Assembly (NCBI RefSeq): GCF_011806565.1
Contig: NZ_JAATOP010000002.1
Span: 248,001 to 312,000 of the forward strand
Direction of reading: 5' to 3'
From: Marivivens donghaensis
GTDB lineage: Bacteria; Pseudomonadota; Alphaproteobacteria; Rhodobacterales; Rhodobacteraceae
Length of the DNA: 64,000 nt
Positions within the stretch are counted from its first letter, which is position 1, and each line of letters starts with the position of its first letter. Below, in pieces: positions 1 through 64,000 of this stretch. The notes below the pieces were generated by a model. It was not told where the DNA came from. It was given only the letters and a program-made list of their open reading frames with translations, and ran no database searches. A program made the translations under genes and the position numbers.

Positions 1-1
1 A

Positions 2-679
2 GCGATGCCGTACATCGTCGTTATCGTCGACGAAATGGCCGACCTGATGATGGTCGCGGGCAAGGAAATCGAAGCCTGTATTCAGCGGCTCGCGCAGATG
101 GCCCGTGCGTCGGGTATCCACCTGATCATGGCCACGCAGCGCCCGTCGGTCGACGTCATCACCGGTACGATCAAGGCGAACTTCCCGACCCGTATCTCGT
201 TCCAGGTCACCTCGAAAATCGACTCGCGCACCATTCTGGGCGAGCAGGGCGCTGAACAGCTGCTGGGTATGGGCGACATGCTCTACATGGCTGGCGGTGG
301 TCGCGTGACCCGTATCCACGGTCCGTTCGTTTCGGACGAGGAGGTGGAAGAGATCGTGAACTACCTCAAGGCATTCGGTCCGCCGGAGTACATGTCGGGC
401 GTTGTCGATGGTCCGGATGATGACCGTGCGAACGACATTGACGCGGTGCTCGGCCTCGGCGCTTCGGGTGGCAACACCGATACCGAAGATGCGCTCTATG
501 ACACCGCCGTTGCGATCGTCATCAAGGACCGCAAATGCTCGACCTCGTACATCCAGCGCAAACTGGCGATCGGCTACAACAAGGCCGCGCGTCTGGTGGA
601 GCAGATGGAAGACGAAGGCGTCGTGTCCGCCGCGAACCACGTCGGCAAACGAGAGATTCTGGTACCAGAACAACACTGA
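2..679 (+). CDS. ftsK: DNA translocase FtsK, C-terminal part (5' end outside window)
   Basis: FtsK is a hexameric, septum-anchored ATPase that pumps chromosome ends during division and directs XerCD dimer resolution at dif. Only the last ~225 residues are present. They begin inside the RecA-like motor with a Walker B stretch ([13 protein letters not shown]), followed by [12 protein letters not shown] and the conserved GxGDML region. The final ~65 residues, from [11 protein letters not shown] to the end, form the winged-helix gamma domain that reads KOPS sequences. The frame is open to the left edge, so the true start and membrane part lie upstream. A strong hairpin terminator follows the stop. 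The assignment is secure from family knowledge. Confidence 0.95.
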
Positions 680-697
680 CGTACCGTCATACAACCT

Positions 698-722
698 AAA
701 GGCCCCCTCGTGGGGCCTTTAT
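698..722 (+). terminator. Rho-independent terminator after ftsK
   Basis: A 9-bp stem (AAAGGCCCC / GGGGCCTTT) with a short CTCGT loop starts 18 nt after the ftsK stop and runs into a T-rich tail. It separates ftsK from the RTX protease gene. Confidence 0.85.
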
Positions 723-785
723 ATTGAATAACAATCTGCCGTTAAGCATATGGAAGCTTCATCCTAGAATGCGCACGGTGGAAAA

Positions 786-2225
786 ATGCCCCAATACGTC
801 AGCGATTTCACAGCCATCCTCCCGTACTTCGATCAGAACGATTACTGGGGGCCGAACACACGCCTGAATACGGGCATGGATACCGGTACGCCGGTCGCGA
901 TTACGTATAAATTTCAAGACTCTGCCCACCTGACCAGCAAGTGGGACATGCCGTACGACTACAACGTCGACGAAGTTGTCGTGCTCAACGGCGCGCAGAA
1001 AAACGTCATCCGCGATTCGCTCGATTACTTCGAAACCCAGACAGGCGTGATCTTTATCGAGGTCGATGCCAATCAGGACGCCATGTTCGAGTTCAACGGC
1101 GCATATGGCCCGCTTGATGTGGGTATCGCGGCCTTTGCCGACCTCGCCTATTCGACCGAAACCTCGGTGAGCCTCAGTACGCTGACATTCGATATCGACG
1201 CGCTCGCGCCGTTCTCGGCGGGCTTTTCCATTGAGACAATCAACCACGAGATCGCCCACTCGCTCGGTCTGTCGCATCCGCACGAAGGATCGATCCGCCT
1301 GAAGTCGTCATACGATAACAACCAGCAGACCGTGATGACCTACAACTGGGGTTCGTCACCGAACACCGGCATCGGTGTGCTGGACAATCAGGCGCTCGAT
1401 TTTCTGTATGGCGACAAGCTGGGGAAAAGCGCGCCGTCGGTCACCTATCGCGGTGGCGACGATATCCGGTTCCGCTTTGGCGGCGGGGATGACGTGCTTG
1501 TCGGGACGAACCTGAACAACAAGATGCTCGGCCGTGGCGGCAACGACAGCTTCCTTGGCCGTCAGGGCGACGACATCCTGCTGGGCCACGGTGGCAACGA
1601 CACGCTCGAAGGTGGAGCCGGAAGCGACCTCCTTAAGGGTGGCAAGAATAACGATACGCTCACCGACTTTGCCGGCTCGGATAACGTCCTCAAAGGGCAG
1701 GCGGGCAACGATTACCTCGAAAGCTCGGGTAGCTACGATACGCTCGATGGTGGCGGCGGTCGTGACTACATCGAAGCCAGCGGTTCCTATGTCGATATGA
1801 TCGGCGGAAACGGTGCCGACGAGTTCGTCTATACCGGATATACCAGCGCCTCGGTCAGCGGCGGCAAGGGCGCGGACACGTTCGTCGTCGATAGCTACTA
1901 CGCTTACAATCTCTACGTCGATATGGGCGACGGCAACGACACCAGCTACCTCGATGGTGCGACGACGACTTATTACATCGCCGCCAACGCCAAGGGTGAC
2001 CACGATGTTATCGACGGGTGGGCGAGCTACTCCAGCGAGTTCGAATTCGAAAGCAGCACCGGCTGGTCGCTGGCCAACAGTTCGCGCACGGCTATCGACA
2101 CGGACGGTGACAACTACACGGACTCCGTCCGTTTGCATTGGGGGGCGGGCAGCGATCTCTATACGCTCGACCTCTACGATGTGACGCTCTACGAATTCGA
2201 GAGCGCCTATTACTACTACATCTGA
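786..2225 (+). CDS. Serralysin-like zinc metalloprotease with RTX repeats (type I secreted)
   Basis: Predicted extracellular M10-type metalloprotease of 479 residues. The metzincin zinc motif HEIAHSLGLSH spans residues 154-164 (His154, His158 and His164 as ligands, Glu155 catalytic). The Met-turn VMTY is at 183-186. From about residue 230 to 350 there are glycine/aspartate nonapeptide repeats (GGxGxDxLx type) that bind calcium after export. There is no N-terminal signal peptide, as expected for type I secretion through an uncleaved C-terminal signal. The repeats become irregular after about residue 290 and the C-terminus is tyrosine-rich. No exporter is adjacent; the nearest is at 47551-50579. 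Upstream spacing and flanking terminators make it a single-gene unit. The substrate is unknown. Confidence 0.85.
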   Translation: MPQYVSDFTAILPYFDQNDYWGPNTRLNTGMDTGTPVAITYKFQDSAHLTSKWDMPYDYNVDEVVVLNGAQKNVIRDSLDYFETQTGVIFIEVDANQDAMFEFNGAYGPLDVGIAAFADLAYSTETSVSLSTLTFDIDALAPFSAGFSIETINHEIAHSLGLSHPHEGSIRLKSSYDNNQQTVMTYNWGSSPNTGIGVLDNQALDFLYGDKLGKSAPSVTYRGGDDIRFRFGGGDDVLVGTNLNNKMLGRGGNDSFLGRQGDDILLGHGGNDTLEGGAGSDLLKGGKNNDTLTDFAGSDNVLKGQAGNDYLESSGSYDTLDGGGGRDYIEASGSYVDMIGGNGADEFVYTGYTSASVSGGKGADTFVVDSYYAYNLYVDMGDGNDTSYLDGATTTYYIAANAKGDHDVIDGWASYSSEFEFESSTGWSLANSSRTAIDTDGDNYTDSVRLHWGAGSDLYTLDLYDVTLYEFESAYYYYI

Positions 2226-2343
2226 CGCGATCAGGCGGCGCGGAGGACATCGGTCAACTTATCGTCGATATTGAATAACGTCTGGTTTTTCGCTGGGGTC
2301 GACCCATCTGGTAACGCAACAGACGGAAATATCAGGATTGACC

Positions 2344-2946
2344 ATGAACCCTCTTCGCCGCCTCTTCCTCGCCGCGCCGTTCGCACTGGCAGCCTTTGCC
2401 GGTCAGGCGCAGGCTCAGGAATTGTCGCTTTCCGAGATTTCGAGCTACCTGAACCAGCTTCAGACCGCTCAGGGTGACTTCACCCAGATCAACTCGGACG
2501 GCACCATCTCGACCGGTACCATCTACATCAAACGCCCCGGTCGTATCCGCTTCGAATACGATGCTCCCGAAAAGTCGCTGGTGATCGCCGGCGGTGGCTC
2601 GGTCGCAATTTTCGATGCGCGTTCCACTGACAACCCGCAGCGTTACCCGCTGAGCGAAACGCCTCTCAGCATCATCCTTCAGGACAACGTTGATCTGACC
2701 CGCGCAAGCATGGTCACCGGCCACAGCTCTGACGGCACCTCGACGACCGTCACGGCGCAGGATCCTGCGCACCCCGAGTACGGTAATATCCAGCTGAAGT
2801 TCACCAACCCCACGCAGCTGCGTCAGTGGGTGATTACGGATAACACCGGCACGCAGACGACGATGGTGCTTGGTGACATGACCATCGGCGGAGGCATCTC
2901 GGACCGGATGTTCAACATCATCGCCGAAACCGATAACTGGAACTGA
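2344..2946 (+). CDS. lolA: LolA-family outer-membrane lipoprotein carrier protein
   Basis: Periplasmic chaperone that in the Lol pathway carries lipoproteins from the inner-membrane LolCDE complex to the outer membrane. About 200 residues, the usual length. The signal peptide ends near AGQAQA/QE (residues ~20-24), and the mature part begins with the typical LSEISSYLNQL...GDFTQ segment followed by the GRIRFEYDAPEKSLV strand pattern. I chose the ATG at 2344, with AGGA about 6 nt upstream, over an upstream in-frame TTG at 2338. It sits alone between terminators. LolA versus a LolA-like paralogue cannot be told from one locus, although no other copy is seen here. Confidence 0.85.
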   Translation: MNPLRRLFLAAPFALAAFAGQAQAQELSLSEISSYLNQLQTAQGDFTQINSDGTISTGTIYIKRPGRIRFEYDAPEKSLVIAGGGSVAIFDARSTDNPQRYPLSETPLSIILQDNVDLTRASMVTGHSSDGTSTTVTAQDPAHPEYGNIQLKFTNPTQLRQWVITDNTGTQTTMVLGDMTIGGGISDRMFNIIAETDNWN

Positions 2947-2975
2947 AAAAGGCGCCCTCGGGCGCCTTTTATTTT
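2946..2975. terminator. Bidirectional terminator between lolA and the minus-strand transglycosylase
   Basis: The hairpin AAAGGCGCC-CTC-GGGCGCCTTTT overlaps the lolA stop and has A-run and T-run flanks, so it can terminate transcription from both sides. Confidence 0.85.
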
Positions 2976-3564
2976 AGAACCGTGCCTGTCGGCAATATGC
3001 CAACTGCTGCTGGTACATGATTGAACGGGCAGCAACCTCGTCCGCGATACGCACCAGCCAGCTTTTGCTGCGGTAGGTGCCGCGCAAATAGCCCGAACGC
3101 CCCTCATGATAGGCAAGGTACTGGTTGCGCGTGTCATACAGCGCGACGCCCGTCTCTTCGGTGGTCTGGGCCATGTACCAGCCCATGAAGTCCGTCGCGT
3201 CTTGAATATCATCCCGACGCGAGCCGTAGCCGCCATGGTCACGCTGGTATTCTTCCCACGTGCCGTCGAGCGCCTGCGAATAGCCAAAGGCCGAAGACTG
3301 GCGACCGATCGGGATCACACCCAACGCGAACTGGTGTGGTGTCCGGTTGTTCGAGATGAATTTACTTTCCTGATAGATCATCGCCATCAGGACGTAAGGT
3401 TCCACGCCCCAGCGGCGTTTGGCGTTGCGGAACGCCCGAACGTAATGCGGACGCTCTGTCAGGATCGAACAGGCGTCATCAAGCTCACGCGGTGCGGAGC
3501 CTTGTCGTTCTCCGCAGCTGCCGAGAACGAGCGCAATCATCAGGGCGAGGAAGAATCTGCTCAT
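2974..3564 (-). CDS. Lipoprotein with lytic-transglycosylase (SLT-like) fold
   Basis: A 196-residue predicted lipoprotein: residues 1-16 are hydrophobic and end in a lipobox LGSC with Cys17. The body looks like a compact lysozyme/SLT-type domain: MAMIYQESKFI places a candidate catalytic Glu at 66, and SAFGYSQALDGTWEEYQ resembles the GxxQ segment of SLT enzymes. It would cleave peptidoglycan glycan strands from a membrane-anchored position. The family is common in Rhodobacteraceae but poorly characterised, so the activity is inferred from these motifs. Transcription ends at the shared terminator with lolA. It is divergent from nothing; the upstream AEC gene is on the same strand, about 70 nt away. 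Confidence 0.75.
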   Translation of the reverse strand: MSRFFLALMIALVLGSCGERQGSAPRELDDACSILTERPHYVRAFRNAKRRWGVEPYVLMAMIYQESKFISNNRTPHQFALGVIPIGRQSSAFGYSQALDGTWEEYQRDHGGYGSRRDDIQDATDFMGWYMAQTTEETGVALYDTRNQYLAYHEGRSGYLRGTYRSKSWLVRIADEVAARSIMYQQQLAYCRQARF

Positions 3565-3637
3565 CTGCCTCTCGCTTTCTTGTTTTTTCCAAGCCTAGCG
3601 CATTCGCCCGTTCATTGAAACGGTTTAACAAGAGGCG

Positions 3638-4519
3638 TCAGACCAGAAACGCGAGGATGAGCGGTAATCCGACTACCGACATCACGGTCGACACCACGAC
3701 GAGGCCCGCGACCGCCTGAGAGTCCGCGCCGTACTTCTCGGCCAGCATGTAGGAGGTTACAGCGACCGGCGTCGCTAGTTGCACGATCAGCACGCTCATC
3801 GCGACAGGTTCAAGCTCGAACCACCGACCTGCGATGACGCCCGCGCCGACACAGACCGCGATCTTGATGACGGCCATAACGGCTGCTTTGCCGATCGCGC
3901 GGGTCTCCAGTCGCGCAACTGCCACGCCGAGGGTGATCAGCATGATCGGGATCGCCATCTGGCCGATGAGTTCGAGCGAGTTGGTCAGGAACTTCGGCGT
4001 GTGCCAACCTTGCCAGAGGAACAGCGCGCCAAGCATGGTGGCGGCGACGATGGGTTCTTTGATGATCTTCGTCAGGGAGCCGCTGCCGGATACCAGCCAG
4101 ATGCCGACCGTAAAGGACAGGATCGCCATCACGGCAAACACCACGACGGCGTAGCCGAGCCCGGTCTCACCAAAAGCGAACAACGCAAGCGGCAGGCCGA
4201 GGTTGCCCGTGTTCCCGAAGATCAGCGGCGCGAGGTATGTCTGCCTGTCGGCGCGCATGACGGTCACTAGCAGCAGCGACGCTGCGGAGATGATGCCGTA
4301 GCCCACGAAAGCCGCCAGCGATAATGCTGCGAGGGCCTCGGGATTGATCTCTGTTCGCATGAGCGCGGTGAAAATCAGGCAAGGCACGGAAAGCGTCATA
4401 GCAAGCCGCGTGACGAACTCGACGCGGTATTCAAACCCGAGGCGAACCCAGCCGAAACCGATGGACGCAAGGATGAAAACCGGAGCCGTGATCTCCAGTA
4501 CTGTTAGTGCAAGGTTCAC
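3638..4519 (-). CDS. AEC-family (auxin efflux carrier-like) permease
   Basis: Integral inner-membrane transporter of the bile/arsenite/riboflavin superfamily, about 293 residues with roughly ten hydrophobic segments. Two halves are visible, separated near KIIKEPIVAATMLGALFLW, a typical AEC centre, and LIVQLATPVAVTSYMLAEKYG near the end is another family hallmark. Substrates of bacterial AEC proteins are usually organic acids or remain unknown, so none is assigned. I chose the GTG at 4519 because AAGGGGTGG precedes it and the transmembrane pattern begins at once (VNLALTVLEITAPVF); a longer frame reaches 4570. It diverges from hspQ. Confidence 0.8.
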   Translation of the reverse strand: MNLALTVLEITAPVFILASIGFGWVRLGFEYRVEFVTRLAMTLSVPCLIFTALMRTEINPEALAALSLAAFVGYGIISAASLLLVTVMRADRQTYLAPLIFGNTGNLGLPLALFAFGETGLGYAVVVFAVMAILSFTVGIWLVSGSGSLTKIIKEPIVAATMLGALFLWQGWHTPKFLTNSLELIGQMAIPIMLITLGVAVARLETRAIGKAAVMAVIKIAVCVGAGVIAGRWFELEPVAMSVLIVQLATPVAVTSYMLAEKYGADSQAVAGLVVVSTVMSVVGLPLILAFLV

Positions 4520-4602
4520 AGACTGTTTCCACCCCTTTTCGCGCCGTCCGATGGACAAGCAACTCCCCAAAGGATTAGTAATGGTTAAGGGGGCTTTGTG
4601 CC

Positions 4603-4929
4603 ATGCTGAAAACGCGCGCCAAATACCAGTTGGGACAGATCGTCCGCCATCGCAAACATCCGTTTCGCGGGGTGGTTTTCGATGTCGACGCGATGTTCAG
4701 CAATTCCGAAGAATGGTACGAAGCCATTCCCGAAGATGCCCGCCCCAGCAAGGACCAGCCCTTCTATCATCTGCTCGCCGAAAACAGCGAAAGCTTCTAC
4801 GTGGCTTACGTGTCCGAGCAGAACCTGATCGCCGATTATTCGGGCGAGCCTGTGTCGCATCCTGATGTGGAAGAATTCTTCGATACGTTCGAAGACGGGC
4901 AATACCACCTCGACGTCCAGCTTAACTAA
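4603..4929 (+). CDS. hspQ: Heat shock protein HspQ
   Basis: A 108-residue small protein of the HspQ/YccV hemimethylated-DNA-binding family. In Escherichia coli HspQ stimulates Lon protease and promotes degradation of mutant DnaA. Diagnostic segments are KYQLGQIVRHRKHPFRGVVFDVD at the N-terminus, PFYHLLAE in the middle and YVAYVSEQNLI, followed by an acidic tail. The length matches the family. The ATG at 4603 is preceded by AAGGGGGC. It is a monocistronic gene followed by a 263-nt spacer. I see no clear heat-shock promoter. Confidence 0.9.
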   Translation: MLKTRAKYQLGQIVRHRKHPFRGVVFDVDAMFSNSEEWYEAIPEDARPSKDQPFYHLLAENSESFYVAYVSEQNLIADYSGEPVSHPDVEEFFDTFEDGQYHLDVQLN

Positions 4930-5192
4930 GCTGGGTCCCCGACGCCGCGTAACTGGGTGGGGGCAAATGCACGCGACATCGGGGTGAAGCTTTTTGCAGC
5001 TACCTGATCATTATGAAGACTCGCGAAGGCTCAAGCATGATCAAATAAGGGCAGTTTGGCGGCGCGAATGGATATGAAATCACCAATGTTTGTTGATGGC
5101 GCGGATTGTCCTGCATCTGGAAACATGCCGCGACAGGTGGCGGAGCGCGTCGTCATCCGTTAAATCTCGGTGAAACCGATTAGGATTTTGCC

Positions 5193-5648
5193 ATGCGCGC
5201 CGACTACCCCACGCTTGCCAAACAGATTGGCGCTTTGACCGAAGGCGAGACAGACGAGGTTGCACTGATGGCGACCTTGGCGTGCGAGCTGCACCACGCG
5301 GATGATCGCTTCGACTGGACCGGTTTTTACCGAGTGACCGAACCCGAAGTGCTAAAGATCGGACCGTACCAAGGCGGCCACGGCTGCCTCGTCATCCCGT
5401 TCGCGCGCGGTGTGTGCGGCGCGGCGGCCCGCTTGCAGGAAACGCAACTGGTGCCGGACGTCGAAGCGTTCCCCGGTCACATCGCCTGTTCGTCCTCGAC
5501 ACGTTCCGAGATTGTTTTGCCCGTGTTCAACGCGGCTGGTGAGGTGATCGGCGTGCTCGACATCGACAGCAATCAGCCGGACGCCTTCACTGTGGACGAC
5601 CAAGCCGCGCTCGAAGCCATCCTGCGCGATACGTTCGCTCGCGCATGA
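5193..5648 (+). CDS. msrC: Free methionine-(R)-sulfoxide reductase (GAF domain)
   Basis: Cytosolic GAF-fold enzyme that reduces free L-methionine-(R)-sulfoxide to methionine, using thioredoxin. It has 151 residues and all three cysteines of the fRMsr family: Cys65 (GGHGC), Cys75 (ARGVCG) and Cys99 (GHIACSSSTRSE), followed by SEIVLPVFN and GVLDIDS. The catalytic set therefore looks complete. Its stop overlaps the start of the next gene (ATGA), so the two are translationally coupled. The upstream 263-nt spacer holds no recognisable gene. Confidence 0.9.
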   Translation: MRADYPTLAKQIGALTEGETDEVALMATLACELHHADDRFDWTGFYRVTEPEVLKIGPYQGGHGCLVIPFARGVCGAAARLQETQLVPDVEAFPGHIACSSSTRSEIVLPVFNAAGEVIGVLDIDSNQPDAFTVDDQAALEAILRDTFARA

Positions 5649-6295
5649 ACGGCAGCGAATATAACCCGCCGCAGGATCCGCTGGTCATCTTGCACGAAGA
5701 CCACGAGATTGTCGTTGTGGACAAACCCACGGGCCTTTTGTCCGTGCCAGGAAAGGGCGAGCACCTTGCGGACTGCCTGATCACCCGCGTGCAGGCAGCG
5801 TACCCCACTGCGCTGCTGGTGCACCGGCTTGATCGCGATACGTCGGGTGTGATGATCTTTGGCTTAACGCCGAACGCGCAAAGGCACCTCGGCAAACAGT
5901 TCGAGGCGCGGGCGACGAAGAAGACCTACGTTGCGCGGGTTTATGGTCGGGTTCAGGAGAAGACCGGAACCGTCGATCTACCGCTCATCGTCGACTGGCC
6001 AAACCGTCCGCTGCAAAAGGTCGATCACGAAGAAGGGCGGCAAGCCGTCACAGACTGGCGCGTGGTTCGTGCGAGCGACGACGAGAGCCGCGTCCGTCTT
6101 TATCCGAAGACAGGACGGTCACATCAGCTCCGTGTGCATATGAGAGAGATCGGCCATCCGATCCTTGGCGATCCGTTTTATGCAACGGGGCCTGCGCTCG
6201 ATTACCCGCGTCTCATGCTGCATTCGGAAACCCTGCAATTCCGCCACCCCGATGGTGGCCGCGGAATGCGTATTACGGCCAAAGCGCCGTTTTGA
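5645..6295 (+). CDS. RluA-family RNA pseudouridine synthase
   Basis: Isomerises specific uridines in rRNA or tRNA to pseudouridine. It has 216 residues, close to the short RluA type, with no S4 domain. The catalytic motif HRLDRDTSG is at 60-68 (Asp63 the nucleophile), followed by RATKKTYVARVYG and the conserved RLYPKTGRSHQLRVH segment, then HPILGDPFY. The exact target (RluA-like 23S U746/tRNA U32 or another site) is not decidable from sequence alone. It overlaps the upstream msrC by 4 nt and is followed by a GC-rich repeat-like element. Confidence 0.88.
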   Translation: MNGSEYNPPQDPLVILHEDHEIVVVDKPTGLLSVPGKGEHLADCLITRVQAAYPTALLVHRLDRDTSGVMIFGLTPNAQRHLGKQFEARATKKTYVARVYGRVQEKTGTVDLPLIVDWPNRPLQKVDHEEGRQAVTDWRVVRASDDESRVRLYPKTGRSHQLRVHMREIGHPILGDPFYATGPALDYPRLMLHSETLQFRHPDGGRGMRITAKAPF

Positions 6296-6300
6296 GGTAG

Positions 6301-6366
6301 GAGGAGGGGGCGCCGCCCCCTCGGCCTTGCGGCCTCACCCCCGAGGTATTTTCGTCAGAATGAAGA
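6301..6366. repeat. GC-rich hairpin plus 'CCGAGGTATTTTCGTCAGAA' intergenic element
   Basis: The entire spacer between two convergent genes is a dense structure: a GGGGGCGCCGCCCCC palindrome, a GGCC-TTGC-GGCC hairpin, then CCCCGAGGTATTTTCGTCAGAATGAAG in pieces. From memory, very similar blocks recur between genes in many Rhodobacterales genomes. In this window I find only one copy. It may also serve as a terminator for both neighbours. Confidence 0.5.
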
Positions 6367-7803
6367 TCACTCGTCCCAGCCGGAGATGGCTTTGACTTCG
6401 AGGAATTCTTCGATGCCCCAGACGCCGCCTTCGCGGGCGCGGCCGGAGGCTTTGACGCCGCCGAAGGGTGCGCCTGCTGCGCGGCTACGGCCGTTCATTT
6501 CCACCATGCCCGATTTGAGCTGACGCGCGAGGCGACGTTTGCGGTCGGTGTCGGTGGTCTGGACGTAGTTGGTCAGGCCGTAAGGTGTGTCGTTGGCAAT
6601 GCGGACCGCATCCTCTTCGGTGTCGAAGGGGATGATCGACAGGACGGGGCCAAAGATTTCTTCGCGTTCGATCGTCATGCCGGGATCGACGTCGGCGAAG
6701 ACGGTCGGGCGGACATAGAAGCCTTTGTTCATGCCTTCGGGCAGGCCGAGCCCGCCAGCAACGAGGCGAGCGCCTTCATCGATGCCCTTCTGGATGTAGC
6801 CCTGAATCTGGTCCCATTGGCGTTTGTTTACGACGGGGCCGATATGGTTGCCGTTCTGGTGGCCGGAGGCAACGGGGGTGCTTTCCGCGACCGATTTGGC
6901 GATCTCGACGGCTTCGTCGTAGAAATCACGCTCGACCAGCATACGGGTCGGGGCGTTGCAGGACTGGCCCGAGTTGTAGAAGCAGTGCTTCGCGCCGCGG
7001 CGGACGGCCTTTTCGCCTGCGTCGGCAAACACAACGTTTGCGCCCTTGCCGCCGAGTTCGAGAGTCACGCGCTTCATCGTTTCGGCGGCGGTTTTCGAAA
7101 TCGCACGACCGGCGCGGGTGGAGCCGGTGAAGCTGATCATCTGAACATCTTCGTGCGCCGAAAGCTGCGTGCCGACGCCCTGACCGTCGCCATTTACGAG
7201 GTTGAAAACGCCTGCAGGAATGCCCGCGTCATGGACAAATTCTGCGAACAGCATCGAGGAAAGCGGGGCTTCCTCGGACGGTTTCAGGACAATGGTGCAA
7301 CCGGCGAGGAGGGCAGGGATCACCTTTAGCGTCACCTGGTTCATCGGCCAGTTCCATGGCGTGATGAGGCCGACGACGCCGATGGGCTCGAGCGCGATTT
7401 GGGTGTCGGTGACATCGTCGCTGAGCGGCTTGATCCATTCGATTTTCTCGAATGCATCAAGGAAGTTGCCGAGGTGCCACGGCAGGCATTCGGCCTGATC
7501 TTCGTAGCTCATGTCGATCGGGGCGCCCATCTCGCGCGAGATCGCTTCGGCCATTTCCTGACGGCGCAGGTTGTACTGGTCGAGAATTTTGCGGACGTAA
7601 TCGGCGCGGGTTGCGGGCGCAGTCGCAGCCCACGACGGGAAGGCGGCAGAGGCCGCGTCGACGGCAGCGTTGGTGTCCGCTTCGCTGCCGAGCGAGATGA
7701 CAGCGGTGACTTCTTCGGTCGACGGGTCGATGACGTCGCAGTCACGTGCCACTGCAGGAGCGACCCATTTGCCGTTGATGTAGAATTCGCGCTTTTCGAG
7801 CAT
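6367..7803 (-). CDS. NAD(P)-dependent aldehyde dehydrogenase family protein
   Basis: Oxidises an aldehyde to the acid with NAD(P)+. It has 478 residues, standard for the superfamily. Visible active-site elements are TPWNWP with Asn151, KPSE with Lys174, FTGSTRAG, the general base Glu249 (TLELGGKGA) and the nucleophile Cys282 (GQSCNAPTR), and EEIFGPVLS near the C-terminus. The substrate cannot be read from sequence; it is nearest to the broad aldB/betB-like group. The ATG at 7803 has AGGAG 8 nt upstream, preferred over a longer frame from 7827. It is convergent with the pseudouridine synthase and divergent from the peroxiredoxin. Confidence 0.88.
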   Translation of the reverse strand: MLEKREFYINGKWVAPAVARDCDVIDPSTEEVTAVISLGSEADTNAAVDAASAAFPSWAATAPATRADYVRKILDQYNLRRQEMAEAISREMGAPIDMSYEDQAECLPWHLGNFLDAFEKIEWIKPLSDDVTDTQIALEPIGVVGLITPWNWPMNQVTLKVIPALLAGCTIVLKPSEEAPLSSMLFAEFVHDAGIPAGVFNLVNGDGQGVGTQLSAHEDVQMISFTGSTRAGRAISKTAAETMKRVTLELGGKGANVVFADAGEKAVRRGAKHCFYNSGQSCNAPTRMLVERDFYDEAVEIAKSVAESTPVASGHQNGNHIGPVVNKRQWDQIQGYIQKGIDEGARLVAGGLGLPEGMNKGFYVRPTVFADVDPGMTIEREEIFGPVLSIIPFDTEEDAVRIANDTPYGLTNYVQTTDTDRKRRLARQLKSGMVEMNGRSRAAGAPFGGVKASGRAREGGVWGIEEFLEVKAISGWDE

Positions 7804-7928
7804 GATTGGCTCCTGAAATTTGATCAAAAATCAGCCTGCCATTGCTGCGACAAAATCACAAGTGGAGGTAGCGGTAACACTTCCGCAATCCTATATCGGG
7901 GCAAGAACATATCATTACGGAGGATATT

Positions 7929-8582
7929 ATGGCTCTGCGAATTAACGACACGATCCCGAACCTGACCGTTGAAACCGATCAGGGTACCCTCAACCTTCAT
8001 GACTGGATCGGCGATAGCTGGGCTATCCTGTTCTCCCACCCGAAGGACTTTACCCCCGTCTGCACCACCGAATTCGGCGCTGTTGCCCAGCTGGCCGACG
8101 AGTGGGCCAAGCGTGGCACTAAGGTCATGGGTATCTCGGTAGACGGCGTTGAAGAGCACAAACAGTGGAAGGGCGACATCGAGAAGTTTGCCGGTGCCGA
8201 AGCCAGCTTCCCGATCATCGCTGACAGTGATTTGGCCGTTGCCAAAGCCTTCGACATGCTTCCCGCCGAAGCCTACCTGCCCGATGGTCGTACTCCGGCC
8301 CACACCGCGACCGTGCGTTCGGTGTTCATTGTTTCGCCGGACAAGAAGCTTCAGCTGTCGATGACCTACCCGATGTCGGTTGGCCGTAACTTCGCTGAGG
8401 TTCTGCGCGCTCTGGACGGTCTTCAGGCTACCTTCGGCAACCCGATTGCGACCCCTGCGAACTGGCAGGTCGGTCAGGACGTCATCGTTGCGCTGTCGCT
8501 TAACGACGATCAAGCCCGCGAGAAGTTCGGTGATCTGGACATCAAGCTGCCGTACCTGCGCACTGCAAAATACACCGGCTGA
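7929..8582 (+). CDS. 1-Cys peroxiredoxin (Prx6 type)
   Basis: Thiol peroxidase that reduces hydrogen peroxide and organic hydroperoxides. It has 217 residues, the length of Prx6/1-Cys enzymes, with the peroxidatic Cys45 in HPKDFTPVCTTE. The long C-terminal dimerisation domain includes TYPMSVGRNFAEVLRALDGLQ and the VGQDVIV...PYLRTAKY end. No resolving cysteine is seen after Cys45, which is consistent with the 1-Cys mechanism. ATG at 7929 follows a strong GGAGGATATT site. A perfect terminator follows. It is probably a housekeeping or oxidative-stress gene; no OxyR-like site was recognised. Confidence 0.92.
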   Translation: MALRINDTIPNLTVETDQGTLNLHDWIGDSWAILFSHPKDFTPVCTTEFGAVAQLADEWAKRGTKVMGISVDGVEEHKQWKGDIEKFAGAEASFPIIADSDLAVAKAFDMLPAEAYLPDGRTPAHTATVRSVFIVSPDKKLQLSMTYPMSVGRNFAEVLRALDGLQATFGNPIATPANWQVGQDVIVALSLNDDQAREKFGDLDIKLPYLRTAKYTG

Positions 8583-8600
8583 TCCGCTCAGTTGGACAGC

Positions 8601-8635
8601 AAAAAGCCCCGCACGCTTGTGCGGGGCTTTTTTGT
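8601..8635. terminator. Terminator between peroxiredoxin and L,D-transpeptidase genes
   Basis: A 12-bp stem AAAGCCCCGCAC / GTGCGGGGCTTT with a GCTT loop and a T-run on the plus side. The A-run on the other side could serve the convergent minus-strand gene. Confidence 0.9.
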
Positions 8636-8648
8636 TGCGCGGTCCGGC

Positions 8649-9233
8649 TTACGCCATGTTGCGCGGATAGAGGAAGACTTTGGTGCCGGTCGGAACGCGG
8701 TCATAGAGGTCTTTAACGTGATCGTTGATCAGGCGGACACAGCCGTTCGACACCTCGCGACCAATGGTCAGCGGGTCGGGCGTACCGTGAATACGCAGAT
8801 ACGTATCGCGGTTACCTTCGTAGAGGTACAGCGCACGGGCACCCAGCGGGTTGTCGACGCCCCCCGGCATACCGTCGGCGTACTTGGCATAGACCTCCGG
8901 CTCGCGTGCGATCATGTCGGGCGTCGGGGTCCAAGTCGGCCACTCCTGCTTGCGCTTGATGGTGTAGATGCCATCCTCGTAGAGGTTCGCACGGGCCACA
9001 CCGACGCGGTACATGATGGCTTGATTCTCGGGCAGTACCCAGAACAGGTTGAACGACGTCGGATCGACGTGGATCGTGTATGGTTCGTAGCCAGCACCGA
9101 TCGTCACCATCTGCGGTGCGAACTGCTGGGCTTCTTTGGCAAGCTGATCTTGAGCAGCTTCGGTTTGAGCAAATGCCGGGATAGCGCCACATACGGCTGC
9201 ACCGGCGAGAAAATTACGGCGATTAAAAATCAT
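8649..9233 (-). CDS. L,D-transpeptidase (YkuD domain), secreted
   Basis: Periplasmic enzyme that cross-links peptidoglycan or attaches envelope proteins to it. It has 194 residues. The N-terminus MIFNRRNFLAGAAVCG carries a twin-arginine-like motif (NRRNFLA), with probable cleavage after AFA near residue 22. The YkuD domain holds IHGTPDPL with His149 and SNGCVRLIN with catalytic Cys165 and Arg167. The domain fills nearly the whole mature protein, so there is no LysM or other binding module. It ends at the shared terminator with the peroxiredoxin gene. Confidence 0.9.
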   Translation of the reverse strand: MIFNRRNFLAGAAVCGAIPAFAQTEAAQDQLAKEAQQFAPQMVTIGAGYEPYTIHVDPTSFNLFWVLPENQAIMYRVGVARANLYEDGIYTIKRKQEWPTWTPTPDMIAREPEVYAKYADGMPGGVDNPLGARALYLYEGNRDTYLRIHGTPDPLTIGREVSNGCVRLINDHVKDLYDRVPTGTKVFLYPRNMA

Positions 9234-9330
9234 AATGCGTTTCCCTTATTACGGGCCGCCTCAGTGGCGGGTTCGTGAGCTAACGCGCGATTTTCTGAGA
9301 AAGTTTCCTGTTCCCATCCTCACATAATAG

Positions 9331-9360
9331 AGAAACCCCGACGTCAACGCCGGGGTTTCC
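9331..9360 (-). terminator. Terminator downstream of pnp
   Basis: Inverted repeat GAAACCCCG...CGGGGTTTC, read on the minus strand and followed by a T-rich tract, about 40 nt after the pnp stop. Confidence 0.8.
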
Positions 9361-9396
9361 AAGAGAAGTCAGTGACTTACGGAGATAAGAAAAATC

Positions 9397-11529
9397 TTAT
9401 TCTGCCTCTTCTTCTTTCACGATTTCTTCGCCGGTCTCCTGATCGACGATCTTCATCGACAGGCGAACCTTGCCGCGATCATCGAAGCCGAGCAGCTTGA
9501 CCCAAACTTCCTGACCTTCTTTGAGGACGTCGGACGGGTGGTTCAGGCGACGGTTTTCGATCTGGCTGACGTGGACGAGACCGTCACGCTTGCCGAAGAA
9601 GTTCACGAAAGCACCGAAGTCGACGAGCTTGACGACTTTGCCTTTGTAGACTTTGCCTTCTTCCGGCTCTGCGACGATCGAGTAGATCATGTCGTATGCC
9701 TTCTGGATGGCTTCACCGTTCGACGAAGCGATCTTGATGACGCCGTCGTCGTTGATGTCGACCTTGGCACCCGAAGTTTCAACGATCTCGCGGATAACCT
9801 TACCGCCCGAACCGATGACTTCACGGATCTTGTCGGTCGGGATCTGCATGGTCTCGATGCGCGGAGCGTGAACCGAGAAGTTGTTCGCAGTGGTCAGCGC
9901 CTTCGACATTTCGCCGAGGATGTGCAGACGACCCTGACGTGCCTGCTCCAGAGCTTTCTTCATGATTTCCGGCGTGATGCCAGCAACCTTGATGTCCATC
10001 TGTAGCGAGGTGATGCCGTCTTCGGTACCTGCGACTTTGAAGTCCATGTCGCCGAGGTGGTCTTCGTCACCGAGGATGTCGGTCAGAACGGCGTAGGAGC
10101 CGTCGTCTTCGAGAACCAGACCCATGGCAACACCGGCAACCGGTGCCTTCAGCGGAACGCCTGCATCCATCATCGACAGCGAGCCACCACAGACCGAAGC
10201 CATGGAGGACGAACCGTTCGATTCAGTGATCTCGGACACTACGCGGATGGTGTACGGGAAGTCGGTTGCAGCCGGAAGAACAGCCTGAAGCGCGCGCCAT
10301 GCGAGCTTGCCGTGACCGATTTCGCGGCGACCCGGCGAACCAACGCGGCCAACTTCACCAACCGAGTACGGAGGGAAGTTATAGTGCAGCAGGAAGTTCG
10401 AGCGGAAGTTGCCGTGCAGGGCGTCGATGATCTGCTCGTCGTCGCCGGTGCCGAGGGTGGTCACGACCAGCGCCTGGGTTTCACCGCGGGTGAAGAGAGC
10501 CGAACCGTGGGTACGCGGCAGCATGCTGGTTTCCGAAACGATCGAACGGACCTGATCGAGTGCACGACCGTCGATGCGCTTGCCTTCTTTGACAACCGAA
10601 CCTCGCAGGACCGACGACTCGAGCTTCTTCAGAGCCGAACCGAGGTTCGCGTCTTCGAGTTGCTCTTCGGTCAGGGTCGCTTTGACAGCTTCCTTGGCAG
10701 CCGAAACGGCAGCAACGCGCTCTTGCTTGTTGGTGATGGCATATGCAGCGCGCATCTGCTCTTCACCGGCAGCTTTCACGGTCTCGTAAAGGTCCGAGTA
10801 GTCCGGTGCGTTGAACTCGAACGGCTCTTTCGCAGCTTCTTCAGCCAGCGAGATGATGCAGTCGATAACCGGCTGGAGCTGCTCGTGAGCGAAGGTAACC
10901 GCGCCCAGCATCTCTTCTTCGGTCAGCTCGTATGCTTCCGATTCCACCATCATCACGGCGTCTTTGGTACCTGCAACAACGAGGTCCAGACGCTGCTCGG
11001 GGTTCGAACGCAGGTTGGTCATATCGTCGACCTGCGGGTTCAGCACGTATTCGCCATCGACGAAACCGACGCGAGCCGCACCGATCGGACCCATGAACGG
11101 AGCGCCCGAGATGGTCAGGGCTGCCGAAGCGGCGATCATTGCAACGATGTCGGGGTCGTTTACGAGGTCGTGCGAAAGAACGGTGCACATGACGAGCACT
11201 TCGTTCTTGAAGCCCGGGACGAACAGCGGACGGATCGGACGGTCGATCAGGCGCGCAGTGAGCGTCTCTTTCTCGGTCGGACGAGCTTCGCGCTTGAAGA
11301 AGCCGCCCGGTACTTTACCGGCGGCGTAGTATTTCTCTTGGTAGTGAACCGTAAGCGGGAAGAAATCCTGACCCGGCTTCGCTTCTTTGGCGAAGGTCAC
11401 GTTTGCCATGACGGAGGTTTCGCCCAGAGTGGCGATAACGGTGCCGTCGGCCTGGCGAGCAACCTTGCCGGTTTCCAGCGTGAGCGTTTCTTCGCCCCAC
11501 TGGATCGATTTTTTCACTTCATTGAACAT
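9397..11529 (-). CDS. pnp: Polyribonucleotide nucleotidyltransferase (PNPase)
   Basis: Phosphorolytic 3'-5' exoribonuclease and degradosome component acting on mRNA and small RNA. It has 710 residues, the normal length. There are two RNase PH domains (about 10-225 and 315-550, with the [21 protein letters not shown]-type segment and [11 protein letters not shown]) joined by an alpha-helical linker. A KH domain ([15 protein letters not shown]) and a C-terminal S1 domain ([17 protein letters not shown]) follow. ATG at 11529 has AGGA upstream. It lies 260 nt downstream of rpsO in the classic rpsO-pnp order. The leader contains two hairpins (separate entry). Confidence 0.97.
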
Positions 11530-11544
11530 CAGCGTATCCTAAAA

Positions 11545-11600
11545 GGGAGCGCTCCCGGCCCTCCGGGTCTCCCGTTTGATTGGCGGCCCCATTGCCGCCG
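11545..11600 (-). promoter_or_regulatory. Structured pnp leader
   Basis: Just upstream of the pnp start are a perfect 12-bp palindrome GGGAGCGCTCCC (11545-11556) and a GGCGGC...GCCGCC stem (about 11582-11599). In enterobacteria a double-stranded pnp leader is processed by RNase III to allow autoregulation; a similar role here is only an inference. Confidence 0.4.
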
Positions 11601-11741
11601 ACCCCATCCATCCATTTCGAGTGCCGGGGTCATAGCACAACGTCTCAGATGGCGCGCACATACATGAAAACAAGGTATTTGGAAAGCATTGCTTTCATGC
11701 GGCAAACTCGCCTGCCCATGGCGGCGGTGCGGCACAAATAA

Positions 11742-11772
11742 AAACGCCCGCTCGAATGAGCGGGCGTCTTAT
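11742..11772 (-). terminator. Terminator downstream of rpsO
   Basis: Stem ACGCCCGCTC / GAGCGGGCGT with a GAAT loop. Read on the minus strand it ends in a run of T, about 20 nt after the rpsO stop. Some read-through to pnp remains possible. Confidence 0.85.
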
Positions 11773-11791
11773 ATCCGAACCGGATAAGCGA

Positions 11792-12061
11792 TTAGCGGCG
11801 GATGCCGAGGCGCTTGATCAGGTCCTGGTAACGGGCCTCTTCCTTGCCCTTGAGGTAGTCCAGCAGCTTACGACGCTGAGCAACCATCTTGAGCAGGCCG
11901 CGGCGGCCGTGGTTGTCTTTTTTGTGGGTCTTGAAGTGCTCGGTCAGAGTGGTGATGCGCGAGGTCAGGATCGCGATCTGAACTTCCGGCGAACCGGTGT
12001 CACCTTCTTTGGTGCCGAATTCTTTGATGACGCGTGCTTTTTCTTCAACGGTGATCGACAT
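11792..12061 (-). CDS. rpsO: 30S ribosomal protein S15
   Basis: Primary 16S rRNA-binding protein of the 30S platform. It has 89 residues, exactly the bacterial norm, starting [16 protein letters not shown], with the conserved [17 protein letters not shown] and [19 protein letters not shown] segments and ending [12 protein letters not shown]. It is usually followed by pnp, as here. AAGGAG-type ribosome binding site (CTCCTTAG on the plus strand) lies just upstream. The usual neighbour truB is displaced by about 1.9 kb. Confidence 0.98.
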
Positions 12062-12196
12062 CGGGATCTCCTTAGTATCAGAGGGTTATGGCGCAGGCCG
12101 GGATGTCGTCCAGCAAGGCCCTTGGAGTAATATCCCTGTCCATGACAGCGGATCAGCGGCGCATAGATGAGAATCGTCAGGAAATAAAGAGAAAAC

Positions 12197-12964
12197 TCAC
12201 AGTTTCACCAGCTGCACGCGGCTCATGTCGAATTCGGAAAGGTGCCGGAGTTCCGCAAGATCGGTGCCGTCGGCCTGTAACATCAGTCCGTCGTCGGTTT
12301 GGTTGGAACTCAGGGTAGGCGGCTCGCCGGAGTAATTCACGACCAGAACGTCTTCGTCAGTCAGGTCGTCGATTGTGACAGGGCCGGCGATACCGGATGA
12401 GATCATGAACACATCCTGACCAGTGCCGCCGTTCAGGTTGTCATCCGCAGCACCATGCAAGATATCTTCACCCGCACCGCCATTCAGGAAATCCTGTTCG
12501 GTGTCTTCGCCGCCATAGAGCTCATCTGAACCACTACCGCCGTTCAGAACGTCCGCGCCCGATCCGCCGTCCATGACATCATCGCCGAGCGAGCCGAGAA
12601 GCGCGTCGTTGCCTTCGCCGCCGTACATTTCATCGTTTCCGGATCCGCCAATAAGGTTGTCGTCGCCACTGCCGCCGTTCATCAGGTCGTCGCCGATATG
12701 TCCCGCAAGATAGTCGGCATCGGATTCGCCCGAGAGTTGGTCATCGCCTTCGCCGCCATGCAGCTCATCCTCGCCGTCCTCTCCCGACAGCAAGTCGTTC
12801 CCCATCGCGCCATCGAGAAAGTCGGCACCATTCCCGCCGCTGAGCGTATCGTCGCCATCTCCGCCGATGATGATATCGTCGTCATCCGTCCCATCCTCTG
12901 AAATTCCGGGAATAAGAACAGCTCCGGCCAAGGCCATCGTAACCAATCCGACAAGATACAGCAT
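12197..12964 (-). CDS. Membrane-anchored RTX calcium-binding repeat protein
   Basis: 255 residues. Residues 1-20 (MLYLVGLVTMALAGAVLIPG) are one hydrophobic segment, followed by an acidic linker (SEDGTDDDD). About 130 residues of uninterrupted RTX nonapeptides then follow (GGDGDDTLSGGNGADFL and so on, roughly fourteen repeats). A last ~80-residue unique domain contains DQDVFMISSG-like and DLTDEDVLVVNYSG segments seen at the end of such repeats. No enzyme domain is present. The N-terminal membrane segment is unlike classical type I substrates, so it may stay attached to the membrane. ATG at 12964 fits the GAGGG site better than the GTG at 12967. The function is unknown. Confidence 0.75.
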   Translation of the reverse strand: MLYLVGLVTMALAGAVLIPGISEDGTDDDDIIIGGDGDDTLSGGNGADFLDGAMGNDLLSGEDGEDELHGGEGDDQLSGESDADYLAGHIGDDLMNGGSGDDNLIGGSGNDEMYGGEGNDALLGSLGDDVMDGGSGADVLNGGSGSDELYGGEDTEQDFLNGGAGEDILHGAADDNLNGGTGQDVFMISSGIAGPVTIDDLTDEDVLVVNYSGEPPTLSSNQTDDGLMLQADGTDLAELRHLSEFDMSRVQLVKL

Positions 12965-13027
12965 CACGCCCTCACCATTTGCAGATGAAACAGCGCTAGC
13001 CCGAGTGTGGTACGAAACGCGAACGAA

Positions 13028-13564
13028 TTATGTGGTTATGGTTAACGCCAGCCACGGCTGCGGTTGCTGGCTGTAAGCGATATACAGCGGGTGTTTTGGG
13101 TGGCCCGCAGCTGTAAGTCCTAGCGTAAACAGCGGCTTGCCGGTTTCGCGCAGCAACGCCTCGACCTGTGGTCCACGATTAAGGAATTCGCCGTGCGTTC
13201 CCCAAGCGCAGATGATCTGATCGCCGTCGCGGATCCATTCCACAGCAGAATCGCGAATCGCGGCGTCATTGGCGGGCCCGACCGGATCGGCGGCAGCGCG
13301 CATCTTCTTCGGGTCGGTATCACGCCATGCGAAAATGTTGGTCACGCGGAACGAACCGAAACCCAGCGCGCGGGCACGGCGTTCGCAGCGTTCGACGGTC
13401 GGGTCATTCTGCACCTCGGTCGCAGTTGACGGATTGAGCATGACAAACAGGGCGCGGCGGCCTTCGGGGTTCCACACGCGGGTCAGCAGGTAGCGATATT
13501 TCTCGCATGGCGAGTAGACGGCGACCGATTCAGCATCGCCTTTGAGATGACATTTTTCGATCAT
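13028..13564 (-). CDS. DUF1643 domain-containing protein
   Basis: A 178-residue cytosolic protein of the uncharacterised DUF1643 family. Diagnostic pieces are YRYLLTRVWNP, the conserved LFVMLNPSTATEVQNDPTVERC block, NIFAWRDTDPK and an ICAWGTHG strand, with HPLYIAY near the end. The function is not established. I prefer the ATG at 13564 (GGGCAGG upstream) over a TTG at 13597. It lies between the RTX gene (60 nt downstream) and the divergent small acidic gene, and interrupts the truB-rpsO order. Confidence 0.8.
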   Translation of the reverse strand: MIEKCHLKGDAESVAVYSPCEKYRYLLTRVWNPEGRRALFVMLNPSTATEVQNDPTVERCERRARALGFGSFRVTNIFAWRDTDPKKMRAAADPVGPANDAAIRDSAVEWIRDGDQIICAWGTHGEFLNRGPQVEALLRETGKPLFTLGLTAAGHPKHPLYIAYSQQPQPWLALTITT

Positions 13565-13658
13565 TGCCTGCCCTAAAATCCGCAAAATTCTAATCAATTA
13601 TCTCTGTCAGGGACGCAAAGTTAAACCCTCAAGAAGAATCATAAATGAAGAGGTTGGT

Positions 13659-13943
13659 ATGGATTGGACCAGCTTGTTGTTGATTGGTTCCATGGGCCTA
13701 GGACTTGTCTTCGAATTCAACATTGACGGCGGAGTAGAGACCGACGTCAATGATGAGGCGGACATGATGGAAACCGACGAGCACGCGGCATCAATGATGT
13801 CGTTTGAAGAGGATATCGATGCTGAGATCGATATCTGGGATACGCCGATTATCGACTACGGGCCGATTGATCCCGAAGTCGCGGTGCTGCCTTGGGGTGA
13901 CCCCGAGGTCGACACGGAGGTATTCGGCGAAATGGCTGCGTGA
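13659..13943 (+). CDS. Small acidic membrane-anchored protein, unknown function
   Basis: 94 residues that I do not recognise. Residues 3-20 (WTSLLLIGSMGLGLVFEF) form one hydrophobic segment. The rest is very acidic (about a third Asp/Glu) with few basic residues and no cysteine. The plan, a single N-terminal membrane helix followed by an acidic tail, resembles the start of the RTX protein at 12197-12964 without its repeats. ATG at 13659 has GAGGTTGGT upstream. Its stop codon abuts the truB stop on the other strand with no spacer. Coding status is supported by position and ribosome binding site, but not by a known family. Confidence 0.6.
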   Translation: MDWTSLLLIGSMGLGLVFEFNIDGGVETDVNDEADMMETDEHAASMMSFEEDIDAEIDIWDTPIIDYGPIDPEVAVLPWGDPEVDTEVFGEMAA

Positions 13944-14846
13944 TCAGCTGACGAACACGCGTGAAGGGTGAAGTTCACCGCTGCGGAAATGTCCGACAGC
14001 AATGGCTTGCCCTTCATAGCTTGCCCAACATTCCTCATTGAATTCAACGTCATGAGCAATGACGGTCGCAGCGTTGCCGTTGCGCAGGCGCGTGACGCTT
14101 TCGGGCGGGCAACGGACTTCGGTAATATCGCAAAGGCCGTCTTCAAGCGGGCGGAGATAGTTATCGAGCTCCGGAGTTTTGGCCAGTTCCTCGATCTGCT
14201 CCATCGTCATGGCGCCTTCGGTCTCGAACGGGCCGGACCAGATGCGGCGCAGGCGCAGGACGTGGCCGTAGCAGCCCAGTTTCGCACCGAGATCGCGAGC
14301 GATCGAGCGGACGTAGCCGCCTTTGCCGCAAGTCATCTCCAGCACGACATGATCTGCGTCGGGACGGTCAACCATGACCAGTTCCTCGACCCAGAGCGGA
14401 CGTGCCGCAATCTCGAACTCTTCGTCATCGCGAGCGAGCTTGTAAGCGCGCTGGCCGTCGATTTTCACGGCAGAGAACTTGGGCGGCACCTGCATGATGT
14501 CGCCGAGGAAACCGTTCAGGGCTTCCTTGATCTCGTCATCCGTCGGGCGCTGGTCGCTGGAGGCGATGATTTCGCCCTCGGCGTCGTCGGTATTCGTCGC
14601 AGCGCCGAGCGTCACGGTGAACTCGTAGGCTTTTAGCGCGTCGGTGATGTAGGGGATGGTCTTAGTCGCTTCGCCGATGGCGACGGCCAGAAGGCCAGTG
14701 GCTTCGGGATCGAGCGTACCTGCGTGGCCCGCTTTCTTTGCCCCAAGCGCCCAGCGGACCTTGTTGACCACAGCGGTGGAGGTGATGCCGGCAGGCTTGT
14801 CCACGATGATCCAGCCAGAAATATCGCGACCTTTGCGCTTGCCCAT
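13944..14846 (-). CDS. truB: tRNA pseudouridine(55) synthase
   Basis: Makes pseudouridine 55 in the T loop of most tRNAs. It has 300 residues. The catalytic Asp lies in [15 protein letters not shown] (Asp46 with this start); the N-terminal [14 protein letters not shown] segment, [17 protein letters not shown] and [15 protein letters not shown] are family landmarks. A short C-terminal PUA-like extension follows. Of two ATG codons, the one at 14846 has AAGGAG at the right distance; that at 14852 lies directly against it. It is downstream of rbfA on the same strand with a 64-nt gap, the usual order. Confidence 0.96.
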
Positions 14847-14910
14847 CGTCATCTCCTTGGTATCGGGGCGGGTCTGCTAGCGGCCCGCCGCCGGTCCGTC
14901 AACCGCGTGC

Positions 14911-15330
14911 TTATTCGTCAGCGTCGTCGATATCGTCTTCGTCGAGGTCCTGACGCACGTGTTCGTCAGAAAACATGCGGCGCGTATCGTCCATCCGGTC
15001 GAAGGTCTCGTCGATTTCGAAACGCAGGTCGGGCGCGTATTTCAGCGTCACACCTTTGGTGACGAGGTGACGCAGCTCTGCCTTGTTGCGGCGAAGGGCG
15101 GCGAGGCACTCGTCCTTGTTCTGACCGCCGAGCGGCAGGACGAATGCGGTTGCGTATTTGAGGTCAGGGGAGCACTGCACTTCGCCCACGGTGATCGACA
15201 TGCGACCCAGATCGGGGTCATGTACATCGCCGCGCGCAAGAACGTCCGAGAGTGACCTGCGGACGAGTTCGCTCACACGGAGCTGACGCTGGGAGGGGCC
15301 GGAGCCCGAATTGAAACGGTTCTTTGCCAT
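14911..15330 (-). CDS. rbfA: 30S ribosome-binding factor RbfA
   Basis: Cold-shock and late 30S maturation factor that binds near 16S helix 1. It has 139 residues with the KH-like core: [47 protein letters not shown], and the [28 protein letters not shown] end. A typical alphaproteobacterial acidic C-tail follows. The start MAKNRFNSG at 15330 agrees with relatives; a longer frame begins at 15369. It diverges from dapB with about 90 nt between them and precedes truB. Confidence 0.95.
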
Positions 15331-15421
15331 ATCGCCCATGTAAGCGTGATCAGCGCACTTGCCAAGCAAGGCGTTGCAGGGCTAGCACCGATACGCAATT
15401 CAAAGCCAAGAGGATGACGAC

Positions 15422-16231
15422 ATGACCGACCTGCCGGGTATCGTGATTACCGGAGCTTCGGGCCGTATGGGCCAGATGCTGATCAAGACTGTTCTGGGGT
15501 CGGACAAAGCCAAACTCGTCGGCGCTATCGAGCGTGATGGCCACGATTGGATCGGGCAGGATGTTGGTGTCGTGATGGGCGGTCAGCCGATCGGTGTGAT
15601 CGTGACCTCGGACGCGGCTGCTGCCTTTGTCCAAGCGAACGCTGTCATTGATTTTACTGCACCTTCCGCAACTGTGGCCTTCGCGCAGGCCGCTGCCGAG
15701 GCTGGCATTGTTCACGTCATCGGTACGACTGGCATGGAAGACGAACACCTCAGCCAGATCGCTACGTCGGCGGCGAAGGCGACTGTGATCCGTGCGGGCA
15801 ACATGTCGCTGGGCGTGAACCTTCTGACTGGTCTGACCAAGAAGGTCGCGGCCGCGCTGGGCGAGGAATTCGACATTGAAGTCATCGAGGCGCACCACAA
15901 CAAAAAGGTCGATGCGCCGTCCGGTACGGCTCTGATGCTGGGTGAAGCTGCTGCCGAAGGGCGCGGTGTGAAGCTGTCCGACGTCCGCGATTCGGGCCGC
16001 GATGGCATCACCGGCGCTCGCAAGACGGGCGATATCGGCTTCGCCGTGATTCGCGGTGGCGACATCGTGGGTGAGCACGACGTTCTGTTCGCTGGCGAAG
16101 GTGAGCGGATTATCCTGCGCCACGTTGCCACCGATCGCGGTATATTTGCCCGCGGCGCTTTGCGCGCTGCGATCTGGGGACAGGATCAGGCACCGGGTGA
16201 GTACGATATGATGGACGTGCTGGGGCTCTGA
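15422..16231 (+). CDS. dapB: 4-hydroxy-tetrahydrodipicolinate reductase
   Basis: Second committed step toward diaminopimelate and lysine: NAD(P)H-dependent reduction of the product of DapA. It has 269 residues. The nucleotide-binding loop GASGRMG is at 11-17, GTTGMEDEH around 101-109, and the catalytic region [15 protein letters not shown] at 157-171 (His158, Lys162). The C-terminal [12 protein letters not shown] and FARGALRAA are also conserved. dapA is also in this window but 45 kb away, so the pathway genes are dispersed. AGGATG precedes the ATG. Confidence 0.96.
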
Positions 16232-16243
16232 GCCCCGCCGCGA

Positions 16244-16417
16244 TCAGAAATCGATCGCAATGCCCTTCTTTTCCCAATCGCCGAAACGAACGGGCTCCGG
16301 CCCGTCGCGGCCACCAAGCTCGGTCGGAAGATCGAGCTTTTCTGCATTCTTGCGGCGCTCTTCTGCTTCGGCGAGAGCACGCTGTGCGGCGGGGGGCAGG
16401 TCAGGCTTCTGGGTCAT
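16244..16417 (-). CDS. DUF1674 / SDHAF4-like small protein
   Basis: A 57-residue protein ending in RFGDWEKKGIAIDF, the signature of the DUF1674 family. Its mitochondrial member SDHAF4 helps assemble flavinylated SdhA into succinate dehydrogenase. The N-terminal part is helical and charged (ALAEAEERRKNAEKLDLP). No sdh gene is nearby, so a role in succinate dehydrogenase assembly is only inferred from the family. ATG at 16417 is followed by MTQKPDLPPAA. It is convergent with dapB, 12 nt apart, and divergent from rsmB. Confidence 0.8.
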   Translation of the reverse strand: MTQKPDLPPAAQRALAEAEERRKNAEKLDLPTELGGRDGPEPVRFGDWEKKGIAIDF

Positions 16418-16489
16418 GTTTTCTTGTTCCTCGGCTCTCTCTGATATAGGGCAGGGCATCTTTCAGGCCAAGGACCCATGGAGTTTCCT

Positions 16490-17758
16490 ATGTCGACGAC
16501 CGGTCTTGCGCCGCGCCTCGCTGCGTACCACCTGCTCAACGCTGTGACCATCGACGGTCGGCTGCTGTCCGAGGAAATCGGCGGCGGTGCCCTGTCGCGC
16601 CTGTCGCCCGAGGATCGCGCACGCGCCCAGCGCCTTGCGATTTCGACCCTCCGCGCCGCTGACCGCGCAGACCGTATGCTGAAGCCGTTCCTGCAAAAGC
16701 GCCCGCCGCTGTCGGTGCGCAACGCCATGCGCCTCGGCACGGTAGAGATATGGTCTGGCGAGGCTGCGCATGGTGTGGTCAACGCCTGCGTCGAGATCGT
16801 GGGTCGCGATAAGAAAACCCAGTCGATGAAGGGCCTCGTGAACGCGGTGCTGCGCAAGGTCGCCGCCGAACGCGAAGGCGCATGGGACCGTCTTCCGATC
16901 CCGCGTCTGCCCGACTGGCTGCGCCTCCCGATGATCGAAGCATGGGGTAAGCCCGCTGTCACCGGCATGGAGGCTGCGCATTATGCAGGCGCGCCGCTCG
17001 ATATCACGGTGAAGTCCGACGCCGCCGGATGGGCTGAAAAGCTCGGCGGTCAGGTGCTGCCGACCGGCACTGTCCGCATTCCCGTCGGCGTCCAGGTCTC
17101 CGGCCTTCCCGGTTTTGAGGATGGCGAATGGTGGGTGCAGGATGCTGCGGCTGCTCTGCCTGTCAAAGCGCTGGGCAATATCGAAGGGCTGAACATCCTC
17201 GACCTTTGCGCTGCACCGGGTGGTAAGACGATGCAGCTTGCGGCGGCGGGTGCCAAAGTGACTGCCGTCGACATTTCACCGTCGCGCCTTGATCGCGTTC
17301 AGGAGAACCTCGAACGGACCAAAATGAAGGCCGATCTGATCGACGCGGACGCGCTGGTCTATGATGTCGAAGGGTTTGACGTAGTGCTGCTTGATGCGCC
17401 GTGTTCTGCCACGGGCACCATCCGCCGTCACCCCGATCTGCCGCACGCCAAGGACGGTAGCGAATTCGGCGACCTGATCGCGCTGCAAACGGAACTGATC
17501 GATCACGCACTGACCCTGCTGAAGCCGGGCGGTCGTCTGGTCTTCTGCACCTGTAGCCTGCTGCCTGATGAGGGCGAAGTGCAGGTTGAGGAGGCGCTCG
17601 AACGTCACGAGGGACTCACGGTCGAAAAGCCGGAGTTCGAGGGGCTCGATCCAGCGTGGCTGACCGAAGAGGGCGGCGTTCGCCTGCGTCCCGACTACTG
17701 GGCGGAATTTGGCGGAATGGACGGGTTCTACCTCGCCGTCCTGACAAAGGCTGCGTGA
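16490..17758 (+). CDS. rsmB: RsmB/NOP-family rRNA cytosine-C5 methyltransferase
   Basis: Methylates C967 of 16S rRNA in the E. coli prototype. About 422 residues: an N-terminal NusB-like RNA-binding domain (to ~140), then a class I SAM domain. Motif I is LDLCAAPGGKTMQLA; DVVLLDAPCSATGTIRRHPDL carries the first conserved Cys, and FCTCSLLPDEGEVQ carries the Cys of the TCS motif. Both cysteines of m5C enzymes are present. ATG at 16490 has GGAG at 6-nt spacing; an ATG at 16478 is the alternative. rsmB, the heparinase-like gene and purH follow on one strand. Confidence 0.9.
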   Translation: MSTTGLAPRLAAYHLLNAVTIDGRLLSEEIGGGALSRLSPEDRARAQRLAISTLRAADRADRMLKPFLQKRPPLSVRNAMRLGTVEIWSGEAAHGVVNACVEIVGRDKKTQSMKGLVNAVLRKVAAEREGAWDRLPIPRLPDWLRLPMIEAWGKPAVTGMEAAHYAGAPLDITVKSDAAGWAEKLGGQVLPTGTVRIPVGVQVSGLPGFEDGEWWVQDAAAALPVKALGNIEGLNILDLCAAPGGKTMQLAAAGAKVTAVDISPSRLDRVQENLERTKMKADLIDADALVYDVEGFDVVLLDAPCSATGTIRRHPDLPHAKDGSEFGDLIALQTELIDHALTLLKPGGRLVFCTCSLLPDEGEVQVEEALERHEGLTVEKPEFEGLDPAWLTEEGGVRLRPDYWAEFGGMDGFYLAVLTKAA

Positions 17759-17826
17759 CACCAAGGGTATTCCTACGTATCATTCTGCCTTAACAATGCG
17801 GCAAACGCAGTATCGAGGCAGCACCA

Positions 17827-19578
17827 GTGGTCAAGGCTCAGACAAGGCGTGGGAAATACACGCAGTGGATGAACCGCGCGCATGCGCGGCTTGCGGCCTA
17901 TACTGCCAAGCAGCCATCTTTTGCACATCGGCCAGAGCCGCAATCCATTGGTTTATTTGCAAAAGGTCGCCAGCTTGTCGCTGGTAACTTCCTCTTTTCC
18001 GGCGATCTGATCGAAGCCCCCGGTGCCAGTATTTGGGATATCGCGCCCGTGGATTCGGAAGTCGCGCTGATGCTCCAGAACTGTAGTTGGCTGGACGATC
18101 TGGCCGCGGTCGGGGACGCTGCCGCGCGGGAACGGGCGCAGACTTGGGTCTTCGAATGGATCGAACGCTACGGGCGCGGTCACGGCCCAGGTTGGACGCC
18201 GGAACTGACCGGTCGCCGTCTGATCCGCTGGATAAACCACGCGTATTTCCTTCTCCGTGCGAGGGAGAAGGACGACATTGACCGCTTCATGCAGAGCCTC
18301 GGTGCGCAGACGAAATACCTATCCAAGCGCTGGAAAGGCACTAAGCCAGGGTTGGAGCGGTTCGAAGCGCTTTGCGGCCTTGTCTATGCAAGCCTTGCGC
18401 TCGACGGGTCCATGCTCGTTCTCGATGACGCGCTCTCGGCGCTCGCCAAGGAATGTAAGTCCCGCATCACCGAAGAGGGCGGGATCGACACCCGCAATCC
18501 CGAAGAGCTGCTGGAGGTCTTCACGCTCCTCGGCTGGGCAGTTACCGCGCTTGAGGAAACAGGCCGTCCCGCGCCGCAGGATGTCAGTGATGCCATGGGT
18601 CGCATCGCGCCGACGCTCCGTGCGCTGCGCCATTCCGACGGCGGTCTCGCTCGTTTCCACGGCGGTGGTCGTGGGATTGACGGGCGCTTGGACCATGCGC
18701 TGGCGCTGCTGCCGGATCGCACTGTGCCCAAGGGTTCACTCTATATGGGCTACGGGCGTATCACCGGTGGTCGCACCAGCGTTATCATCGACGCGGATTC
18801 TCCGCCGACAGGATCTGCAAGCCACGATGCCCATGCCTCGACCTGTTCGATGGAGGTCACGTCTGGCCGCCGCCCGCTGATTGTCAATTGCGGATCGGGG
18901 AGCCGTTTCGGCCTCGACTGGCGGCGTTTCGGCCGTGCAACCGCGAGCCATTCGACGCTCGCGATCGAAGGCTACTCTTCCGCACGCCTCGGCAAGCCGA
19001 GCAAATTCGGCGGGGTCGGTCACGAGCCGCTGGTCGACATCCCCGATCATGTGCCGACCGATCAGTCGAGCAGTCGCAAGGGCGAGAAATTCGAAGTCGC
19101 CCACAACGGCTATCAGGCAACGCACGGCCTCATGCACGCCCGCATACTCGACCTCAGCCATGACGGGCGGACGCTGGAGGGCGAAGAGCTCCTCGCTACG
19201 CTGTCGGATGCCGACAAGAAACGGTTCGACGTCTGTATAAAGCGCGAGCCGCTGGGGATTGCCTATTCGGTGCGCTTCCATCTGCACCCCGATGTCGAGG
19301 CGTCTCTCGACATGGGCGGAACGGCGGTGTCTCTCACACTCAAAAGTGGTGAGATCTGGGTGTTCCGGCACGACGGGCGGGCAGAAATGAACATCGAGCC
19401 GTCTGTTTACCTCGAAAATGGACGTTTACGCCCCAGAACATCGCAACAAGTGGTTTTAACCGGACGCGCAATGGCCTATGCGACGCGCATCCGCTGGTCC
19501 TTAGCCAAGGCGCATGAAACCCCAAGCGCTGTACGCGACTACGTTCAGGATGACCTTGCGGAACTGGATCAAGATTGA
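17827..19578 (+). CDS. Heparinase II/III family protein
   Basis: A 583-residue protein with an alpha-helical N-terminal toroid (~40-290) and a beta-sandwich Heparinase_II/III domain from about 310 ([38 protein letters not shown]). The family contains polysaccharide lyases, but the alphaproteobacterial members found beside purH are not biochemically defined and have no clear secretion signal here. GTG at 17827 is preceded by GAGG at about 8 nt. The gene sits between rsmB and purH, a neighbourhood I recall from other Rhodobacteraceae. The substrate is unknown. Confidence 0.85.
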
Positions 19579-19598
19579 CAGCCCGGAGAGCCCGCCCG

Positions 19599-21188
19599 AT
19601 GACCGACCTCTATCCCCTGCGCCGCGCCCTATTGTCCGTGTCCGATAAAACCGGACTTCTCGAACTTGGAAAGGCGCTCGCAGATCGTGGTGTCGAACTG
19701 CTGTCGACCGGCGGCTCCGCCAAGGCGCTGCGCGATGCCGGCCTGACCGTTCGCGACGTGTCCGACGTCACCGGCTTCCCCGAAATGATGGATGGCCGTG
19801 TTAAGACCCTGCACCCCAAGGTGCACGGCGGTCTGCTGGCCCTGCGCGACAACGATGCGCACGTCGCTGCGATGGAAGAGCACGAAATCGGCGGCATCGA
19901 CCTGCTGGTTGTGAACCTCTACCCGTTCGAGGCCGCTCTGGCCCGCGGTGCCGAGTATGACGAGATGATCGAGAACATCGACATCGGTGGCCCCGCGATG
20001 ATCCGCGCCGCGGCCAAGAACCACGGTTTCGTCACCACCATCGTCGACGTCGAAGACTACGACGCGCTGCTGGCCGAACTGGACGCCAACGACGGTCAGA
20101 CCTCGTTCGGTTTCCGTCAGCTTATGGCTCAGGTCGCTTACGCCCGCACCGGCGCTTACGACGCTGCGGTCAGCAACTGGATGGCTGATGCGATCGGTGA
20201 GGCCGCTCCGCGCCGCCGTTCGTTCGCCGGTCAGATCAAGCAGACCCTGCGCTACGGTGAAAACCCGCACCAGTCGGCCGCGTTCTACACCGACGGCACT
20301 AACCGTCCGGGCGTTGCGACCGCTGTCCAGCATCAGGGCAAGGAGCTGTCCTACAACAACATCAACGACACCGACGCTGCATTCGAACTGGTGGCAGAAT
20401 TCGATCCGGCTGCTTCGGCTGCCGTTGCGATCATCAAGCACGCCAACCCGTGTGGCGTCGCCAAAGGCGCGACCCTGCTCGAAGCCTACGAGAAGGCTTT
20501 CGATTGCGACCGCACTTCGGCCTTCGGCGGTATCGTTGCGCTGAATCAGCCGCTCGACGCTGAAACCGCCAAGGCCATTGTCGAGATCTTCACCGAGGTC
20601 GTGATTGCTCCGGGTGCTTCGGACGAAGCCAAGGAAATCTTTGCAGCCAAGAAGAACCTGCGCCTTCTGACTACCGAAGGTCTGCCGAACGTCCTCGACA
20701 AGTCGAACACCGTTCGTCAGGTCGCTGGCGGCTTCCTCGTGCAAGACAAGGACGCGGGCTTCATCGGTATGGATGATCTGAAGGTCGTCACCAAGAAAGC
20801 CCCGACCCAAGAGCAGATGGAAGACCTTCTGTTCGCTTGGAAAGTTGGCAAGCACGTCAAGTCGAACGCCATCGTCTACGTCAAGGACGGCGCGACCGTT
20901 GGCGTTGGTGCTGGCCAGATGAGCCGTGTCGACTCCGCTCTGATCGCCGCGAAAAAGGCAGAACGTATGGCCGAGACCATTGGTCTGGAACAGCCGCTGA
21001 CCATCGGTTCGGCTGTTGCGTCTGATGCGTTCTTCCCGTTCCCCGACGGTCTGATGGAAGCCGCTGCCGCTGGCGCGACCTGCGTCATCCAGCCGGGTGG
21101 TTCGATGCGCGACAACGAAGTCATCGCTGCTGCTGACGAAGCAGGCCTCGCGATGGTCTTCACCGGCATGCGCCACTTCCGTCACTAA
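19599..21188 (+). CDS. purH: Bifunctional AICAR formyltransferase / IMP cyclohydrolase
   Basis: Catalyses the last two steps of de novo purine synthesis, AICAR to FAICAR to IMP. It has 529 residues, the same as the E. coli enzyme. The N-terminal MGS-like cyclohydrolase domain starts [18 protein letters not shown] and has [13 protein letters not shown]. The C-terminal transformylase domain carries [23 protein letters not shown] and [13 protein letters not shown] at 19599 fits the family start [11 protein letters not shown]; a longer frame starts at 19575. lspA begins at the very next base after its stop. Confidence 0.97.
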
Positions 21189-21689
21189 ATGAAAACGATC
21201 GCGACAGCCCGTGGAATGCGCCTTCTCTTCTGGGCAGGCTTCTGGACATTCCTGATCGACCAGATCTCCAAGTATCTGGTCGTGCACCTTCTTGGCCTCC
21301 GCACGCTGGAGGTCATTAAGGTCTTCCCGCCGTACCTCGAATTCCGCATGGCATGGAATCGCGGTGTGAACTTTGGCCTGTTCTCGGGCTTCGACATGCG
21401 CTGGGTGCTTGTCTGCGTGGCTGTCGTGATCTCTGCCTTTGTCCTCTATTGGCTGCGCCGCGAAGGCGGGAGCCGATGGGCGTTCATCGCGGGCGGTCTT
21501 CTCGTCGGCGGAGCGATGGGAAACGTCATCGACCGCGTTCTTTACGGCGCGGTAGCCGACTTCCTGAATATGTCCTGCTGCGGGATCGCGAATCCCTACG
21601 CATTCAACGTGGCTGACGTGGCAATTTTCATTGGTGCGATTGGGCTTGCGCTTTTCACCGGCACCAAGTCGAAGAACAAAGCTACGTGA
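21189..21689 (+). CDS. lspA: Lipoprotein signal peptidase (signal peptidase II)
   Basis: Inner-membrane aspartyl protease that removes the signal peptide from prolipoproteins after lipidation. It has 166 residues and four transmembrane segments. Conserved elements are DQISKYLV, NRGVNFGLF and GNVIDRVLYGAVADF with catalytic Asp124, and FNVADVAIF with catalytic Asp143. These positions match the well-studied Pseudomonas enzyme. The start codon directly follows the purH stop, implying coupled translation. The next gene downstream encodes a lipoprotein, a likely substrate. Confidence 0.96.
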   Translation: MKTIATARGMRLLFWAGFWTFLIDQISKYLVVHLLGLRTLEVIKVFPPYLEFRMAWNRGVNFGLFSGFDMRWVLVCVAVVISAFVLYWLRREGGSRWAFIAGGLLVGGAMGNVIDRVLYGAVADFLNMSCCGIANPYAFNVADVAIFIGAIGLALFTGTKSKNKAT

Positions 21690-21741
21690 CGGACTGCTAA
21701 AGCTGCGCTAACTATAGGGCCGTTGAACCGGAGGGGATTTT

Positions 21742-22239
21742 ATGCGCGCAATTTCGTTGGCTGTCGTAGCGATGCTGGCGCTCTCTGCATGTGGAGGCGG
21801 CGACAAGTCCCTTCACAACACGAGCTCGCTGCAAAGCGGCCCCGATGAATTCAGCGTTCTGCCTTACAAGCCGCTCGAAATGCCGCAGTCGATGGCGCTG
21901 CTGCCGCCGCCGAACCCGAACGGCATCAACCTTGCCGATCCGACACCGATTGCCGATGCGATGATTGCGCTGGGCGGCAATCCTAATGGCGGTATTGCTG
22001 GCGATGCCGCGCTGATCGCGCAGGCGACCCGTTACGGCACCGATGGCACTGTACGCCAGACACTCGCGTCCGAGGATGAGCGCTATCGCTGGACCCGCCG
22101 TAACCTTGGCCTCTTCAACATCTTTGCCAAGGATCGCTATTTCTCGGCTTACAACGGCATGGCGCTCGATCCATACGCGGAATTGGAGCGTTTCGGTGCC
22201 GCAGGCGTTACGGTCCCGTCAGCACCTCCGCAACAGTAG
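21742..22239 (+). CDS. DUF3035 (BamF-like) outer-membrane lipoprotein
   Basis: A 165-residue lipoprotein: a signal peptide with lipobox LSAC and Cys17, a glycine-rich spacer, then the DUF3035 core (PDEFSVLPYKPLEMP, LPPPNPNGINLADPTP). In Caulobacter a member of this family, BamF, belongs to the beta-barrel assembly complex; by that relation it may assist outer-membrane protein insertion, though the role is weakly known. The ATG follows a strong GGAGGGG site. It lies between lspA and an M16 protease pair on the same strand. Confidence 0.75.
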   Translation: MRAISLAVVAMLALSACGGGDKSLHNTSSLQSGPDEFSVLPYKPLEMPQSMALLPPPNPNGINLADPTPIADAMIALGGNPNGGIAGDAALIAQATRYGTDGTVRQTLASEDERYRWTRRNLGLFNIFAKDRYFSAYNGMALDPYAELERFGAAGVTVPSAPPQQ

Positions 22240-22311
22240 TCACAACTCCGTTGCCAGTATTGCACGTCCGGCGGGAGGCAGTAGGCTCACCCCATCGTTC
22301 GGAGGTGAATA

Positions 22312-23640
22312 ATGCTGCGATCTCTTGCATTTTCTGCCGCTCTAGCCGCATCGCCGGCAGTGGCTCAGGATGTTTCTACCTTTCAGCTAGATAACGGTAT
22401 GGACGTTGTGGTGATCGAAGATCACCGCGCGCCGGTCGTTGTCCATATGGTCTGGTACCGGCGCGGGTCGGCTGATGAACCCGTCGGAGAATCCGGCGTA
22501 GCGCACTTCCTTGAACACCTGCTGTTCAAGGGCACCGAGAACATGGCGCCGGGCGAGTTGTCCGAAACCGTGGCCGCGAATGGAGGGTCGGACAACGCTT
22601 TCACCAGCTACGATTACACCGCGTATTTCCAGCGCGTTGCGGCTGACCGTCTGCCGTTGATGATGCAGATGGAAGCCGACCGCATGGTGAACCTCAAGCT
22701 GTCCGAAGGTGACATCGCGACCGAGCGGGACGTGATCCTCGAAGAACGCAACATGCGGACCGAGAATAACCCGAGCGCGCTGGCCCGCGAACAGATGATG
22801 GCCGCGCAGTATCTGAACCACCGCTACGGCGTGCCGGTCATCGGTTGGAAGCACGAGATGGAGACGCTCTCGCTCGAAGACGCGACCTCGTTCTATGACC
22901 TCTACTACAGTCCGAATAACGCGACGCTGGTCGTGGCGGGTGATGTGGACCCGACCGAAGTCGGTAAGCTGGCTCAGGAATATTACGGCGCGATCCCGCG
23001 TCAGGAAAATCTGCCCGAGCGTATCCGCTCGCAAGAGCCGCCGCAGACCGCCGCGCGGCGTTTGACCTTCTACGATCCGCGTGTGTCCCAGCCCTATGTC
23101 GCCCGCAGCTACCTTGCGCCCGAGCGTGACAGCGGTGCACAGGAAAAAGCTGCTGCGCTGGTCTATCTGGCCGAACTGCTGGGCGGCTCGCCGTTCACCT
23201 CGGTCCTCGGCATGAAGCTGCAATTCGACACGAACACGGCCGTTTTCACGAACGCGAGTTACAGCGGCACGTCGCTCGACGACACGACGTTCAACCTGTC
23301 CGTCGCTCCGGCTGAAGGCGTGACGCTTCAGGAAGCCGAAGATGCGATGGATGATGCGATCCAGAGCTTTATGGACACCGAGATCGACCCCGACCGTATG
23401 GAGGCGATCCGCACCCAGCTTCGTGCGAGCGAGGTTTATGCGCTCGATGACGTGCAGGGTCTTGCGAACCGCTACGGCGCTGCGCTGTCGATCGGCCTGA
23501 CGGTCGACGATGTCCAACAGTGGCCCGCAATCCTCGAAGCCGTCACGGCTGAAGATGTCAAAGCCATCGCGGCAGAGGTGCTCGACCCGCGCCGCTCCGT
23601 CACCATGTGGGTCAGCGCCGAAGAGGAGAGCGCAGAATGA
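22312..23640 (+). CDS. M16 family zinc metallopeptidase, active subunit
   Basis: Insulinase/processing-peptidase-like protease of 442 residues with a signal peptide (cleavage near AVAQD at 19-20), so periplasmic. The inverted zinc motif HFLEH is at 65-69 (His65, His69 ligands; Glu68 catalytic), with a downstream conserved Glu in the usual place (about 70-80 residues later). It ends exactly where a second M16 gene starts (ATGA overlap), so the two probably form a heterodimer, as in other proteobacterial M16 pairs. A strong GGAGGTGA site precedes ATG 22312. Confidence 0.9.
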   Translation: MLRSLAFSAALAASPAVAQDVSTFQLDNGMDVVVIEDHRAPVVVHMVWYRRGSADEPVGESGVAHFLEHLLFKGTENMAPGELSETVAANGGSDNAFTSYDYTAYFQRVAADRLPLMMQMEADRMVNLKLSEGDIATERDVILEERNMRTENNPSALAREQMMAAQYLNHRYGVPVIGWKHEMETLSLEDATSFYDLYYSPNNATLVVAGDVDPTEVGKLAQEYYGAIPRQENLPERIRSQEPPQTAARRLTFYDPRVSQPYVARSYLAPERDSGAQEKAAALVYLAELLGGSPFTSVLGMKLQFDTNTAVFTNASYSGTSLDDTTFNLSVAPAEGVTLQEAEDAMDDAIQSFMDTEIDPDRMEAIRTQLRASEVYALDDVQGLANRYGAALSIGLTVDDVQQWPAILEAVTAEDVKAIAAEVLDPRRSVTMWVSAEEESAE

Positions 23641-24968
23641 AACGTCTGATTCTGGCTACCGTCCTGTCCGTCCTCGGCGTTACTGCCCGCGCAGAGGTGC
23701 AGATCCAGCAGGTCACTTCGCCTGCAGGCATTAACGCTTGGCTCGTCGAAGAGCACGAGATTCCATTTGTCGCGCTGGAGATCTACTTCAAAGGCGGTAC
23801 ATCGCTGGATGAACCGGGCAAGCGCGGCGCAACCAATCTGATGATGGGTCTTCTCGAAGAAGGCTCGGGCGAGATGACCGCGCAGGATTTCCAGCGCGAG
23901 CGTGAATCGTTGGCTGCGTCCTATGGCTTTGACGCCTACGACGACGGCGTGAGCGTGTCCGCCAAATTCCTGACCGAAAACCGTGATGATGCCGTGGCGC
24001 TGCTGCGTCAGGCGCTCGTCGCACCGCGTTTCGATCAGGACGCCATCGACCGCGTGAAGGGGCAGGTGCTCGCGGGCATCGCGTCGCGCAAGACAGACCC
24101 TAACCGCATTGCGGGCGACAGTTTCTATAGCGAAGCCTACGGCGATCATCCCTACGGCACCGATGACAGCGGAACCGAAGAAACCATCCGCGCGCTCACG
24201 CAGGACGATATCTTCAAAGCCTATCGCAATGCACTTGTCGAAGGCCGCGCCTATGTGTCCGCTGTGGGTGACATCAATGCCGAGGAGCTCGGTCAGGTTA
24301 TCGACAACCTTCTCAGCGGTCTGCCCGAAGACGGCCCCGCCGTTCCCGGTGCGGTCGATTTCGGTCTCACGGGCGGCGCGACCATTGTCGACTTTGCCAC
24401 TCCGCAGTCGGTGATCCTTTTCGGGCACGCGGGTATCGAACGTGACGATCCCGACTTCTTTGCTGCCTACGTGTTGAACACGATCCTCGGTGGTGACGGT
24501 CCGCAGTCGATCCTGATGAACGAAGTCCGTGAAAAGCGCGGTCTGACCTACGGCATCTACACCTATCTAGTGGACAAGGATTACTCGAACATGTGGCTCG
24601 GCTCGGTCGCCACGGCGAACGAGAAAGTCGGCGAGACCATCGACGTGATCCTCGATAACTGGGCCCGTGTTGCGACTGTCGGCGTCAGCCAGGAAGAGCT
24701 CGACAACGCCAAAACCTACCTCACCGGCGCTTACCCGCTGCGGTTCGACGGCAACGAAGAGATCGCGGGTATCATGGTCGGGATGCAGGTTCAGGGACTG
24801 CCGCCCGAATATGTGGTCGAGCGCAATGACTATATCGAGGCCGTGACGCTCGAGGACATCAACCGCGTTGCGCAGCGCCTGCTCAATCCCGATGCGCTAC
24901 ATTTCACCATCGTGGGTCAGCCCGAAGGCGTCGATGAAGCCATGCTGACCGACGTCGGCGAAGAGTGA
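23637..24968 (+). CDS. M16 family peptidase-like protein, non-catalytic partner
   Basis: A 443-residue secreted M16 paralogue (signal peptide ending near ARA at 18-20). Where the zinc motif should be it reads NLMMGLLEEGSGEM, lacking HxxEH. It is therefore likely the inactive, substrate-binding subunit, like the alpha subunit of mitochondrial processing peptidase. The C-terminal region conserves EVREKRGLTYGIYTYL, the Arg/Tyr segment typical of the partner subunit. It overlaps the active-subunit gene by 4 nt. Confidence 0.88.
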   Translation: MKRLILATVLSVLGVTARAEVQIQQVTSPAGINAWLVEEHEIPFVALEIYFKGGTSLDEPGKRGATNLMMGLLEEGSGEMTAQDFQRERESLAASYGFDAYDDGVSVSAKFLTENRDDAVALLRQALVAPRFDQDAIDRVKGQVLAGIASRKTDPNRIAGDSFYSEAYGDHPYGTDDSGTEETIRALTQDDIFKAYRNALVEGRAYVSAVGDINAEELGQVIDNLLSGLPEDGPAVPGAVDFGLTGGATIVDFATPQSVILFGHAGIERDDPDFFAAYVLNTILGGDGPQSILMNEVREKRGLTYGIYTYLVDKDYSNMWLGSVATANEKVGETIDVILDNWARVATVGVSQEELDNAKTYLTGAYPLRFDGNEEIAGIMVGMQVQGLPPEYVVERNDYIEAVTLEDINRVAQRLLNPDALHFTIVGQPEGVDEAMLTDVGEE

Positions 24969-25023
24969 GTGTTCACGAAATATCCCCTCGTGAATCAGTG
25001 AGGGCCATGCTACGTTTTGTGGC

Positions 25024-26877
25024 ATGGCTCTAGCGAACCCCAAGATAACCCCCAACCGTCCCGTAATCAGACAATTGGACGAAACCGCTATCAACCGCAT
25101 CGCTGCGGGTGAGGTGGTTGAACGTCCGTCTGCTGCGGTCAAGGAACTGGTCGAGAACTCCATCGACGCTGGCGCGACCCGTATCGAGGTCGTGATCGCC
25201 GATGGTGGCAAGACGTTAATCCGCGTGACCGACAACGGCTGCGGCATCACCGCCGACCAATTGCCGCTCGCGCTGTCGCGCCATGCGACGTCCAAGATCG
25301 ACGGTTCGGACCTTCTGAACATCCATTCCTTCGGCTTCCGCGGTGAGGCTCTGCCGTCGCTTGGCGCTGTTGGCCGTCTGACCATCACCAGCCGCTGCGG
25401 CGGTGAGGAAGCCTCGGTCATCGCTGTCGCCGGTGGCCGGATGGAGGCGGTGAAGCCCGCCGCGCTGTCCGAAGGCACCGTCGTCGAACTGAAGGACCTT
25501 TTCTACGCCACACCCGCCCGCCTGAAGTTCCTGCGCACCGACCGCGCAGAGGCGCAAGCGGTGACGGACACGGTAAAACGCCTCGCCATGGCGGAGCCGT
25601 TCATCAGCTTCAGCCTTGTGGATGCCTCTGGCGGCAACCGCCGCGAGGTCTTCCGTGCCGATGCGGAGCAGGGCGAGATGTTCGATGCGCTGAACGGACG
25701 TCTGGCCACCGTTCTGGGCCGCGATTTCGCCGAGAACTCTATCGCCATTGATGCCGAACGCGATGGTTTCCACCTGACCGGCTACGCCGCGCTCCCGACC
25801 TACTCGCGCGGCTCGTCCGCTGCGCAATTCCTGTTCGTGAATGGCCGTCCGGTAAAGGACAAGCTGCTCATCGGTGCGCTGCGCGGCGCCTACATGGATT
25901 TCCTCAGCCGCGACCGTCATCCGGCTGCCGCGCTGTTCGTCGACTGCAATCCGCAACTCGTCGATGTAAACGTGCATCCCGCAAAGTCCGAGGTCCGTTT
26001 CCGTGAGCCTGGTCTGGTGCGCGGCCTGATCGTTTCTGGCCTTCGTCATGCGCTCGCCGGTGCCGGTCACCGCGCGTCGTCCACAGTCGCTGCCGATACG
26101 CTGGGCGCGATGCGGCCCGAGCAGCCCGCCGCGCCGGTCTATCAGGCGCCGTACCGCGTCGAACGTCCGACCTATACAGCCCGCAGCGCCAGCTACGACA
26201 TGCAGGCGCCCGCGCCGGAGTATTCGGGTTTTGCCGAGATGTCGGCGCCGTCCGCCCGCGTCGAGCCTGTGATCGAAGACACCAAACCGCTGGAGGCGCT
26301 GCCGCTCGGTGCTGCCCGCGCGCAGGTCCACGAGAACTACATCATTGCGCAGACGGAAACGGGGATGGTGATCGTCGATCAACACGCTGCGCATGAACGC
26401 CTCGTCTATGAGAAACTGAAAAAGCAGATGGCCGAGAATGGCGTCGCAGCTCAGGCTCTGTTGATCCCCGAGATCGTCGAACTGTCGTCGGGCGATGCGC
26501 AAATGCTGCTCGATCTGGCGGACGATCTGACCAAGCTCGGCCTGACGATCGAGCCATTTGGCGGCGGCGCGATCTGTGTCCGCGAAACGCCCGCTATTCT
26601 GGGAGAGGTGAACGCGGACGCGATGCTGCGCGATATCCTCGACGAGCTTGCAGACCTTGGCGACAGCACCACGGTCCAAGTACGGATCGAAGCGATCCTG
26701 TCGCGCGTCGCGTGCCACGGTTCCATCCGCTCCGGTCGCCGGATGCGCGGTGAGGAGATGAACGCGCTCCTGCGCGAGATGGAGGCGACACCGCATTCGG
26801 GCCAGTGCAATCACGGACGCCCGACCTATGTGGAGCTCCGCCTGTCGGACATCGAACGCCTGTTCGGTCGCACCTGA
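25024..26877 (+). CDS. mutL: DNA mismatch repair protein MutL
   Basis: Mismatch repair coordinator of 617 residues. The N-terminal GHKL ATPase holds NRIAAGEVVERPSAAVKELVENSIDAG, TDNGCGI and SFGFRGEAL. The middle is variable and proline-rich. The C-terminal dimerisation domain carries the complete endonuclease motif DQHA-x2-E-x4-E (DQHAAHERLVYE), an ACHGSIRSG element and CNHGRPT. MutL of this organism should therefore nick DNA itself, as expected for bacteria without MutH. Its stop overlaps the rmuC start by one base. Confidence 0.96.
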   Translation: MALANPKITPNRPVIRQLDETAINRIAAGEVVERPSAAVKELVENSIDAGATRIEVVIADGGKTLIRVTDNGCGITADQLPLALSRHATSKIDGSDLLNIHSFGFRGEALPSLGAVGRLTITSRCGGEEASVIAVAGGRMEAVKPAALSEGTVVELKDLFYATPARLKFLRTDRAEAQAVTDTVKRLAMAEPFISFSLVDASGGNRREVFRADAEQGEMFDALNGRLATVLGRDFAENSIAIDAERDGFHLTGYAALPTYSRGSSAAQFLFVNGRPVKDKLLIGALRGAYMDFLSRDRHPAAALFVDCNPQLVDVNVHPAKSEVRFREPGLVRGLIVSGLRHALAGAGHRASSTVAADTLGAMRPEQPAAPVYQAPYRVERPTYTARSASYDMQAPAPEYSGFAEMSAPSARVEPVIEDTKPLEALPLGAARAQVHENYIIAQTETGMVIVDQHAAHERLVYEKLKKQMAENGVAAQALLIPEIVELSSGDAQMLLDLADDLTKLGLTIEPFGGGAICVRETPAILGEVNADAMLRDILDELADLGDSTTVQVRIEAILSRVACHGSIRSGRRMRGEEMNALLREMEATPHSGQCNHGRPTYVELRLSDIERLFGRT

Positions 26878-28025
26878 TGACGCTCGATCTGAATGACCCG
26901 CAGACGTTGATCTTGCTGGCAGCGGGGGCTTTGGGCCTCTTTGTCATCATCCTGCTGCTGATGGTCGTGAAACGGGCAGGGCAGTCGGCGCACATGGCGC
27001 AGATGGTGGCAAGCCAGATGGGCCACGTGAACCAGCGTGTACAAATGCTTTCAGACGGGCAGCAGCAGCTCGTGGGCGGCCTGTCGTCGGTGTCGGAGGC
27101 GCAGGCTAAATCGCAGGCGCATATGCTCAAGCTGATGGAGGCGCGCCTTCAGCAGGTCAACGAGGTTGTGAACCGGAACCTGACGCTCAGCACTAAAGCT
27201 ACGGCGCAGAGCCTTGGCGAGCTTCAGCAGCGCCTCAAGACCATCGATAAGGCGCAGGAAAATATCACCAAGCTGTCGGGCGATGTGCTCGGTCTACAAG
27301 ACATCCTGTCGAACAAACAGACCCGCGGCGCGTTCGGTGAAATCCAATTGCAGGACATCGTGTCCAAAGCGCTGCCAAGCGACAGTTATCGCCTCCAGCA
27401 CACGCTTTCCAATGGCAAGCGCGCCGACTGTCTGATCCACCTGCCCAACCCGCCGGGGCCGATTGTGATCGACAGTAAATTCCCGCTCGAACCTTACGAG
27501 CGGATGCGCAAAGCGGAGACCGAGCAGGAGAAGCTGGAAGGCGTTCGTCAGATGCGGATCGCGGTGCGCAACCATATCCGCGCCATCAGCGAGAAATACA
27601 TCATAGAGGGTGAGACGGCCGACGGTGCGATCCTCTTCCTGCCGTCCGAAGCTGTCTACGCAGAGATCCACGCGAACTTCTCTGAACTGGTTCGCGAGGG
27701 GTTCGCCGCGCGGGTTTATATCGTTTCGCCGACGACATGCATGGCCACGCTGAATACAATGCGCGCGATCCTGAAGGACGCCCGTATGCGCGAACAGGCG
27801 GGTGCCATTCGTCAAGAATTGTCGAAGCTTTATGGGGACGTTGATCGCCTTGGCTCTCGCGTGGAAAACCTCGACCGCCACTTCAACATGGCGGCCAAGG
27901 ATATCGCGGAGATCAAAATCAGTGCCGAGAAGGCTGGGAAGCGTGCGCAGCGGCTCGACAACTTCGATTTCGAAGAGCTTGCCCCCGAAACCAACCCGTC
28001 AGTCGTGCCGCTGGTGCAGGATTAA
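26877..28025 (+). CDS. rmuC: DNA recombination protein RmuC
   Basis: A 382-residue protein that limits recombination at inverted repeats; the family has a restriction-nuclease-like fold. One N-terminal transmembrane helix (residues ~9-30, LILLAAGALGLFVIILLL) is followed by a coiled coil to about 140. The RmuC domain then follows with GAFGEIQLQDIVSKALP, PIVIDSKFPLEPYE and ILFLPSEAVYAEI. It starts at the TGATG junction with mutL and converges with chrR, where the two stops overlap by 4 nt without a terminator. Confidence 0.92.
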   Translation: MTLDLNDPQTLILLAAGALGLFVIILLLMVVKRAGQSAHMAQMVASQMGHVNQRVQMLSDGQQQLVGGLSSVSEAQAKSQAHMLKLMEARLQQVNEVVNRNLTLSTKATAQSLGELQQRLKTIDKAQENITKLSGDVLGLQDILSNKQTRGAFGEIQLQDIVSKALPSDSYRLQHTLSNGKRADCLIHLPNPPGPIVIDSKFPLEPYERMRKAETEQEKLEGVRQMRIAVRNHIRAISEKYIIEGETADGAILFLPSEAVYAEIHANFSELVREGFAARVYIVSPTTCMATLNTMRAILKDARMREQAGAIRQELSKLYGDVDRLGSRVENLDRHFNMAAKDIAEIKISAEKAGKRAQRLDNFDFEELAPETNPSVVPLVQD

Positions 28026-28675
28026 ATCTTCACGAACGGCTGCGCGAGGCGCGGCAGGAACGAGTTGAACTTGAGCGGCGCATCGGTCGCGGCAAGGCAG
28101 ATGCAATCCAGCCCGTCCTCGGCGACCGGCGTGTGATCCAACTCTTCGTTCGCGACTTCAATGTCACCGGTGCCGAAGCGGTCGGTTTCATCCTTGAACG
28201 CGCCTTGCAGAACCAGCGTCAGTTCCAGCCCGCGATGACCGTGATCGGGCACCGACGCGCCAGCCGGAATATGCAGCAGACGCACAGTCGCACCGCTGTC
28301 GGTGGGCAGGATCATCTGCTTCACACCGCCGCCAACGCGGCGCCAACGCACGGCTTCGACGTCGCCGCCAACATAGTCAGCCAGCGGGGTCGGGAAGATG
28401 CCCGCACGCTCGGCTTTAATCTGCACTTCCTCTGGCGAGTCCGTCAGAGCGGCGAGCGCAATGTCCAGCGCATCGGCATTCATCGCCATTGCGTCAGTGC
28501 GCATCATGACTTCACCGCCAACGGCCTCGAACTCGGCCAGTTGGGCGCGGCATTCGTCACACAGCGAAATGTGCGTTGCCACAACGAGGTTGAACGCTTC
28601 GGGCAGGGTGCCTGCGGCGTAACCCATCAGCAGAGAATTGGTGAGGTGGTGTTTGATATCTTTCATCGGCTTCAT
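28022..28675 (-). CDS. chrR: ChrR-type zinc anti-sigma factor
   Basis: Cytosolic anti-sigma factor that holds RpoE inactive until singlet oxygen or organic peroxide triggers its proteolysis. It has 217 residues. The N-terminal zinc anti-sigma domain has His10, His35, Cys39 and Cys42 (HISLCDEC), the same spacing as R. sphaeroides ChrR. The C-terminal cupin domain (ASVPDHGHRGLELTLVLQGAF) includes metal-ligand-like His/Glu residues and a late His in LDHTPVAE. It follows rpoE by one base, so the two form an operon. An in-frame ATG at 28666 is an alternative start. Confidence 0.92.
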   Translation of the reverse strand: MKPMKDIKHHLTNSLLMGYAAGTLPEAFNLVVATHISLCDECRAQLAEFEAVGGEVMMRTDAMAMNADALDIALAALTDSPEEVQIKAERAGIFPTPLADYVGGDVEAVRWRRVGGGVKQMILPTDSGATVRLLHIPAGASVPDHGHRGLELTLVLQGAFKDETDRFGTGDIEVANEELDHTPVAEDGLDCICLAATDAPLKFNSFLPRLAQPFVKI

Positions 28676-28676
28676 C

Positions 28677-29225
28677 TCATCTCATCGCATGACGCAAGCG
28701 GTCCAGCGCCAACCTTATCCGTGATTTGATCGTGCCCAGCGGCAGGCCGGTTTCTTCGGCAATCTGCGCATGGGTCAATTCGCCAAAGTAGGCTTTTTCG
28801 ACCAGCTCTCTTTGTTTGTCTGGCAGTTCGGCTATCGCCTTGCCCAGTCGTTCGGTATCTTGCTGGAGCGCGACCTGTTCTTCCTGGTCCGGCTCCGCTT
28901 CGGGTCCCCAAGGCAGATCCTCGGGTTCGGGTCGTCTTGCGCGGCGGATGATGTCGATCTGCCTATTGCGCGCGATCGTAAAAATCCAAGTGGACACACT
29001 CGCACGGGCGGGATCGAACAAGTGTGCCTTGCGCCACATCGTGGCCATCACATCCTGAGCAATCTCTTCTGCCTGATCCGGAGCCGCGCCGCCCCGCACC
29101 AGGAAACCTTTCACACGCGGCGCGAAATGGCTGAACAAACGGGCAAAAGCCTGCTTGTCCTGATGTTCACGGATCGCGTTAACCTCTGCGACCCATGCCA
29201 TTCGACCGTTGTTTTCGTTTACCAC
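28677..29225 (-). CDS. rpoE: ECF sigma factor RpoE (ECF11 type), ChrR-controlled
   Basis: Extracytoplasmic-function sigma factor; in Rhodobacter it activates the singlet-oxygen response. About 182 residues. Region 2 includes FARLFSHFAPRVKGFLVRGG, EEIAQDVMATMWRKAHLFDP and STWIFTIARNRQIDIIRRARR; the linker has PEDLPWGPEAEPDQ; region 4 has LPDKQRELVEKAYFG and the helix-turn-helix AEETGLPLGTIKSRIRLALDRL. The start is uncertain: GTG at 29225 has AAGGA upstream and is preferred to an ATG at 29201; an open frame extends to 29411. A TGATCC-N18-TAGAA promoter-like element lies upstream, consistent with autoregulation. Confidence 0.92.
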   Translation of the reverse strand: MVNENNGRMAWVAEVNAIREHQDKQAFARLFSHFAPRVKGFLVRGGAAPDQAEEIAQDVMATMWRKAHLFDPARASVSTWIFTIARNRQIDIIRRARRPEPEDLPWGPEAEPDQEEQVALQQDTERLGKAIAELPDKQRELVEKAYFGELTHAQIAEETGLPLGTIKSRIRLALDRLRHAMR

Positions 29226-29332
29226 CCGTTTTTCCTTGCTCTTCCGATTGGCCAACGGCTGCCGCATTGCGCGGACGTGCATTGGTATGGCCACATTATC
29301 GGCACGGGTATCGACGAGGTTCAACATACTTC

Positions 29333-29361
29333 TTCTACGGAAGTCGCGCCAAAGTGGATCA
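29333..29361 (-). promoter_or_regulatory. Candidate sigma-E promoter of rpoE-chrR
   Basis: On the minus strand the spacer reads TGATCC, 18 nt, then TAGAA. The -35 box equals the one I recall for R. sphaeroides RpoE promoters and the -10 is close to TAAGA. It lies about 110 nt before the likely rpoE start. Confidence 0.55.
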
Positions 29362-29376
29362 CCGCGATTTTTATTT

Positions 29377-29405
29377 TCATCCAAGCTGCATGAACTCACG
29401 TAAGT
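29377..29405 (+). promoter_or_regulatory. Candidate sigma-E promoter of the divergent lipid operon
   Basis: On the plus strand TCATCC, 18 nt, TAAGT differs from TGATCC/TAAGA by one base in each box and has the same spacer length as the opposite-strand candidate. It ends 23 nt before the ATG at 29429, leaving a short leader with a GGAG ribosome site. Confidence 0.45.
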
Positions 29406-29428
29406 CTTCAAAAATACGGAGAACTTTG

Positions 29429-30730
29429 ATGAACGTGCACGTCCCCCGCCGCATCCCGAGCAAAGTCGCCATCATTGGCGGCGGTATTTCGGGCATGGGC
29501 GCCGCCTACAAACTGGCGGAGACGCATAACGTCACGCTCTTCGAAGCGGAAAAAGACCTCGGCGGCCATGCCCGCACCCGCATGGGCGGACGCGATGGCG
29601 ATCAGGCGGTCGATACCGGCTTTATCGTATTCAACCATGTGAACTATCCGCATCTGGTGGAGCTGTTCCGCGAGCTAGAAGTGCCGACGGTCAAATCGGA
29701 CATGAGCTTTGGTGCATCGCTTGGTGACGGCCGCTACGAATATGCGCTGAAAAGCCTTCGCGCGATTTTTGCCCAGCCGATGAACGCGCTGAACCCAAAG
29801 CACCTGCGGATGGTGCGCGATATCATGCACTTCAACGCGAACGCGCTGGAAGTTGCGCGGTCCGACCGCACGATGACGGTCGAGGGTATGCTGCAAAAAC
29901 TCGGCACCGGAGAGTGGTTCCGCAACCGCTACCTGCTCCCGCTGTCGGGCGCGATCTGGTCGACGCCGGTCGAAAAAATCGCTGACTTCCCCGCCTATGC
30001 GATGATGCAGTTCTTTGAAAACCACGCGCTGCTGCACCACACCGGACAGCACCAGTGGTACACGGTGGCGAGCGGCTCGCGCAGCTACGTTTCGCGTTTG
30101 GAAAACCGTCTGAACCTGAACAACGTCGATTTGCGTCTGGGCGCTTGGGTCGAGGGCGTGCGCCGGACAGGTGCGGGCGCTGAGGTTCGTGTCCACGGGG
30201 GCGAGTGGGAACACTTCGACGAGGTGATCTTTGCCACCCATTCCGATGACACGCTGCGCCTGCTGGCTGACCCGACCGCCGCCGAACAGGAAGCGCTCGG
30301 CGCGATCAAGTATCAGCCAAACCGCGTTGTTCTTCACTCGGACGTGGACATCATGCCCAAGCGGCGCGTTGTCTGGTCATCGTGGAACTACACTGAAATG
30401 CACGGCAAGCAGACCGATCAGATCGACCTGACCTATTGGATGAACAACCTTCAGCCTTGGTTGAAAAAGGACGAGCTGTTTGTGACCCTCAACAGCACCC
30501 GCACCATCCGCGAGGAACTGATCTGGGATGAAGTCACCCTGCGCCATCCGGTCTATGACCTTGCGGCGCTAGAAGGACAAAAACATGTTGCCGCGATCAA
30601 CGGTGAGAACCGCACGTGGTTCTGCGGCGCTTGGATGAAGAACGGTTTTCACGAAGATGGTCTGTCGAGCGCGATTGACGTGGTCAACGCGCTGCAATCG
30701 GCTCAGGAATTCAGTGTGGCGGCGGAATGA
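29429..30730 (+). CDS. FAD-dependent amine-oxidase-like protein (RSP_1091/UfaD-like)
   Basis: A 433-residue flavoprotein with a dinucleotide-binding start VAIIGGGISGMGAAYKLAE, then ...EAEKDLGGHARTR, and a C-terminal FAD-binding WFCGAWMKNGFHEDGLSSA segment. It has the architecture of flavin amine oxidase / phytoene-desaturase relatives. Its position, divergent from rpoE-chrR and overlapping a DUF1365 gene, matches the R. sphaeroides sigma-E target operon RSP_1087-1091. In that organism a member of this group (UfaD) is reported as desaturating methylated vaccenoyl chains on phospholipids en route to furan fatty acids. The enzyme identity is inferred from family and context. Confidence 0.8.
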   Translation: MNVHVPRRIPSKVAIIGGGISGMGAAYKLAETHNVTLFEAEKDLGGHARTRMGGRDGDQAVDTGFIVFNHVNYPHLVELFRELEVPTVKSDMSFGASLGDGRYEYALKSLRAIFAQPMNALNPKHLRMVRDIMHFNANALEVARSDRTMTVEGMLQKLGTGEWFRNRYLLPLSGAIWSTPVEKIADFPAYAMMQFFENHALLHHTGQHQWYTVASGSRSYVSRLENRLNLNNVDLRLGAWVEGVRRTGAGAEVRVHGGEWEHFDEVIFATHSDDTLRLLADPTAAEQEALGAIKYQPNRVVLHSDVDIMPKRRVVWSSWNYTEMHGKQTDQIDLTYWMNNLQPWLKKDELFVTLNSTRTIREELIWDEVTLRHPVYDLAALEGQKHVAAINGENRTWFCGAWMKNGFHEDGLSSAIDVVNALQSAQEFSVAAE

Positions 30731-31482
30731 ACGGTATCCAACATATCGAAGGAAAGACCTTCCACGGCAGGCGCGGCGACATCAAGAACGCCTTCTCCTA
30801 CCACGTGGATTACGTCTTGCTTGATCCCGAGCTAGAGGTCGATGCGCCGTCGCTATTCGGACGCAACAAAAGCGCGATGGTTGCCGTCCATGACCGCGAC
30901 TACGGCGGTGAGCCGAAGAACGGCACAGGCGTTGCTTGGGCGCGCCAGGCGCTGGCCGAAGCGGGTATCCAGCTTGGTGGTCGCATTCTGCTACTCGCGC
31001 AGCCGCGGGTGCTGGGGCATGTGTTCAATCCGGTCAGCTTCTGGCTCTGCCATGATGAAAGCGGAGTGCTAAGGGTCGCGATTGCAGAGGTCACCAACAC
31101 CTTTGGCGACCGCCACAGCTACCTCTGTCATCACGATAACTTTGCACCGCTGGGAAGTGGCGGCTGGGTGGAAGCGCAAAAGATTTTCCACGTCTCGCCG
31201 TTCCAACCGATCAACGGGACCTACCGGTTCCGCTTTGGTGTGGAGGATGACAAGGTCAACATCGTGATCGACTACCGCCATGCTGAGGGCGGGGTGGTCG
31301 CGACTCTGGTTGGTGAGCGCAAGCGGCTCACCAATTCCGGCATCGTCCGCACGGCCATCAAACGCCCGCTGGGGTCGATCCGCGTGCTCGCGCTGATTTA
31401 CTGGCAGGCGCTCAAACTCAAGTTCAAGGGCGCTCTGTATCGCAGCAGACCGGAGCCGCCCGCTCAAGAAGTCAGTCGTTAA
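30727..31482 (+). CDS. DUF1365 protein (UfaO-like)
   Basis: A 251-residue DUF1365 member. Recognisable blocks are FHGRRGDIKNAFSYHVDYVLLD at the start, QPRVLGHVFNPVSFWLCHD, EVTNTFGDRHSYLC and KIFHVSPFQPINGTYRFRF, rich in conserved His/Asn/Phe. The family regularly accompanies the amine-oxidase-like flavoprotein and cyclopropane-synthase-like enzymes. In Rhodobacter a protein from this locus, UfaO, is thought to be needed to insert oxygen into the furan ring. No known cofactor motif is visible. Overlap with the upstream gene is 4 nt (ATGA). Confidence 0.8.
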   Translation: MNGIQHIEGKTFHGRRGDIKNAFSYHVDYVLLDPELEVDAPSLFGRNKSAMVAVHDRDYGGEPKNGTGVAWARQALAEAGIQLGGRILLLAQPRVLGHVFNPVSFWLCHDESGVLRVAIAEVTNTFGDRHSYLCHHDNFAPLGSGGWVEAQKIFHVSPFQPINGTYRFRFGVEDDKVNIVIDYRHAEGGVVATLVGERKRLTNSGIVRTAIKRPLGSIRVLALIYWQALKLKFKGALYRSRPEPPAQEVSR

Positions 31483-31488
31483 GGTGTC

Positions 31489-32046
31489 ATGATGATTATC
31501 GGTATTCTGGTCGGCCTCATCATCGCGGTCGTAGTCGCCTTGCTGTGGCAACGATACGCGAGCTTCGTCTCGCAAAAGCTGGACCATTATCAGTCCGGCC
31601 GGCCGTTCGACATCCGCCGCGACCTCAATGGTCCGATCCTGAGCGAGGGGCTGATTTATGGCCCGCTCGGCAAAGTGTCGTCGCGCTTCGTCGGTGACTT
31701 CTCGGTCAATTGGGACGGTGATCGCGCCATTATGATCGAGCGGTTCCGCTATGACAGCGGCAATACTCAGGACCGCCGCTGGGATCTCGTTCTGCACCCC
31801 GATGGTCGGATTTCCGCCGAAGCGGAGGACCTCGTGGGCACAGGACATGGCCGCGTCGCTGGATCGGCGCTCGTGCTGCACTATCGTATTAGGCTGACCG
31901 AGGATGCGGGTGGGCATGTGCTGTCCGTCACGGACTGGATCTACACGACCCCCGACGGTGTCCTCATGAATAGATCGCAATTTAGAAAGTTCGGGCTGAA
32001 AGTTGCTGAACTCGTCGCGACGATGAGGCCCGCCGGAGAGTATTGA
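31489..32046 (+). CDS. DUF3833 family membrane-anchored protein
   Basis: A 185-residue protein with one N-terminal transmembrane helix (MMIIGILVGLIIAVVVALLW) followed by a soluble, lipocalin-like beta-rich domain typical of DUF3833 (LNGPILSEGLIYGPLGKVSSRF, DRRWDLVLHPDGRI, DWIYTTPDGVLMNRSQFRKFG). Its function is unknown; the context in a sigma-E-linked lipid operon suggests lipid binding or protection. The AAGG ribosome site overlaps the DUF1365 stop, and the next gene starts two bases after this stop, so it lies firmly within the operon. Confidence 0.8.
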   Translation: MMIIGILVGLIIAVVVALLWQRYASFVSQKLDHYQSGRPFDIRRDLNGPILSEGLIYGPLGKVSSRFVGDFSVNWDGDRAIMIERFRYDSGNTQDRRWDLVLHPDGRISAEAEDLVGTGHGRVAGSALVLHYRIRLTEDAGGHVLSVTDWIYTTPDGVLMNRSQFRKFGLKVAELVATMRPAGEY

Positions 32047-32047
32047 G

Positions 32048-32776
32048 ATGGATGATTGGGCAGGCAAGCGGTACTGGATTATCGGAGCCAGCGAAGGTTT
32101 GGGGCGCGCTCTTGCGCAAAAGCTGAGCAAGAGCGGCGTGAAGCTCGTTCTGTCGGCGCGGAGCGAGGATCGGCTGAAAGAACTGGCCGCTGAACTGCCC
32201 GCGCACGCCGATGTCGTCACCATTGACGTGACCGATATCAAGAGCGTCGAGAAGGCCGCCAAAGAGGCCGGCTCCATTGACGGCATGGTCTATCTTGCCG
32301 GTGCCTATTGGCCGATGGCCGCGACTGAGTGGGACAACGAAAAAGCCGAACTGATGGGCGACACCAACTTCCTCGGCGCGATGCGGTGTGTGGGCGCGGT
32401 GCTGCCGACGATGGTCCAAAAGAACAAAGGTCACATCATCCTGACCTCGTCGCTGACCGCCTATCGCGGCCTTCCTGGGTCGATCGGCTACGGCGCATCC
32501 AAAGCCGCGCTTCTGTCGCTGGCCGAGGGAATGCGCGCCGACCTCAAGGAAACCAACGTCAACGTTCAGATCGTCAATCCGGGGTTCATCAAGACCCGCC
32601 TCACGGACAAGAACGACTTCAACATGCCGATGATGATGGAGCCGGAAGACGCGGCTGCCGAAATTTTCGAGCACATGAACTCCGACGATTTCAAGAAGTC
32701 CTTCCCCGCGCCGATGGGCATCATGCTCCGTGCGTCGCAATTCCTGCCGGACTGGCTCTATTACAAGCTCGTCTGA
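32048..32776 (+). CDS. Short-chain dehydrogenase/reductase
   Basis: A 242-residue classical SDR oxidoreductase. The cofactor loop GASEGLG is at 13-19, LSARSEDRL suggests NADP(H) preference, and the catalytic residues Ser134/135, Tyr148 and Lys152 (YGASK) are present, followed by NPGFIKTRLTDKNDF. It is the last gene of the four-gene set after the divergent sigma-E promoter region and corresponds to the RSP_1087 position of Rhodobacter. Its substrate, perhaps a lipid-derived aldehyde or ketone, is an inference from context. A long spacer hairpin follows. Confidence 0.88.
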   Translation: MDDWAGKRYWIIGASEGLGRALAQKLSKSGVKLVLSARSEDRLKELAAELPAHADVVTIDVTDIKSVEKAAKEAGSIDGMVYLAGAYWPMAATEWDNEKAELMGDTNFLGAMRCVGAVLPTMVQKNKGHIILTSSLTAYRGLPGSIGYGASKAALLSLAEGMRADLKETNVNVQIVNPGFIKTRLTDKNDFNMPMMMEPEDAAAEIFEHMNSDDFKKSFPAPMGIMLRASQFLPDWLYYKLV

Positions 32777-32809
32777 CTTGCTCTGGATCAAAGCCTGAGC
32801 GCTCAACAT

Positions 32810-32843
32810 GGGCCATCCTGTTCTGCAAAGGAACAGGAGGCCC
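32810..32843 (+). promoter_or_regulatory. Hairpin masking the ribosome-binding site of the DUF3775 gene
   Basis: GGGCC-AT-CCTGTTC, a 7-nt loop, then GAACAGG-A-GGCCC can fold into a 12-bp interrupted stem. The AGGAGG ribosome site (32835-32840) is inside the right arm and the ATG at 32846 follows 2 nt after it. There is no T-run, so it is not a standard terminator. Confidence 0.5.
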
Positions 32844-32845
32844 TT

Positions 32846-33169
32846 ATGCATATCAGCGCTGACAAAGTTGCCGAAGTCATCATCCTCGCCCGCGATGCAC
32901 GTCGCGGCGCAGCCGAACTGGATCAGTTCATCGACACTCTGACCGAAGACGAACAGGCGGGGCTCGTTGCGGTTTTCTGGATCGGGCGCGGAAGTTTTGA
33001 CGCCGCCGAGTATGATGAAGCCTACGCAACTGCGGTGAACGAGGCTTCGACGCCGACGAACACCTATCTCGGGGGCTCCCCGCATCTGGCCGATCACCTT
33101 GAGGCAGGTATGGACGCCCTCGGGATCGATGTGAATGCGGAGGAAGACGATCTCTACCGTTCGGTATGA
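32846..33169 (+). CDS. DUF3775 domain-containing protein
   Basis: A 107-residue small cytosolic protein of uncharacterised family DUF3775. Typical parts are the helical N-terminus (ISADKVAEVIILARDARRG), LDQFIDTLTEDEQAGLVAVFWIGRG and TYLGGSPHLADHLEAGMDALGID. No catalytic motif is recognisable. It begins 69 nt after the SDR stop behind a hairpin that covers its ribosome site, and ends 63 nt before the next gene. It may be co-transcribed with the upstream operon, but the spacing does not prove it. Confidence 0.75.
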   Translation: MHISADKVAEVIILARDARRGAAELDQFIDTLTEDEQAGLVAVFWIGRGSFDAAEYDEAYATAVNEASTPTNTYLGGSPHLADHLEAGMDALGIDVNAEEDDLYRSV

Positions 33170-35257
<2,088 letters not shown>

Positions 35258-35412
35258 TTACAGGCCTCTCTACGCATTCCATAAGATAATTCGCTAAAAT
35301 TCCGTTCACCATAGCATGGGCGGAATCCGCGATATTGTCAGGCAACGGCCCAGATTGTGCCCGATTTGGACACGATAACCAGCTTGAGGAATTGGTAGAG
35401 AGGACCACGCGA

Positions 35413-36318
35413 ATGGATCGCCTCACAGAGATGGAAGCGTTCGCCACAGTTGTGGATCAGGGTGGATTTACAGATGCAGCCAAGAAGATGGGCATCTCGA
35501 AATCGGCCGTGTCCAAGCACGTGTCGTCCCTTGAGGCGCGCCTTGGCGCACGCCTTCTGAACCGCACCACGCGCCGCGTGAGCCCGACCGAAATCGGCCT
35601 TGCATACTACGACCGCGCGCGACGCGTTTTGAATGACGCAGGCGAGGCAGACGCGCTGGTCACGTCGATGCAATCCGCGCCGTCGGGTCTGCTCCGCATT
35701 AGCGTTGCAACGGACTTCGGCGTGAATCACCTTTCGCCTGTGCTGAACGGCTTCCTTCAGGAATTCCCCGACATCACCGTGAACATGGTGCTGAACAACC
35801 GCTACGTGGAGCTGATTTCCGAAGGTTTCGACATGGCAATCCGCGTGGGCGAGCTGGAAGACAGCACGTTGCGCGCCCGCAAACTGACCGACACCACGCT
35901 GCGCATGATCGCCTCGCCGAGCTATTTCCAGCAGTATGGCCGTCCGCAGAAGATCGACGATCTGAACGACCACAAGCTGCTGCACTACTCAAATCAAGCG
36001 AACAATGCCGTCTGGAAAATCACCGCGCCGAGCGGCGAGAAGCGTCAGGTTCGCACTGCCGGCTGGCTTACGGTCAATGATGGCCAGTCGCTGCTGAACG
36101 CATGTGCGTCGGGCCTCGGTATCGCTTACCTGCCGTCGTTCCTCTATGCGGATGCGATGAAGCGAGGGCTTGTGCAGGAAGCCATTCCGGACCTTCCGGC
36201 AGAGAAGCAGGGTATCTATGCCGTCTACCCGCCGGGTCGTTTCACCCAGCCGAAGGTGCGCGCGTTCATCGATTTTCTGGTGAATTCGTTCGCGGACAAG
36301 GGCCCCGATAACTGGTGA
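35413..36318 (+). CDS. LysR-family transcriptional regulator
   Basis: 301 residues with an N-terminal winged helix-turn-helix (TEMEAFATVVDQGGFTDAAKKMGISKSAVSKHVSSLEARLGARLLNR in pieces) and a C-terminal periplasmic-binding-like effector domain of the CrgA/AaeR type (FDMAIRVGELEDSTLRARKL). It probably controls neighbouring or distant metabolic genes; the effector is unknown. I prefer the ATG at 35413, after GAGAGGA, to a longer frame from 35335. Its stop lies directly against the stop of the convergent OmpA gene. It is 155 nt from the FadH-like gene, with which it is co-oriented. Confidence 0.9.
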   Translation: MDRLTEMEAFATVVDQGGFTDAAKKMGISKSAVSKHVSSLEARLGARLLNRTTRRVSPTEIGLAYYDRARRVLNDAGEADALVTSMQSAPSGLLRISVATDFGVNHLSPVLNGFLQEFPDITVNMVLNNRYVELISEGFDMAIRVGELEDSTLRARKLTDTTLRMIASPSYFQQYGRPQKIDDLNDHKLLHYSNQANNAVWKITAPSGEKRQVRTAGWLTVNDGQSLLNACASGLGIAYLPSFLYADAMKRGLVQEAIPDLPAEKQGIYAVYPPGRFTQPKVRAFIDFLVNSFADKGPDNW

Positions 36319-37239
36319 TCAGTTACTAAGCGCGATGGCCTCGACCCGCCGGTTGGCGTCGCGGCCATCTTGCGTCAGGTTCGACCTGCGTGGCGCGAGG
36401 TAGCCCATGCCCTGCGCATCCATGCGGTCGCGCGAAATGCCATAGGTTTCGGCAAGGCGATCTAGCACAGCGCGGGCACGTGCCTTCGACACGTCGATAT
36501 TGGCGTTCAGCGAACCTTGGCTATCAGTGTGGCCGACCAGAGCTATCCTTACCGTTGGGTTAGATTCGAGATAGGTTGCCAGATTGGCGAGCGATTGGTA
36601 GGTGTCGCCGCTCAGTTCGGACGAGCCTGTCTCGAACGTCAGATCCCAAAGCTCCACATGACCGGTCGTCATAAAGGCGCTGGCCATGTCGTCACTTGCC
36701 GGTTCCTGTTCGGCAGCGACAACCGGCGCGGCTTCGCTGTCGGCCACAGGCTCTTCGTTTAAACGGCCGATGCTGATAACCTCCACATACCCAGCGCCGA
36801 GCGTTTTGCTGACGAACAGCACAACCGTTTCACCCGCCTTTTTCGCGAGGAGATAGCGGTAATCACCGAGGTCAACGAGCATTGCGGGCGGCGGCGTCAG
36901 GTCCAGACCGAAGCGGAAATCGAAGCCGCCGCAACTATCGGTGCGGCACTCGAAGCCGATTGTGTATCCGTCCTCGGTCAGTTGCTGCCGCAGAGGGGCA
37001 ATCAGCTGTAGCGTTGTGAGGCGGTCGGCATCAATGCGCCAGACCTGCCGTGCGACATCACCCGCGGTGTCTTCGGCGCTCATCCCGCGGTCGATATTCC
37101 AAGGTCCGGTCGGTACGGCGAAGCTCGTTGCGGCTTCGGTGTCTTCGTAAACAAGCGTCGCGTTTCCGGGCAAGGAAATCGCGGTCGCCAGCGTGGGCAG
37201 CAGCATAAATATGAGCGCAATGGAAAGACGGATCGCCAC
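36319..37239 (-). CDS. OmpA family outer-membrane/peptidoglycan-binding protein
   Basis: 306 residues with a signal peptide (cleavage near ATA at ~19-20). The N-terminal half is a unique domain (PGNATLVYEDTEAATSFAVP) with two cysteines in ECRTDSCGG that may pair. A short acidic linker leads to a C-terminal OmpA domain that binds peptidoglycan: LVGHTDSQGSLNANIDVSKARA, Asp/Arg residues as in the family. The N-terminal part lacks an obvious beta barrel. GTG start at 37239 is supported by GGAG. It is last in a minus-strand unit with the GNAT and CinA-like genes. Confidence 0.85.
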   Translation of the reverse strand: MAIRLSIALIFMLLPTLATAISLPGNATLVYEDTEAATSFAVPTGPWNIDRGMSAEDTAGDVARQVWRIDADRLTTLQLIAPLRQQLTEDGYTIGFECRTDSCGGFDFRFGLDLTPPPAMLVDLGDYRYLLAKKAGETVVLFVSKTLGAGYVEVISIGRLNEEPVADSEAAPVVAAEQEPASDDMASAFMTTGHVELWDLTFETGSSELSGDTYQSLANLATYLESNPTVRIALVGHTDSQGSLNANIDVSKARARAVLDRLAETYGISRDRMDAQGMGYLAPRRSNLTQDGRDANRRVEAIALSN

Positions 37240-37242
37240 AGG

Positions 37243-37959
37243 TCACTCCGCCTTGATGCGGTAGTGGTAGTCCGCGACATGTTCGAAGCCCATGCGCTGG
37301 TAAAGCGCGTTTGCGGGGCCGTTAGCTTTGACGACGAGGAGCGCGATCTCCTCAGCTCCGTTCTCGCGTGCCCAGAAGGCCATCGCGCGGATCATGTGTT
37401 GCGCAAGGCCGCGACGACGGAAGCGGGGCAGGGTGACAAGGCCATGGAACATCGCGACGCCGTTGTGGATGCCGACATATCCCGTGCCCGCAGGGGTATC
37501 GTCCAGACGCCCAAGGATGGTCATACGTTGGCATTCTGCACGCTCCATGACCGCAACGCGGGCAGGGCCGACGCCATCCTCCAGCCAGATTTCGCGCTCA
37601 ACGGCGAGCGGGGGCCAGACCTCGAACGTTGTGACGGCAGGAGGGCGGTCTGTCGCGATAGGTTCGATCGGGGCGCTCATCAGCGTCACAGGGTCTTTGA
37701 TCACGTAACCCTGTGCGGCGAGCATCTCGTCCAGTTCCGTATCGCCATGCCGGATCATAAACAGCTTGGGCTGGTCCAAGGCGGTCATCTGCGCTTCGGC
37801 GGCGGGCAGATCGGCAAGCGTACCGCTGCCTGTAGTCGCCGAAACGCGGCTGCCAGCACCGAGGCCCTTGCGGAACGTCCACGGCCCGTCGGTCCACTTT
37901 TCCGCCGCAGGCCACGTCGCGTCAATCACGTCATAGAGCGTTTCGGGACTGGCCGTCAT
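37243..37959 (-). CDS. GNAT family N-acetyltransferase
   Basis: A 238-residue acetyl-CoA-dependent acetyltransferase. The C-terminal GNAT domain has the acetyl-CoA loop VTLPRFRRRGLAQHM with RRRGLA, and NALYQRMGFEHVADYHYRIK at the end. The N-terminal ~110 residues form a second, degenerate GNAT-like half. The acceptor is unknown. It overlaps the upstream CinA-like gene by 4 nt (ATGA) and lies 3 nt before the OmpA gene, so the three genes are probably one operon. Confidence 0.85.
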   Translation of the reverse strand: MTASPETLYDVIDATWPAAEKWTDGPWTFRKGLGAGSRVSATTGSGTLADLPAAEAQMTALDQPKLFMIRHGDTELDEMLAAQGYVIKDPVTLMSAPIEPIATDRPPAVTTFEVWPPLAVEREIWLEDGVGPARVAVMERAECQRMTILGRLDDTPAGTGYVGIHNGVAMFHGLVTLPRFRRRGLAQHMIRAMAFWARENGAEEIALLVVKANGPANALYQRMGFEHVADYHYRIKAE

Positions 37960-38678
37960 GCAGGGAAAAGTCCCGCCAGTTTCACCATTGCCGCATCGAG
38001 TTTTGCGGCATCCGTGCTGCGCATCACGATGTTCGCGCCGAACATGCCGTTTTCGGTGAACGGGTAGGAGCCGATGGAAATCTCGGGGTACTCCGCCGCA
38101 AGTTCGCCAAGCGGGCCAGCTATGTCGCCCTCGCCGCGGTTGATGCGGTAGGTCTGTGAAAGGAGCGGCGCGCCGCCTGTGAGGGTCGGCAGGACCGAGG
38201 CCACCATCGCCTCGAACACCGACGGCACACCCGCCATGACGTTCACGTTTTCCATGGTAAAACCAGGGGCGATGCTGACGGGGTTTTCGATCAGAGTTGC
38301 GCCGTCAGGAATGCGGGCCATGCGCTGGCGGGCTTCGTTGAACTCTTTGTTCTGGCGTTTGTAATGCGCGTCAAGCAGGTCATACGCATCCTTCCGCACA
38401 CCAATATTCGCGCCGAAAGCGGCGGCAATGCAGTCCGCGGTGATGTCGTCGTGCGTCGGCCCGATACCACCCGAAGTAAAAACGTAGTCACAGCTTTTGC
38501 GCAGGGTATTCACCGCATCGACAATCACGTCGCGGTCGTCGGGCACCATACGCGCTTCTTTCAACTGGATACCCGCTTCGGTCAGCTGGCCCGCGAGGAA
38601 ATGCATGTTCGCATCGCGGGTGCGGCCAGAGAGGATCTCGTCACCGATAATCAGGATTGCAGCGGTAGGGTTCGACAT
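37956..38678 (-). CDS. CinA-like competence/damage-inducible protein (MoCF domain)
   Basis: A 240-residue protein of the CinA N-terminal family with the molybdopterin-binding fold: ILIIGDEILSGRTRDANMHFLAGQL at the start and TSGGIGPTHDDITADCIAAAFG. The C-terminal nicotinamide-nucleotide deamidase domain of full CinA is absent, as in many Alphaproteobacteria. It may bind ADP-ribose or nucleotides; its role in competence is uncertain. ATG at 38678 has GGAG at 6 nt, so the upstream MEKP extension is unlikely. It diverges from sfsA with 41 nt between the starts. Confidence 0.88.
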   Translation of the reverse strand: MSNPTAAILIIGDEILSGRTRDANMHFLAGQLTEAGIQLKEARMVPDDRDVIVDAVNTLRKSCDYVFTSGGIGPTHDDITADCIAAAFGANIGVRKDAYDLLDAHYKRQNKEFNEARQRMARIPDGATLIENPVSIAPGFTMENVNVMAGVPSVFEAMVASVLPTLTGGAPLLSQTYRINRGEGDIAGPLGELAAEYPEISIGSYPFTENGMFGANIVMRSTDAAKLDAAMVKLAGLFPA

Positions 38679-38719
38679 CGGCTTCTCCAAATCTGGTCTC
38701 TTCGGTATAGGGTTCGGCT

Positions 38720-39448
38720 ATGAAGTTTTCCACTCCTCTTGTGCTCGCCCGTCTGATCCGTCGCTACAAACGCTTCCTTGCCGATTGCAGGCTGGAGGAC
38801 GGGACGGAAGTGACTGCGCATTGTGCAAATCCGGGGAGCATGATGGGGCTGGCCGAGCCCAACTCCAAGATCTGGCTGGAGCCGAACGACGATCCCAAGA
38901 AGAAGCTGAAATACGGCTGGCGTCTCGTAGATCACGAGAACGGCCACTTTACGGGCGTGGACACCTCCGTGCCGAACCGCGCGCTGAAACTGGCATTGCA
39001 GGAGCGGCGCGTGGCTCCGCTTGCCGCCTATTCGGACGTGCGGGCCGAGGTGAAATACGGTGACAACAGCCGCGCCGATTTCCTGCTGACCGAAGACGGC
39101 CTGCCCGATGCATGGGTTGAGGTGAAATCGGTGACGCTGTGCCGTCAGGATGGACTTGCAGAATTCCCCGACTCTGTGACCGCGCGCGGGGCAAAGCATA
39201 TGGCAGAACTCGCCGAAATGGCGCGTCAGGGGCATCGCGCCATTCTGCTGTTCCTTGTGCAGCGGACCGACTGCGATCTGGTGATGCCTGCACACGACAT
39301 CGACCCGAAATACTCTGCTGCGCTGAAGGCCGCGATGGATGCGGGTGTCGAGGTTATTGCCCTCGGGACCACGATCACGCCTGAAGGTGTCGAAGTTGCC
39401 GCAGAAATCCCGTTCACGTTTGAAGGCGGTAGGGGTGGCCCTGCCTGA
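38720..39448 (+). CDS. sfsA: DNA/RNA nuclease SfsA
   Basis: A 242-residue member of the SfsA family, first described as a stimulator of sugar fermentation and now linked to a nuclease-like fold. Hallmarks are LVLARLIRRYKRFLADCRL, TAHCANPGSMMGLAEP, VDTSVPNRALKLAL and WVEVKSVTLCRQDGLAEFPDSVTARGAKH, which holds the candidate metal-binding acids (Asp, Glu, Lys of the PD-(D/E)xK-like site). It precedes map on the same strand by 42 nt, a common alphaproteobacterial order. Confidence 0.93.
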   Translation: MKFSTPLVLARLIRRYKRFLADCRLEDGTEVTAHCANPGSMMGLAEPNSKIWLEPNDDPKKKLKYGWRLVDHENGHFTGVDTSVPNRALKLALQERRVAPLAAYSDVRAEVKYGDNSRADFLLTEDGLPDAWVEVKSVTLCRQDGLAEFPDSVTARGAKHMAELAEMARQGHRAILLFLVQRTDCDLVMPAHDIDPKYSAALKAAMDAGVEVIALGTTITPEGVEVAAEIPFTFEGGRGGPA

Positions 39449-39490
39449 CGTTCGGGATTAAATAAGCCCAAGTTTGATAGGAGTGGACCA

Positions 39491-40303
39491 GTGAGCGACG
39501 AAGATCTGCGCGGGCGCGTGACCCGAGAAGGTATCCGGATTTACGACGATGCGGACTTTGCCGGTATGCATGCGGCTGGTCAGGTCGCGGCGCAAATCCT
39601 TGATGACATCGCTCCGTTCGTTCAGGTCGGCGTAACCACCGGCGAGCTTGACGAGCGCATCACTGCGATGGTCGACGAGTCCGGCACCACTTCGGCCACC
39701 ATTGGCTACCGCGGTTACCAGCACGCCAGCTGCATCAGTGTGAACCACGTCGTCTGCCACGGTATTCCGGGCAACAAGGCGCTGAAGGACGGCGATATCC
39801 TGAACATCGACGTCACCGTCATCAAGGACGGTTGGTTCGGTGACACGAGCCGCATGTACGTTGCGGGCAAACTGCCGCGTAAGGCAGAGCGTCTGATCCA
39901 AGTGACCCACGACGCGCTGATGCTCGGCATTGAAGCCGCAAAGCCGGGCAACACCTTCGGTGACATCGGTCACGCCATCCAGACCTACGTCGAAGCCCAG
40001 CGCATGTCGGTCGTCCGCGATTTCTGTGGTCACGGTCTGGGCCGCGTGTTCCACGCTCCGCCGAACGTGCTGCACTACGGTCGCAAGGGCTCGGGGCCGG
40101 TGCTGGAAGAGGGCATGTTCTTCACCATCGAGCCGATGGTGAACCTCGGCCGCGCCGAAACCAAGGTTCTGTCCGACGACTGGACCGCCGTGACCCGCGA
40201 TAAATCGATGTCGGCGCAGTTCGAGCACTCGATCGGGATCAAGGCTGACGGAGCGGAGATTTTCACGCTCTCCCCCGGCGGCATTTTCCACCCGACCTAC
40301 TGA
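39491..40303 (+). CDS. map: Type I methionine aminopeptidase
   Basis: Removes the initiator methionine from nascent proteins. It has 270 residues, the usual bacterial length. Metal ligands fit the pattern: NIDVTVIKDGWFGDTSRM gives both Asp residues, FCGHGLGRVFHAPPNV the His, TIEPM the first Glu, and SAQFEHSIGI the last Glu. GTG start at 39491 follows GGAGTGGACCA. It sits between sfsA and an unlinked membrane protein gene. Confidence 0.96.
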   Translation: MSDEDLRGRVTREGIRIYDDADFAGMHAAGQVAAQILDDIAPFVQVGVTTGELDERITAMVDESGTTSATIGYRGYQHASCISVNHVVCHGIPGNKALKDGDILNIDVTVIKDGWFGDTSRMYVAGKLPRKAERLIQVTHDALMLGIEAAKPGNTFGDIGHAIQTYVEAQRMSVVRDFCGHGLGRVFHAPPNVLHYGRKGSGPVLEEGMFFTIEPMVNLGRAETKVLSDDWTAVTRDKSMSAQFEHSIGIKADGAEIFTLSPGGIFHPTY

Positions 40304-40351
40304 TTTCTGCGGTTCTCTTCACGGAGCGCCGCTTTACTTTGGCACCTCCGA

Positions 40352-40966
40352 ATGACCACCGAGACGAACCAGAAAGTTGCCACGCGGGACCATGTCCTGC
40401 TGCGCTGGCTGAGGGCCGTTCTGTCGTTCTTTGGTCAACTGGCCGAAGCCACGGTCGTGAGGCTGGCTTTGATGGTGTTGATGGCGTGGGTTTACCTCGA
40501 CGCGCCGGACCTCGACCTGTCGCTGATGTCGGTCCTGCATCACCGCTCGATCATCACCCACTCACTGCTGCCCGCGCTCGTTTTCCTGATCTTCCGGCGA
40601 GAGGTCGGAGCCGCTCCGTTGGCGGGTGCGATTATCGGGATCAGCGTCCACATGTCCTGCGATATGCTGTCGCCGATGGTGGGCTACGGGCAAATCTGGT
40701 TGCCCGCGCCGTTCAAGATGCCGCTCGGGTTCTTTAGCTATTTCTGGATCGCGGGGAACGCGCTGGGCGGATACTTCATCGCGTACCGCTTGATGCAACG
40801 ATACCTGCCCGAAGGTTTCGGGAAGCCAGTGTTCATCGTCCTCGCCGGAGCGATGGGCGCTTACTACGGGATTGAAAACGAGGGCTATCTGGGTGCCTTC
40901 GTCATCGCCACGCTCGTCCCGCTGCTGGTCGCGATCCATGCGTGGCGGGGACGTAGCAAGGTCTAG
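40352..40966 (+). CDS. Integral membrane protein, YdjM/DUF457-like metal-dependent hydrolase
   Basis: A 204-residue membrane protein with four to five hydrophobic segments. It contains HHRSIITHSLLPAL and IGISVHMSCDMLSP, a spacing of His and Asp residues like that of the YdjM/DUF457 family of membrane-bound metal-dependent hydrolases. The resemblance is moderate, no substrate is known, and I would not assign a function firmly. It starts 48 nt after map on the same strand. Its last four bases overlap the stop of the convergent HAD gene. Confidence 0.55.
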   Translation: MTTETNQKVATRDHVLLRWLRAVLSFFGQLAEATVVRLALMVLMAWVYLDAPDLDLSLMSVLHHRSIITHSLLPALVFLIFRREVGAAPLAGAIIGISVHMSCDMLSPMVGYGQIWLPAPFKMPLGFFSYFWIAGNALGGYFIAYRLMQRYLPEGFGKPVFIVLAGAMGAYYGIENEGYLGAFVIATLVPLLVAIHAWRGRSKV

Positions 40967-41610
40967 CCAACCAGCCGTTCGTGCAGTTCCTGCATCGACA
41001 TGACGATCTCTGCGCCAGTTGGCTCCAGTAATTCGCGGCCGCCGTGTTCGTTGTAGCCGTAGAAGCGCGTACCGGCGTTCCGCGCAGCGCCTTCACCAGC
41101 GACGCTATCGTCGATCATGAATGTGCGCTCCGGCGCGGCCTTCGCCTGCTCCATCGCCATCTTCAGCATGCCGGGCTGGGGTTTGGGTGCGCCGCTGGTG
41201 TGGCCGGAGTACATGCGGCCATCGGCAAAGCGGTCGAACAACCCGTGCGGCCCAAGCGTGTGCTGCATCTTCTCGATCGCGCCGTTTGATGCGATGGCGA
41301 TGCGGGTGCCTTGCGCTTCTAGCGCGTCGAATAGTTCGACAACGCCAGCCGAGAGCGGGACGCCTTCGGCCAGCACTTCGAACATTTCCTCGTAGACCTG
41401 CGCGCTCCAATTATCAGGCAGATCGAGGTTTTTCAGACGTCCGGTGCGGTGGATTTCATGGATGGTCTGCCCGACGAACAGCTCATGCACATCGTCTGCC
41501 TGAATCTCCATTCCGTATTTGCGCAGGTGCTTGGCGATCACGGCGCAGGTCGGACCTTCACTGTCGACGATCACACCGTCGCAGTCGAAAATAACAAGAT
41601 CGGGGGTCAT
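40963..41610 (-). CDS. HAD-superfamily hydrolase (phosphatase, beta-PGM-like)
   Basis: 215 residues with all HAD motifs: I, DLVIFDCDGVIVDSE (nucleophile Asp and acid Asp two residues later); II, IAIASNGA; III, a lysine near KPQPGMLKMA; IV, FMIDDSVAGEGAARNAG. A cap domain of alpha helices follows motif I, as in phosphoglycolate phosphatase and beta-phosphoglucomutase relatives. Substrate unknown. ATG at 41610 shares one base with the rsmD stop (TGATG), so it is probably coupled to it. Confidence 0.88.
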   Translation of the reverse strand: MTPDLVIFDCDGVIVDSEGPTCAVIAKHLRKYGMEIQADDVHELFVGQTIHEIHRTGRLKNLDLPDNWSAQVYEEMFEVLAEGVPLSAGVVELFDALEAQGTRIAIASNGAIEKMQHTLGPHGLFDRFADGRMYSGHTSGAPKPQPGMLKMAMEQAKAAPERTFMIDDSVAGEGAARNAGTRFYGYNEHGGRELLEPTGAEIVMSMQELHERLVG

Positions 41611-42170
41611 CAAATGCTTTCTAAAAATGTCACATGCGTATCCCCGTATCGCCGCTGATTGAGGACTTCGAAACCTTCGGGCGCAAGCTGGGGGGCGCTC
41701 TCTTCGAAAACGATGAGAGCTTCGTCCGCGATCCAGCCATTTGCCTTGGCGTTGGTCAATGCCGTCATGCCGAGGCCCATGCCGTACGGCGGGTCGAGGA
41801 ACACGAGCGATGCAGGCGCGGCGGTGCAGGGGCCAAGCTTCGTCGCATTACGCACCACGATGGTGGTGTCGGCCTGACGCTTACATTTCGCAATGTTCTC
41901 GCGAATCAGTTTTTGCGCAACGCGCCCATCGTCGACAAAAGTGACATGGCTCGCGCCGCGGCTGATCGCTTCAAGGCCGAGCGCGCCGGTGCCTGCAAAC
42001 AGGTCCAGCACAACCGCATCGCTAATCGGATCGCCGAAACGACCACCCATCAGGACGTTGAACAGGCTTTCGCGCACGCGGTCCGTGGTCGGGCGCAAAT
42101 GCGCGCCCGGATCACCTTTGCCGACCGAGGCCAGAGCCAGTCCGCGATGTGCGCCGCCGATGATCCTCAC
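41610..42170 (-). CDS. rsmD: 16S rRNA (guanine(966)-N2)-methyltransferase
   Basis: Class I SAM methyltransferase of 186 residues acting on the 30S subunit. It starts MRIIGGAHRGLALASV (GTG at 42170, whose GTGA overlaps the stop of the upstream gene), with LRPTTDRVRESLFN, LDLFAGTGALGLEAISRGA (SAM-binding loop) and the catalytic FLDPPYG. A larger reading frame reaches 42434, but it lies inside the upstream oxidoreductase gene and is rejected. The gene belongs to a minus-strand unit with the oxidoreductase upstream and the HAD gene downstream. Confidence 0.93.
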   Translation of the reverse strand: MRIIGGAHRGLALASVGKGDPGAHLRPTTDRVRESLFNVLMGGRFGDPISDAVVLDLFAGTGALGLEAISRGASHVTFVDDGRVAQKLIRENIAKCKRQADTTIVVRNATKLGPCTAAPASLVFLDPPYGMGLGMTALTNAKANGWIADEALIVFEESAPQLAPEGFEVLNQRRYGDTHVTFLESI

Positions 42171-43384
42171 GCGCGGAGCAGAGCCTTCATGTTGGTGTTC
42201 TCGTCGCAAAGGATCGCAGGTTCGACCGACTTGCCCGCTTCGATGAGGCGCTTGGCGACCATGTAGTCTTTGGCGGCGTTCATGGCATCGCAGGCGATCA
42301 GCTTGCCGCCCTTGAAGTACCAGTGCACGCGGCTGTCCGGCGCGTCCGAGAAGGTTTTGACGTGCACTTCGTCGTAGCCGAGGTTCAGGCCAGCGATCTG
42401 AAGTTTGGTGTCGTATTGGTCCGACCAGAACCACGGCTTCGGCGTGTAGGGCACGTTCTGGCCAAGCATGTTTTTCGCCACGACCTCCGCCTGATCAATG
42501 GCGTTGCCGACGCTTTCGATGCGCAGGCGTTGGCCTTCATAGGTAAGGTTCGCACAGTCACCCGCAGCCCAGACGCCAGGCATGGAAGTCGCGCCATGAA
42601 GGTCCGTGTCGATGCCGTTGGAGCAAGCGATTCCCGAAGCATCCGCGAGGATCGTGTTCGGCAAAATGCCTACACCGGCAATGGCGAAATTGACGTCCAA
42701 CTCAGTGCCGTCGGTCAGGATCGCGCCAGTCACGCGGTCGGTGCCGGTCAGGCGGTCGAGGCCGACACCCTCGATAATCTTCACGCCATTGGCAGTATGG
42801 AGATCGCGGAAATAGTCAGAGGTCTGTTCGCACGCGACACGCTGCAAAATGCGCGGCGCCATTTCGATGACGGTGACGTTCAGGCCCTTCTTGGCCGCGA
42901 CCGCCGCAGCCTCAAGCCCGATGTAGCCGCCGCCGATGACCAGCAGGTTGCGACCGCCTTCGAACTCGGGCGCCATCAGGTCGACGTCAGCCAGATCGCG
43001 GACGGTATAGAGGCTGTCCAGCTCGCCGCCGATTTCGCCCGGCAGGACGCGCGGGTAGGAACCGGTGCAAAGCGCCAGCTCGTCGTATTTCATCTCGACC
43101 TCGCCCTGAAGGATGATGGTCTTCTCTTCGGGACGCAGTTCGACCACGCGGGTCTGAAGCATCACGTCGATGTTGTTGTCGGTGTACCAGTCCTCAGAGC
43201 GGAGCATCAGGCGATCAAGGCCCATCTCGCCCAGAAGGTACGCTTTGGAGAGGGGAGGGCGCTGGTAGGGATGCACAGGCTCTGCGCAGATAAGCGTGAT
43301 TTTCCCGTCAAATCCCTCGGAGCGCAATTTTGCAACGAGCGAAGCCCCCGCCTGGCCGCCACCGACGACTACAAAATGCTGCAT
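42167..43384 (-). CDS. FAD-dependent ferredoxin-reductase-like oxidoreductase
   Basis: 405 residues of the rubredoxin/putidaredoxin-reductase class, which passes electrons from NADH to a small iron-sulfur protein. The FAD motif VVVGGGQAGASLVAKLR is at the start, PYQRPPLSKAYLLG is typical, and the NAD motif LLVIGGGYIGLEAAAVAAKKG is in the middle; VWAAGDCA precedes a C-terminal interface domain. GGAGG precedes the ATG at 43384. The partner ferredoxin is not in sight; the divergent neighbour is a Prx5 peroxiredoxin. Confidence 0.87.
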   Translation of the reverse strand: MQHFVVVGGGQAGASLVAKLRSEGFDGKITLICAEPVHPYQRPPLSKAYLLGEMGLDRLMLRSEDWYTDNNIDVMLQTRVVELRPEEKTIILQGEVEMKYDELALCTGSYPRVLPGEIGGELDSLYTVRDLADVDLMAPEFEGGRNLLVIGGGYIGLEAAAVAAKKGLNVTVIEMAPRILQRVACEQTSDYFRDLHTANGVKIIEGVGLDRLTGTDRVTGAILTDGTELDVNFAIAGVGILPNTILADASGIACSNGIDTDLHGATSMPGVWAAGDCANLTYEGQRLRIESVGNAIDQAEVVAKNMLGQNVPYTPKPWFWSDQYDTKLQIAGLNLGYDEVHVKTFSDAPDSRVHWYFKGGKLIACDAMNAAKDYMVAKRLIEAGKSVEPAILCDENTNMKALLRA

Positions 43385-43467
43385 TTTCCCCTCCGATTTT
43401 TGTGTTCGTTGTCGCTCGAACCTATATCCTCGGTTCGAAGACATTCAATTCCGAACAGGGGAAAACT

Positions 43468-43956
43468 ATGACGATTTCCGTTGGCGACAAACTACCCGAG
43501 GCAACTTTGTTGCGTATGGGCGCCGAAGGTCCCGAAAGCGTAGAACTGTCGACGCTGACCAAAGGCAAAAAGACCGTGATCTTCGGTCTTCCGGGCGCTT
43601 ACACCGGCACCTGCACCACCTCGCACGTGCCGAGCTTTATCAACGCCAAGGACGATCTGGCCGCCAAGGGCGTGGACGAGATCATCTGCGTTTCGGTCAA
43701 CGATCCGTTCGTGATGGGCGCTTGGGGCGAATCGACCGGTGCGTCGAACGCAGGCATCCAGATGCTTGGCGATCCGTCTGCTGCATTTATCAAGGCGATC
43801 GGCCTCGATTTCACCGCGCCTCCTGCAGGCCTCTACGACCGTTCGCAGCGTTTCGCGCTGTTCGCCGAAGACGGCGAAGTGAAGGTGTTGAACCTCGAAG
43901 ACAATCCGGGTGTCTGCGACATCTCCGGCGGCGCTTCGATGGTCGACCAGATCTAA
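43468..43956 (+). CDS. Prx5-type peroxiredoxin
   Basis: A 162-residue thiol peroxidase of the atypical Prx5 group, often glutaredoxin-dependent in bacteria. The peroxidatic Cys49 lies in GLPGAYTGTCTTSHVP, and WGESTGASN and DPSAAFIKAIGL are family segments. Another Cys occurs near the end (PGVCDISGG) and could be the resolving one. The start MTISVGDKLPEATL with CAGGGGA upstream is preferred to a much longer frame from 43330. A terminator follows directly. It is divergent from the flavin oxidoreductase, with 83 nt between them. Confidence 0.9.
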   Translation: MTISVGDKLPEATLLRMGAEGPESVELSTLTKGKKTVIFGLPGAYTGTCTTSHVPSFINAKDDLAAKGVDEIICVSVNDPFVMGAWGESTGASNAGIQMLGDPSAAFIKAIGLDFTAPPAGLYDRSQRFALFAEDGEVKVLNLEDNPGVCDISGGASMVDQI

Positions 43957-43958
43957 CG

Positions 43959-43992
43959 AAAAAGCGGGGCCAGTTGGCCCCGCTTTCTTTTA
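43959..43992. terminator. Bidirectional terminator between prx5 and mscS
   Basis: Stem AAAGCGGGGC / GCCCCGCTTT with a CAGTTG loop. It has A- and T-rich flanks and serves two convergent genes. Confidence 0.88.
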
Positions 43993-44838
43993 GTCGGCAG
44001 GCTGTTCGTAAACAGTCCGCGTCGGGAACGGAATTTCGATCCCGTTGTCGTCCAGCGCTTCTTTGACCTTACGCTTCATGTCGGCCTGATACTGGAAGTA
44101 ATCCGAGGCATTCACCCAGACACGGCACAGGAAATCGACCGAGAAGTCGCCGAGGTTGTTCACCTGCAAGAACGGCTCCGGATCGGTGTGCGAGCGCGGA
44201 TCGCTCATGATGGTGTCGCGGATCACCTGCTCGGCCTTTTTCAGATCGCTACCGTAGCTGACGCCAAAGGTCCATTCGGCGCGGCGTGTCGGGTTGACCG
44301 AGTAGTTGATGATCGTGTTACCCCAAACCTCGCTGTTGGGAACAATGACGTGCACGTTGCTGAGGTTCGCGAGCTCTGTGTAGTTGAGCGAGATATTCTT
44401 GACCGTACCTACCGAGTCATTGATCTCCACGAAGTCGCCCATTTTGATCGGACGGAAGAGAATGATCATCACGCCTGCTGCGACGTTAGATAGCGTGCCT
44501 TGAAGCGCGAGGCCAATGGCAAGACCGGCCGCACCGAGAACCGCAACTATCGAGGTCGTCTGGATGCCGAAAGTGTTCAGAACGAATAGCGCGGCAAAGG
44601 TGAGGACGATGTAACGCGCAATGTCGCCGAGGAAGTGGAACAGCGTATCGTCAAGCTGGCGGTGGGATTCACCGACCGCGATGATGCGGCGGCGGACCCA
44701 GCCCGAAATGGCAAAGCCAAGGACGACGATAAGGATAATAGCGAGGATATCACCGGCGAGTCCGGCGAGAAAATCAAGCGTCAGGTAGTCGCCAACAGTG
44801 TTTCCATTCCAAATTTCAGTATTAAGTAGCTGTTCCAT
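43990..44838 (-). CDS. Mechanosensitive channel, MscS family
   Basis: A 282-residue inner-membrane channel that releases solutes on hypo-osmotic shock. About three transmembrane helices, the third with the glycine/alanine-rich pore helix ([28 protein letters not shown]) seen in MscS, then the beta domain ([33 protein letters not shown]) and the C-terminal domain. ATG at 44838 has AAAGGGA upstream. It overlaps the phhB gene by 17 nt and is the last gene in the minus-strand run. Confidence 0.92.
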
Positions 44839-45103
44839 CAAGTCCCTTTAATTCATCAAATTTTTTGGCCAGTTTGACGTCTTTTTCCGTCAGGCCACCG
44901 GTGTCATGTGTGGTCAGCTTAACGTTGACCGTCTTGTACACATTGGACCACTCGGGGTGGTGATCCCACTTTTCGGCCCAAATGGCCGCACGCGTCATAA
45001 ACCCGAAGGCTTCGACAAAGTTCCTGAATACAAAGGTTTTGCAGACGGCTTTGCCCTCATCGCAGAGGTCCCAGCCCGCATCTGTCAGTTCTGTCGTATC
45101 CAT
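44822..45103 (-). CDS. phhB: 4a-hydroxytetrahydrobiopterin dehydratase (pterin-4a-carbinolamine)
   Basis: Recycles 4a-hydroxytetrahydrobiopterin in pterin-dependent hydroxylation and can act in related pterin chemistry. It has 93 residues. The family signature is the [15 protein letters not shown] segment with its two His and the acidic DELKGL end, preceded by [14 protein letters not shown]-type helix ([17 protein letters not shown]). No phenylalanine hydroxylase is in the window. Its start shares one base with the GNAT stop (TAATG), and its end overlaps mscS. Confidence 0.93.
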
Positions 45104-46275
45104 TAATCCTGCTCTTCTACCGTTGTCTGTTTGAACGGGCCATAGCTCGTGAGAATTTCTATTTCCTCGTCCACCATCCGTTTTTCCTGAACGATGAAGT
45201 CCTCGACCGCCTGCCTGAAGCGGCTGTCGGCAATCCAGTGGAGCGAGTGCGTTTCGTGAGGCAGGTAGCCGCGCGCCAGCTTGTGTTCACCCTGCGCGCC
45301 CGCTTCGACCCGCAGCCCGTGGGCAATGGCGTAGTCGATGGCCTGATAATAGCAGAGCTCGAAGTGCAGGCAGGGGAAGAACTCCGTGCAGCCCCAATAG
45401 CGGCCGAAAATGGTTTCGGCCCCGATGAAGTTCAGCGCACCCGCAACGTAGCGGCCGTCAAGTTCGGCAAGCACAAGAAGCACGTCGTCGCGCATGGTTT
45501 CCTGCACGAGGTCGAAGAATGCGCGGGTCAGGTAAGGCGAGCCCCATTTGCGGCTGCCGGTGTCCTGATAGAACTGCCAGAACGCGTCCCAATGTTCGGG
45601 TTTTAGATCATCACCCGTGAGGTGGATGATCTCGCCGCCAAAAGCCTGTGCTTGCTGACGCTCCCTACGGATCGTCTTGCGTTTACGGCTGGAGAGTTCG
45701 GCAAGGAAATCATCGAAGGTCTCGTAGTCACGGTTTTCCCAGTGAAACTGCTGACCCGTCCGGTGAAGGAGGCCGAGCGCCTCGCCTGCGATGGCTTCGG
45801 CTTCAGTGCAGAACGTGACGTGGAGCGATGACAGCCCGTTGTTCGCGGTGACCTCGACAGCGCCCTGCACCAACGCGGCTAACCCCTCCGCCTCGAACCC
45901 TTCGCGAGTGAGGAAGCGGCGACCAGTGGCGGGGGTAAAGGGCGCGGCGATCTGGAGCTTGGGGTAGTACTCGCCGCCAGCGCGTTCGTATGCATGGGCC
46001 CATGAGTGATCGAAAACGTATTCGCCCTGACTGTGACCCTTGGCAAAGAGCGGCGCCACGCCAATGATCTGTCCGCCTTTGTGGACCGACAGATAAAGCG
46101 GCTGCCAACCGGTCCGCGGCCCGACCGAGCCGCTCTGCTCCAGCGCGAACAGAAAACGGTGTGTCATGAAGGGATCGAGGGGTCTGTCGCCCGTCGCAAA
46201 TGCGCAGGCGTCCCACTCTTCGGCAGGGATTTCCGCGATGCTGTCGTGGGTTCTGACTTCTAGCGCTTCGGTCAT
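45103..46275 (-). CDS. DUF482/FemAB-like GNAT-fold protein
   Basis: A 390-residue member of the COG3146 family (predicted N-acyltransferase, peptidoglycan-interpeptide-like fold). Segments include [59 protein letters not shown] and the conserved [25 protein letters not shown] block near the C-terminus. Its substrate is unknown. The start at 46275 ([11 protein letters not shown]) is chosen over 46302; the ribosome site is weak in both. It lies between the GDPD gene and phhB in the minus-strand run. Confidence 0.82.
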
Positions 46276-46306
46276 ACGGGCAATGGTGTGTGCCCGCGCC
46301 AAATGG

Positions 46307-47056
46307 TCAAGCGCGATAACCCTCGAAGGTCACATTATCTGCAATCTCTCGTGCAGCTTTTTCCGCCTCTGTCGACCGAATGGTCCAACATAGGATATTC
46401 GCGCCGTTCGCTTTCAACTCTGCGATGCGGGGATCGGCCAGATCGGTGTGCTGATGGCTGACAAAGCAAGAGCCGGTGCGCTCGTAATCGGGGATGCCGC
46501 GGAGCGCCTCTCGGGTCGCTGCGGGAATCGTTGGCCAGTCTTCGGCGGCGTAGTTGCAGGTCGTCAGACCGCGCGGCACCTCGGGCAGAAGTTCTGCCAT
46601 TTTGGCGATGGAGTGCGGATTGAACGACATCAGCGCGACGGGACCGGAGTAGCCTTTGAGCGTTTCCGCAGTCGCGGCTTCCAGCGCTCCGATATTCGGG
46701 CCAAGCGCGCCGTCCTGATCCTTGATCTCGATGAGCAGGGGAACCTTGCCGTCCACGGTCGCCAGCACCTCTGCCAGCGTCGGAACGCCCTCGTCACCGC
46801 CAAGCAGTGTCATCCGGGCAAGTTCGGCTGCGGTGCGCTGGGCAATCGGGCCGTTTTCGCCTGTCAGTCGGGTGAGGCTGTAGTCGTGGAAGACCATAGC
46901 CACACCGTCCTTGGACAGTTGGAGGTCGATTTCGATCCCGTAGCCTTCATCGATAGCCGCGCGGATGGCGGCCAGACTGTTTTCGGGTCGGCCCGCTGCC
47001 TTGTCGTGGAAGGCACGGTGGGCAATCGGGTAGTCGATGAAGCTACGGGGAATCAT
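46307..47056 (-). CDS. Glycerophosphodiester phosphodiesterase
   Basis: A 249-residue cytosolic enzyme that hydrolyses deacylated phospholipids to glycerol-3-phosphate and an alcohol. A GDPD TIM barrel is visible: AHRAFHDKAAGRPENSLAAI contains the catalytic His and Glu of the HRG...EN motif, EIDLQLSKDGVAMVFHDYSLTRLTG supplies the next metal ligands, and LIEIKDQ follows. There is no signal peptide. Its ATG shares one base with the RidA stop (TAATG), so translation is coupled. Confidence 0.93.
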   Translation of the reverse strand: MIPRSFIDYPIAHRAFHDKAAGRPENSLAAIRAAIDEGYGIEIDLQLSKDGVAMVFHDYSLTRLTGENGPIAQRTAAELARMTLLGGDEGVPTLAEVLATVDGKVPLLIEIKDQDGALGPNIGALEAATAETLKGYSGPVALMSFNPHSIAKMAELLPEVPRGLTTCNYAAEDWPTIPAATREALRGIPDYERTGSCFVSHQHTDLADPRIAELKANGANILCWTIRSTEAEKAAREIADNVTFEGYRA

Positions 47057-47517
47057 TATTCGATCTCGAAAATGCCGTCGATTTCGACCGCAACGCCGAG
47101 CGGCAGCGCGGCCACGCCGACGGCGGAACGCGCATGACGGCCCTTGTCGCCGAGCGCTTCGACGAGGAAGTCCGACGCGCCGTTGATGACTTTCGGCTGT
47201 TCGTGGAAGTCATGCGCAGACGCAACAAAGCCGTTCAGCTTCACAACGCGCTTCAGGCGGTCGAGGTCGCCGTCACATGCTGCCTTGAGCTGGGCAAGCA
47301 GGCTGATGGCGCACTGTTTGGCCGCCGCAGCGCCCGCCTCGGCGGCCATGGTGTCGCCGAGGCGACCTTTGACCAGACCGTTGGCGTCCTGCGAAATCTG
47401 GCCCGAGATGTGAACCAGATTGCCGCTGATGACGAACGGCACGTAGTTGGCGGCCGGGGCCGGAGCTTCGGGCAGGTGGATGCCCAGTTCGGTGAGTTTC
47501 TTTTCGATAGCAGACAT
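47056..47517 (-). CDS. RidA family enamine/imine deaminase
   Basis: A 153-residue member of the YjgF/YER057c/UK114 (Rid) family, which hydrolyses reactive enamine/imine intermediates. Family segments: FVISGNLVHISGQISQDANG, RLKRVVKLNGFVAS and GRHARSAVGVAALPLGVAVEIDGIF with the conserved Arg (ARSAVG). It belongs to the longer Rid subgroup with about 25 extra N-terminal residues. It starts 33 nt after the HlyD gene on the same strand, making the T1SS-RidA-GDPD-GNAT-PhhB-MscS series contiguous. Confidence 0.9.
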   Translation of the reverse strand: MSAIEKKLTELGIHLPEAPAPAANYVPFVISGNLVHISGQISQDANGLVKGRLGDTMAAEAGAAAAKQCAISLLAQLKAACDGDLDRLKRVVKLNGFVASAHDFHEQPKVINGASDFLVEALGDKGRHARSAVGVAALPLGVAVEIDGIFEIE

Positions 47518-47550
47518 TGTTTATCCCTGTGTCCGTTGGCGTCCTGTTGT

Positions 47551-48846
47551 TCAGGATTCGCGGAAAGAATGCGTGAAGAAATCTGTAAGCGGCTTTGTCA
47601 AAAACGCCATAGGGCTGCGCTCTCCCGTCCTGATAAACGCCTCGACAGGCATACCCGGCACAATGACGCTACCTTCGGGCAGTCGTTCGGCTTCACCGTC
47701 ATTGAGCACGATTTCAATGCGATAGTATGACATACGGCTCGCTTCGTCTTCGAAAGCGTCCGCCGAAATGGTGACGACGTGGCCGTAGAGTTCAGGCGTC
47801 TGGCGTTGATCGAAGGCCGAGAATCGCAAAGTCACCTCTTGGTCGGTGCGCACGAGGTCGATGTCTCGCGTGAAAATCCGCGAGCTGATGACCAGCGGGC
47901 GGTCCTGCGGCACGATGTAGAGCAGCGGCTCTGCGGGCTGGATGACGGCGGCTTCGGAGAAGATGGTCAGGCCGTAGACCACACCCGCGACGGGTGCTCG
48001 GATATCGAGACGGTCGAGACGCGCGGCCAGCGTGCGGCGACGTTCGCGCAGTTCCAGTTCGACAGGTTGCAGTTCGCGAAGCTGCGAAATGGCCTCTTCG
48101 CGGCGGGTGGTTTCAATGCCGAGGATCGCGAGTTCGATCTCGGTAATGCGGCCCTCGGATTGGGCGATGCCTGCGGTCAGCTCGCCCTGACGCCCCTCAA
48201 GGTTCGCCTGTTCACGTTGGAGCGCAAGGACCCGGGTCGCTTGGGCAAGGCCGCGATCAAGAAGCTGCTGCTGGTCGGCGAGTTCGGATTCGATCAATTC
48301 GAGCTGGGTGAGAAGAGACGCCTGCTGCGCCTCGATGCCTTTGATCTGTTCCTGCGTCTGCTCGATCCGGCGGCGGTACTGTTCGATCTGGGTATCGGCA
48401 GAGGCACGGCGCGCGTCGAACAGGCTGGCTTGGCCGTTCATCAGCGCGACAGCAGAGTCGCCGCCTTCGTCGGTGAGGAATGCGTCGAAGGTGACGTCCT
48501 CGGAATTGTCACGCTCCGCTTCGAGGCGATTACGGCGGGCGATAAGCTCGAAAAGCTGGCCTTCGATGACCGCTAGTTCACTGCGCAGTTCGTCGGCATC
48601 CAACTGGATGAGCAGCTGGCCTTCGGTGACGGTTTCGCCTTCGTCGACCAAAATTGCATCGACCACACCGCCGTATGGGTGCTGCACGACCTGACGGTTG
48701 CGATCAACCTCGACACGGCCCGGTGCGATGACGGCGCCGCTGAGTTGGGCAAATGTCGCCCATGCCATGAAGCCGCCAAAGAGGATGACGACCGAGAAAA
48801 GGCCCAGCATGACGAGCGGGCGGACGGACCACTTTTCCTGACTCAT
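47551..48846 (-). CDS. HlyD/PrtE-family type I secretion membrane-fusion protein
   Basis: A 431-residue periplasmic adaptor linking an ABC exporter to outer-membrane TolC. One N-terminal transmembrane helix (LVMLGLFSVVILFGGFMAWATF) is followed by a barrel-like IAPGRVEVDRNRQVVQHPYGG segment, a long coiled-coil hairpin (about residues 95-270, many Glu/Leu/Gln heptads) and the C-terminal lipoyl/barrel region. It overlaps the ATPase gene by 4 nt. The outer-membrane partner is not here. Its likely clients are the RTX-type proteins in the window, an inference. Confidence 0.9.
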   Translation of the reverse strand: MSQEKWSVRPLVMLGLFSVVILFGGFMAWATFAQLSGAVIAPGRVEVDRNRQVVQHPYGGVVDAILVDEGETVTEGQLLIQLDADELRSELAVIEGQLFELIARRNRLEAERDNSEDVTFDAFLTDEGGDSAVALMNGQASLFDARRASADTQIEQYRRRIEQTQEQIKGIEAQQASLLTQLELIESELADQQQLLDRGLAQATRVLALQREQANLEGRQGELTAGIAQSEGRITEIELAILGIETTRREEAISQLRELQPVELELRERRRTLAARLDRLDIRAPVAGVVYGLTIFSEAAVIQPAEPLLYIVPQDRPLVISSRIFTRDIDLVRTDQEVTLRFSAFDQRQTPELYGHVVTISADAFEDEASRMSYYRIEIVLNDGEAERLPEGSVIVPGMPVEAFIRTGERSPMAFLTKPLTDFFTHSFRES

Positions 48847-50579
48847 GACACGCCTCCCGGACCGGATTTGTCGATAATCTCTTGGTGGTTGCGGGTCACG
48901 CTGCGCAGGACTTCGTCCTTGGGTCCGAAGGCGCGGACCTGTCCGCCTTCGATCATCATCAACATGTCGCATTCCTGAATGGCCGCAGGGCGGTGGGCCA
49001 TGATCATCACGCAGCGGCCTTCGGATTTGAACGTGCGGATTGCCTCGTTCAGCGCGACGGAGCCTTCGTTGTCGAGGTTCGAATTCGGCTCATCGAGGAC
49101 CAGAATGACCGGATCGCCATACATTGCGCGGGCCAGACCGATGCGCTGGATCTGACCGCCCGAGAGGCGACCACCCAAGGCGGACACGCGGGTGTCGTAA
49201 CCATCGGGCAGCTTTAGGATCATCTCGTGTGCGGCGGCACGTTTGGCGGCCTTGATCACTGCGGCATCGTCTGGCGTCGGAGACATACGGGCTATGTTTT
49301 CCTTGATCGTCCCGTCGAGCAGCTGAACACGCTGCGGAAGGTATCCGATGTGCGAGCCGAGGACATCGGGCTCGTATTGGTCGAGCGACGCACCGTCGAG
49401 GCGGATTTTCCCGCCCGCCGGACGCCAGACGCCCGTTACAGCCTTGGCCAGTGTCGACTTGCCTGCACCGGACGGACCGATGACGCCCACAGCATTGCCC
49501 GGCTCCAGACGGAAGTTCGCCATACGCAGCGAAGCCTGTGCCTCTCCCGGCGGAACGATAGTCACGGATTGCGCATCGAGGATCGCGCGCGGTTTGGGCA
49601 GTTCGGTGCGCGGCTGTTCGACGGGGACTTCGCTCAGCAGGACCGACAGATTGCGCCAGCCTTCGCGAGCACGGACGACGTTGGCCCATTGGCCGATAAT
49701 CTGCTCGATCGGAGCGAGCGCGCGGCCCAGCAGGATCGAGCCCGCAATCATAGCACCTGCCGACATCAAGCCTTGCAGCGCGAGGTAGGCACCGAGGCCG
49801 AGCATCGCGGACTGCAAGAAGAGACGCAGCGCCTTGGATAGCGACGAGAACGTGCCACCCTTGTCAGCCGCGCTAATGGTCGCGGCCAACGACTCCTCGC
49901 GCAGCTTTTTCCAGCGGGCGAAGGCCGAATTGCGCATCCCCAGCGACTGAACCATCTCGGCTTCGGAGCGGATGAGCTGCCCCATTGCCTCGGACGCTTG
50001 CGTCTGACGGTTGGCGTTCTCCAGCGGAACCTTCGTCGAAAGCTGGTTGGCGATCGTTATCATGATAAGCACAAACGCGCCGACCAGAGCGAGGTAGCCG
50101 AGGTAGGGGTGGAAAATGAAGATGCCCGCGAAGAAGATCGGCATGAACGGCAGATCGAACGCCGACATCAGAGCGGGTGAGATGATGAACCGCTGAATCG
50201 ATTCGAGGTCGCGCAGACCGCTGGCCGCTTGGGGGATGGCTTTGTTGATCGAATGCGCGCGAAGCGACGCTTCGAACACGCGCCGGTCAAGCCGGGACTG
50301 GAAACGCGCACCTACACGGCCCATCACGCGGCCACGAACGTAGTCGGTCAGCGCCATGCACAGGTAAAGATAACCGACGAGCACCGTTAGCGCGACGAGC
50401 GTCTGGACAGAGCCCGAACCCATCACACGGTCGTAAACATTCATCATGTAAAGAGGACCGGTCAGCATCAGGATGTTCACCACGAAACTGAAAATGGCCA
50501 CTAACCAGTACAGACCGCGACTCTCCTTGCGAGCGGCGACAAGCTCTGCTTCGCCGCGCTGGGTGATTGGGGGTCTCAT
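48843..50579 (-). CDS. Type I secretion ABC transporter (PrtD-like permease/ATPase)
   Basis: A 578-residue fused exporter of the protease/lipase (PrtD) type. Six transmembrane helices lie in the first ~290 residues. The ATPase has Walker A GPSGAGKST, signature LSGGQIQRIGLA and Walker B VILVLDEPNSNLD. There is no N-terminal C39 peptidase or its degenerate form, as expected for exporters of RTX proteins with uncleaved C-terminal signals. Its HlyD partner follows with a 4-nt overlap. The start ATG is at 50579, diverging from mlaA. Confidence 0.92.
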   Translation of the reverse strand: MRPPITQRGEAELVAARKESRGLYWLVAIFSFVVNILMLTGPLYMMNVYDRVMGSGSVQTLVALTVLVGYLYLCMALTDYVRGRVMGRVGARFQSRLDRRVFEASLRAHSINKAIPQAASGLRDLESIQRFIISPALMSAFDLPFMPIFFAGIFIFHPYLGYLALVGAFVLIMITIANQLSTKVPLENANRQTQASEAMGQLIRSEAEMVQSLGMRNSAFARWKKLREESLAATISAADKGGTFSSLSKALRLFLQSAMLGLGAYLALQGLMSAGAMIAGSILLGRALAPIEQIIGQWANVVRAREGWRNLSVLLSEVPVEQPRTELPKPRAILDAQSVTIVPPGEAQASLRMANFRLEPGNAVGVIGPSGAGKSTLAKAVTGVWRPAGGKIRLDGASLDQYEPDVLGSHIGYLPQRVQLLDGTIKENIARMSPTPDDAAVIKAAKRAAAHEMILKLPDGYDTRVSALGGRLSGGQIQRIGLARAMYGDPVILVLDEPNSNLDNEGSVALNEAIRTFKSEGRCVMIMAHRPAAIQECDMLMMIEGGQVRAFGPKDEVLRSVTRNHQEIIDKSGPGGVS

Positions 50580-50757
50580 TCGTCGTATTGTCCCTTGGTG
50601 CGTCCGAGTTGCGACATCGTTGCCGCTCGCGCAATCGTTCTATTCTATTCCGGCCAAATTACCGCTAGGACCGTTATGCAGCGCGTATGCTTCCCAAACA
50701 AGACAATCGGGTGACAGCGCAACCTCTGGCGGCACGGAAACCACAGGACCAGTCCCT

Positions 50758-51498
50758 TTGAAACCAGTATTTGTAAGCCTTCCCGTACTCCTCGCACTCG
50801 GCGCCTGTTCGGTTGCGCCCGAGGGGCAGTCGATCCACGACCCCTATGAGCAAACAAACCGTCAGATCCACGAATTCAACGTCGGGTTGGATCGCGCACT
50901 TCTGCGCCCTGCGAGCCAGGCGGCCAACACGCTTCCTGATGGCGTCACCCAGACCGTGACGAATTTTGCCGACAATGTCGCGCTGCCGGGGCTGATTGCG
51001 AACGGTATCCTGCAAGGCGACGTCAAAGGCGCGAGCACGAACACCTTCCGCTTTGTCATCAACTCGACCGTCGGTTTCTACGGCCTGTTCGATGTTGCCG
51101 ACATCATCGGCCTCTATGAAGAAGACACTGATTTCGGCGAGACGCTGGCTGTCTGGGGCGTGCCCGAAGGAGCCTATGTCGAGCTGCCGGTTCTGGGCCC
51201 GTCGACCGAGCGTGACGCCGTCGGTGAGATCGTCGATATGCTTTACGATCCGCTCGGCAATTGGGTGACCGACGAACAATTGGCATACGGAACTGCCGCG
51301 AATGTGGCCGATAAGATCATCACACGCGGTGCTTTCGGAAATTCTGTCGACTCGGTTTTGTATGACAGTGCAGACGGTTACGCCCAAGCACGACTTCTTT
51401 ACCTTGAAAATCGTCGATACGACTTGGGCCAAGAGCAGTCGGACGCCTATATAGATCCTTACGCAGACCCGTATTTCGATCCCTACGAGGACCAGTAA
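50758..51498 (+). CDS. mlaA: MlaA (VacJ) family outer-membrane lipoprotein
   Basis: Outer-membrane lipoprotein of the Mla phospholipid-transport system, which removes mislocalised phospholipid from the outer leaflet. It has 246 residues. A start at TTG 50758 gives a signal peptide with lipobox LGAC (Cys17), and DPYEQTNRQIHEFNVGLD is the MlaA hallmark; the middle has GVPEGAYVELPVLGPS. A repeated acidic/tyrosine tail (DPYADPYFDPYEDQ) ends it. It overlaps mlaC by one base. The inner-membrane MlaFEDB genes are not present here. Confidence 0.85.
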   Translation: MKPVFVSLPVLLALGACSVAPEGQSIHDPYEQTNRQIHEFNVGLDRALLRPASQAANTLPDGVTQTVTNFADNVALPGLIANGILQGDVKGASTNTFRFVINSTVGFYGLFDVADIIGLYEEDTDFGETLAVWGVPEGAYVELPVLGPSTERDAVGEIVDMLYDPLGNWVTDEQLAYGTAANVADKIITRGAFGNSVDSVLYDSADGYAQARLLYLENRRYDLGQEQSDAYIDPYADPYFDPYEDQ

Positions 51499-52094
51499 TG
51501 ACCTTCGCGCTCAACCGCCGCACGTTTATCACTCTCGCCGGAGCAGCAGCTCTGCTCCCTGCCAGCGCCTTTGCGCTCAGCAGCGATCAGGCCCGTCAGC
51601 TGGTCGACGCCCTCGTGGCAGAGATCAACGCGACCATCGCTTCCGGCAAGTCCGAGAGCGCGATGATTCAGGACTTTGCCGGCATCTTTGATCGCTACGC
51701 CGATGTGCCGATCATCGCCCGCACCGCGATGGGCGTTGACTGGCGCCGTGCGTCGGCCGACCAGCAGAAGCGTTTTACCGAAGCATTCAAAGGCTACGCT
51801 GCTCGCAAGTACGGTGGCCGCTTCCGCGAATTCGTTGGTGGCCGTATCGAAGTGCGTGACGTTGTGACCGTTCCGAACGGTGTCGAAGTCCGCGCGATGG
51901 CGATTCTGCCGGGACAGGCGCCGTTCGAGGTCAGCTTTGTCATCTCCGACGGTTCGGGTAGCCCGCGCTTCATCAACCTCTTTATCGAGGGGGTGAACAT
52001 GATCACGTCCGAACGTACCGAAATCGGCGCGATGCTGGACCGCCAGCGCGGCGATATCGATGCGATGATTGCCGACCTGCAAAAAGCGTCCTGA
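51498..52094 (+). CDS. mlaC: MlaC-family phospholipid-binding protein
   Basis: A 198-residue periplasmic carrier that shuttles phospholipid between MlaA and the inner-membrane Mla complex. The N-terminus MTFALNRRTFITLAGAAALL has a twin-arginine-like motif and probable cleavage near AFA. The mature region FDRYADVPIIARTAMGVDWRRASADQQKRFTEAFKGYAARKYG in pieces is the Ttg2D/MlaC signature. The length is typical. Its ATG shares one base with the mlaA stop, and its stop one base with the next gene. Confidence 0.88.
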   Translation: MTFALNRRTFITLAGAAALLPASAFALSSDQARQLVDALVAEINATIASGKSESAMIQDFAGIFDRYADVPIIARTAMGVDWRRASADQQKRFTEAFKGYAARKYGGRFREFVGGRIEVRDVVTVPNGVEVRAMAILPGQAPFEVSFVISDGSGSPRFINLFIEGVNMITSERTEIGAMLDRQRGDIDAMIADLQKAS

Positions 52095-52519
52095 TGCTCA
52101 AGCAGGCCGTTTTTCTGACTTTTCTTCCCGTCGTGGCGTTCGCTGAAGGCTATGACGGGACTTACCGCCAGACAGCCAACTCCGAATGCGGATTGGTCGG
52201 TGTGGACGGCGGGGCGCTCCAGATCAAAGACGGCATCTTCTACGGTGTCGGGATGGAGTGCCGCATGACCGATCCGGTCGAAGTCGACAACATGTCGGCC
52301 ACTCTCTACGTCATGGAATGCTCGGGCGAGGACGAACAGTGGTCCGAACGCGCATTCGTCATGAACGCAGCAGAGAACGAGGGCCTCATCATGGCGTGGG
52401 ACGGATATGCCTTCCGCTACGAACGCTGTGTCGACCCTGACGCGGTTGTCGAGGCCGCGACGGAAGTTGAAATTCCCGACGAGGCGGAAGTCACCGAAGT
52501 CTCGGCAGAGGTGGAATGA
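52094..52519 (+). CDS. Small secreted acidic protein with four cysteines, unknown
   Basis: A 141-residue protein I do not recognise. A signal peptide (MLKQAVFLTFLPVVAFA) is followed by a compact domain containing four Cys (in NSECGL, MECRMT, MECSGE, YERCVD), well placed for two disulfides. A low-complexity acidic tail of about 25 residues (Val/Glu/Asp-rich) ends it. Translation is coupled to mlaC (one-base overlap), so it may work with the lipid transport pair in the periplasm. A bidirectional terminator ends the unit. Confidence 0.65.
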   Translation: MLKQAVFLTFLPVVAFAEGYDGTYRQTANSECGLVGVDGGALQIKDGIFYGVGMECRMTDPVEVDNMSATLYVMECSGEDEQWSERAFVMNAAENEGLIMAWDGYAFRYERCVDPDAVVEAATEVEIPDEAEVTEVSAEVE

Positions 52520-52550
52520 AAAAGGCGCCCGATAGGCGCCTTTCTTGTTT
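52520..52550. terminator. Terminator between the mla unit and the PBP gene
   Basis: Stem AAAGGCGCC / GGCGCCTTT with a CGATA loop, a T-rich tail on the plus strand and an A-run on the opposite side. It is shared by convergent genes. Confidence 0.88.
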
Positions 52551-54678
52551 AGCGTTGTAGTTCCCGCAGGATCAGATTGATCAGGTTTTCCGCCTCGGCA
52601 TCCGACATGACAGGACCAGCCGGTTCGCTGCTTGGCGCGATGGTCGGGAGGGGCAGCGGCACCATGTCTTCGAGCACCCGCACCATCGTCTCGTGCCAGA
52701 TTTCAGCGGGCAGGCTGCCGCCCGTCACGCCCGACATCGGGGTGTTGTCGTCGTAGCCCATCCAGACGCCGGTTACGTAATCAGCGGTGAAGCCGATGAA
52801 CCATGCGTCGCGCAGCGCCTGCGTGGTGCCGGACTTGCCCGCGATTTGCCAGCCGTCGATACGAGCGCGCTGGCCAGTGCCGTGCTCGACAACCTGCGTC
52901 ATCATCCACGTCAGCTTGCGGGCGTTCTCCTCGCGGATCACACGCTCGCCAATGCCGCCACCCGATCCCATGAGGGGAGTGTCGTCACGGCGCAGGCGCA
53001 GTTCGTTCATACCGTAAGGCGTGACTGACGAGCCGCCGTTCAGGATGCCAGCGTAAGCGCCGGTCATCTCCAGCGGCGTCGATTCCGATACGCCGAGCGC
53101 GAGGGCAGGGCCCTGCGCCAGTTCGGCGGAGAGGCCGAAACCGTTGGCGACCGAGCGAACCGCTTCGCGGCCAACCGACTCTGACAGAAGAATCGTCGGA
53201 ATGTTGCGGCTTTCCTGAAGCGCTTGCGTCAGCGTGATCGGGCCTTTGAACTGGCGGTCGTAGTTCTGCGGACACCATTCGCCCGAGCCCGCGATGTTCA
53301 TACACATTGGGGCATCGTTGATGATCTCCATCGGACGGTGGCCGAGTTCCAGCGCAGCAGCAAAGACGAACGGCTTGAACAGCGACCCCGTCTGGCGAAG
53401 CGCCTGTGTCGCGCGGTTGAACGAACCACCCGAGGTCAGCTCGCGTCCGCCGACCATGGCGCGGACCGCGCCGTCAGCCGACATGACAACAATAGCTGCC
53501 TGCGCGTTGGAGCCTTCTTTGACCTTGTTCTCGAACACCCACGCTAGCGCGTCTTCGGCGGCTTGCTGGATCTTCGGATCGAAGGTGGTGCTGATGATGA
53601 CGTCTTCGGTGGTGTCGTCGGTGAAATACGACGGGCCGGAGTCCATTACCCAGTCCGCGAAATAGCCGCCCTCGCGCCCGCGCGCGTTTGATACGATCTG
53701 CGCGGGGTTGTTCAGTGCGTCCTGAGCCTGCGCGGCGGTGATGTAGCCTTGATCTTCCATCAGACCGACAACCACGCTTGCGCGGTCCCACGACCGCTGG
53801 AGGTTGGAGGTCGGCGCATAGGATGATGGCGCTTTGAGCAGGCCGGCGAGCAATGCCGCCTGAGCAGGGTTCACTTCGGACGACGATACGCCGAAGTAGC
53901 GCTGCGAAGCGGCCTCGAATCCACGCGTACCTGCGCCAAGGTAGGCGCGGTTCAGGTAGATCGTGAGGATCTCGTCCTTGGTGTACTCTAGCTCCATCGA
54001 CATCGCGTAGACGGCTTCGGTGATCTTGCGCCAAAGCGTGGTTTGGCGGCAGTCGGCCTCGTAGGCAGCTTCGCTTTCCCAGATAGTGCGGTCGAACGGC
54101 TGGCCCTGACAGAGCAGCTTTGCGGTCTGCTGGGTAATGGTCGAGCCGCCCGAACCGGACAGAGGGCCATTGCCAGAGCGAAGGTTCGACCGGATCGCGC
54201 CAAGCACGCCGCGCGGCGAGACGCCGAAGTGACTATAGAAGCGTTTGTCCTCGGTCGCGACGACAGCATTGCGCAGGTTGGGCGATACGCTTTCCGCGGT
54301 AATCATCCCCGCAAACTGGTCGCCGCGCCATGCAAACTCGCGTCCGTTGCGATCCAGCATCGTGACAGAGCCGCGCGCACGTCCGTCGATCAGTTCTGCC
54401 ATATCGGGCAGGGTGGTGGACTTGTACCAGACAGCGCCCGCGATGATCAGCGCCACGATAGCGCCGCCGCGCCAGATGGTGCCCCAGATCAAACGGAGGA
54501 TGCCGCCGAAGAGCGCGAGGATCATCCCGATCGGGCCGCGGCGCTTGCGCGGGGCGGGTGAACGGCGCTTCTTGGGCGACTTCTTCTTTGGCTCGGGCTT
54601 CTTCGCTGTCTGCTCCGCGCGTCTGCTATACCGGTTATCAGCCACCAACGGCGGCCGGTTCTTGCCGGATTTGCTCAT
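52549..54678 (-). CDS. Class A penicillin-binding protein (PBP1A-type)
   Basis: Bifunctional peptidoglycan synthase of 709 residues anchored by one N-terminal membrane helix after a very basic cytosolic stretch (KKPEPKKKSPKKRRSP). Glycosyltransferase 51 motifs: VVATEDKRFYSHFG (catalytic Glu) and GGSTITQQTAKLL. Transpeptidase motifs: SLFKPF (active-site Ser with Lys three residues on), then SRN and KSGTTQ. Several paralogues are usual in this family, so the precise mrc/pbp name is left open. It is convergent with the mla unit and divergent from the glnK region. Confidence 0.92.
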   Translation of the reverse strand: MSKSGKNRPPLVADNRYSRRAEQTAKKPEPKKKSPKKRRSPAPRKRRGPIGMILALFGGILRLIWGTIWRGGAIVALIIAGAVWYKSTTLPDMAELIDGRARGSVTMLDRNGREFAWRGDQFAGMITAESVSPNLRNAVVATEDKRFYSHFGVSPRGVLGAIRSNLRSGNGPLSGSGGSTITQQTAKLLCQGQPFDRTIWESEAAYEADCRQTTLWRKITEAVYAMSMELEYTKDEILTIYLNRAYLGAGTRGFEAASQRYFGVSSSEVNPAQAALLAGLLKAPSSYAPTSNLQRSWDRASVVVGLMEDQGYITAAQAQDALNNPAQIVSNARGREGGYFADWVMDSGPSYFTDDTTEDVIISTTFDPKIQQAAEDALAWVFENKVKEGSNAQAAIVVMSADGAVRAMVGGRELTSGGSFNRATQALRQTGSLFKPFVFAAALELGHRPMEIINDAPMCMNIAGSGEWCPQNYDRQFKGPITLTQALQESRNIPTILLSESVGREAVRSVANGFGLSAELAQGPALALGVSESTPLEMTGAYAGILNGGSSVTPYGMNELRLRRDDTPLMGSGGGIGERVIREENARKLTWMMTQVVEHGTGQRARIDGWQIAGKSGTTQALRDAWFIGFTADYVTGVWMGYDDNTPMSGVTGGSLPAEIWHETMVRVLEDMVPLPLPTIAPSSEPAGPVMSDAEAENLINLILRELQR

Positions 54679-54943
54679 GTGCTGCTCGTCTGCGTTGTTG
54701 TTTTGGGGCGAGTCTATCTGGTGCCGCTAGAATTGTAGAGAGCGAAGATTTGCCTGCTTTTGAGTTTTCTATCGGCGCATTTTTTAAGCAAAACGCACAA
54801 AATGTAGAAAATTTAGGCAGTATTGGCCTGCCTGCGCAGCTCTCTATCCCGTGATTGCTTGAGAAAACGGCATGTGTGGCGCCTCCATGTCTCCACGTAC
54901 GCCGGTTAACGGACGTCGAGATATAACTCTCAAGGGGAAGAAC
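54679..54943 (+). promoter_or_regulatory. AT-rich leader of glnK-amtB with inverted repeats
   Basis: This 265-nt gap holds no gene. Part of it (about 54740-54820) is markedly AT-rich. An AGGCAG-TATTGGC-CTGCCT dyad lies at 54815-54833, and a pyrimidine-rich run precedes it. No clear sigma-54 (TGGCAC-N5-TTGC) box was found; the promoter type is undetermined. Confidence 0.4.
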
Positions 54944-55282
54944 GTGAAACTCATCATTGCTACTATCAAGCCGTTCAAGCTCGAGGAGGTCCGTGAGGCT
55001 GTGACCGCCATGGGCGTACGCGGAATGATGGTGACCGAGATCAAGGGCTTCGGCTCGCAGTCGGGTCACACCGAAATCTATCGCGGCGCTGAATATGCTG
55101 TGAACTTTGTTCCGAAAGTGAAGCTCGAGATCGTGGTGCCTGACAGCATGGCAGACCAGCTGGTTTCGACCATCGCCACCACCGCCAAGACCGACAAGAT
55201 CGGCGACGGCAAGATCTTCATTCTGGACGTCGAAGGCGCTGTTCGTGTGCGTACCGGCGAAACGAACGACGACGCTCTTTAA
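54944..55282 (+). CDS. glnK: PII nitrogen regulatory protein (first copy)
   Basis: A 112-residue trimeric signal protein that reads 2-oxoglutarate and ATP/ADP, and uridylylation of Tyr51 ([11 protein letters not shown]) on the T-loop. In the nitrogen-replete state it can block AmtB. The starting MKLIIATIKPFKLEEVREA and the B/C-loop segment [20 protein letters not shown] are diagnostic. GTG at 54944 has AAGGGGAAG upstream; a longer frame exists but starts without a ribosome site. amtB follows 24 nt downstream. Confidence 0.95.
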   Translation: MKLIIATIKPFKLEEVREAVTAMGVRGMMVTEIKGFGSQSGHTEIYRGAEYAVNFVPKVKLEIVVPDSMADQLVSTIATTAKTDKIGDGKIFILDVEGAVRVRTGETNDDAL

Positions 55283-55306
55283 GACGCTCGATTGGGAAAC
55301 GAACTT

Positions 55307-56635
<1,329 letters not shown>

Positions 56636-56660
56636 TAAGCCCTTCACTTCCGCTAAGACT

Positions 56661-56694
56661 AAAGGCCCGGGCGCTCGCGCCCGGGTTTTTTGTT
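56661..56694 (+). terminator. Terminator after amtB
   Basis: Stem CCCGGGCG / CGCCCGGG with a CTCG loop followed by a TTTTTT run, 25 nt after the amtB stop. It isolates the second PII gene, which needs its own promoter. Confidence 0.9.
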
Positions 56695-56710
56695 GCCTTT
56701 CTCCATGAAC

Positions 56711-57113
<403 letters not shown>

Positions 57114-57115
57114 GG

Positions 57116-57149
57116 AAAAAGGCGGGTCTTTCGACCCGCCTTTCTTTTA
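57116..57149. terminator. Bidirectional terminator between the second PII gene and the aminotransferase
   Basis: AAGGCGGGTC-TTTC-GACCCGCCTT stem with a T-run on the plus strand and A-run on the minus strand. Confidence 0.88.
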
Positions 57150-58334
57150 TCAGACGCCTGCTTTGACGATCGCTTCGGCCAGAAGCGGAACCGTCTCCAC
57201 GTTCAGGCCCGCAATGTTCATGCGGCTGTCGCTGACCATGTAGATACCACTGTCGGCACGCATCTGTTCGACCTTTTCGGGCGTGGTGCCGATCTGGCTG
57301 AACATACCGCGGTGCTTTGCGATGAAGTCGAAGCGGTCGGTGTTGGTCAGGCGCCTCAGTTCGTTGGCCAGCTGTGTACGCAGACCGAGCATGGTGTTGC
57401 GCACCTCTTCCAGCTCTGCTTCCCAGTCGGCGCGCAGCGCGTCGTCGTTCAGAATGGTCGCCACGATGCGGGCACCGTGGTCCGGCGGGAACGAGAAGTT
57501 CTGACGGTTCAGGAATTGGAGCATACCCTGAGCCAGCTTCGCCTGAGCCTCGTCACGGGCGATGGTCATCAGGGCGCCGGTGCGCTCGCGGTAGATACCG
57601 AAGTTCTTGGAGCACGAAGCAGCGATGATGCACTCGTCAACGCCCGCAGCAACCAGACGGGTTGCCTGAGCGTCGGCGTCCAGACCGTCACCGAAACCTT
57701 GGTATGCGATGTCGATCATCGGAACCGCGCCTTTGGCCTTCAGCAGGGCAACGACTTCTTTCCACTGTTCCAGCGTCAGGTTGGCACCGGTCGGGTTGTG
57801 GCAGCAGCCATGCAGCAGAACGACGTCGCCCGCCTTGACGTTGGCGAGGTCGGCCATCATGCCGTCGAAGTCCACATCACGGGTCGCGGTGTCGAAGTAG
57901 GTGTAGGCCGTGTGGCGCATATCCAGATACTTCAGGATCGACAGGTGGTTCGGCCACGTCGGGTTCGACACCCAGACGGTAGCCTGCGGGGTCGCCTTCT
58001 TGATCAGTTCGAAAGCCTGACGGATCGCACCGGTGCCGCCCGGCGTGGTGACGCCCGAAATACGTTCGCGGGCGACAGCACCGTTCAGAACGAGCTTGAT
58101 CATGCCTTCGATGTACATCGGTTCACCGGCGAGGCTGGTGTAGGATTTGCTTTCCTGCGTTTCCCAGATCTTCTGCTCGGCAGCCTTCACAGCGCGCATC
58201 ACCGGTGTCACGCCCTTGGGGTCTTTGTAGACACCAACGCCAAGGTCGATTTTGTCGGTGCGAGGATCCGATTTGTATGCCTGCATCAGCATAAGGATCT
58301 TGTCAGCGGGTTGTTCAGTCAGATGCTCGAGCAT
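57150..58334 (-). CDS. Aromatic/aspartate aminotransferase
   Basis: PLP-dependent class I aminotransferase of 394 residues, the AspC/TyrB fold. It converts aspartate or aromatic amino acids with 2-oxoglutarate. DKIDLGVGVYKDPKG and GCCHNPTGANLTLEQW are family signatures, and ASCSKNFGIYRERTGAL holds the PLP Lys. Start MLEHLTEQPADKILMLM at ATG 58334; an ATG one codon earlier (58337) is equally coupled to the sulfurtransferase stop. Which substrate dominates (TatA/TyrB versus AspC) cannot be read here. Confidence 0.9.
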   Translation of the reverse strand: MLEHLTEQPADKILMLMQAYKSDPRTDKIDLGVGVYKDPKGVTPVMRAVKAAEQKIWETQESKSYTSLAGEPMYIEGMIKLVLNGAVARERISGVTTPGGTGAIRQAFELIKKATPQATVWVSNPTWPNHLSILKYLDMRHTAYTYFDTATRDVDFDGMMADLANVKAGDVVLLHGCCHNPTGANLTLEQWKEVVALLKAKGAVPMIDIAYQGFGDGLDADAQATRLVAAGVDECIIAASCSKNFGIYRERTGALMTIARDEAQAKLAQGMLQFLNRQNFSFPPDHGARIVATILNDDALRADWEAELEEVRNTMLGLRTQLANELRRLTNTDRFDFIAKHRGMFSQIGTTPEKVEQMRADSGIYMVSDSRMNIAGLNVETVPLLAEAIVKAGV

Positions 58335-59200
58335 CATGCGTCTCCGGTTTCGATGGGAAGATCGGCGTACATGCCCCATTCGGACCACGAGCCATCGTAG
58401 AGGGAGTAATCGGTTTTGCCCATGCGTTCGAGCGCAAGGCAAAGCACCGCTGCGGTCACTCCCGATCCGCAGCTGGTGATGGCAGGTTTATCGAGGTTCA
58501 CGCCTGCAGCTTCGAACGTGCGGCGCAGCGCATCGGCATCCTTCATGGTGCCGTCTTCGTTCAGCACGTTGCCGAAGGGCACGTTCTTCGCACCCGGAAT
58601 GTGGCCGGAGCGCAGACCCGGACGCGGCTCTGCGACTTCACCGCTGAAGCGGTTCGCGGCGCGGGCGTCGATGATCTCATGGTCACGCAGCTTGGCAGCG
58701 CGGGCGACCTCGGTCACGTCTTTGATCAGGTTCTTCTGGACGCTCGTCACCATATGGCGGTCGCGGATGACGGGCTCTTCGTCGGTGACAGGGCGGCCTT
58801 CGGCCTTCCACTTGGGGAGGCCGCCATCAAGCACAGCGACACTCTTGATGCCGAACAGGCGGAACAGCCACCATACGCGGGCCGCGCTGAACAGGCCGGC
58901 ACCGTCATAGACAACGACCTGATGGCCATCGCCAACGCCCATGGCGCGCATGCGGCTCATGAACTTTTCGACCGGCGGTGCCATATGCGGCAGGTCCGAG
59001 CGGAGGTCCGAGATTTCGTCGATGTCGAAGAAACGCGCGCCGGGGATATGTTCGGCGGCAAATTCGGCTTTGGGATCGCGGTTGGCGGTCGGCAGGTACC
59101 ACGAAGCATCCAGAACGCGGAGCTCGGGGTCTTTCAGGTGTGCGGCAAGCCACTCGGTCGAGACGAGTGTTTTGGGGTCGTCCTGAAATTGTTGGCTCAT
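58334..59200 (-). CDS. sseA: 3-mercaptopyruvate sulfurtransferase
   Basis: A two-domain rhodanese of 288 residues that transfers sulfur from 3-mercaptopyruvate to thiols or cyanide. The catalytic Cys244 is in SCGSGVTAAV, the CGSGVTA loop typical for mercaptopyruvate specificity rather than thiosulfate. The first domain is structural. Its stop overlaps the aminotransferase start. It is on the minus strand after a 135-nt spacer from smpB, with no clear promoter identified. Confidence 0.92.
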   Translation of the reverse strand: MSQQFQDDPKTLVSTEWLAAHLKDPELRVLDASWYLPTANRDPKAEFAAEHIPGARFFDIDEISDLRSDLPHMAPPVEKFMSRMRAMGVGDGHQVVVYDGAGLFSAARVWWLFRLFGIKSVAVLDGGLPKWKAEGRPVTDEEPVIRDRHMVTSVQKNLIKDVTEVARAAKLRDHEIIDARAANRFSGEVAEPRPGLRSGHIPGAKNVPFGNVLNEDGTMKDADALRRTFEAAGVNLDKPAITSCGSGVTAAVLCLALERMGKTDYSLYDGSWSEWGMYADLPIETGDA

Positions 59201-59335
59201 GCGCGGTGCCCCCTCACGATCCGGTCAATCAAATTTCCCCTAACCCCGCAGTATTCGAGACGCAAGGGGAAGCACGCCCCTGCGCCATTTTCGTCAACAA
59301 AAGCTGGGATAAAGCGACATATTGTGAGCAGGTCG

Positions 59336-59812
59336 TCAGACCGAGTGGCGAAGCAGGCGCTGTTTTTGGCGAGCCCAGTCACGCTTGGCGTCCGACTGAC
59401 GCTTGTCGTGGTTCTTCTTACCCTTTGCGATGCCGATCTTCATTTTGATGATCCCGCGATCGTTGAAGTACATCACCAACGGAACGATGGTCATGCCTTC
59501 ACGCTTGGTCGAGTTCCACAGACGCGCCATTTCGCGCTTGCTGACCAGCAGCTTGCGGTGGCGGCGTTCTTCGTGGCCCCATTGGCGTGCGGGCTCGTAG
59601 GGCGCGATGTAGCTGTTGATCAGCCACAGTTCGCCGTTTTCGACCGATGCATAGCTTTCGGCAATATTCGACTGGCCGGTCCGGAGGGATTTGACCTCGG
59701 ACCCCGTAAGAACCATGCCGACCTCAAGGTCTTCCTCGATCGCATAGTCGTAGCGTGCACGCCGGTTTTCGGCGATGACTTTGTAGTTCGTGTTTTCCGG
59801 TTTCTTGGCCAT
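59336..59812 (-). CDS. smpB: SsrA-binding protein SmpB
   Basis: Binds tmRNA and delivers it to stalled ribosomes in trans-translation. It has 158 residues: [65 protein letters not shown] and a basic C-terminal tail ([22 protein letters not shown]) that enters the decoding site. The ssrA tmRNA gene itself is not in the window. It diverges from the channel gene and lies 135 nt from sseA. Confidence 0.96.
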
Positions 59813-59914
59813 AGCGCACCAGATAGGCTGTCACGCGGCTCGCGGCAAGGTGAAGCAAGGGCTGGCGGTGCCCCGTTTCGTGGTTAAAGTTACAAAAAAC
59901 TCCGAGGCAACACG

Positions 59915-60364
59915 ATGATCACCCAAATCCTGATCGGCAGCATCCTGATGGTTCTTTCGATCATCGTGGCCGGCGTGACCTATCTGCTGGCCGAGGCGAT
60001 GGGTGCGCGCCTGACAGGTTGGCTCAACCGCCCGCCGTTCCAGATTAAACTGCTGTCGGTGCTTTCTGCTGCGGCGCTGCTGATCCTCGTGCAGATCTCG
60101 GTGAGCGTTTGGCTGTGGGCGATCACGATGTGGAAGATGGACCTGTTCGCCACACTGGATCAGTCGGTCTATTTTGCGCTGACCTGTTTCACCACGCTCG
60201 GCTTCGGAGACGTGCTTTTGCCTGACGAATGGCAACTGCTTGGCGGACTTGCTGCGACGAACGGGATGGTCAACTTTGGTTTTGCTGCCGGTATGATGGT
60301 TGAAACGATGCATCTCGTCCGCCGCAAGCAGGTCGATGCGAAGGACAAGAGCCTCGAAAGTTGA
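59915..60364 (+). CDS. Two-helix potassium-channel-like protein
   Basis: A 149-residue membrane protein with an N-terminal helix (residues ~5-28), a second helix (~45-70), a pore loop and a final helix (~105-128). The loop contains the selectivity-filter sequence TLGFGD (94-99), Phe in place of the usual Tyr of TVGYGD. It resembles Ion_trans_2 proteins but has no RCK or nucleotide-binding domain. Cation transport is therefore inferred, with ion preference uncertain. It lies alone, followed directly by the convergent transporter gene stop. Confidence 0.7.
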   Translation: MITQILIGSILMVLSIIVAGVTYLLAEAMGARLTGWLNRPPFQIKLLSVLSAAALLILVQISVSVWLWAITMWKMDLFATLDQSVYFALTCFTTLGFGDVLLPDEWQLLGGLAATNGMVNFGFAAGMMVETMHLVRRKQVDAKDKSLES

Positions 60365-61240
60365 TCAGCGGCGACGCACGCGGAGCAGGGTGAACACACC
60401 GCTCCCAACCACGATCAAACTGCCGATCAAAGTGAGCGTTGGAATGCTTTCGTTGAACATCAGCGCGCCGAGGATCGCACCGAAGATCAGGCGCGAATAT
60501 CGCCACGGGGTCACAGTCGCCACGTCGCCGCGACGCATCGCAATGGTTAGCGCGTAGTAACCCATGATGCCGCCGACGATGGCGCAGAAGAGGACGCCCA
60601 GTTCTCCGCCCGACATGGGGACAATGTCGGGATTGAACGACCAGATCAGCGCGCCGGCAATCGACAGCATGGCATAGCCGTTCAGGCCAAGTTGGAAGTT
60701 GGAAAGGCTCGGCGCGGCAGCGCGGGTGGCAAGGTCACGGCCAGCAAAGCCGATCATGCCCGCAACAGCCAGCATCGCGAGGATGTCGAACGTCGCGGAC
60801 CACGGGCGCAAAATCAGCATCACGCCGACAAGGCCGATCATGATCGCGGTCCAGCGCCGCCAGCCAACGGGCTCTTTGAGGAACAGCGCGGCACCCGCGA
60901 CAACGACGAGCGGCGTTGCCTGAAGGATCGCGGTCGCGGTGATGATCGGGATCAGCGTGAAGGATGCTGTGTAGGTGATCCGGCCCATAATCTCGAACAG
61001 GGCGCGGATACGCATCGTTGGGCCGAAGTATTCGCGAGAATACAGCTTCTGGCCCGAGAGTTTGATGAGCACAGCGAAAACAACCATCCCGCTGAGGCCG
61101 GTCATCGTGACGACCTGTCCGAGCGGGAGCGTTTCTGCGCCGAGTTTGAGGAGGGCGTCTTCGATGGCGAACCCCGCCATCGAAGCAATCATGAACAGGC
61201 TGCCGATCAGGTTTTCCCGACCGGATGCCGGCGCGGTCAC
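60365..61240 (-). CDS. DMT-superfamily transporter (EamA)
   Basis: A 291-residue inner-membrane drug/metabolite transporter with about ten hydrophobic segments arranged as two EamA repeats; the second repeat contains [32 protein letters not shown], a typical EamA part. GTG at 61240 overlaps the dapA stop by 4 nt (GTGA), so it is probably co-transcribed with dapA. A lysine or amino-acid efflux role is only suggested by this neighbour. A longer frame from 61330 has no support. Confidence 0.87.
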
Positions 61241-62106
61241 AGAAGACCTGCGTGCGCCATGGCTTTCTTGATCAGCTCTTTCGTCCCGTCTTCCAGTTCG
61301 GTCAGCGGCGAGCGGACTTCGGCAGAGCAAAGGTCGAGCAGCGACATCGCGTACTTGGCGCCTGCAACACCCGGTTCGGTGAAGATCGCGTCGTGCAGCG
61401 GCATCAGGCGGTCCTGAAGTTCGAGAGCAGCCGCGAAATCACCGCGCAGGGTGGCTTCCTGAAATTCCGAGCAAAGCTTCGGCGCGACGTTCGCAGTGAC
61501 CGAGATGCAGCCTTTGCCGCCATGAGCGTTGAAGCCCAGCGCAGTGGCGTCTTCGCCCGACAGCTGGATGAAGTCGTGGCCGCAGGTGATGCGGGTGCGC
61601 GGCACGCGGCACAGATCGCCGGTCGCATCCTTGACTGCGACGATCTCGGGCAGCTTGGCAAGTTCGCCCATGGTCGCCGGAGTCATGTCGATGACCGAAC
61701 GACCCGGAATGTTGTAGATAACGATCGGCAGGCCGATCTTGGCGCACTCTTCGAAGTGTACCATCAAGCCGCGCTGGGTCGGCTTGTTATAATAGGGCGT
61801 CACAACCAGCGCAGCGTCAGCGCCAGCATCCTTGGCGGCCTGCACCAGACGAACGGACTCGATGGTGTTGTTCGAGCCAGCGCCGGCGATCACCGGAATG
61901 CGGCCGCCCACCTGTTCGACAACGGTTTTAACAACGAGGTCGTGCTCTTCGTGGCTCAGCGTCGGGCTTTCGCCAGTGGTGCCGACGGGAACGAGGCCGT
62001 GCGAGCCTTGGTCGATGTGCCACTCGACAAGTTTTTTCAGCGTGTCCAGATCCACAGTGCCGTCCTTGAACGGCGTTACCAGCGCGGGCATCGATCCTCT
62101 GAACAT
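61237..62106 (-). CDS. dapA: 4-hydroxy-tetrahydrodipicolinate synthase
   Basis: First committed step of the lysine/diaminopimelate pathway: condensation of pyruvate and aspartate semialdehyde. It has 289 residues as a TIM barrel. Key residues are Thr44/45 (GTTGESPTL), Tyr106/107 (TPYYNKPTQ), Tyr131 (VIYNIPGR) and the Schiff-base Lys159 (VAVKDATGD), all in place. AAGGAAAG precedes ATG 62106; the frame to 62190 is not used. It pairs functionally with dapB, 45 kb away in this window. Confidence 0.96.
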
Positions 62107-62252
62107 AACGTCTTTCCTTGTCGTGTGGTGGGCGTGAGTCGCCCACAGTGAAAACGGGCGGAACCTAGACGGCTTTCCGCCGCTTGCCAAGTTTGTGAGT
62201 TGAGGTTTAGCGCCTCTCCGCTAGGCTTTTAGGCGAGTAGCAGAGAAAAGAT

Positions 62253-64000
62253 ATGGCAAAACGTACATCAATACTGGCCGCGTGTTTTGCTGCGGTCCTT
62301 CCTTTCAACGCAATGGCTCAGGATGCGGTGCTTACCGCAGCCTTCGAAGCCGCATCGGACGACGACTGGGAAGGCGCCTACGGACTGGTCGGCGTCGACC
62401 TTGTGGCGCGTGATGTCGTGACGTGGGAGCGGCTGCGGCGCGGCGAGGGCGACTTCCTCGAATACGTCCAGTTCATCGACAGCCACGAAGATTGGCCGAC
62501 AATGACCCAGCTTCGCGCGCGCGCCGAAGAGGCGATGGCTGACGGTGCAGAGAATGACGTTGTTGTATCCTTTTTTGATGGCGAAGATCCGCAGACCGGA
62601 ACCGGAGCGTTGTTTCTTGTCCGCGCCCTTGTCGCCGCAGGTGAAAGCCAGCAAGCCGCGAAAGTGCTGAGTGACACTTGGGAAACCTACGGCCTGACCG
62701 ACGAGGAGCACGCCCAGTTCGTCGAAGCGTTCGGGAGCCTGCTGGAGCCTTGGCACTGGAAGCGGACCGAGAACATGCTCTGGCGCTGGAAGACGACCGA
62801 CGCGCGCCGGATGCTGCCTTTGCTGGATGACGACCACCGCGCTCTGGCCGAAGCCCGCATCGCGCTGATTTCCAAATCCGGCAACATCGACGAACTTGTC
62901 GATGCAGTGCCTGCCTCGCTCGCCGATGATCCGGGATTGGCATATGACCAGTTCAACTACCTGTCGGATCAGGGCGAACGTACGCTCGCGATCGAGATTC
63001 TGAACAGCCGCACTGACAGCGCCGCTACGCTTGCGCAGCCTTTCCGCTGGTCAGGTTGGCGCCGCTCGCACGCACGTTGGGAAATGCGCGAAGGGCGCTA
63101 TGACAGCGCCTATCGCCTTGCCAGCAAACACTTCCTTACGCCTGACGACGGCGAGCCATACGCCGATCTGGAGTGGCTGGCCGGTTATGTCGCGCTGCGG
63201 TTCCTTGATGATCCGCGCCTCGCGCTTGAACATTTCCGCAAGCTGGAAGCCGCTGTCGATAGCCCGATCTCCGACGGTCGCGCAGGCTATTGGCTGGGGC
63301 GCGCGTATGAAGTGGCGGGTGATCCCGAAATGGCTGCCGTGTCATACCGCGAAGGGGCGGAGCACCAGACGGCATTCTACGGGCTGCTCGCATCGGAAAA
63401 AGCGAACATCCCGCTGGACCAGTCCATCGCGGGCAATGAAACCTTCCCCGCATACGAAGGGTCGGAGCTTGCCGAAAACGAGGTCGTCAAGGCGGCGTTC
63501 ATGTTGCTCGACGCAGGTGAGCGGGGCAAGGCTGTTTCGTTCTTTGCCGAATTGGGGCGCACTCTGGACCGCGAGCAATTGGGCACCATCGGACAAGAGC
63601 TGACCTCCCGAGACGATCCGTTCTTCCTCGTACTGCTCGGGAAAAGCGCTGCCGCGCGCGGGATCATCATTCCCGACCTCTATTTCCCGCTGCATGACCT
63701 GGCGAACATGGACTTACCGGTCGAGCCGGAGCTTGCTCTGTCGATCGCACGCCGCGAATCCGAATTCAATCCGGTTGTTGGTAGTTCGGTCGGCGCGCTA
63801 GGCCTGATGCAGTTGATGCCCGGCACCGCGCAGGATGTCGCGAATGATCTCGGAATTGACTACAGCAAGCCCCGCCTCACGTCCGACTGGCAGTACAACG
63901 CGACGCTCGGCAGCCGGTACCTCGAGATGCTGGAAGAGATGTTCGGCAACACGCCTGTCATGATCGCCGCAGGCTATAACGCCGGTCCGGGCCGTTCGCG
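62253..64000 (+). CDS. Soluble lytic murein transglycosylase (3' end outside window)
   Basis: Slt70-like periplasmic enzyme that cleaves peptidoglycan with 1,6-anhydro ring formation. The reading frame runs from ATG 62253 past the window end; about 582 residues are visible. A signal peptide (MAKRTSILAACFAAVLPFNAMA) is followed by the long alpha-helical superhelix. The catalytic SLT domain begins near 490: ARRESEFNPVV with Glu502, then GALGLMQLMPGTAQ and AGYNAGPGR. A weak ribosome site (AGAGAAAAG) precedes the start. It diverges from dapA. Confidence 0.9.
   Translation, partial: MAKRTSILAACFAAVLPFNAMAQDAVLTAAFEAASDDDWEGAYGLVGVDLVARDVVTWERLRRGEGDFLEYVQFIDSHEDWPTMTQLRARAEEAMADGAENDVVVSFFDGEDPQTGTGALFLVRALVAAGESQQAAKVLSDTWETYGLTDEEHAQFVEAFGSLLEPWHWKRTENMLWRWKTTDARRMLPLLDDDHRALAEARIALISKSGNIDELVDAVPASLADDPGLAYDQFNYLSDQGERTLAIEILNSRTDSAATLAQPFRWSGWRRSHARWEMREGRYDSAYRLASKHFLTPDDGEPYADLEWLAGYVALRFLDDPRLALEHFRKLEAAVDSPISDGRAGYWLGRAYEVAGDPEMAAVSYREGAEHQTAFYGLLASEKANIPLDQSIAGNETFPAYEGSELAENEVVKAAFMLLDAGERGKAVSFFAELGRTLDREQLGTIGQELTSRDDPFFLVLLGKSAAARGIIIPDLYFPLHDLANMDLPVEPELALSIARRESEFNPVVGSSVGALGLMQLMPGTAQDVANDLGIDYSKPRLTSDWQYNATLGSRYLEMLEEMFGNTPVMIAAGYNAGPGRS

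Follow-up and report, generated by a model that had tools for sequence, protein, structure and literature searches.

A divergent ECF11 RpoE-ChrR pair and a predicted furan-fatty-acid operon in a Rhodobacteraceae bacterium without a detected reaction centre

Gene content of the divergent locus

Positions 28022 to 32776 of the 64-kb stretch of DNA analysed here (the window) hold six reading frames, all present, arranged as two divergent units. The minus strand carries chrR and rpoE (28022-29225), and the plus strand carries ufaD, ufaO, a DUF3833 gene and an SDR gene (29429-32776). A first-pass annotation had named an ECF sigma factor, a ChrR protein with a complete HxxxCxxC motif, an amine-oxidase-like protein, DUF1365, DUF3833 and an SDR; profile matches bear out these families, and family membership, on which that annotation had staked its reading, holds for every protein.

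The sigma factor gene rpoE (28677-29225, minus strand) encodes an ECF11-type protein with profile matches to sigma-70 regions 2 and 4 (Sigma70_r2/r4). It matches R. sphaeroides RpoE (2q1z_A) at E 3.6e-78, the next PDB match standing at E 1.7e-21. Its start is most likely the GTG at 29225, giving 182 amino acids, as judged from the alignment and an upstream AAGGA; a TTG at 29411 was set aside in its favor. The adjacent chrR (28022-28675, minus strand) encodes a zinc-binding anti-sigma factor with an N-terminal anti-sigma domain and a cupin domain (Cupin_7). It scores 230.7 bits against TIGR02451 (cut-off 124.5), falls below the threshold of the narrower ChrR equivalog NF051881 (150.8 against 300), and matches R. 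sphaeroides ChrR (2z2s_B) at E 2.7e-79. H10, the HxxxCxxC motif of H35, C39 and C42, and H145, H147, E151 and H181 are all present, and we take these to be the ligand residues by reference to the R. sphaeroides structures. Judged from sequence, both proteins are closely homologous to their structurally solved R. sphaeroides counterparts, and together they constitute an ECF11 RpoE-ChrR system.

On the plus strand, ufaD (29429-30730) encodes a flavin amine-oxidase-like protein with an Amino_oxidase profile match and a GGGISG motif, and ufaO (30727-31482) encodes a DUF1365 protein (PF07103, E 1.8e-68). By family and synteny these are the putative counterparts of RSP1091 and RSP1090, the UfaD and UfaO that together with UfaM make a methyl-furan fatty acid in R. 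sphaeroides according to excerpts of PMC7380195, and thus would be a desaturase of methylated acyl chains and a furan-forming oxygenase, respectively. The AlphaFold2 model of UfaO (pLDDT 91.9) has no structural match in the PDB at E <= 0.001, so that no cofactor can be proposed, and the sequence finds nothing significant among solved structures (best E 0.32). The DUF3833 gene (31489-32046; PF12915, E 6.1e-44) and the SDR gene (32048-32776; adh_short, E 4.4e-44; motifs GASEGLG and YGASK) are the counterparts of RSP1088 and RSP1087. Spacing is tight throughout, with a 4-base overlap of ufaD and ufaO, 6 bases from ufaO to DUF3833, and 1 base from DUF3833 to the SDR.

Among 80 relative loci, DUF3833 and an SDR match occur in all 80, ufaD and ufaO each in 78, and chrR and a credible divergent rpoE each in 76. 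In the four loci where some of these genes are missing, a contig end cuts the locus on that side. Such recurrence indicates that the arrangement is not due to chance. A DUF3775 gene (PF12616; 32846-33169, plus strand) is a frequent downstream neighbor, found in 43 of these loci, and its membership of the operon is uncertain. An old-yellow-enzyme gene further downstream (33233-35257) was rejected as a pathway member, no match above 60 bits being found in the 80 loci; two of six congeners do have it adjacent to the operon.

The R. sphaeroides rpoE-chrR/RSP1091-1087 locus comprises the same gene families in the same divergent layout. The first-pass annotation had equated the two groups, and this stands for the shared families but not for the full set, because the R. 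sphaeroides operon contains a fifth gene, the transporter gene RSP1089. In the window, no MFS transporter lies between ufaO and DUF3833, where the gap (31483-31488) measures only six bases; in nearly all relatives this position offers room for the transporter. Judged by gap size, with the intervening reading frame identified as MFS_2 in one locus, 76 of 78 relative loci retain it (1225-1402 bases) and two have no such gap. The transporter has no match in the bacterium's own genome; in the family set, 36 of 61 genomes do match. Within the genus it is missing from the operon in six of seven genomes; the one congener that keeps it has instead lost DUF3833 from the operon. The locus represents a known system in ordinary form, from which one accessory gene has been lost.

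Sigma-E-type promoter elements

A sigma-E element, TGATCC-N16-CGTA, precedes both divergent units. It is perfect for rpoE-chrR (TGATCC-N16-CGTAGA, 29334-29361, minus strand) and carries one mismatch for the ufa operon (TCATCC-N16-CGTAAG, 29377-29404, plus strand), mismatches being counted against the element used here. In the window and in each of the six congeners this single mismatch affects the second -35 base, and the ufa promoter may consequently be weaker. Both divergent elements occur in all six congeners, a comparison made with no control set. Across 77 relative regions, which were compared with mirrored and shuffled controls, the rpoE-chrR side has a perfect element on that strand in 70, and the ufa side has an element with at most one mismatch in 63, the spacing being 16 in every one of the 63.

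The wider element was picked after the matches of a first, narrower pattern were known; the latter matched 26 forward and 20 reverse regions of the 77, against 0 and 1 in the mirrored control. Scanning the window with TSATCC-N18-TAAG and one mismatch allowed gave 2 matches against 3.64 expected, a number that does not make the element significant on its own. The argument for predicted promoters at these sites draws on their position, their conservation and the own-genome count of eight sites against none in the mirrored control. An earlier own-genome pattern, TGATC-N18..20-TAAGA, gave four matches against one mirrored and missed the window's sites.

Two of the eight sites are those in the window, one lies upstream of rpoH, one is EcfG-like, and four lie elsewhere: one just before a reading frame, two inside reading frames, and one about 300 bases before a reading frame that we take to be nuoA-like. 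The rpoH element is perfect, about 340 bases before the RpoH gene and within the upstream reading frame. Given that placement, and with three of the eight sites lacking a clear target, isolated sites beyond the window carry little weight. In addition, a one-mismatch element lies about 57 bases before the start of a photolyase gene that is followed by a methylase gene.

The EcfG-like site belongs to a putative bacteriophytochrome gene pair that was considered as an RpoE target and dropped. Here TGATCC-N16-CGTAAG lies 76 bases before the query stretch of a small reading frame whose start codon is unsettled, followed by a gene for a PAS_2-GAF protein. The small reading frame has no Pfam or NCBIfam match; that it is heme-oxygenase-like is our guess. 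The site overlaps GGAAC-N17-GTT, presumably an EcfG-like consensus, and the TGATCC element is absent from all 23 other genomes that match the small reading frame (some weakly, E up to 8e-4), which together point, in our reading, to a general stress promoter. A GGATCG match occurs in one of those 23 genomes, against two hits in 24 mirrored regions, and two of the genomes have an EcfG-like element at a similar distance. The gene order resembles bphO-bphP of P. syringae (PMC5507510, in part).

Promoters of this kind are known from two related systems. In R. sphaeroides, an RpoE promoter precedes both operons (PMC3818230, in part), as the predicted elements do here. In Pseudomonas syringae, excerpts of PMC5507510 describe an RpoE/ChrR-like pair (PSPTO_1043/1042, the sigma factor being 38% identical to R. 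sphaeroides RpoE), TGATCC-type promoters with CGTA in the table rows examined, and orthologs of the core targets. There, five of six core genes form a single locus with phrB and cfa, and the DUF3833 counterpart PSPTO_2515 lies apart.

The proposed response and its accessory genes

Taken together, the locus very probably encodes an ECF11 RpoE-ChrR response to singlet oxygen and organic hydroperoxides coupled to an operon for furan fatty acids, in a Rhodobacteraceae bacterium (probably a Marivivens) whose genome gives no reaction-centre match. The likeness to RSP1087-1091, the RpoE control and the furan fatty acids that the first-pass annotation had drawn from R. sphaeroides all find support in the portions available of PMC7380195, PMC3818230 and PMC7074977. 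These sources report RpoE control and singlet oxygen induction of RSP1091-1087 (PMC3818230, PMC7074977), with RSP1087 and RSP1088 weakly induced (log2 0.7 to 1.1; PMC7074977); enzyme activities, regulation and a protective role have been shown there by others (PMC7380195, PMC6852236, PMC3818230, PMC7074977). In the present organism the gene content, promoter elements, conservation and a ufaM candidate are in place, and we infer that it behaves as R. sphaeroides does.

Briefly, ChrR would keep RpoE inactive until stress leads to ChrR breakdown. Freed RpoE would then transcribe rpoE-chrR, the ufa operon, the photolyase gene together with ufaM and, perhaps, rpoH. UfaM, UfaD and UfaO would convert cis-vaccenoyl chains of phospholipids to a methyl-furan chain, which would scavenge singlet oxygen and be needed for full RpoE activation.

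The bacterium differs from R. sphaeroides in lacking the RSP1089 transporter, in the -35 mismatch of the operon promoter and in its want of a detectable reaction centre: its genome has no Photo_RC match, a search in which Synechococcus was the only one of 14 control genomes to match. This last difference raises the question of whether the sigma factor here answers mainly another signal, such as organic hydroperoxide or metals, with singlet oxygen not its natural trigger. The R. sphaeroides system also responds to t-BOOH and the Caulobacter system also to cadmium (PMC6852236 and PMC5507510, respectively, in part). We nevertheless consider this rather unlikely, since P. syringae and Caulobacter are non-phototrophs yet respond to singlet oxygen (PMC6852236, PMC5507510), and the photolyase gene of the same predicted regulon fits exposure to sunlight. 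Such a response agrees with the published idea that furan lipids and the singlet-oxygen sigma factor are retained in non-photosynthetic species as well (PMC6852236, in part), and the locus offers a compact, testable gene set.

DUF3833 and the SDR were said in the first-pass annotation to lack a described role, and we likewise found no published role for either in the literature. Single deletions of RSP1087, RSP1088 and RSP1089 leave R. sphaeroides fatty acids unchanged according to excerpts of PMC7380195, as would be expected if both genes were passengers with no function linked to furan lipids. A passenger status would also fit the loss, within the genus, of DUF3833 from the operon of one of seven genomes and of the transporter from that of six, the second DUF3833 gene of many genomes (at times in tandem), and the separation of DUF3833 from DUF1365, which do not lie within 10 kb of each other in 32 of the 66 genomes with both. 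We find this explanation doubtful. A DUF3833 gene turns up in 69 of 299 genomes, 66 of which carry DUF1365 as well, within 10 kb in 34 (the Fisher value for this co-occurrence ignores shared ancestry), and 15 of its residues are invariant across 31 sequences, the window's included. That DUF3833 tracks UfaO across Pseudomonadota, though R. sphaeroides forms the furan chain without it, is a useful lead.

The two proteins would be accessory, dispensable for making the furan chain yet tied to it. The first 19 residues of the DUF3833 protein have a mean hydropathy of 3.2, consistent with an N-terminal hydrophobic helix. Its predicted model (pLDDT 93.6) returns nine Foldseek matches at E <= 0.001, the best at 1.5e-4, with TM-scores of about 0.4-0.6; a designed barrel is among them. 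The fold class considered is the calycin type (lipocalin, nitrobindin and FABP-like), a closed antiparallel beta-barrel. By sequence, the best match of DUF3833 among solved structures is not significant (E 0.28), and the SDR has none at E 1e-20. The DUF3833 protein is predicted to form a lipocalin-like beta-barrel with a membrane anchor, and we suggest that it may bind acyl chains, perhaps oxidised ones. We infer that DUF3833 would most likely hold or carry the acyl chain at the membrane, and that the SDR would reduce a carbonyl on it.

Singlet oxygen would convert the furan chain to a reactive dicarbonyl. Conceivably, although we regard this as quite unlikely, DUF3833 and the SDR form an undescribed second half of the response, acting once the furan has reacted, with DUF3833 holding the dicarbonyl chain and the SDR reducing it, either for detoxification or to control how much there is of a lipid signal driving ChrR breakdown. 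Such a role would explain the unchanged fatty acid synthesis on deletion, the retention of both genes in the regulon, and the co-inheritance of DUF3833 with UfaO. A possible lipid-binding barrel in the operon would be a natural candidate for part of the step from lipid or oxidation product to ChrR breakdown.

The candidate methylase

A CMAS methylase gene elsewhere in the genome lies directly downstream of the photolyase gene, the same arrangement as RSP2143-2144 (phrA-ufaM), which likewise sits at a locus separate from the R. sphaeroides ufa operon. We regard this gene as the candidate ufaM, an assignment that rests on synteny because the available models cannot separate UfaM from classical cyclopropane synthases. 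It is the sole strong CMAS protein in the genome; the second hit, at 35 bits, falls in a reading frame that we take to be UbiG-like and was rejected as the methylase. UfaM is a member of the CMAS/cyclopropane synthase family, and the searches hit no model specific to it; the gene might instead encode a plain cyclopropane synthase, the operon making a related but different lipid (methylated mono- or diunsaturated chains only, or cyclopropane). This is very unlikely, as the candidate scores below the cut-off of its best model, the cyclopropane synthase model PRK11705 (298.3 against 400 bits), and adjoins a photolyase gene in the manner of RSP2144, and as ufaD and ufaO are kept in 78 of 80 relatives. 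Moreover, in 19 of 20 hand-picked loci, one from each of 20 families, UfaD and UfaO occur together with a UfaM-like gene next to them, which favors the furan pathway over this alternative.

Rhodopseudomonas palustris RPA2571-2569 (UfaD, UfaO, UfaM) shares the UfaD and UfaO homologs; its ufaM has a neighboring locus tag, and FufM is added for the dimethyl furan chain. These three genes are reported as sufficient in R. sphaeroides (PMC7380195, in part).

Divergent regulator and lipid units and a candidate UfaM

The locus comprises two divergent transcription units, rpoE and chrR on the minus strand and the ufa genes on the plus strand, within which neighboring genes overlap by 4 bases or are separated by at most 6 bases. 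Sequence inspection shows that ChrR retains the residues of the zinc site and the cupin site. rpoE (28677 to about 29225; E 3.6e-78) and chrR (28022-28675; E 2.7e-79) encode close homologs of R. sphaeroides RpoE and ChrR (PDB 2Q1Z/2Z2S). The ufa operon comprises ufaD (29429-30730), the DUF1365 gene ufaO (30727-31482), a DUF3833 gene (31489-32046) and an SDR gene (32048-32776). Judged by sequence, support for these family assignments is strong; in genes, families and R. sphaeroides homology, the RpoE/ChrR pair and divergent four-gene operon described in the first-pass annotation are real.

The system as such is already described in R. sphaeroides. According to excerpts of PMC7380195, the pathway in that species starts with methylation of cis-vaccenoyl chains by UfaM, after which UfaD (RSP1091) desaturates the methylated product, and UfaO (RSP1090) adds oxygen from O2 and closes the furan ring; the same excerpts report unaltered fatty acids upon single deletion of RSP1087 (SDR), RSP1088 (DUF3833) or RSP1089 (transporter). 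Because ufaM is absent from the 64-kb window, the first-pass reading of a lipid operon like that of R. sphaeroides needed to be checked. The genome encodes one strong CMAS family protein (G000:C21, E 8.2e-87), its gene lying directly downstream of a photolyase gene, and the same neighbors occur in R. sphaeroides as RSP2143-2144. With this protein, the genome contains a candidate for each of UfaM, UfaD and UfaO, and the lipid interpretation appears sound. New here is the occurrence of the system in a genus where the genome at hand shows no reaction center (no Photo_RC match).

UfaO gives a confident predicted model (pLDDT 91.9, pTM 0.91), to which no PDB structure matched at E ≤0.001. Across 31 UfaO sequences, including that of the window, 16 residues are invariant, among them H13, R15, R94, T125, Y132, K152 and Y166.

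Sigma-E elements at the locus and elsewhere in the genome

Portions of PMC3818230 and PMC7074977 place RSP1087-1091 in the RpoE regulon as genes induced by singlet oxygen, weakly so for RSP1087 and RSP1088. We scored each strand of the region between rpoE and ufaD, in 76 relatives and in the window (77 regions), for the best match to TGATCC-N(15-17)-CGTA, an element refined after a narrower scan. Perfect elements occur in 70 of the 77 regions on the rpoE strand and in 28 on the ufaD strand; with up to one mismatch allowed the counts are 74 and 63, and all 63 ufaD-strand elements have a spacing of 16. At the same tolerance, mirrored DNA gave 1/77 forward and 0/77 reverse, and three shuffled controls gave 3, 0 and 1 forward and 1, 1 and 2 reverse, of 77. 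In the window the rpoE element (29334-29361, minus strand) is perfect and the ufa operon element (29377-29404, plus strand) carries one mismatch (TCATCC). Among six congeners the ufa promoter has one mismatch in 6/6, at the second base every time, and the rpoE promoter has 0 or 1.

Genome-wide, TSATCC-N16-CGTARR occurs at 8 sites, two of them in the window, versus 0 for the mirrored pattern. A perfect element lies ~340 bases before an rpoH gene, inside the upstream ORF (G000:C11:301533-301560; L120 1501-1528). Its position before this gene, which may be of RpoHI or RpoHII type, would fit the RpoE-to-RpoHII step known in R. sphaeroides (excerpt of PMC6852236). A one-mismatch element lies ~57 bases before the photolyase start. 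A further sigma-E element directly precedes an ORF without Pfam match (L125; G000:C22:109226-109253, minus strand), possibly a further regulon member. At L119 1501-1528 (G000:C7:5811-5838), TGATCC-N16-CGTAAG overlaps GGAAC-N17-GTT, upstream of a small ORF and then a PAS_2-GAF (bacteriophytochrome-like) protein; this element is probably an EcfG-like general stress promoter.

Gene content among relatives and the missing transporter

Relatives were taken as the best 80 of 198 DUF3833 loci. All 80 contain DUF3833 and an SDR match, 78 contain ufaD, 78 ufaO, 76 chrR and 77 rpoE, one of the latter not credible (L063, at 27% and lying far away). In the loci lacking some operon or regulator genes (L046, L063, L081, L082), the contig ends on that side. 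A gap of 1225-1402 bases separates ufaO from DUF3833 in 76 of 78 loci, and only L015 and L059 have none. The gap gene, identified in L011, is a transporter (MFS_2), with a homolog in the congener G132 by tblastn; its presence in the remaining gaps was judged by gap size. The L011 protein as query matches 36 of 61 genomes of the family set and gave no match in the window's genome.

DUF3833 directly follows ufaO in six of seven genomes of the genus. The G132 operon (L237; G132:C1:2666500-2678500) reads ufaO-transporter-SDR, and a DUF3833 gene lies elsewhere in that genome; this operon is the reverse of that in the window, with the transporter kept and DUF3833 lost. Both the missing transporter and this reciprocal loss are new. 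The operon genes of the congener G599 share 98-99% identity with those of the window, so the arrangements within the genus do not represent independent events.

Downstream of the SDR gene lies a DUF3775 gene (32846-33169), found near the operon in 43 of the best 80 of 198 relatives. An old yellow enzyme type NADH:flavin oxidoreductase gene (33233-35257) also follows the operon; it adjoins the ufa genes in L239 and L240, from two of the six congeners, and nothing in the wider set (best 80 of 198 loci) matched it at more than 60 bits.

Co-inheritance and predicted fold of DUF3833

An excerpt of PMC8465259 mentions DUF3833 next to a putative cyclopropane synthase, as a predicted lipoprotein whose function is unknown. 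Two further new elements here are the co-inheritance of DUF3833 and its predicted fold. A survey of 299 genomes from the phylum found DUF1365 in 94, one of them scoring below the family cut-off, and DUF3833 in 69; 66 genomes carry both (Fisher p 1.2e-39, a test that ignores shared ancestry). The two lie within 10 kb of each other in 34 of these 66 genomes and farther apart in 32. Twenty DUF1365-centered loci, picked by hand as one from each of 20 families, contain ufaD (20/20), ufaM (19/20), an SDR match (16/20, the least specific count, the SDR family being large), DUF3833 (12/20) and the transporter (5/20). The order ufaD-ufaO-ufaM-transporter-DUF3833 occurs in five (L210, L211, L212, L214, L228), four from the window's class. 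PMC3818230 describes RSP1089-1087 as confined to Rhodobacteraceae, and PMC5507510 includes RSP1087 and RSP1088 among the genes with a P. syringae counterpart; our counts agree better with the latter.

The DUF3833 model (pLDDT 93.6, pTM 0.83) comprises an N-terminal helix and ten strands. Its nine Foldseek matches at E ≤0.001 (E 1.5e-4 to 8.6e-4; query TM-score 0.37-0.59) are all barrels, including BFA1, the lyase CPES, nitrophorin 7, a nitrobindin mutant and one designed barrel, and human nitrobindin follows (E 1.2e-3; query TM-score 0.61). The predicted structure lends moderate support to a lipocalin-like fold.
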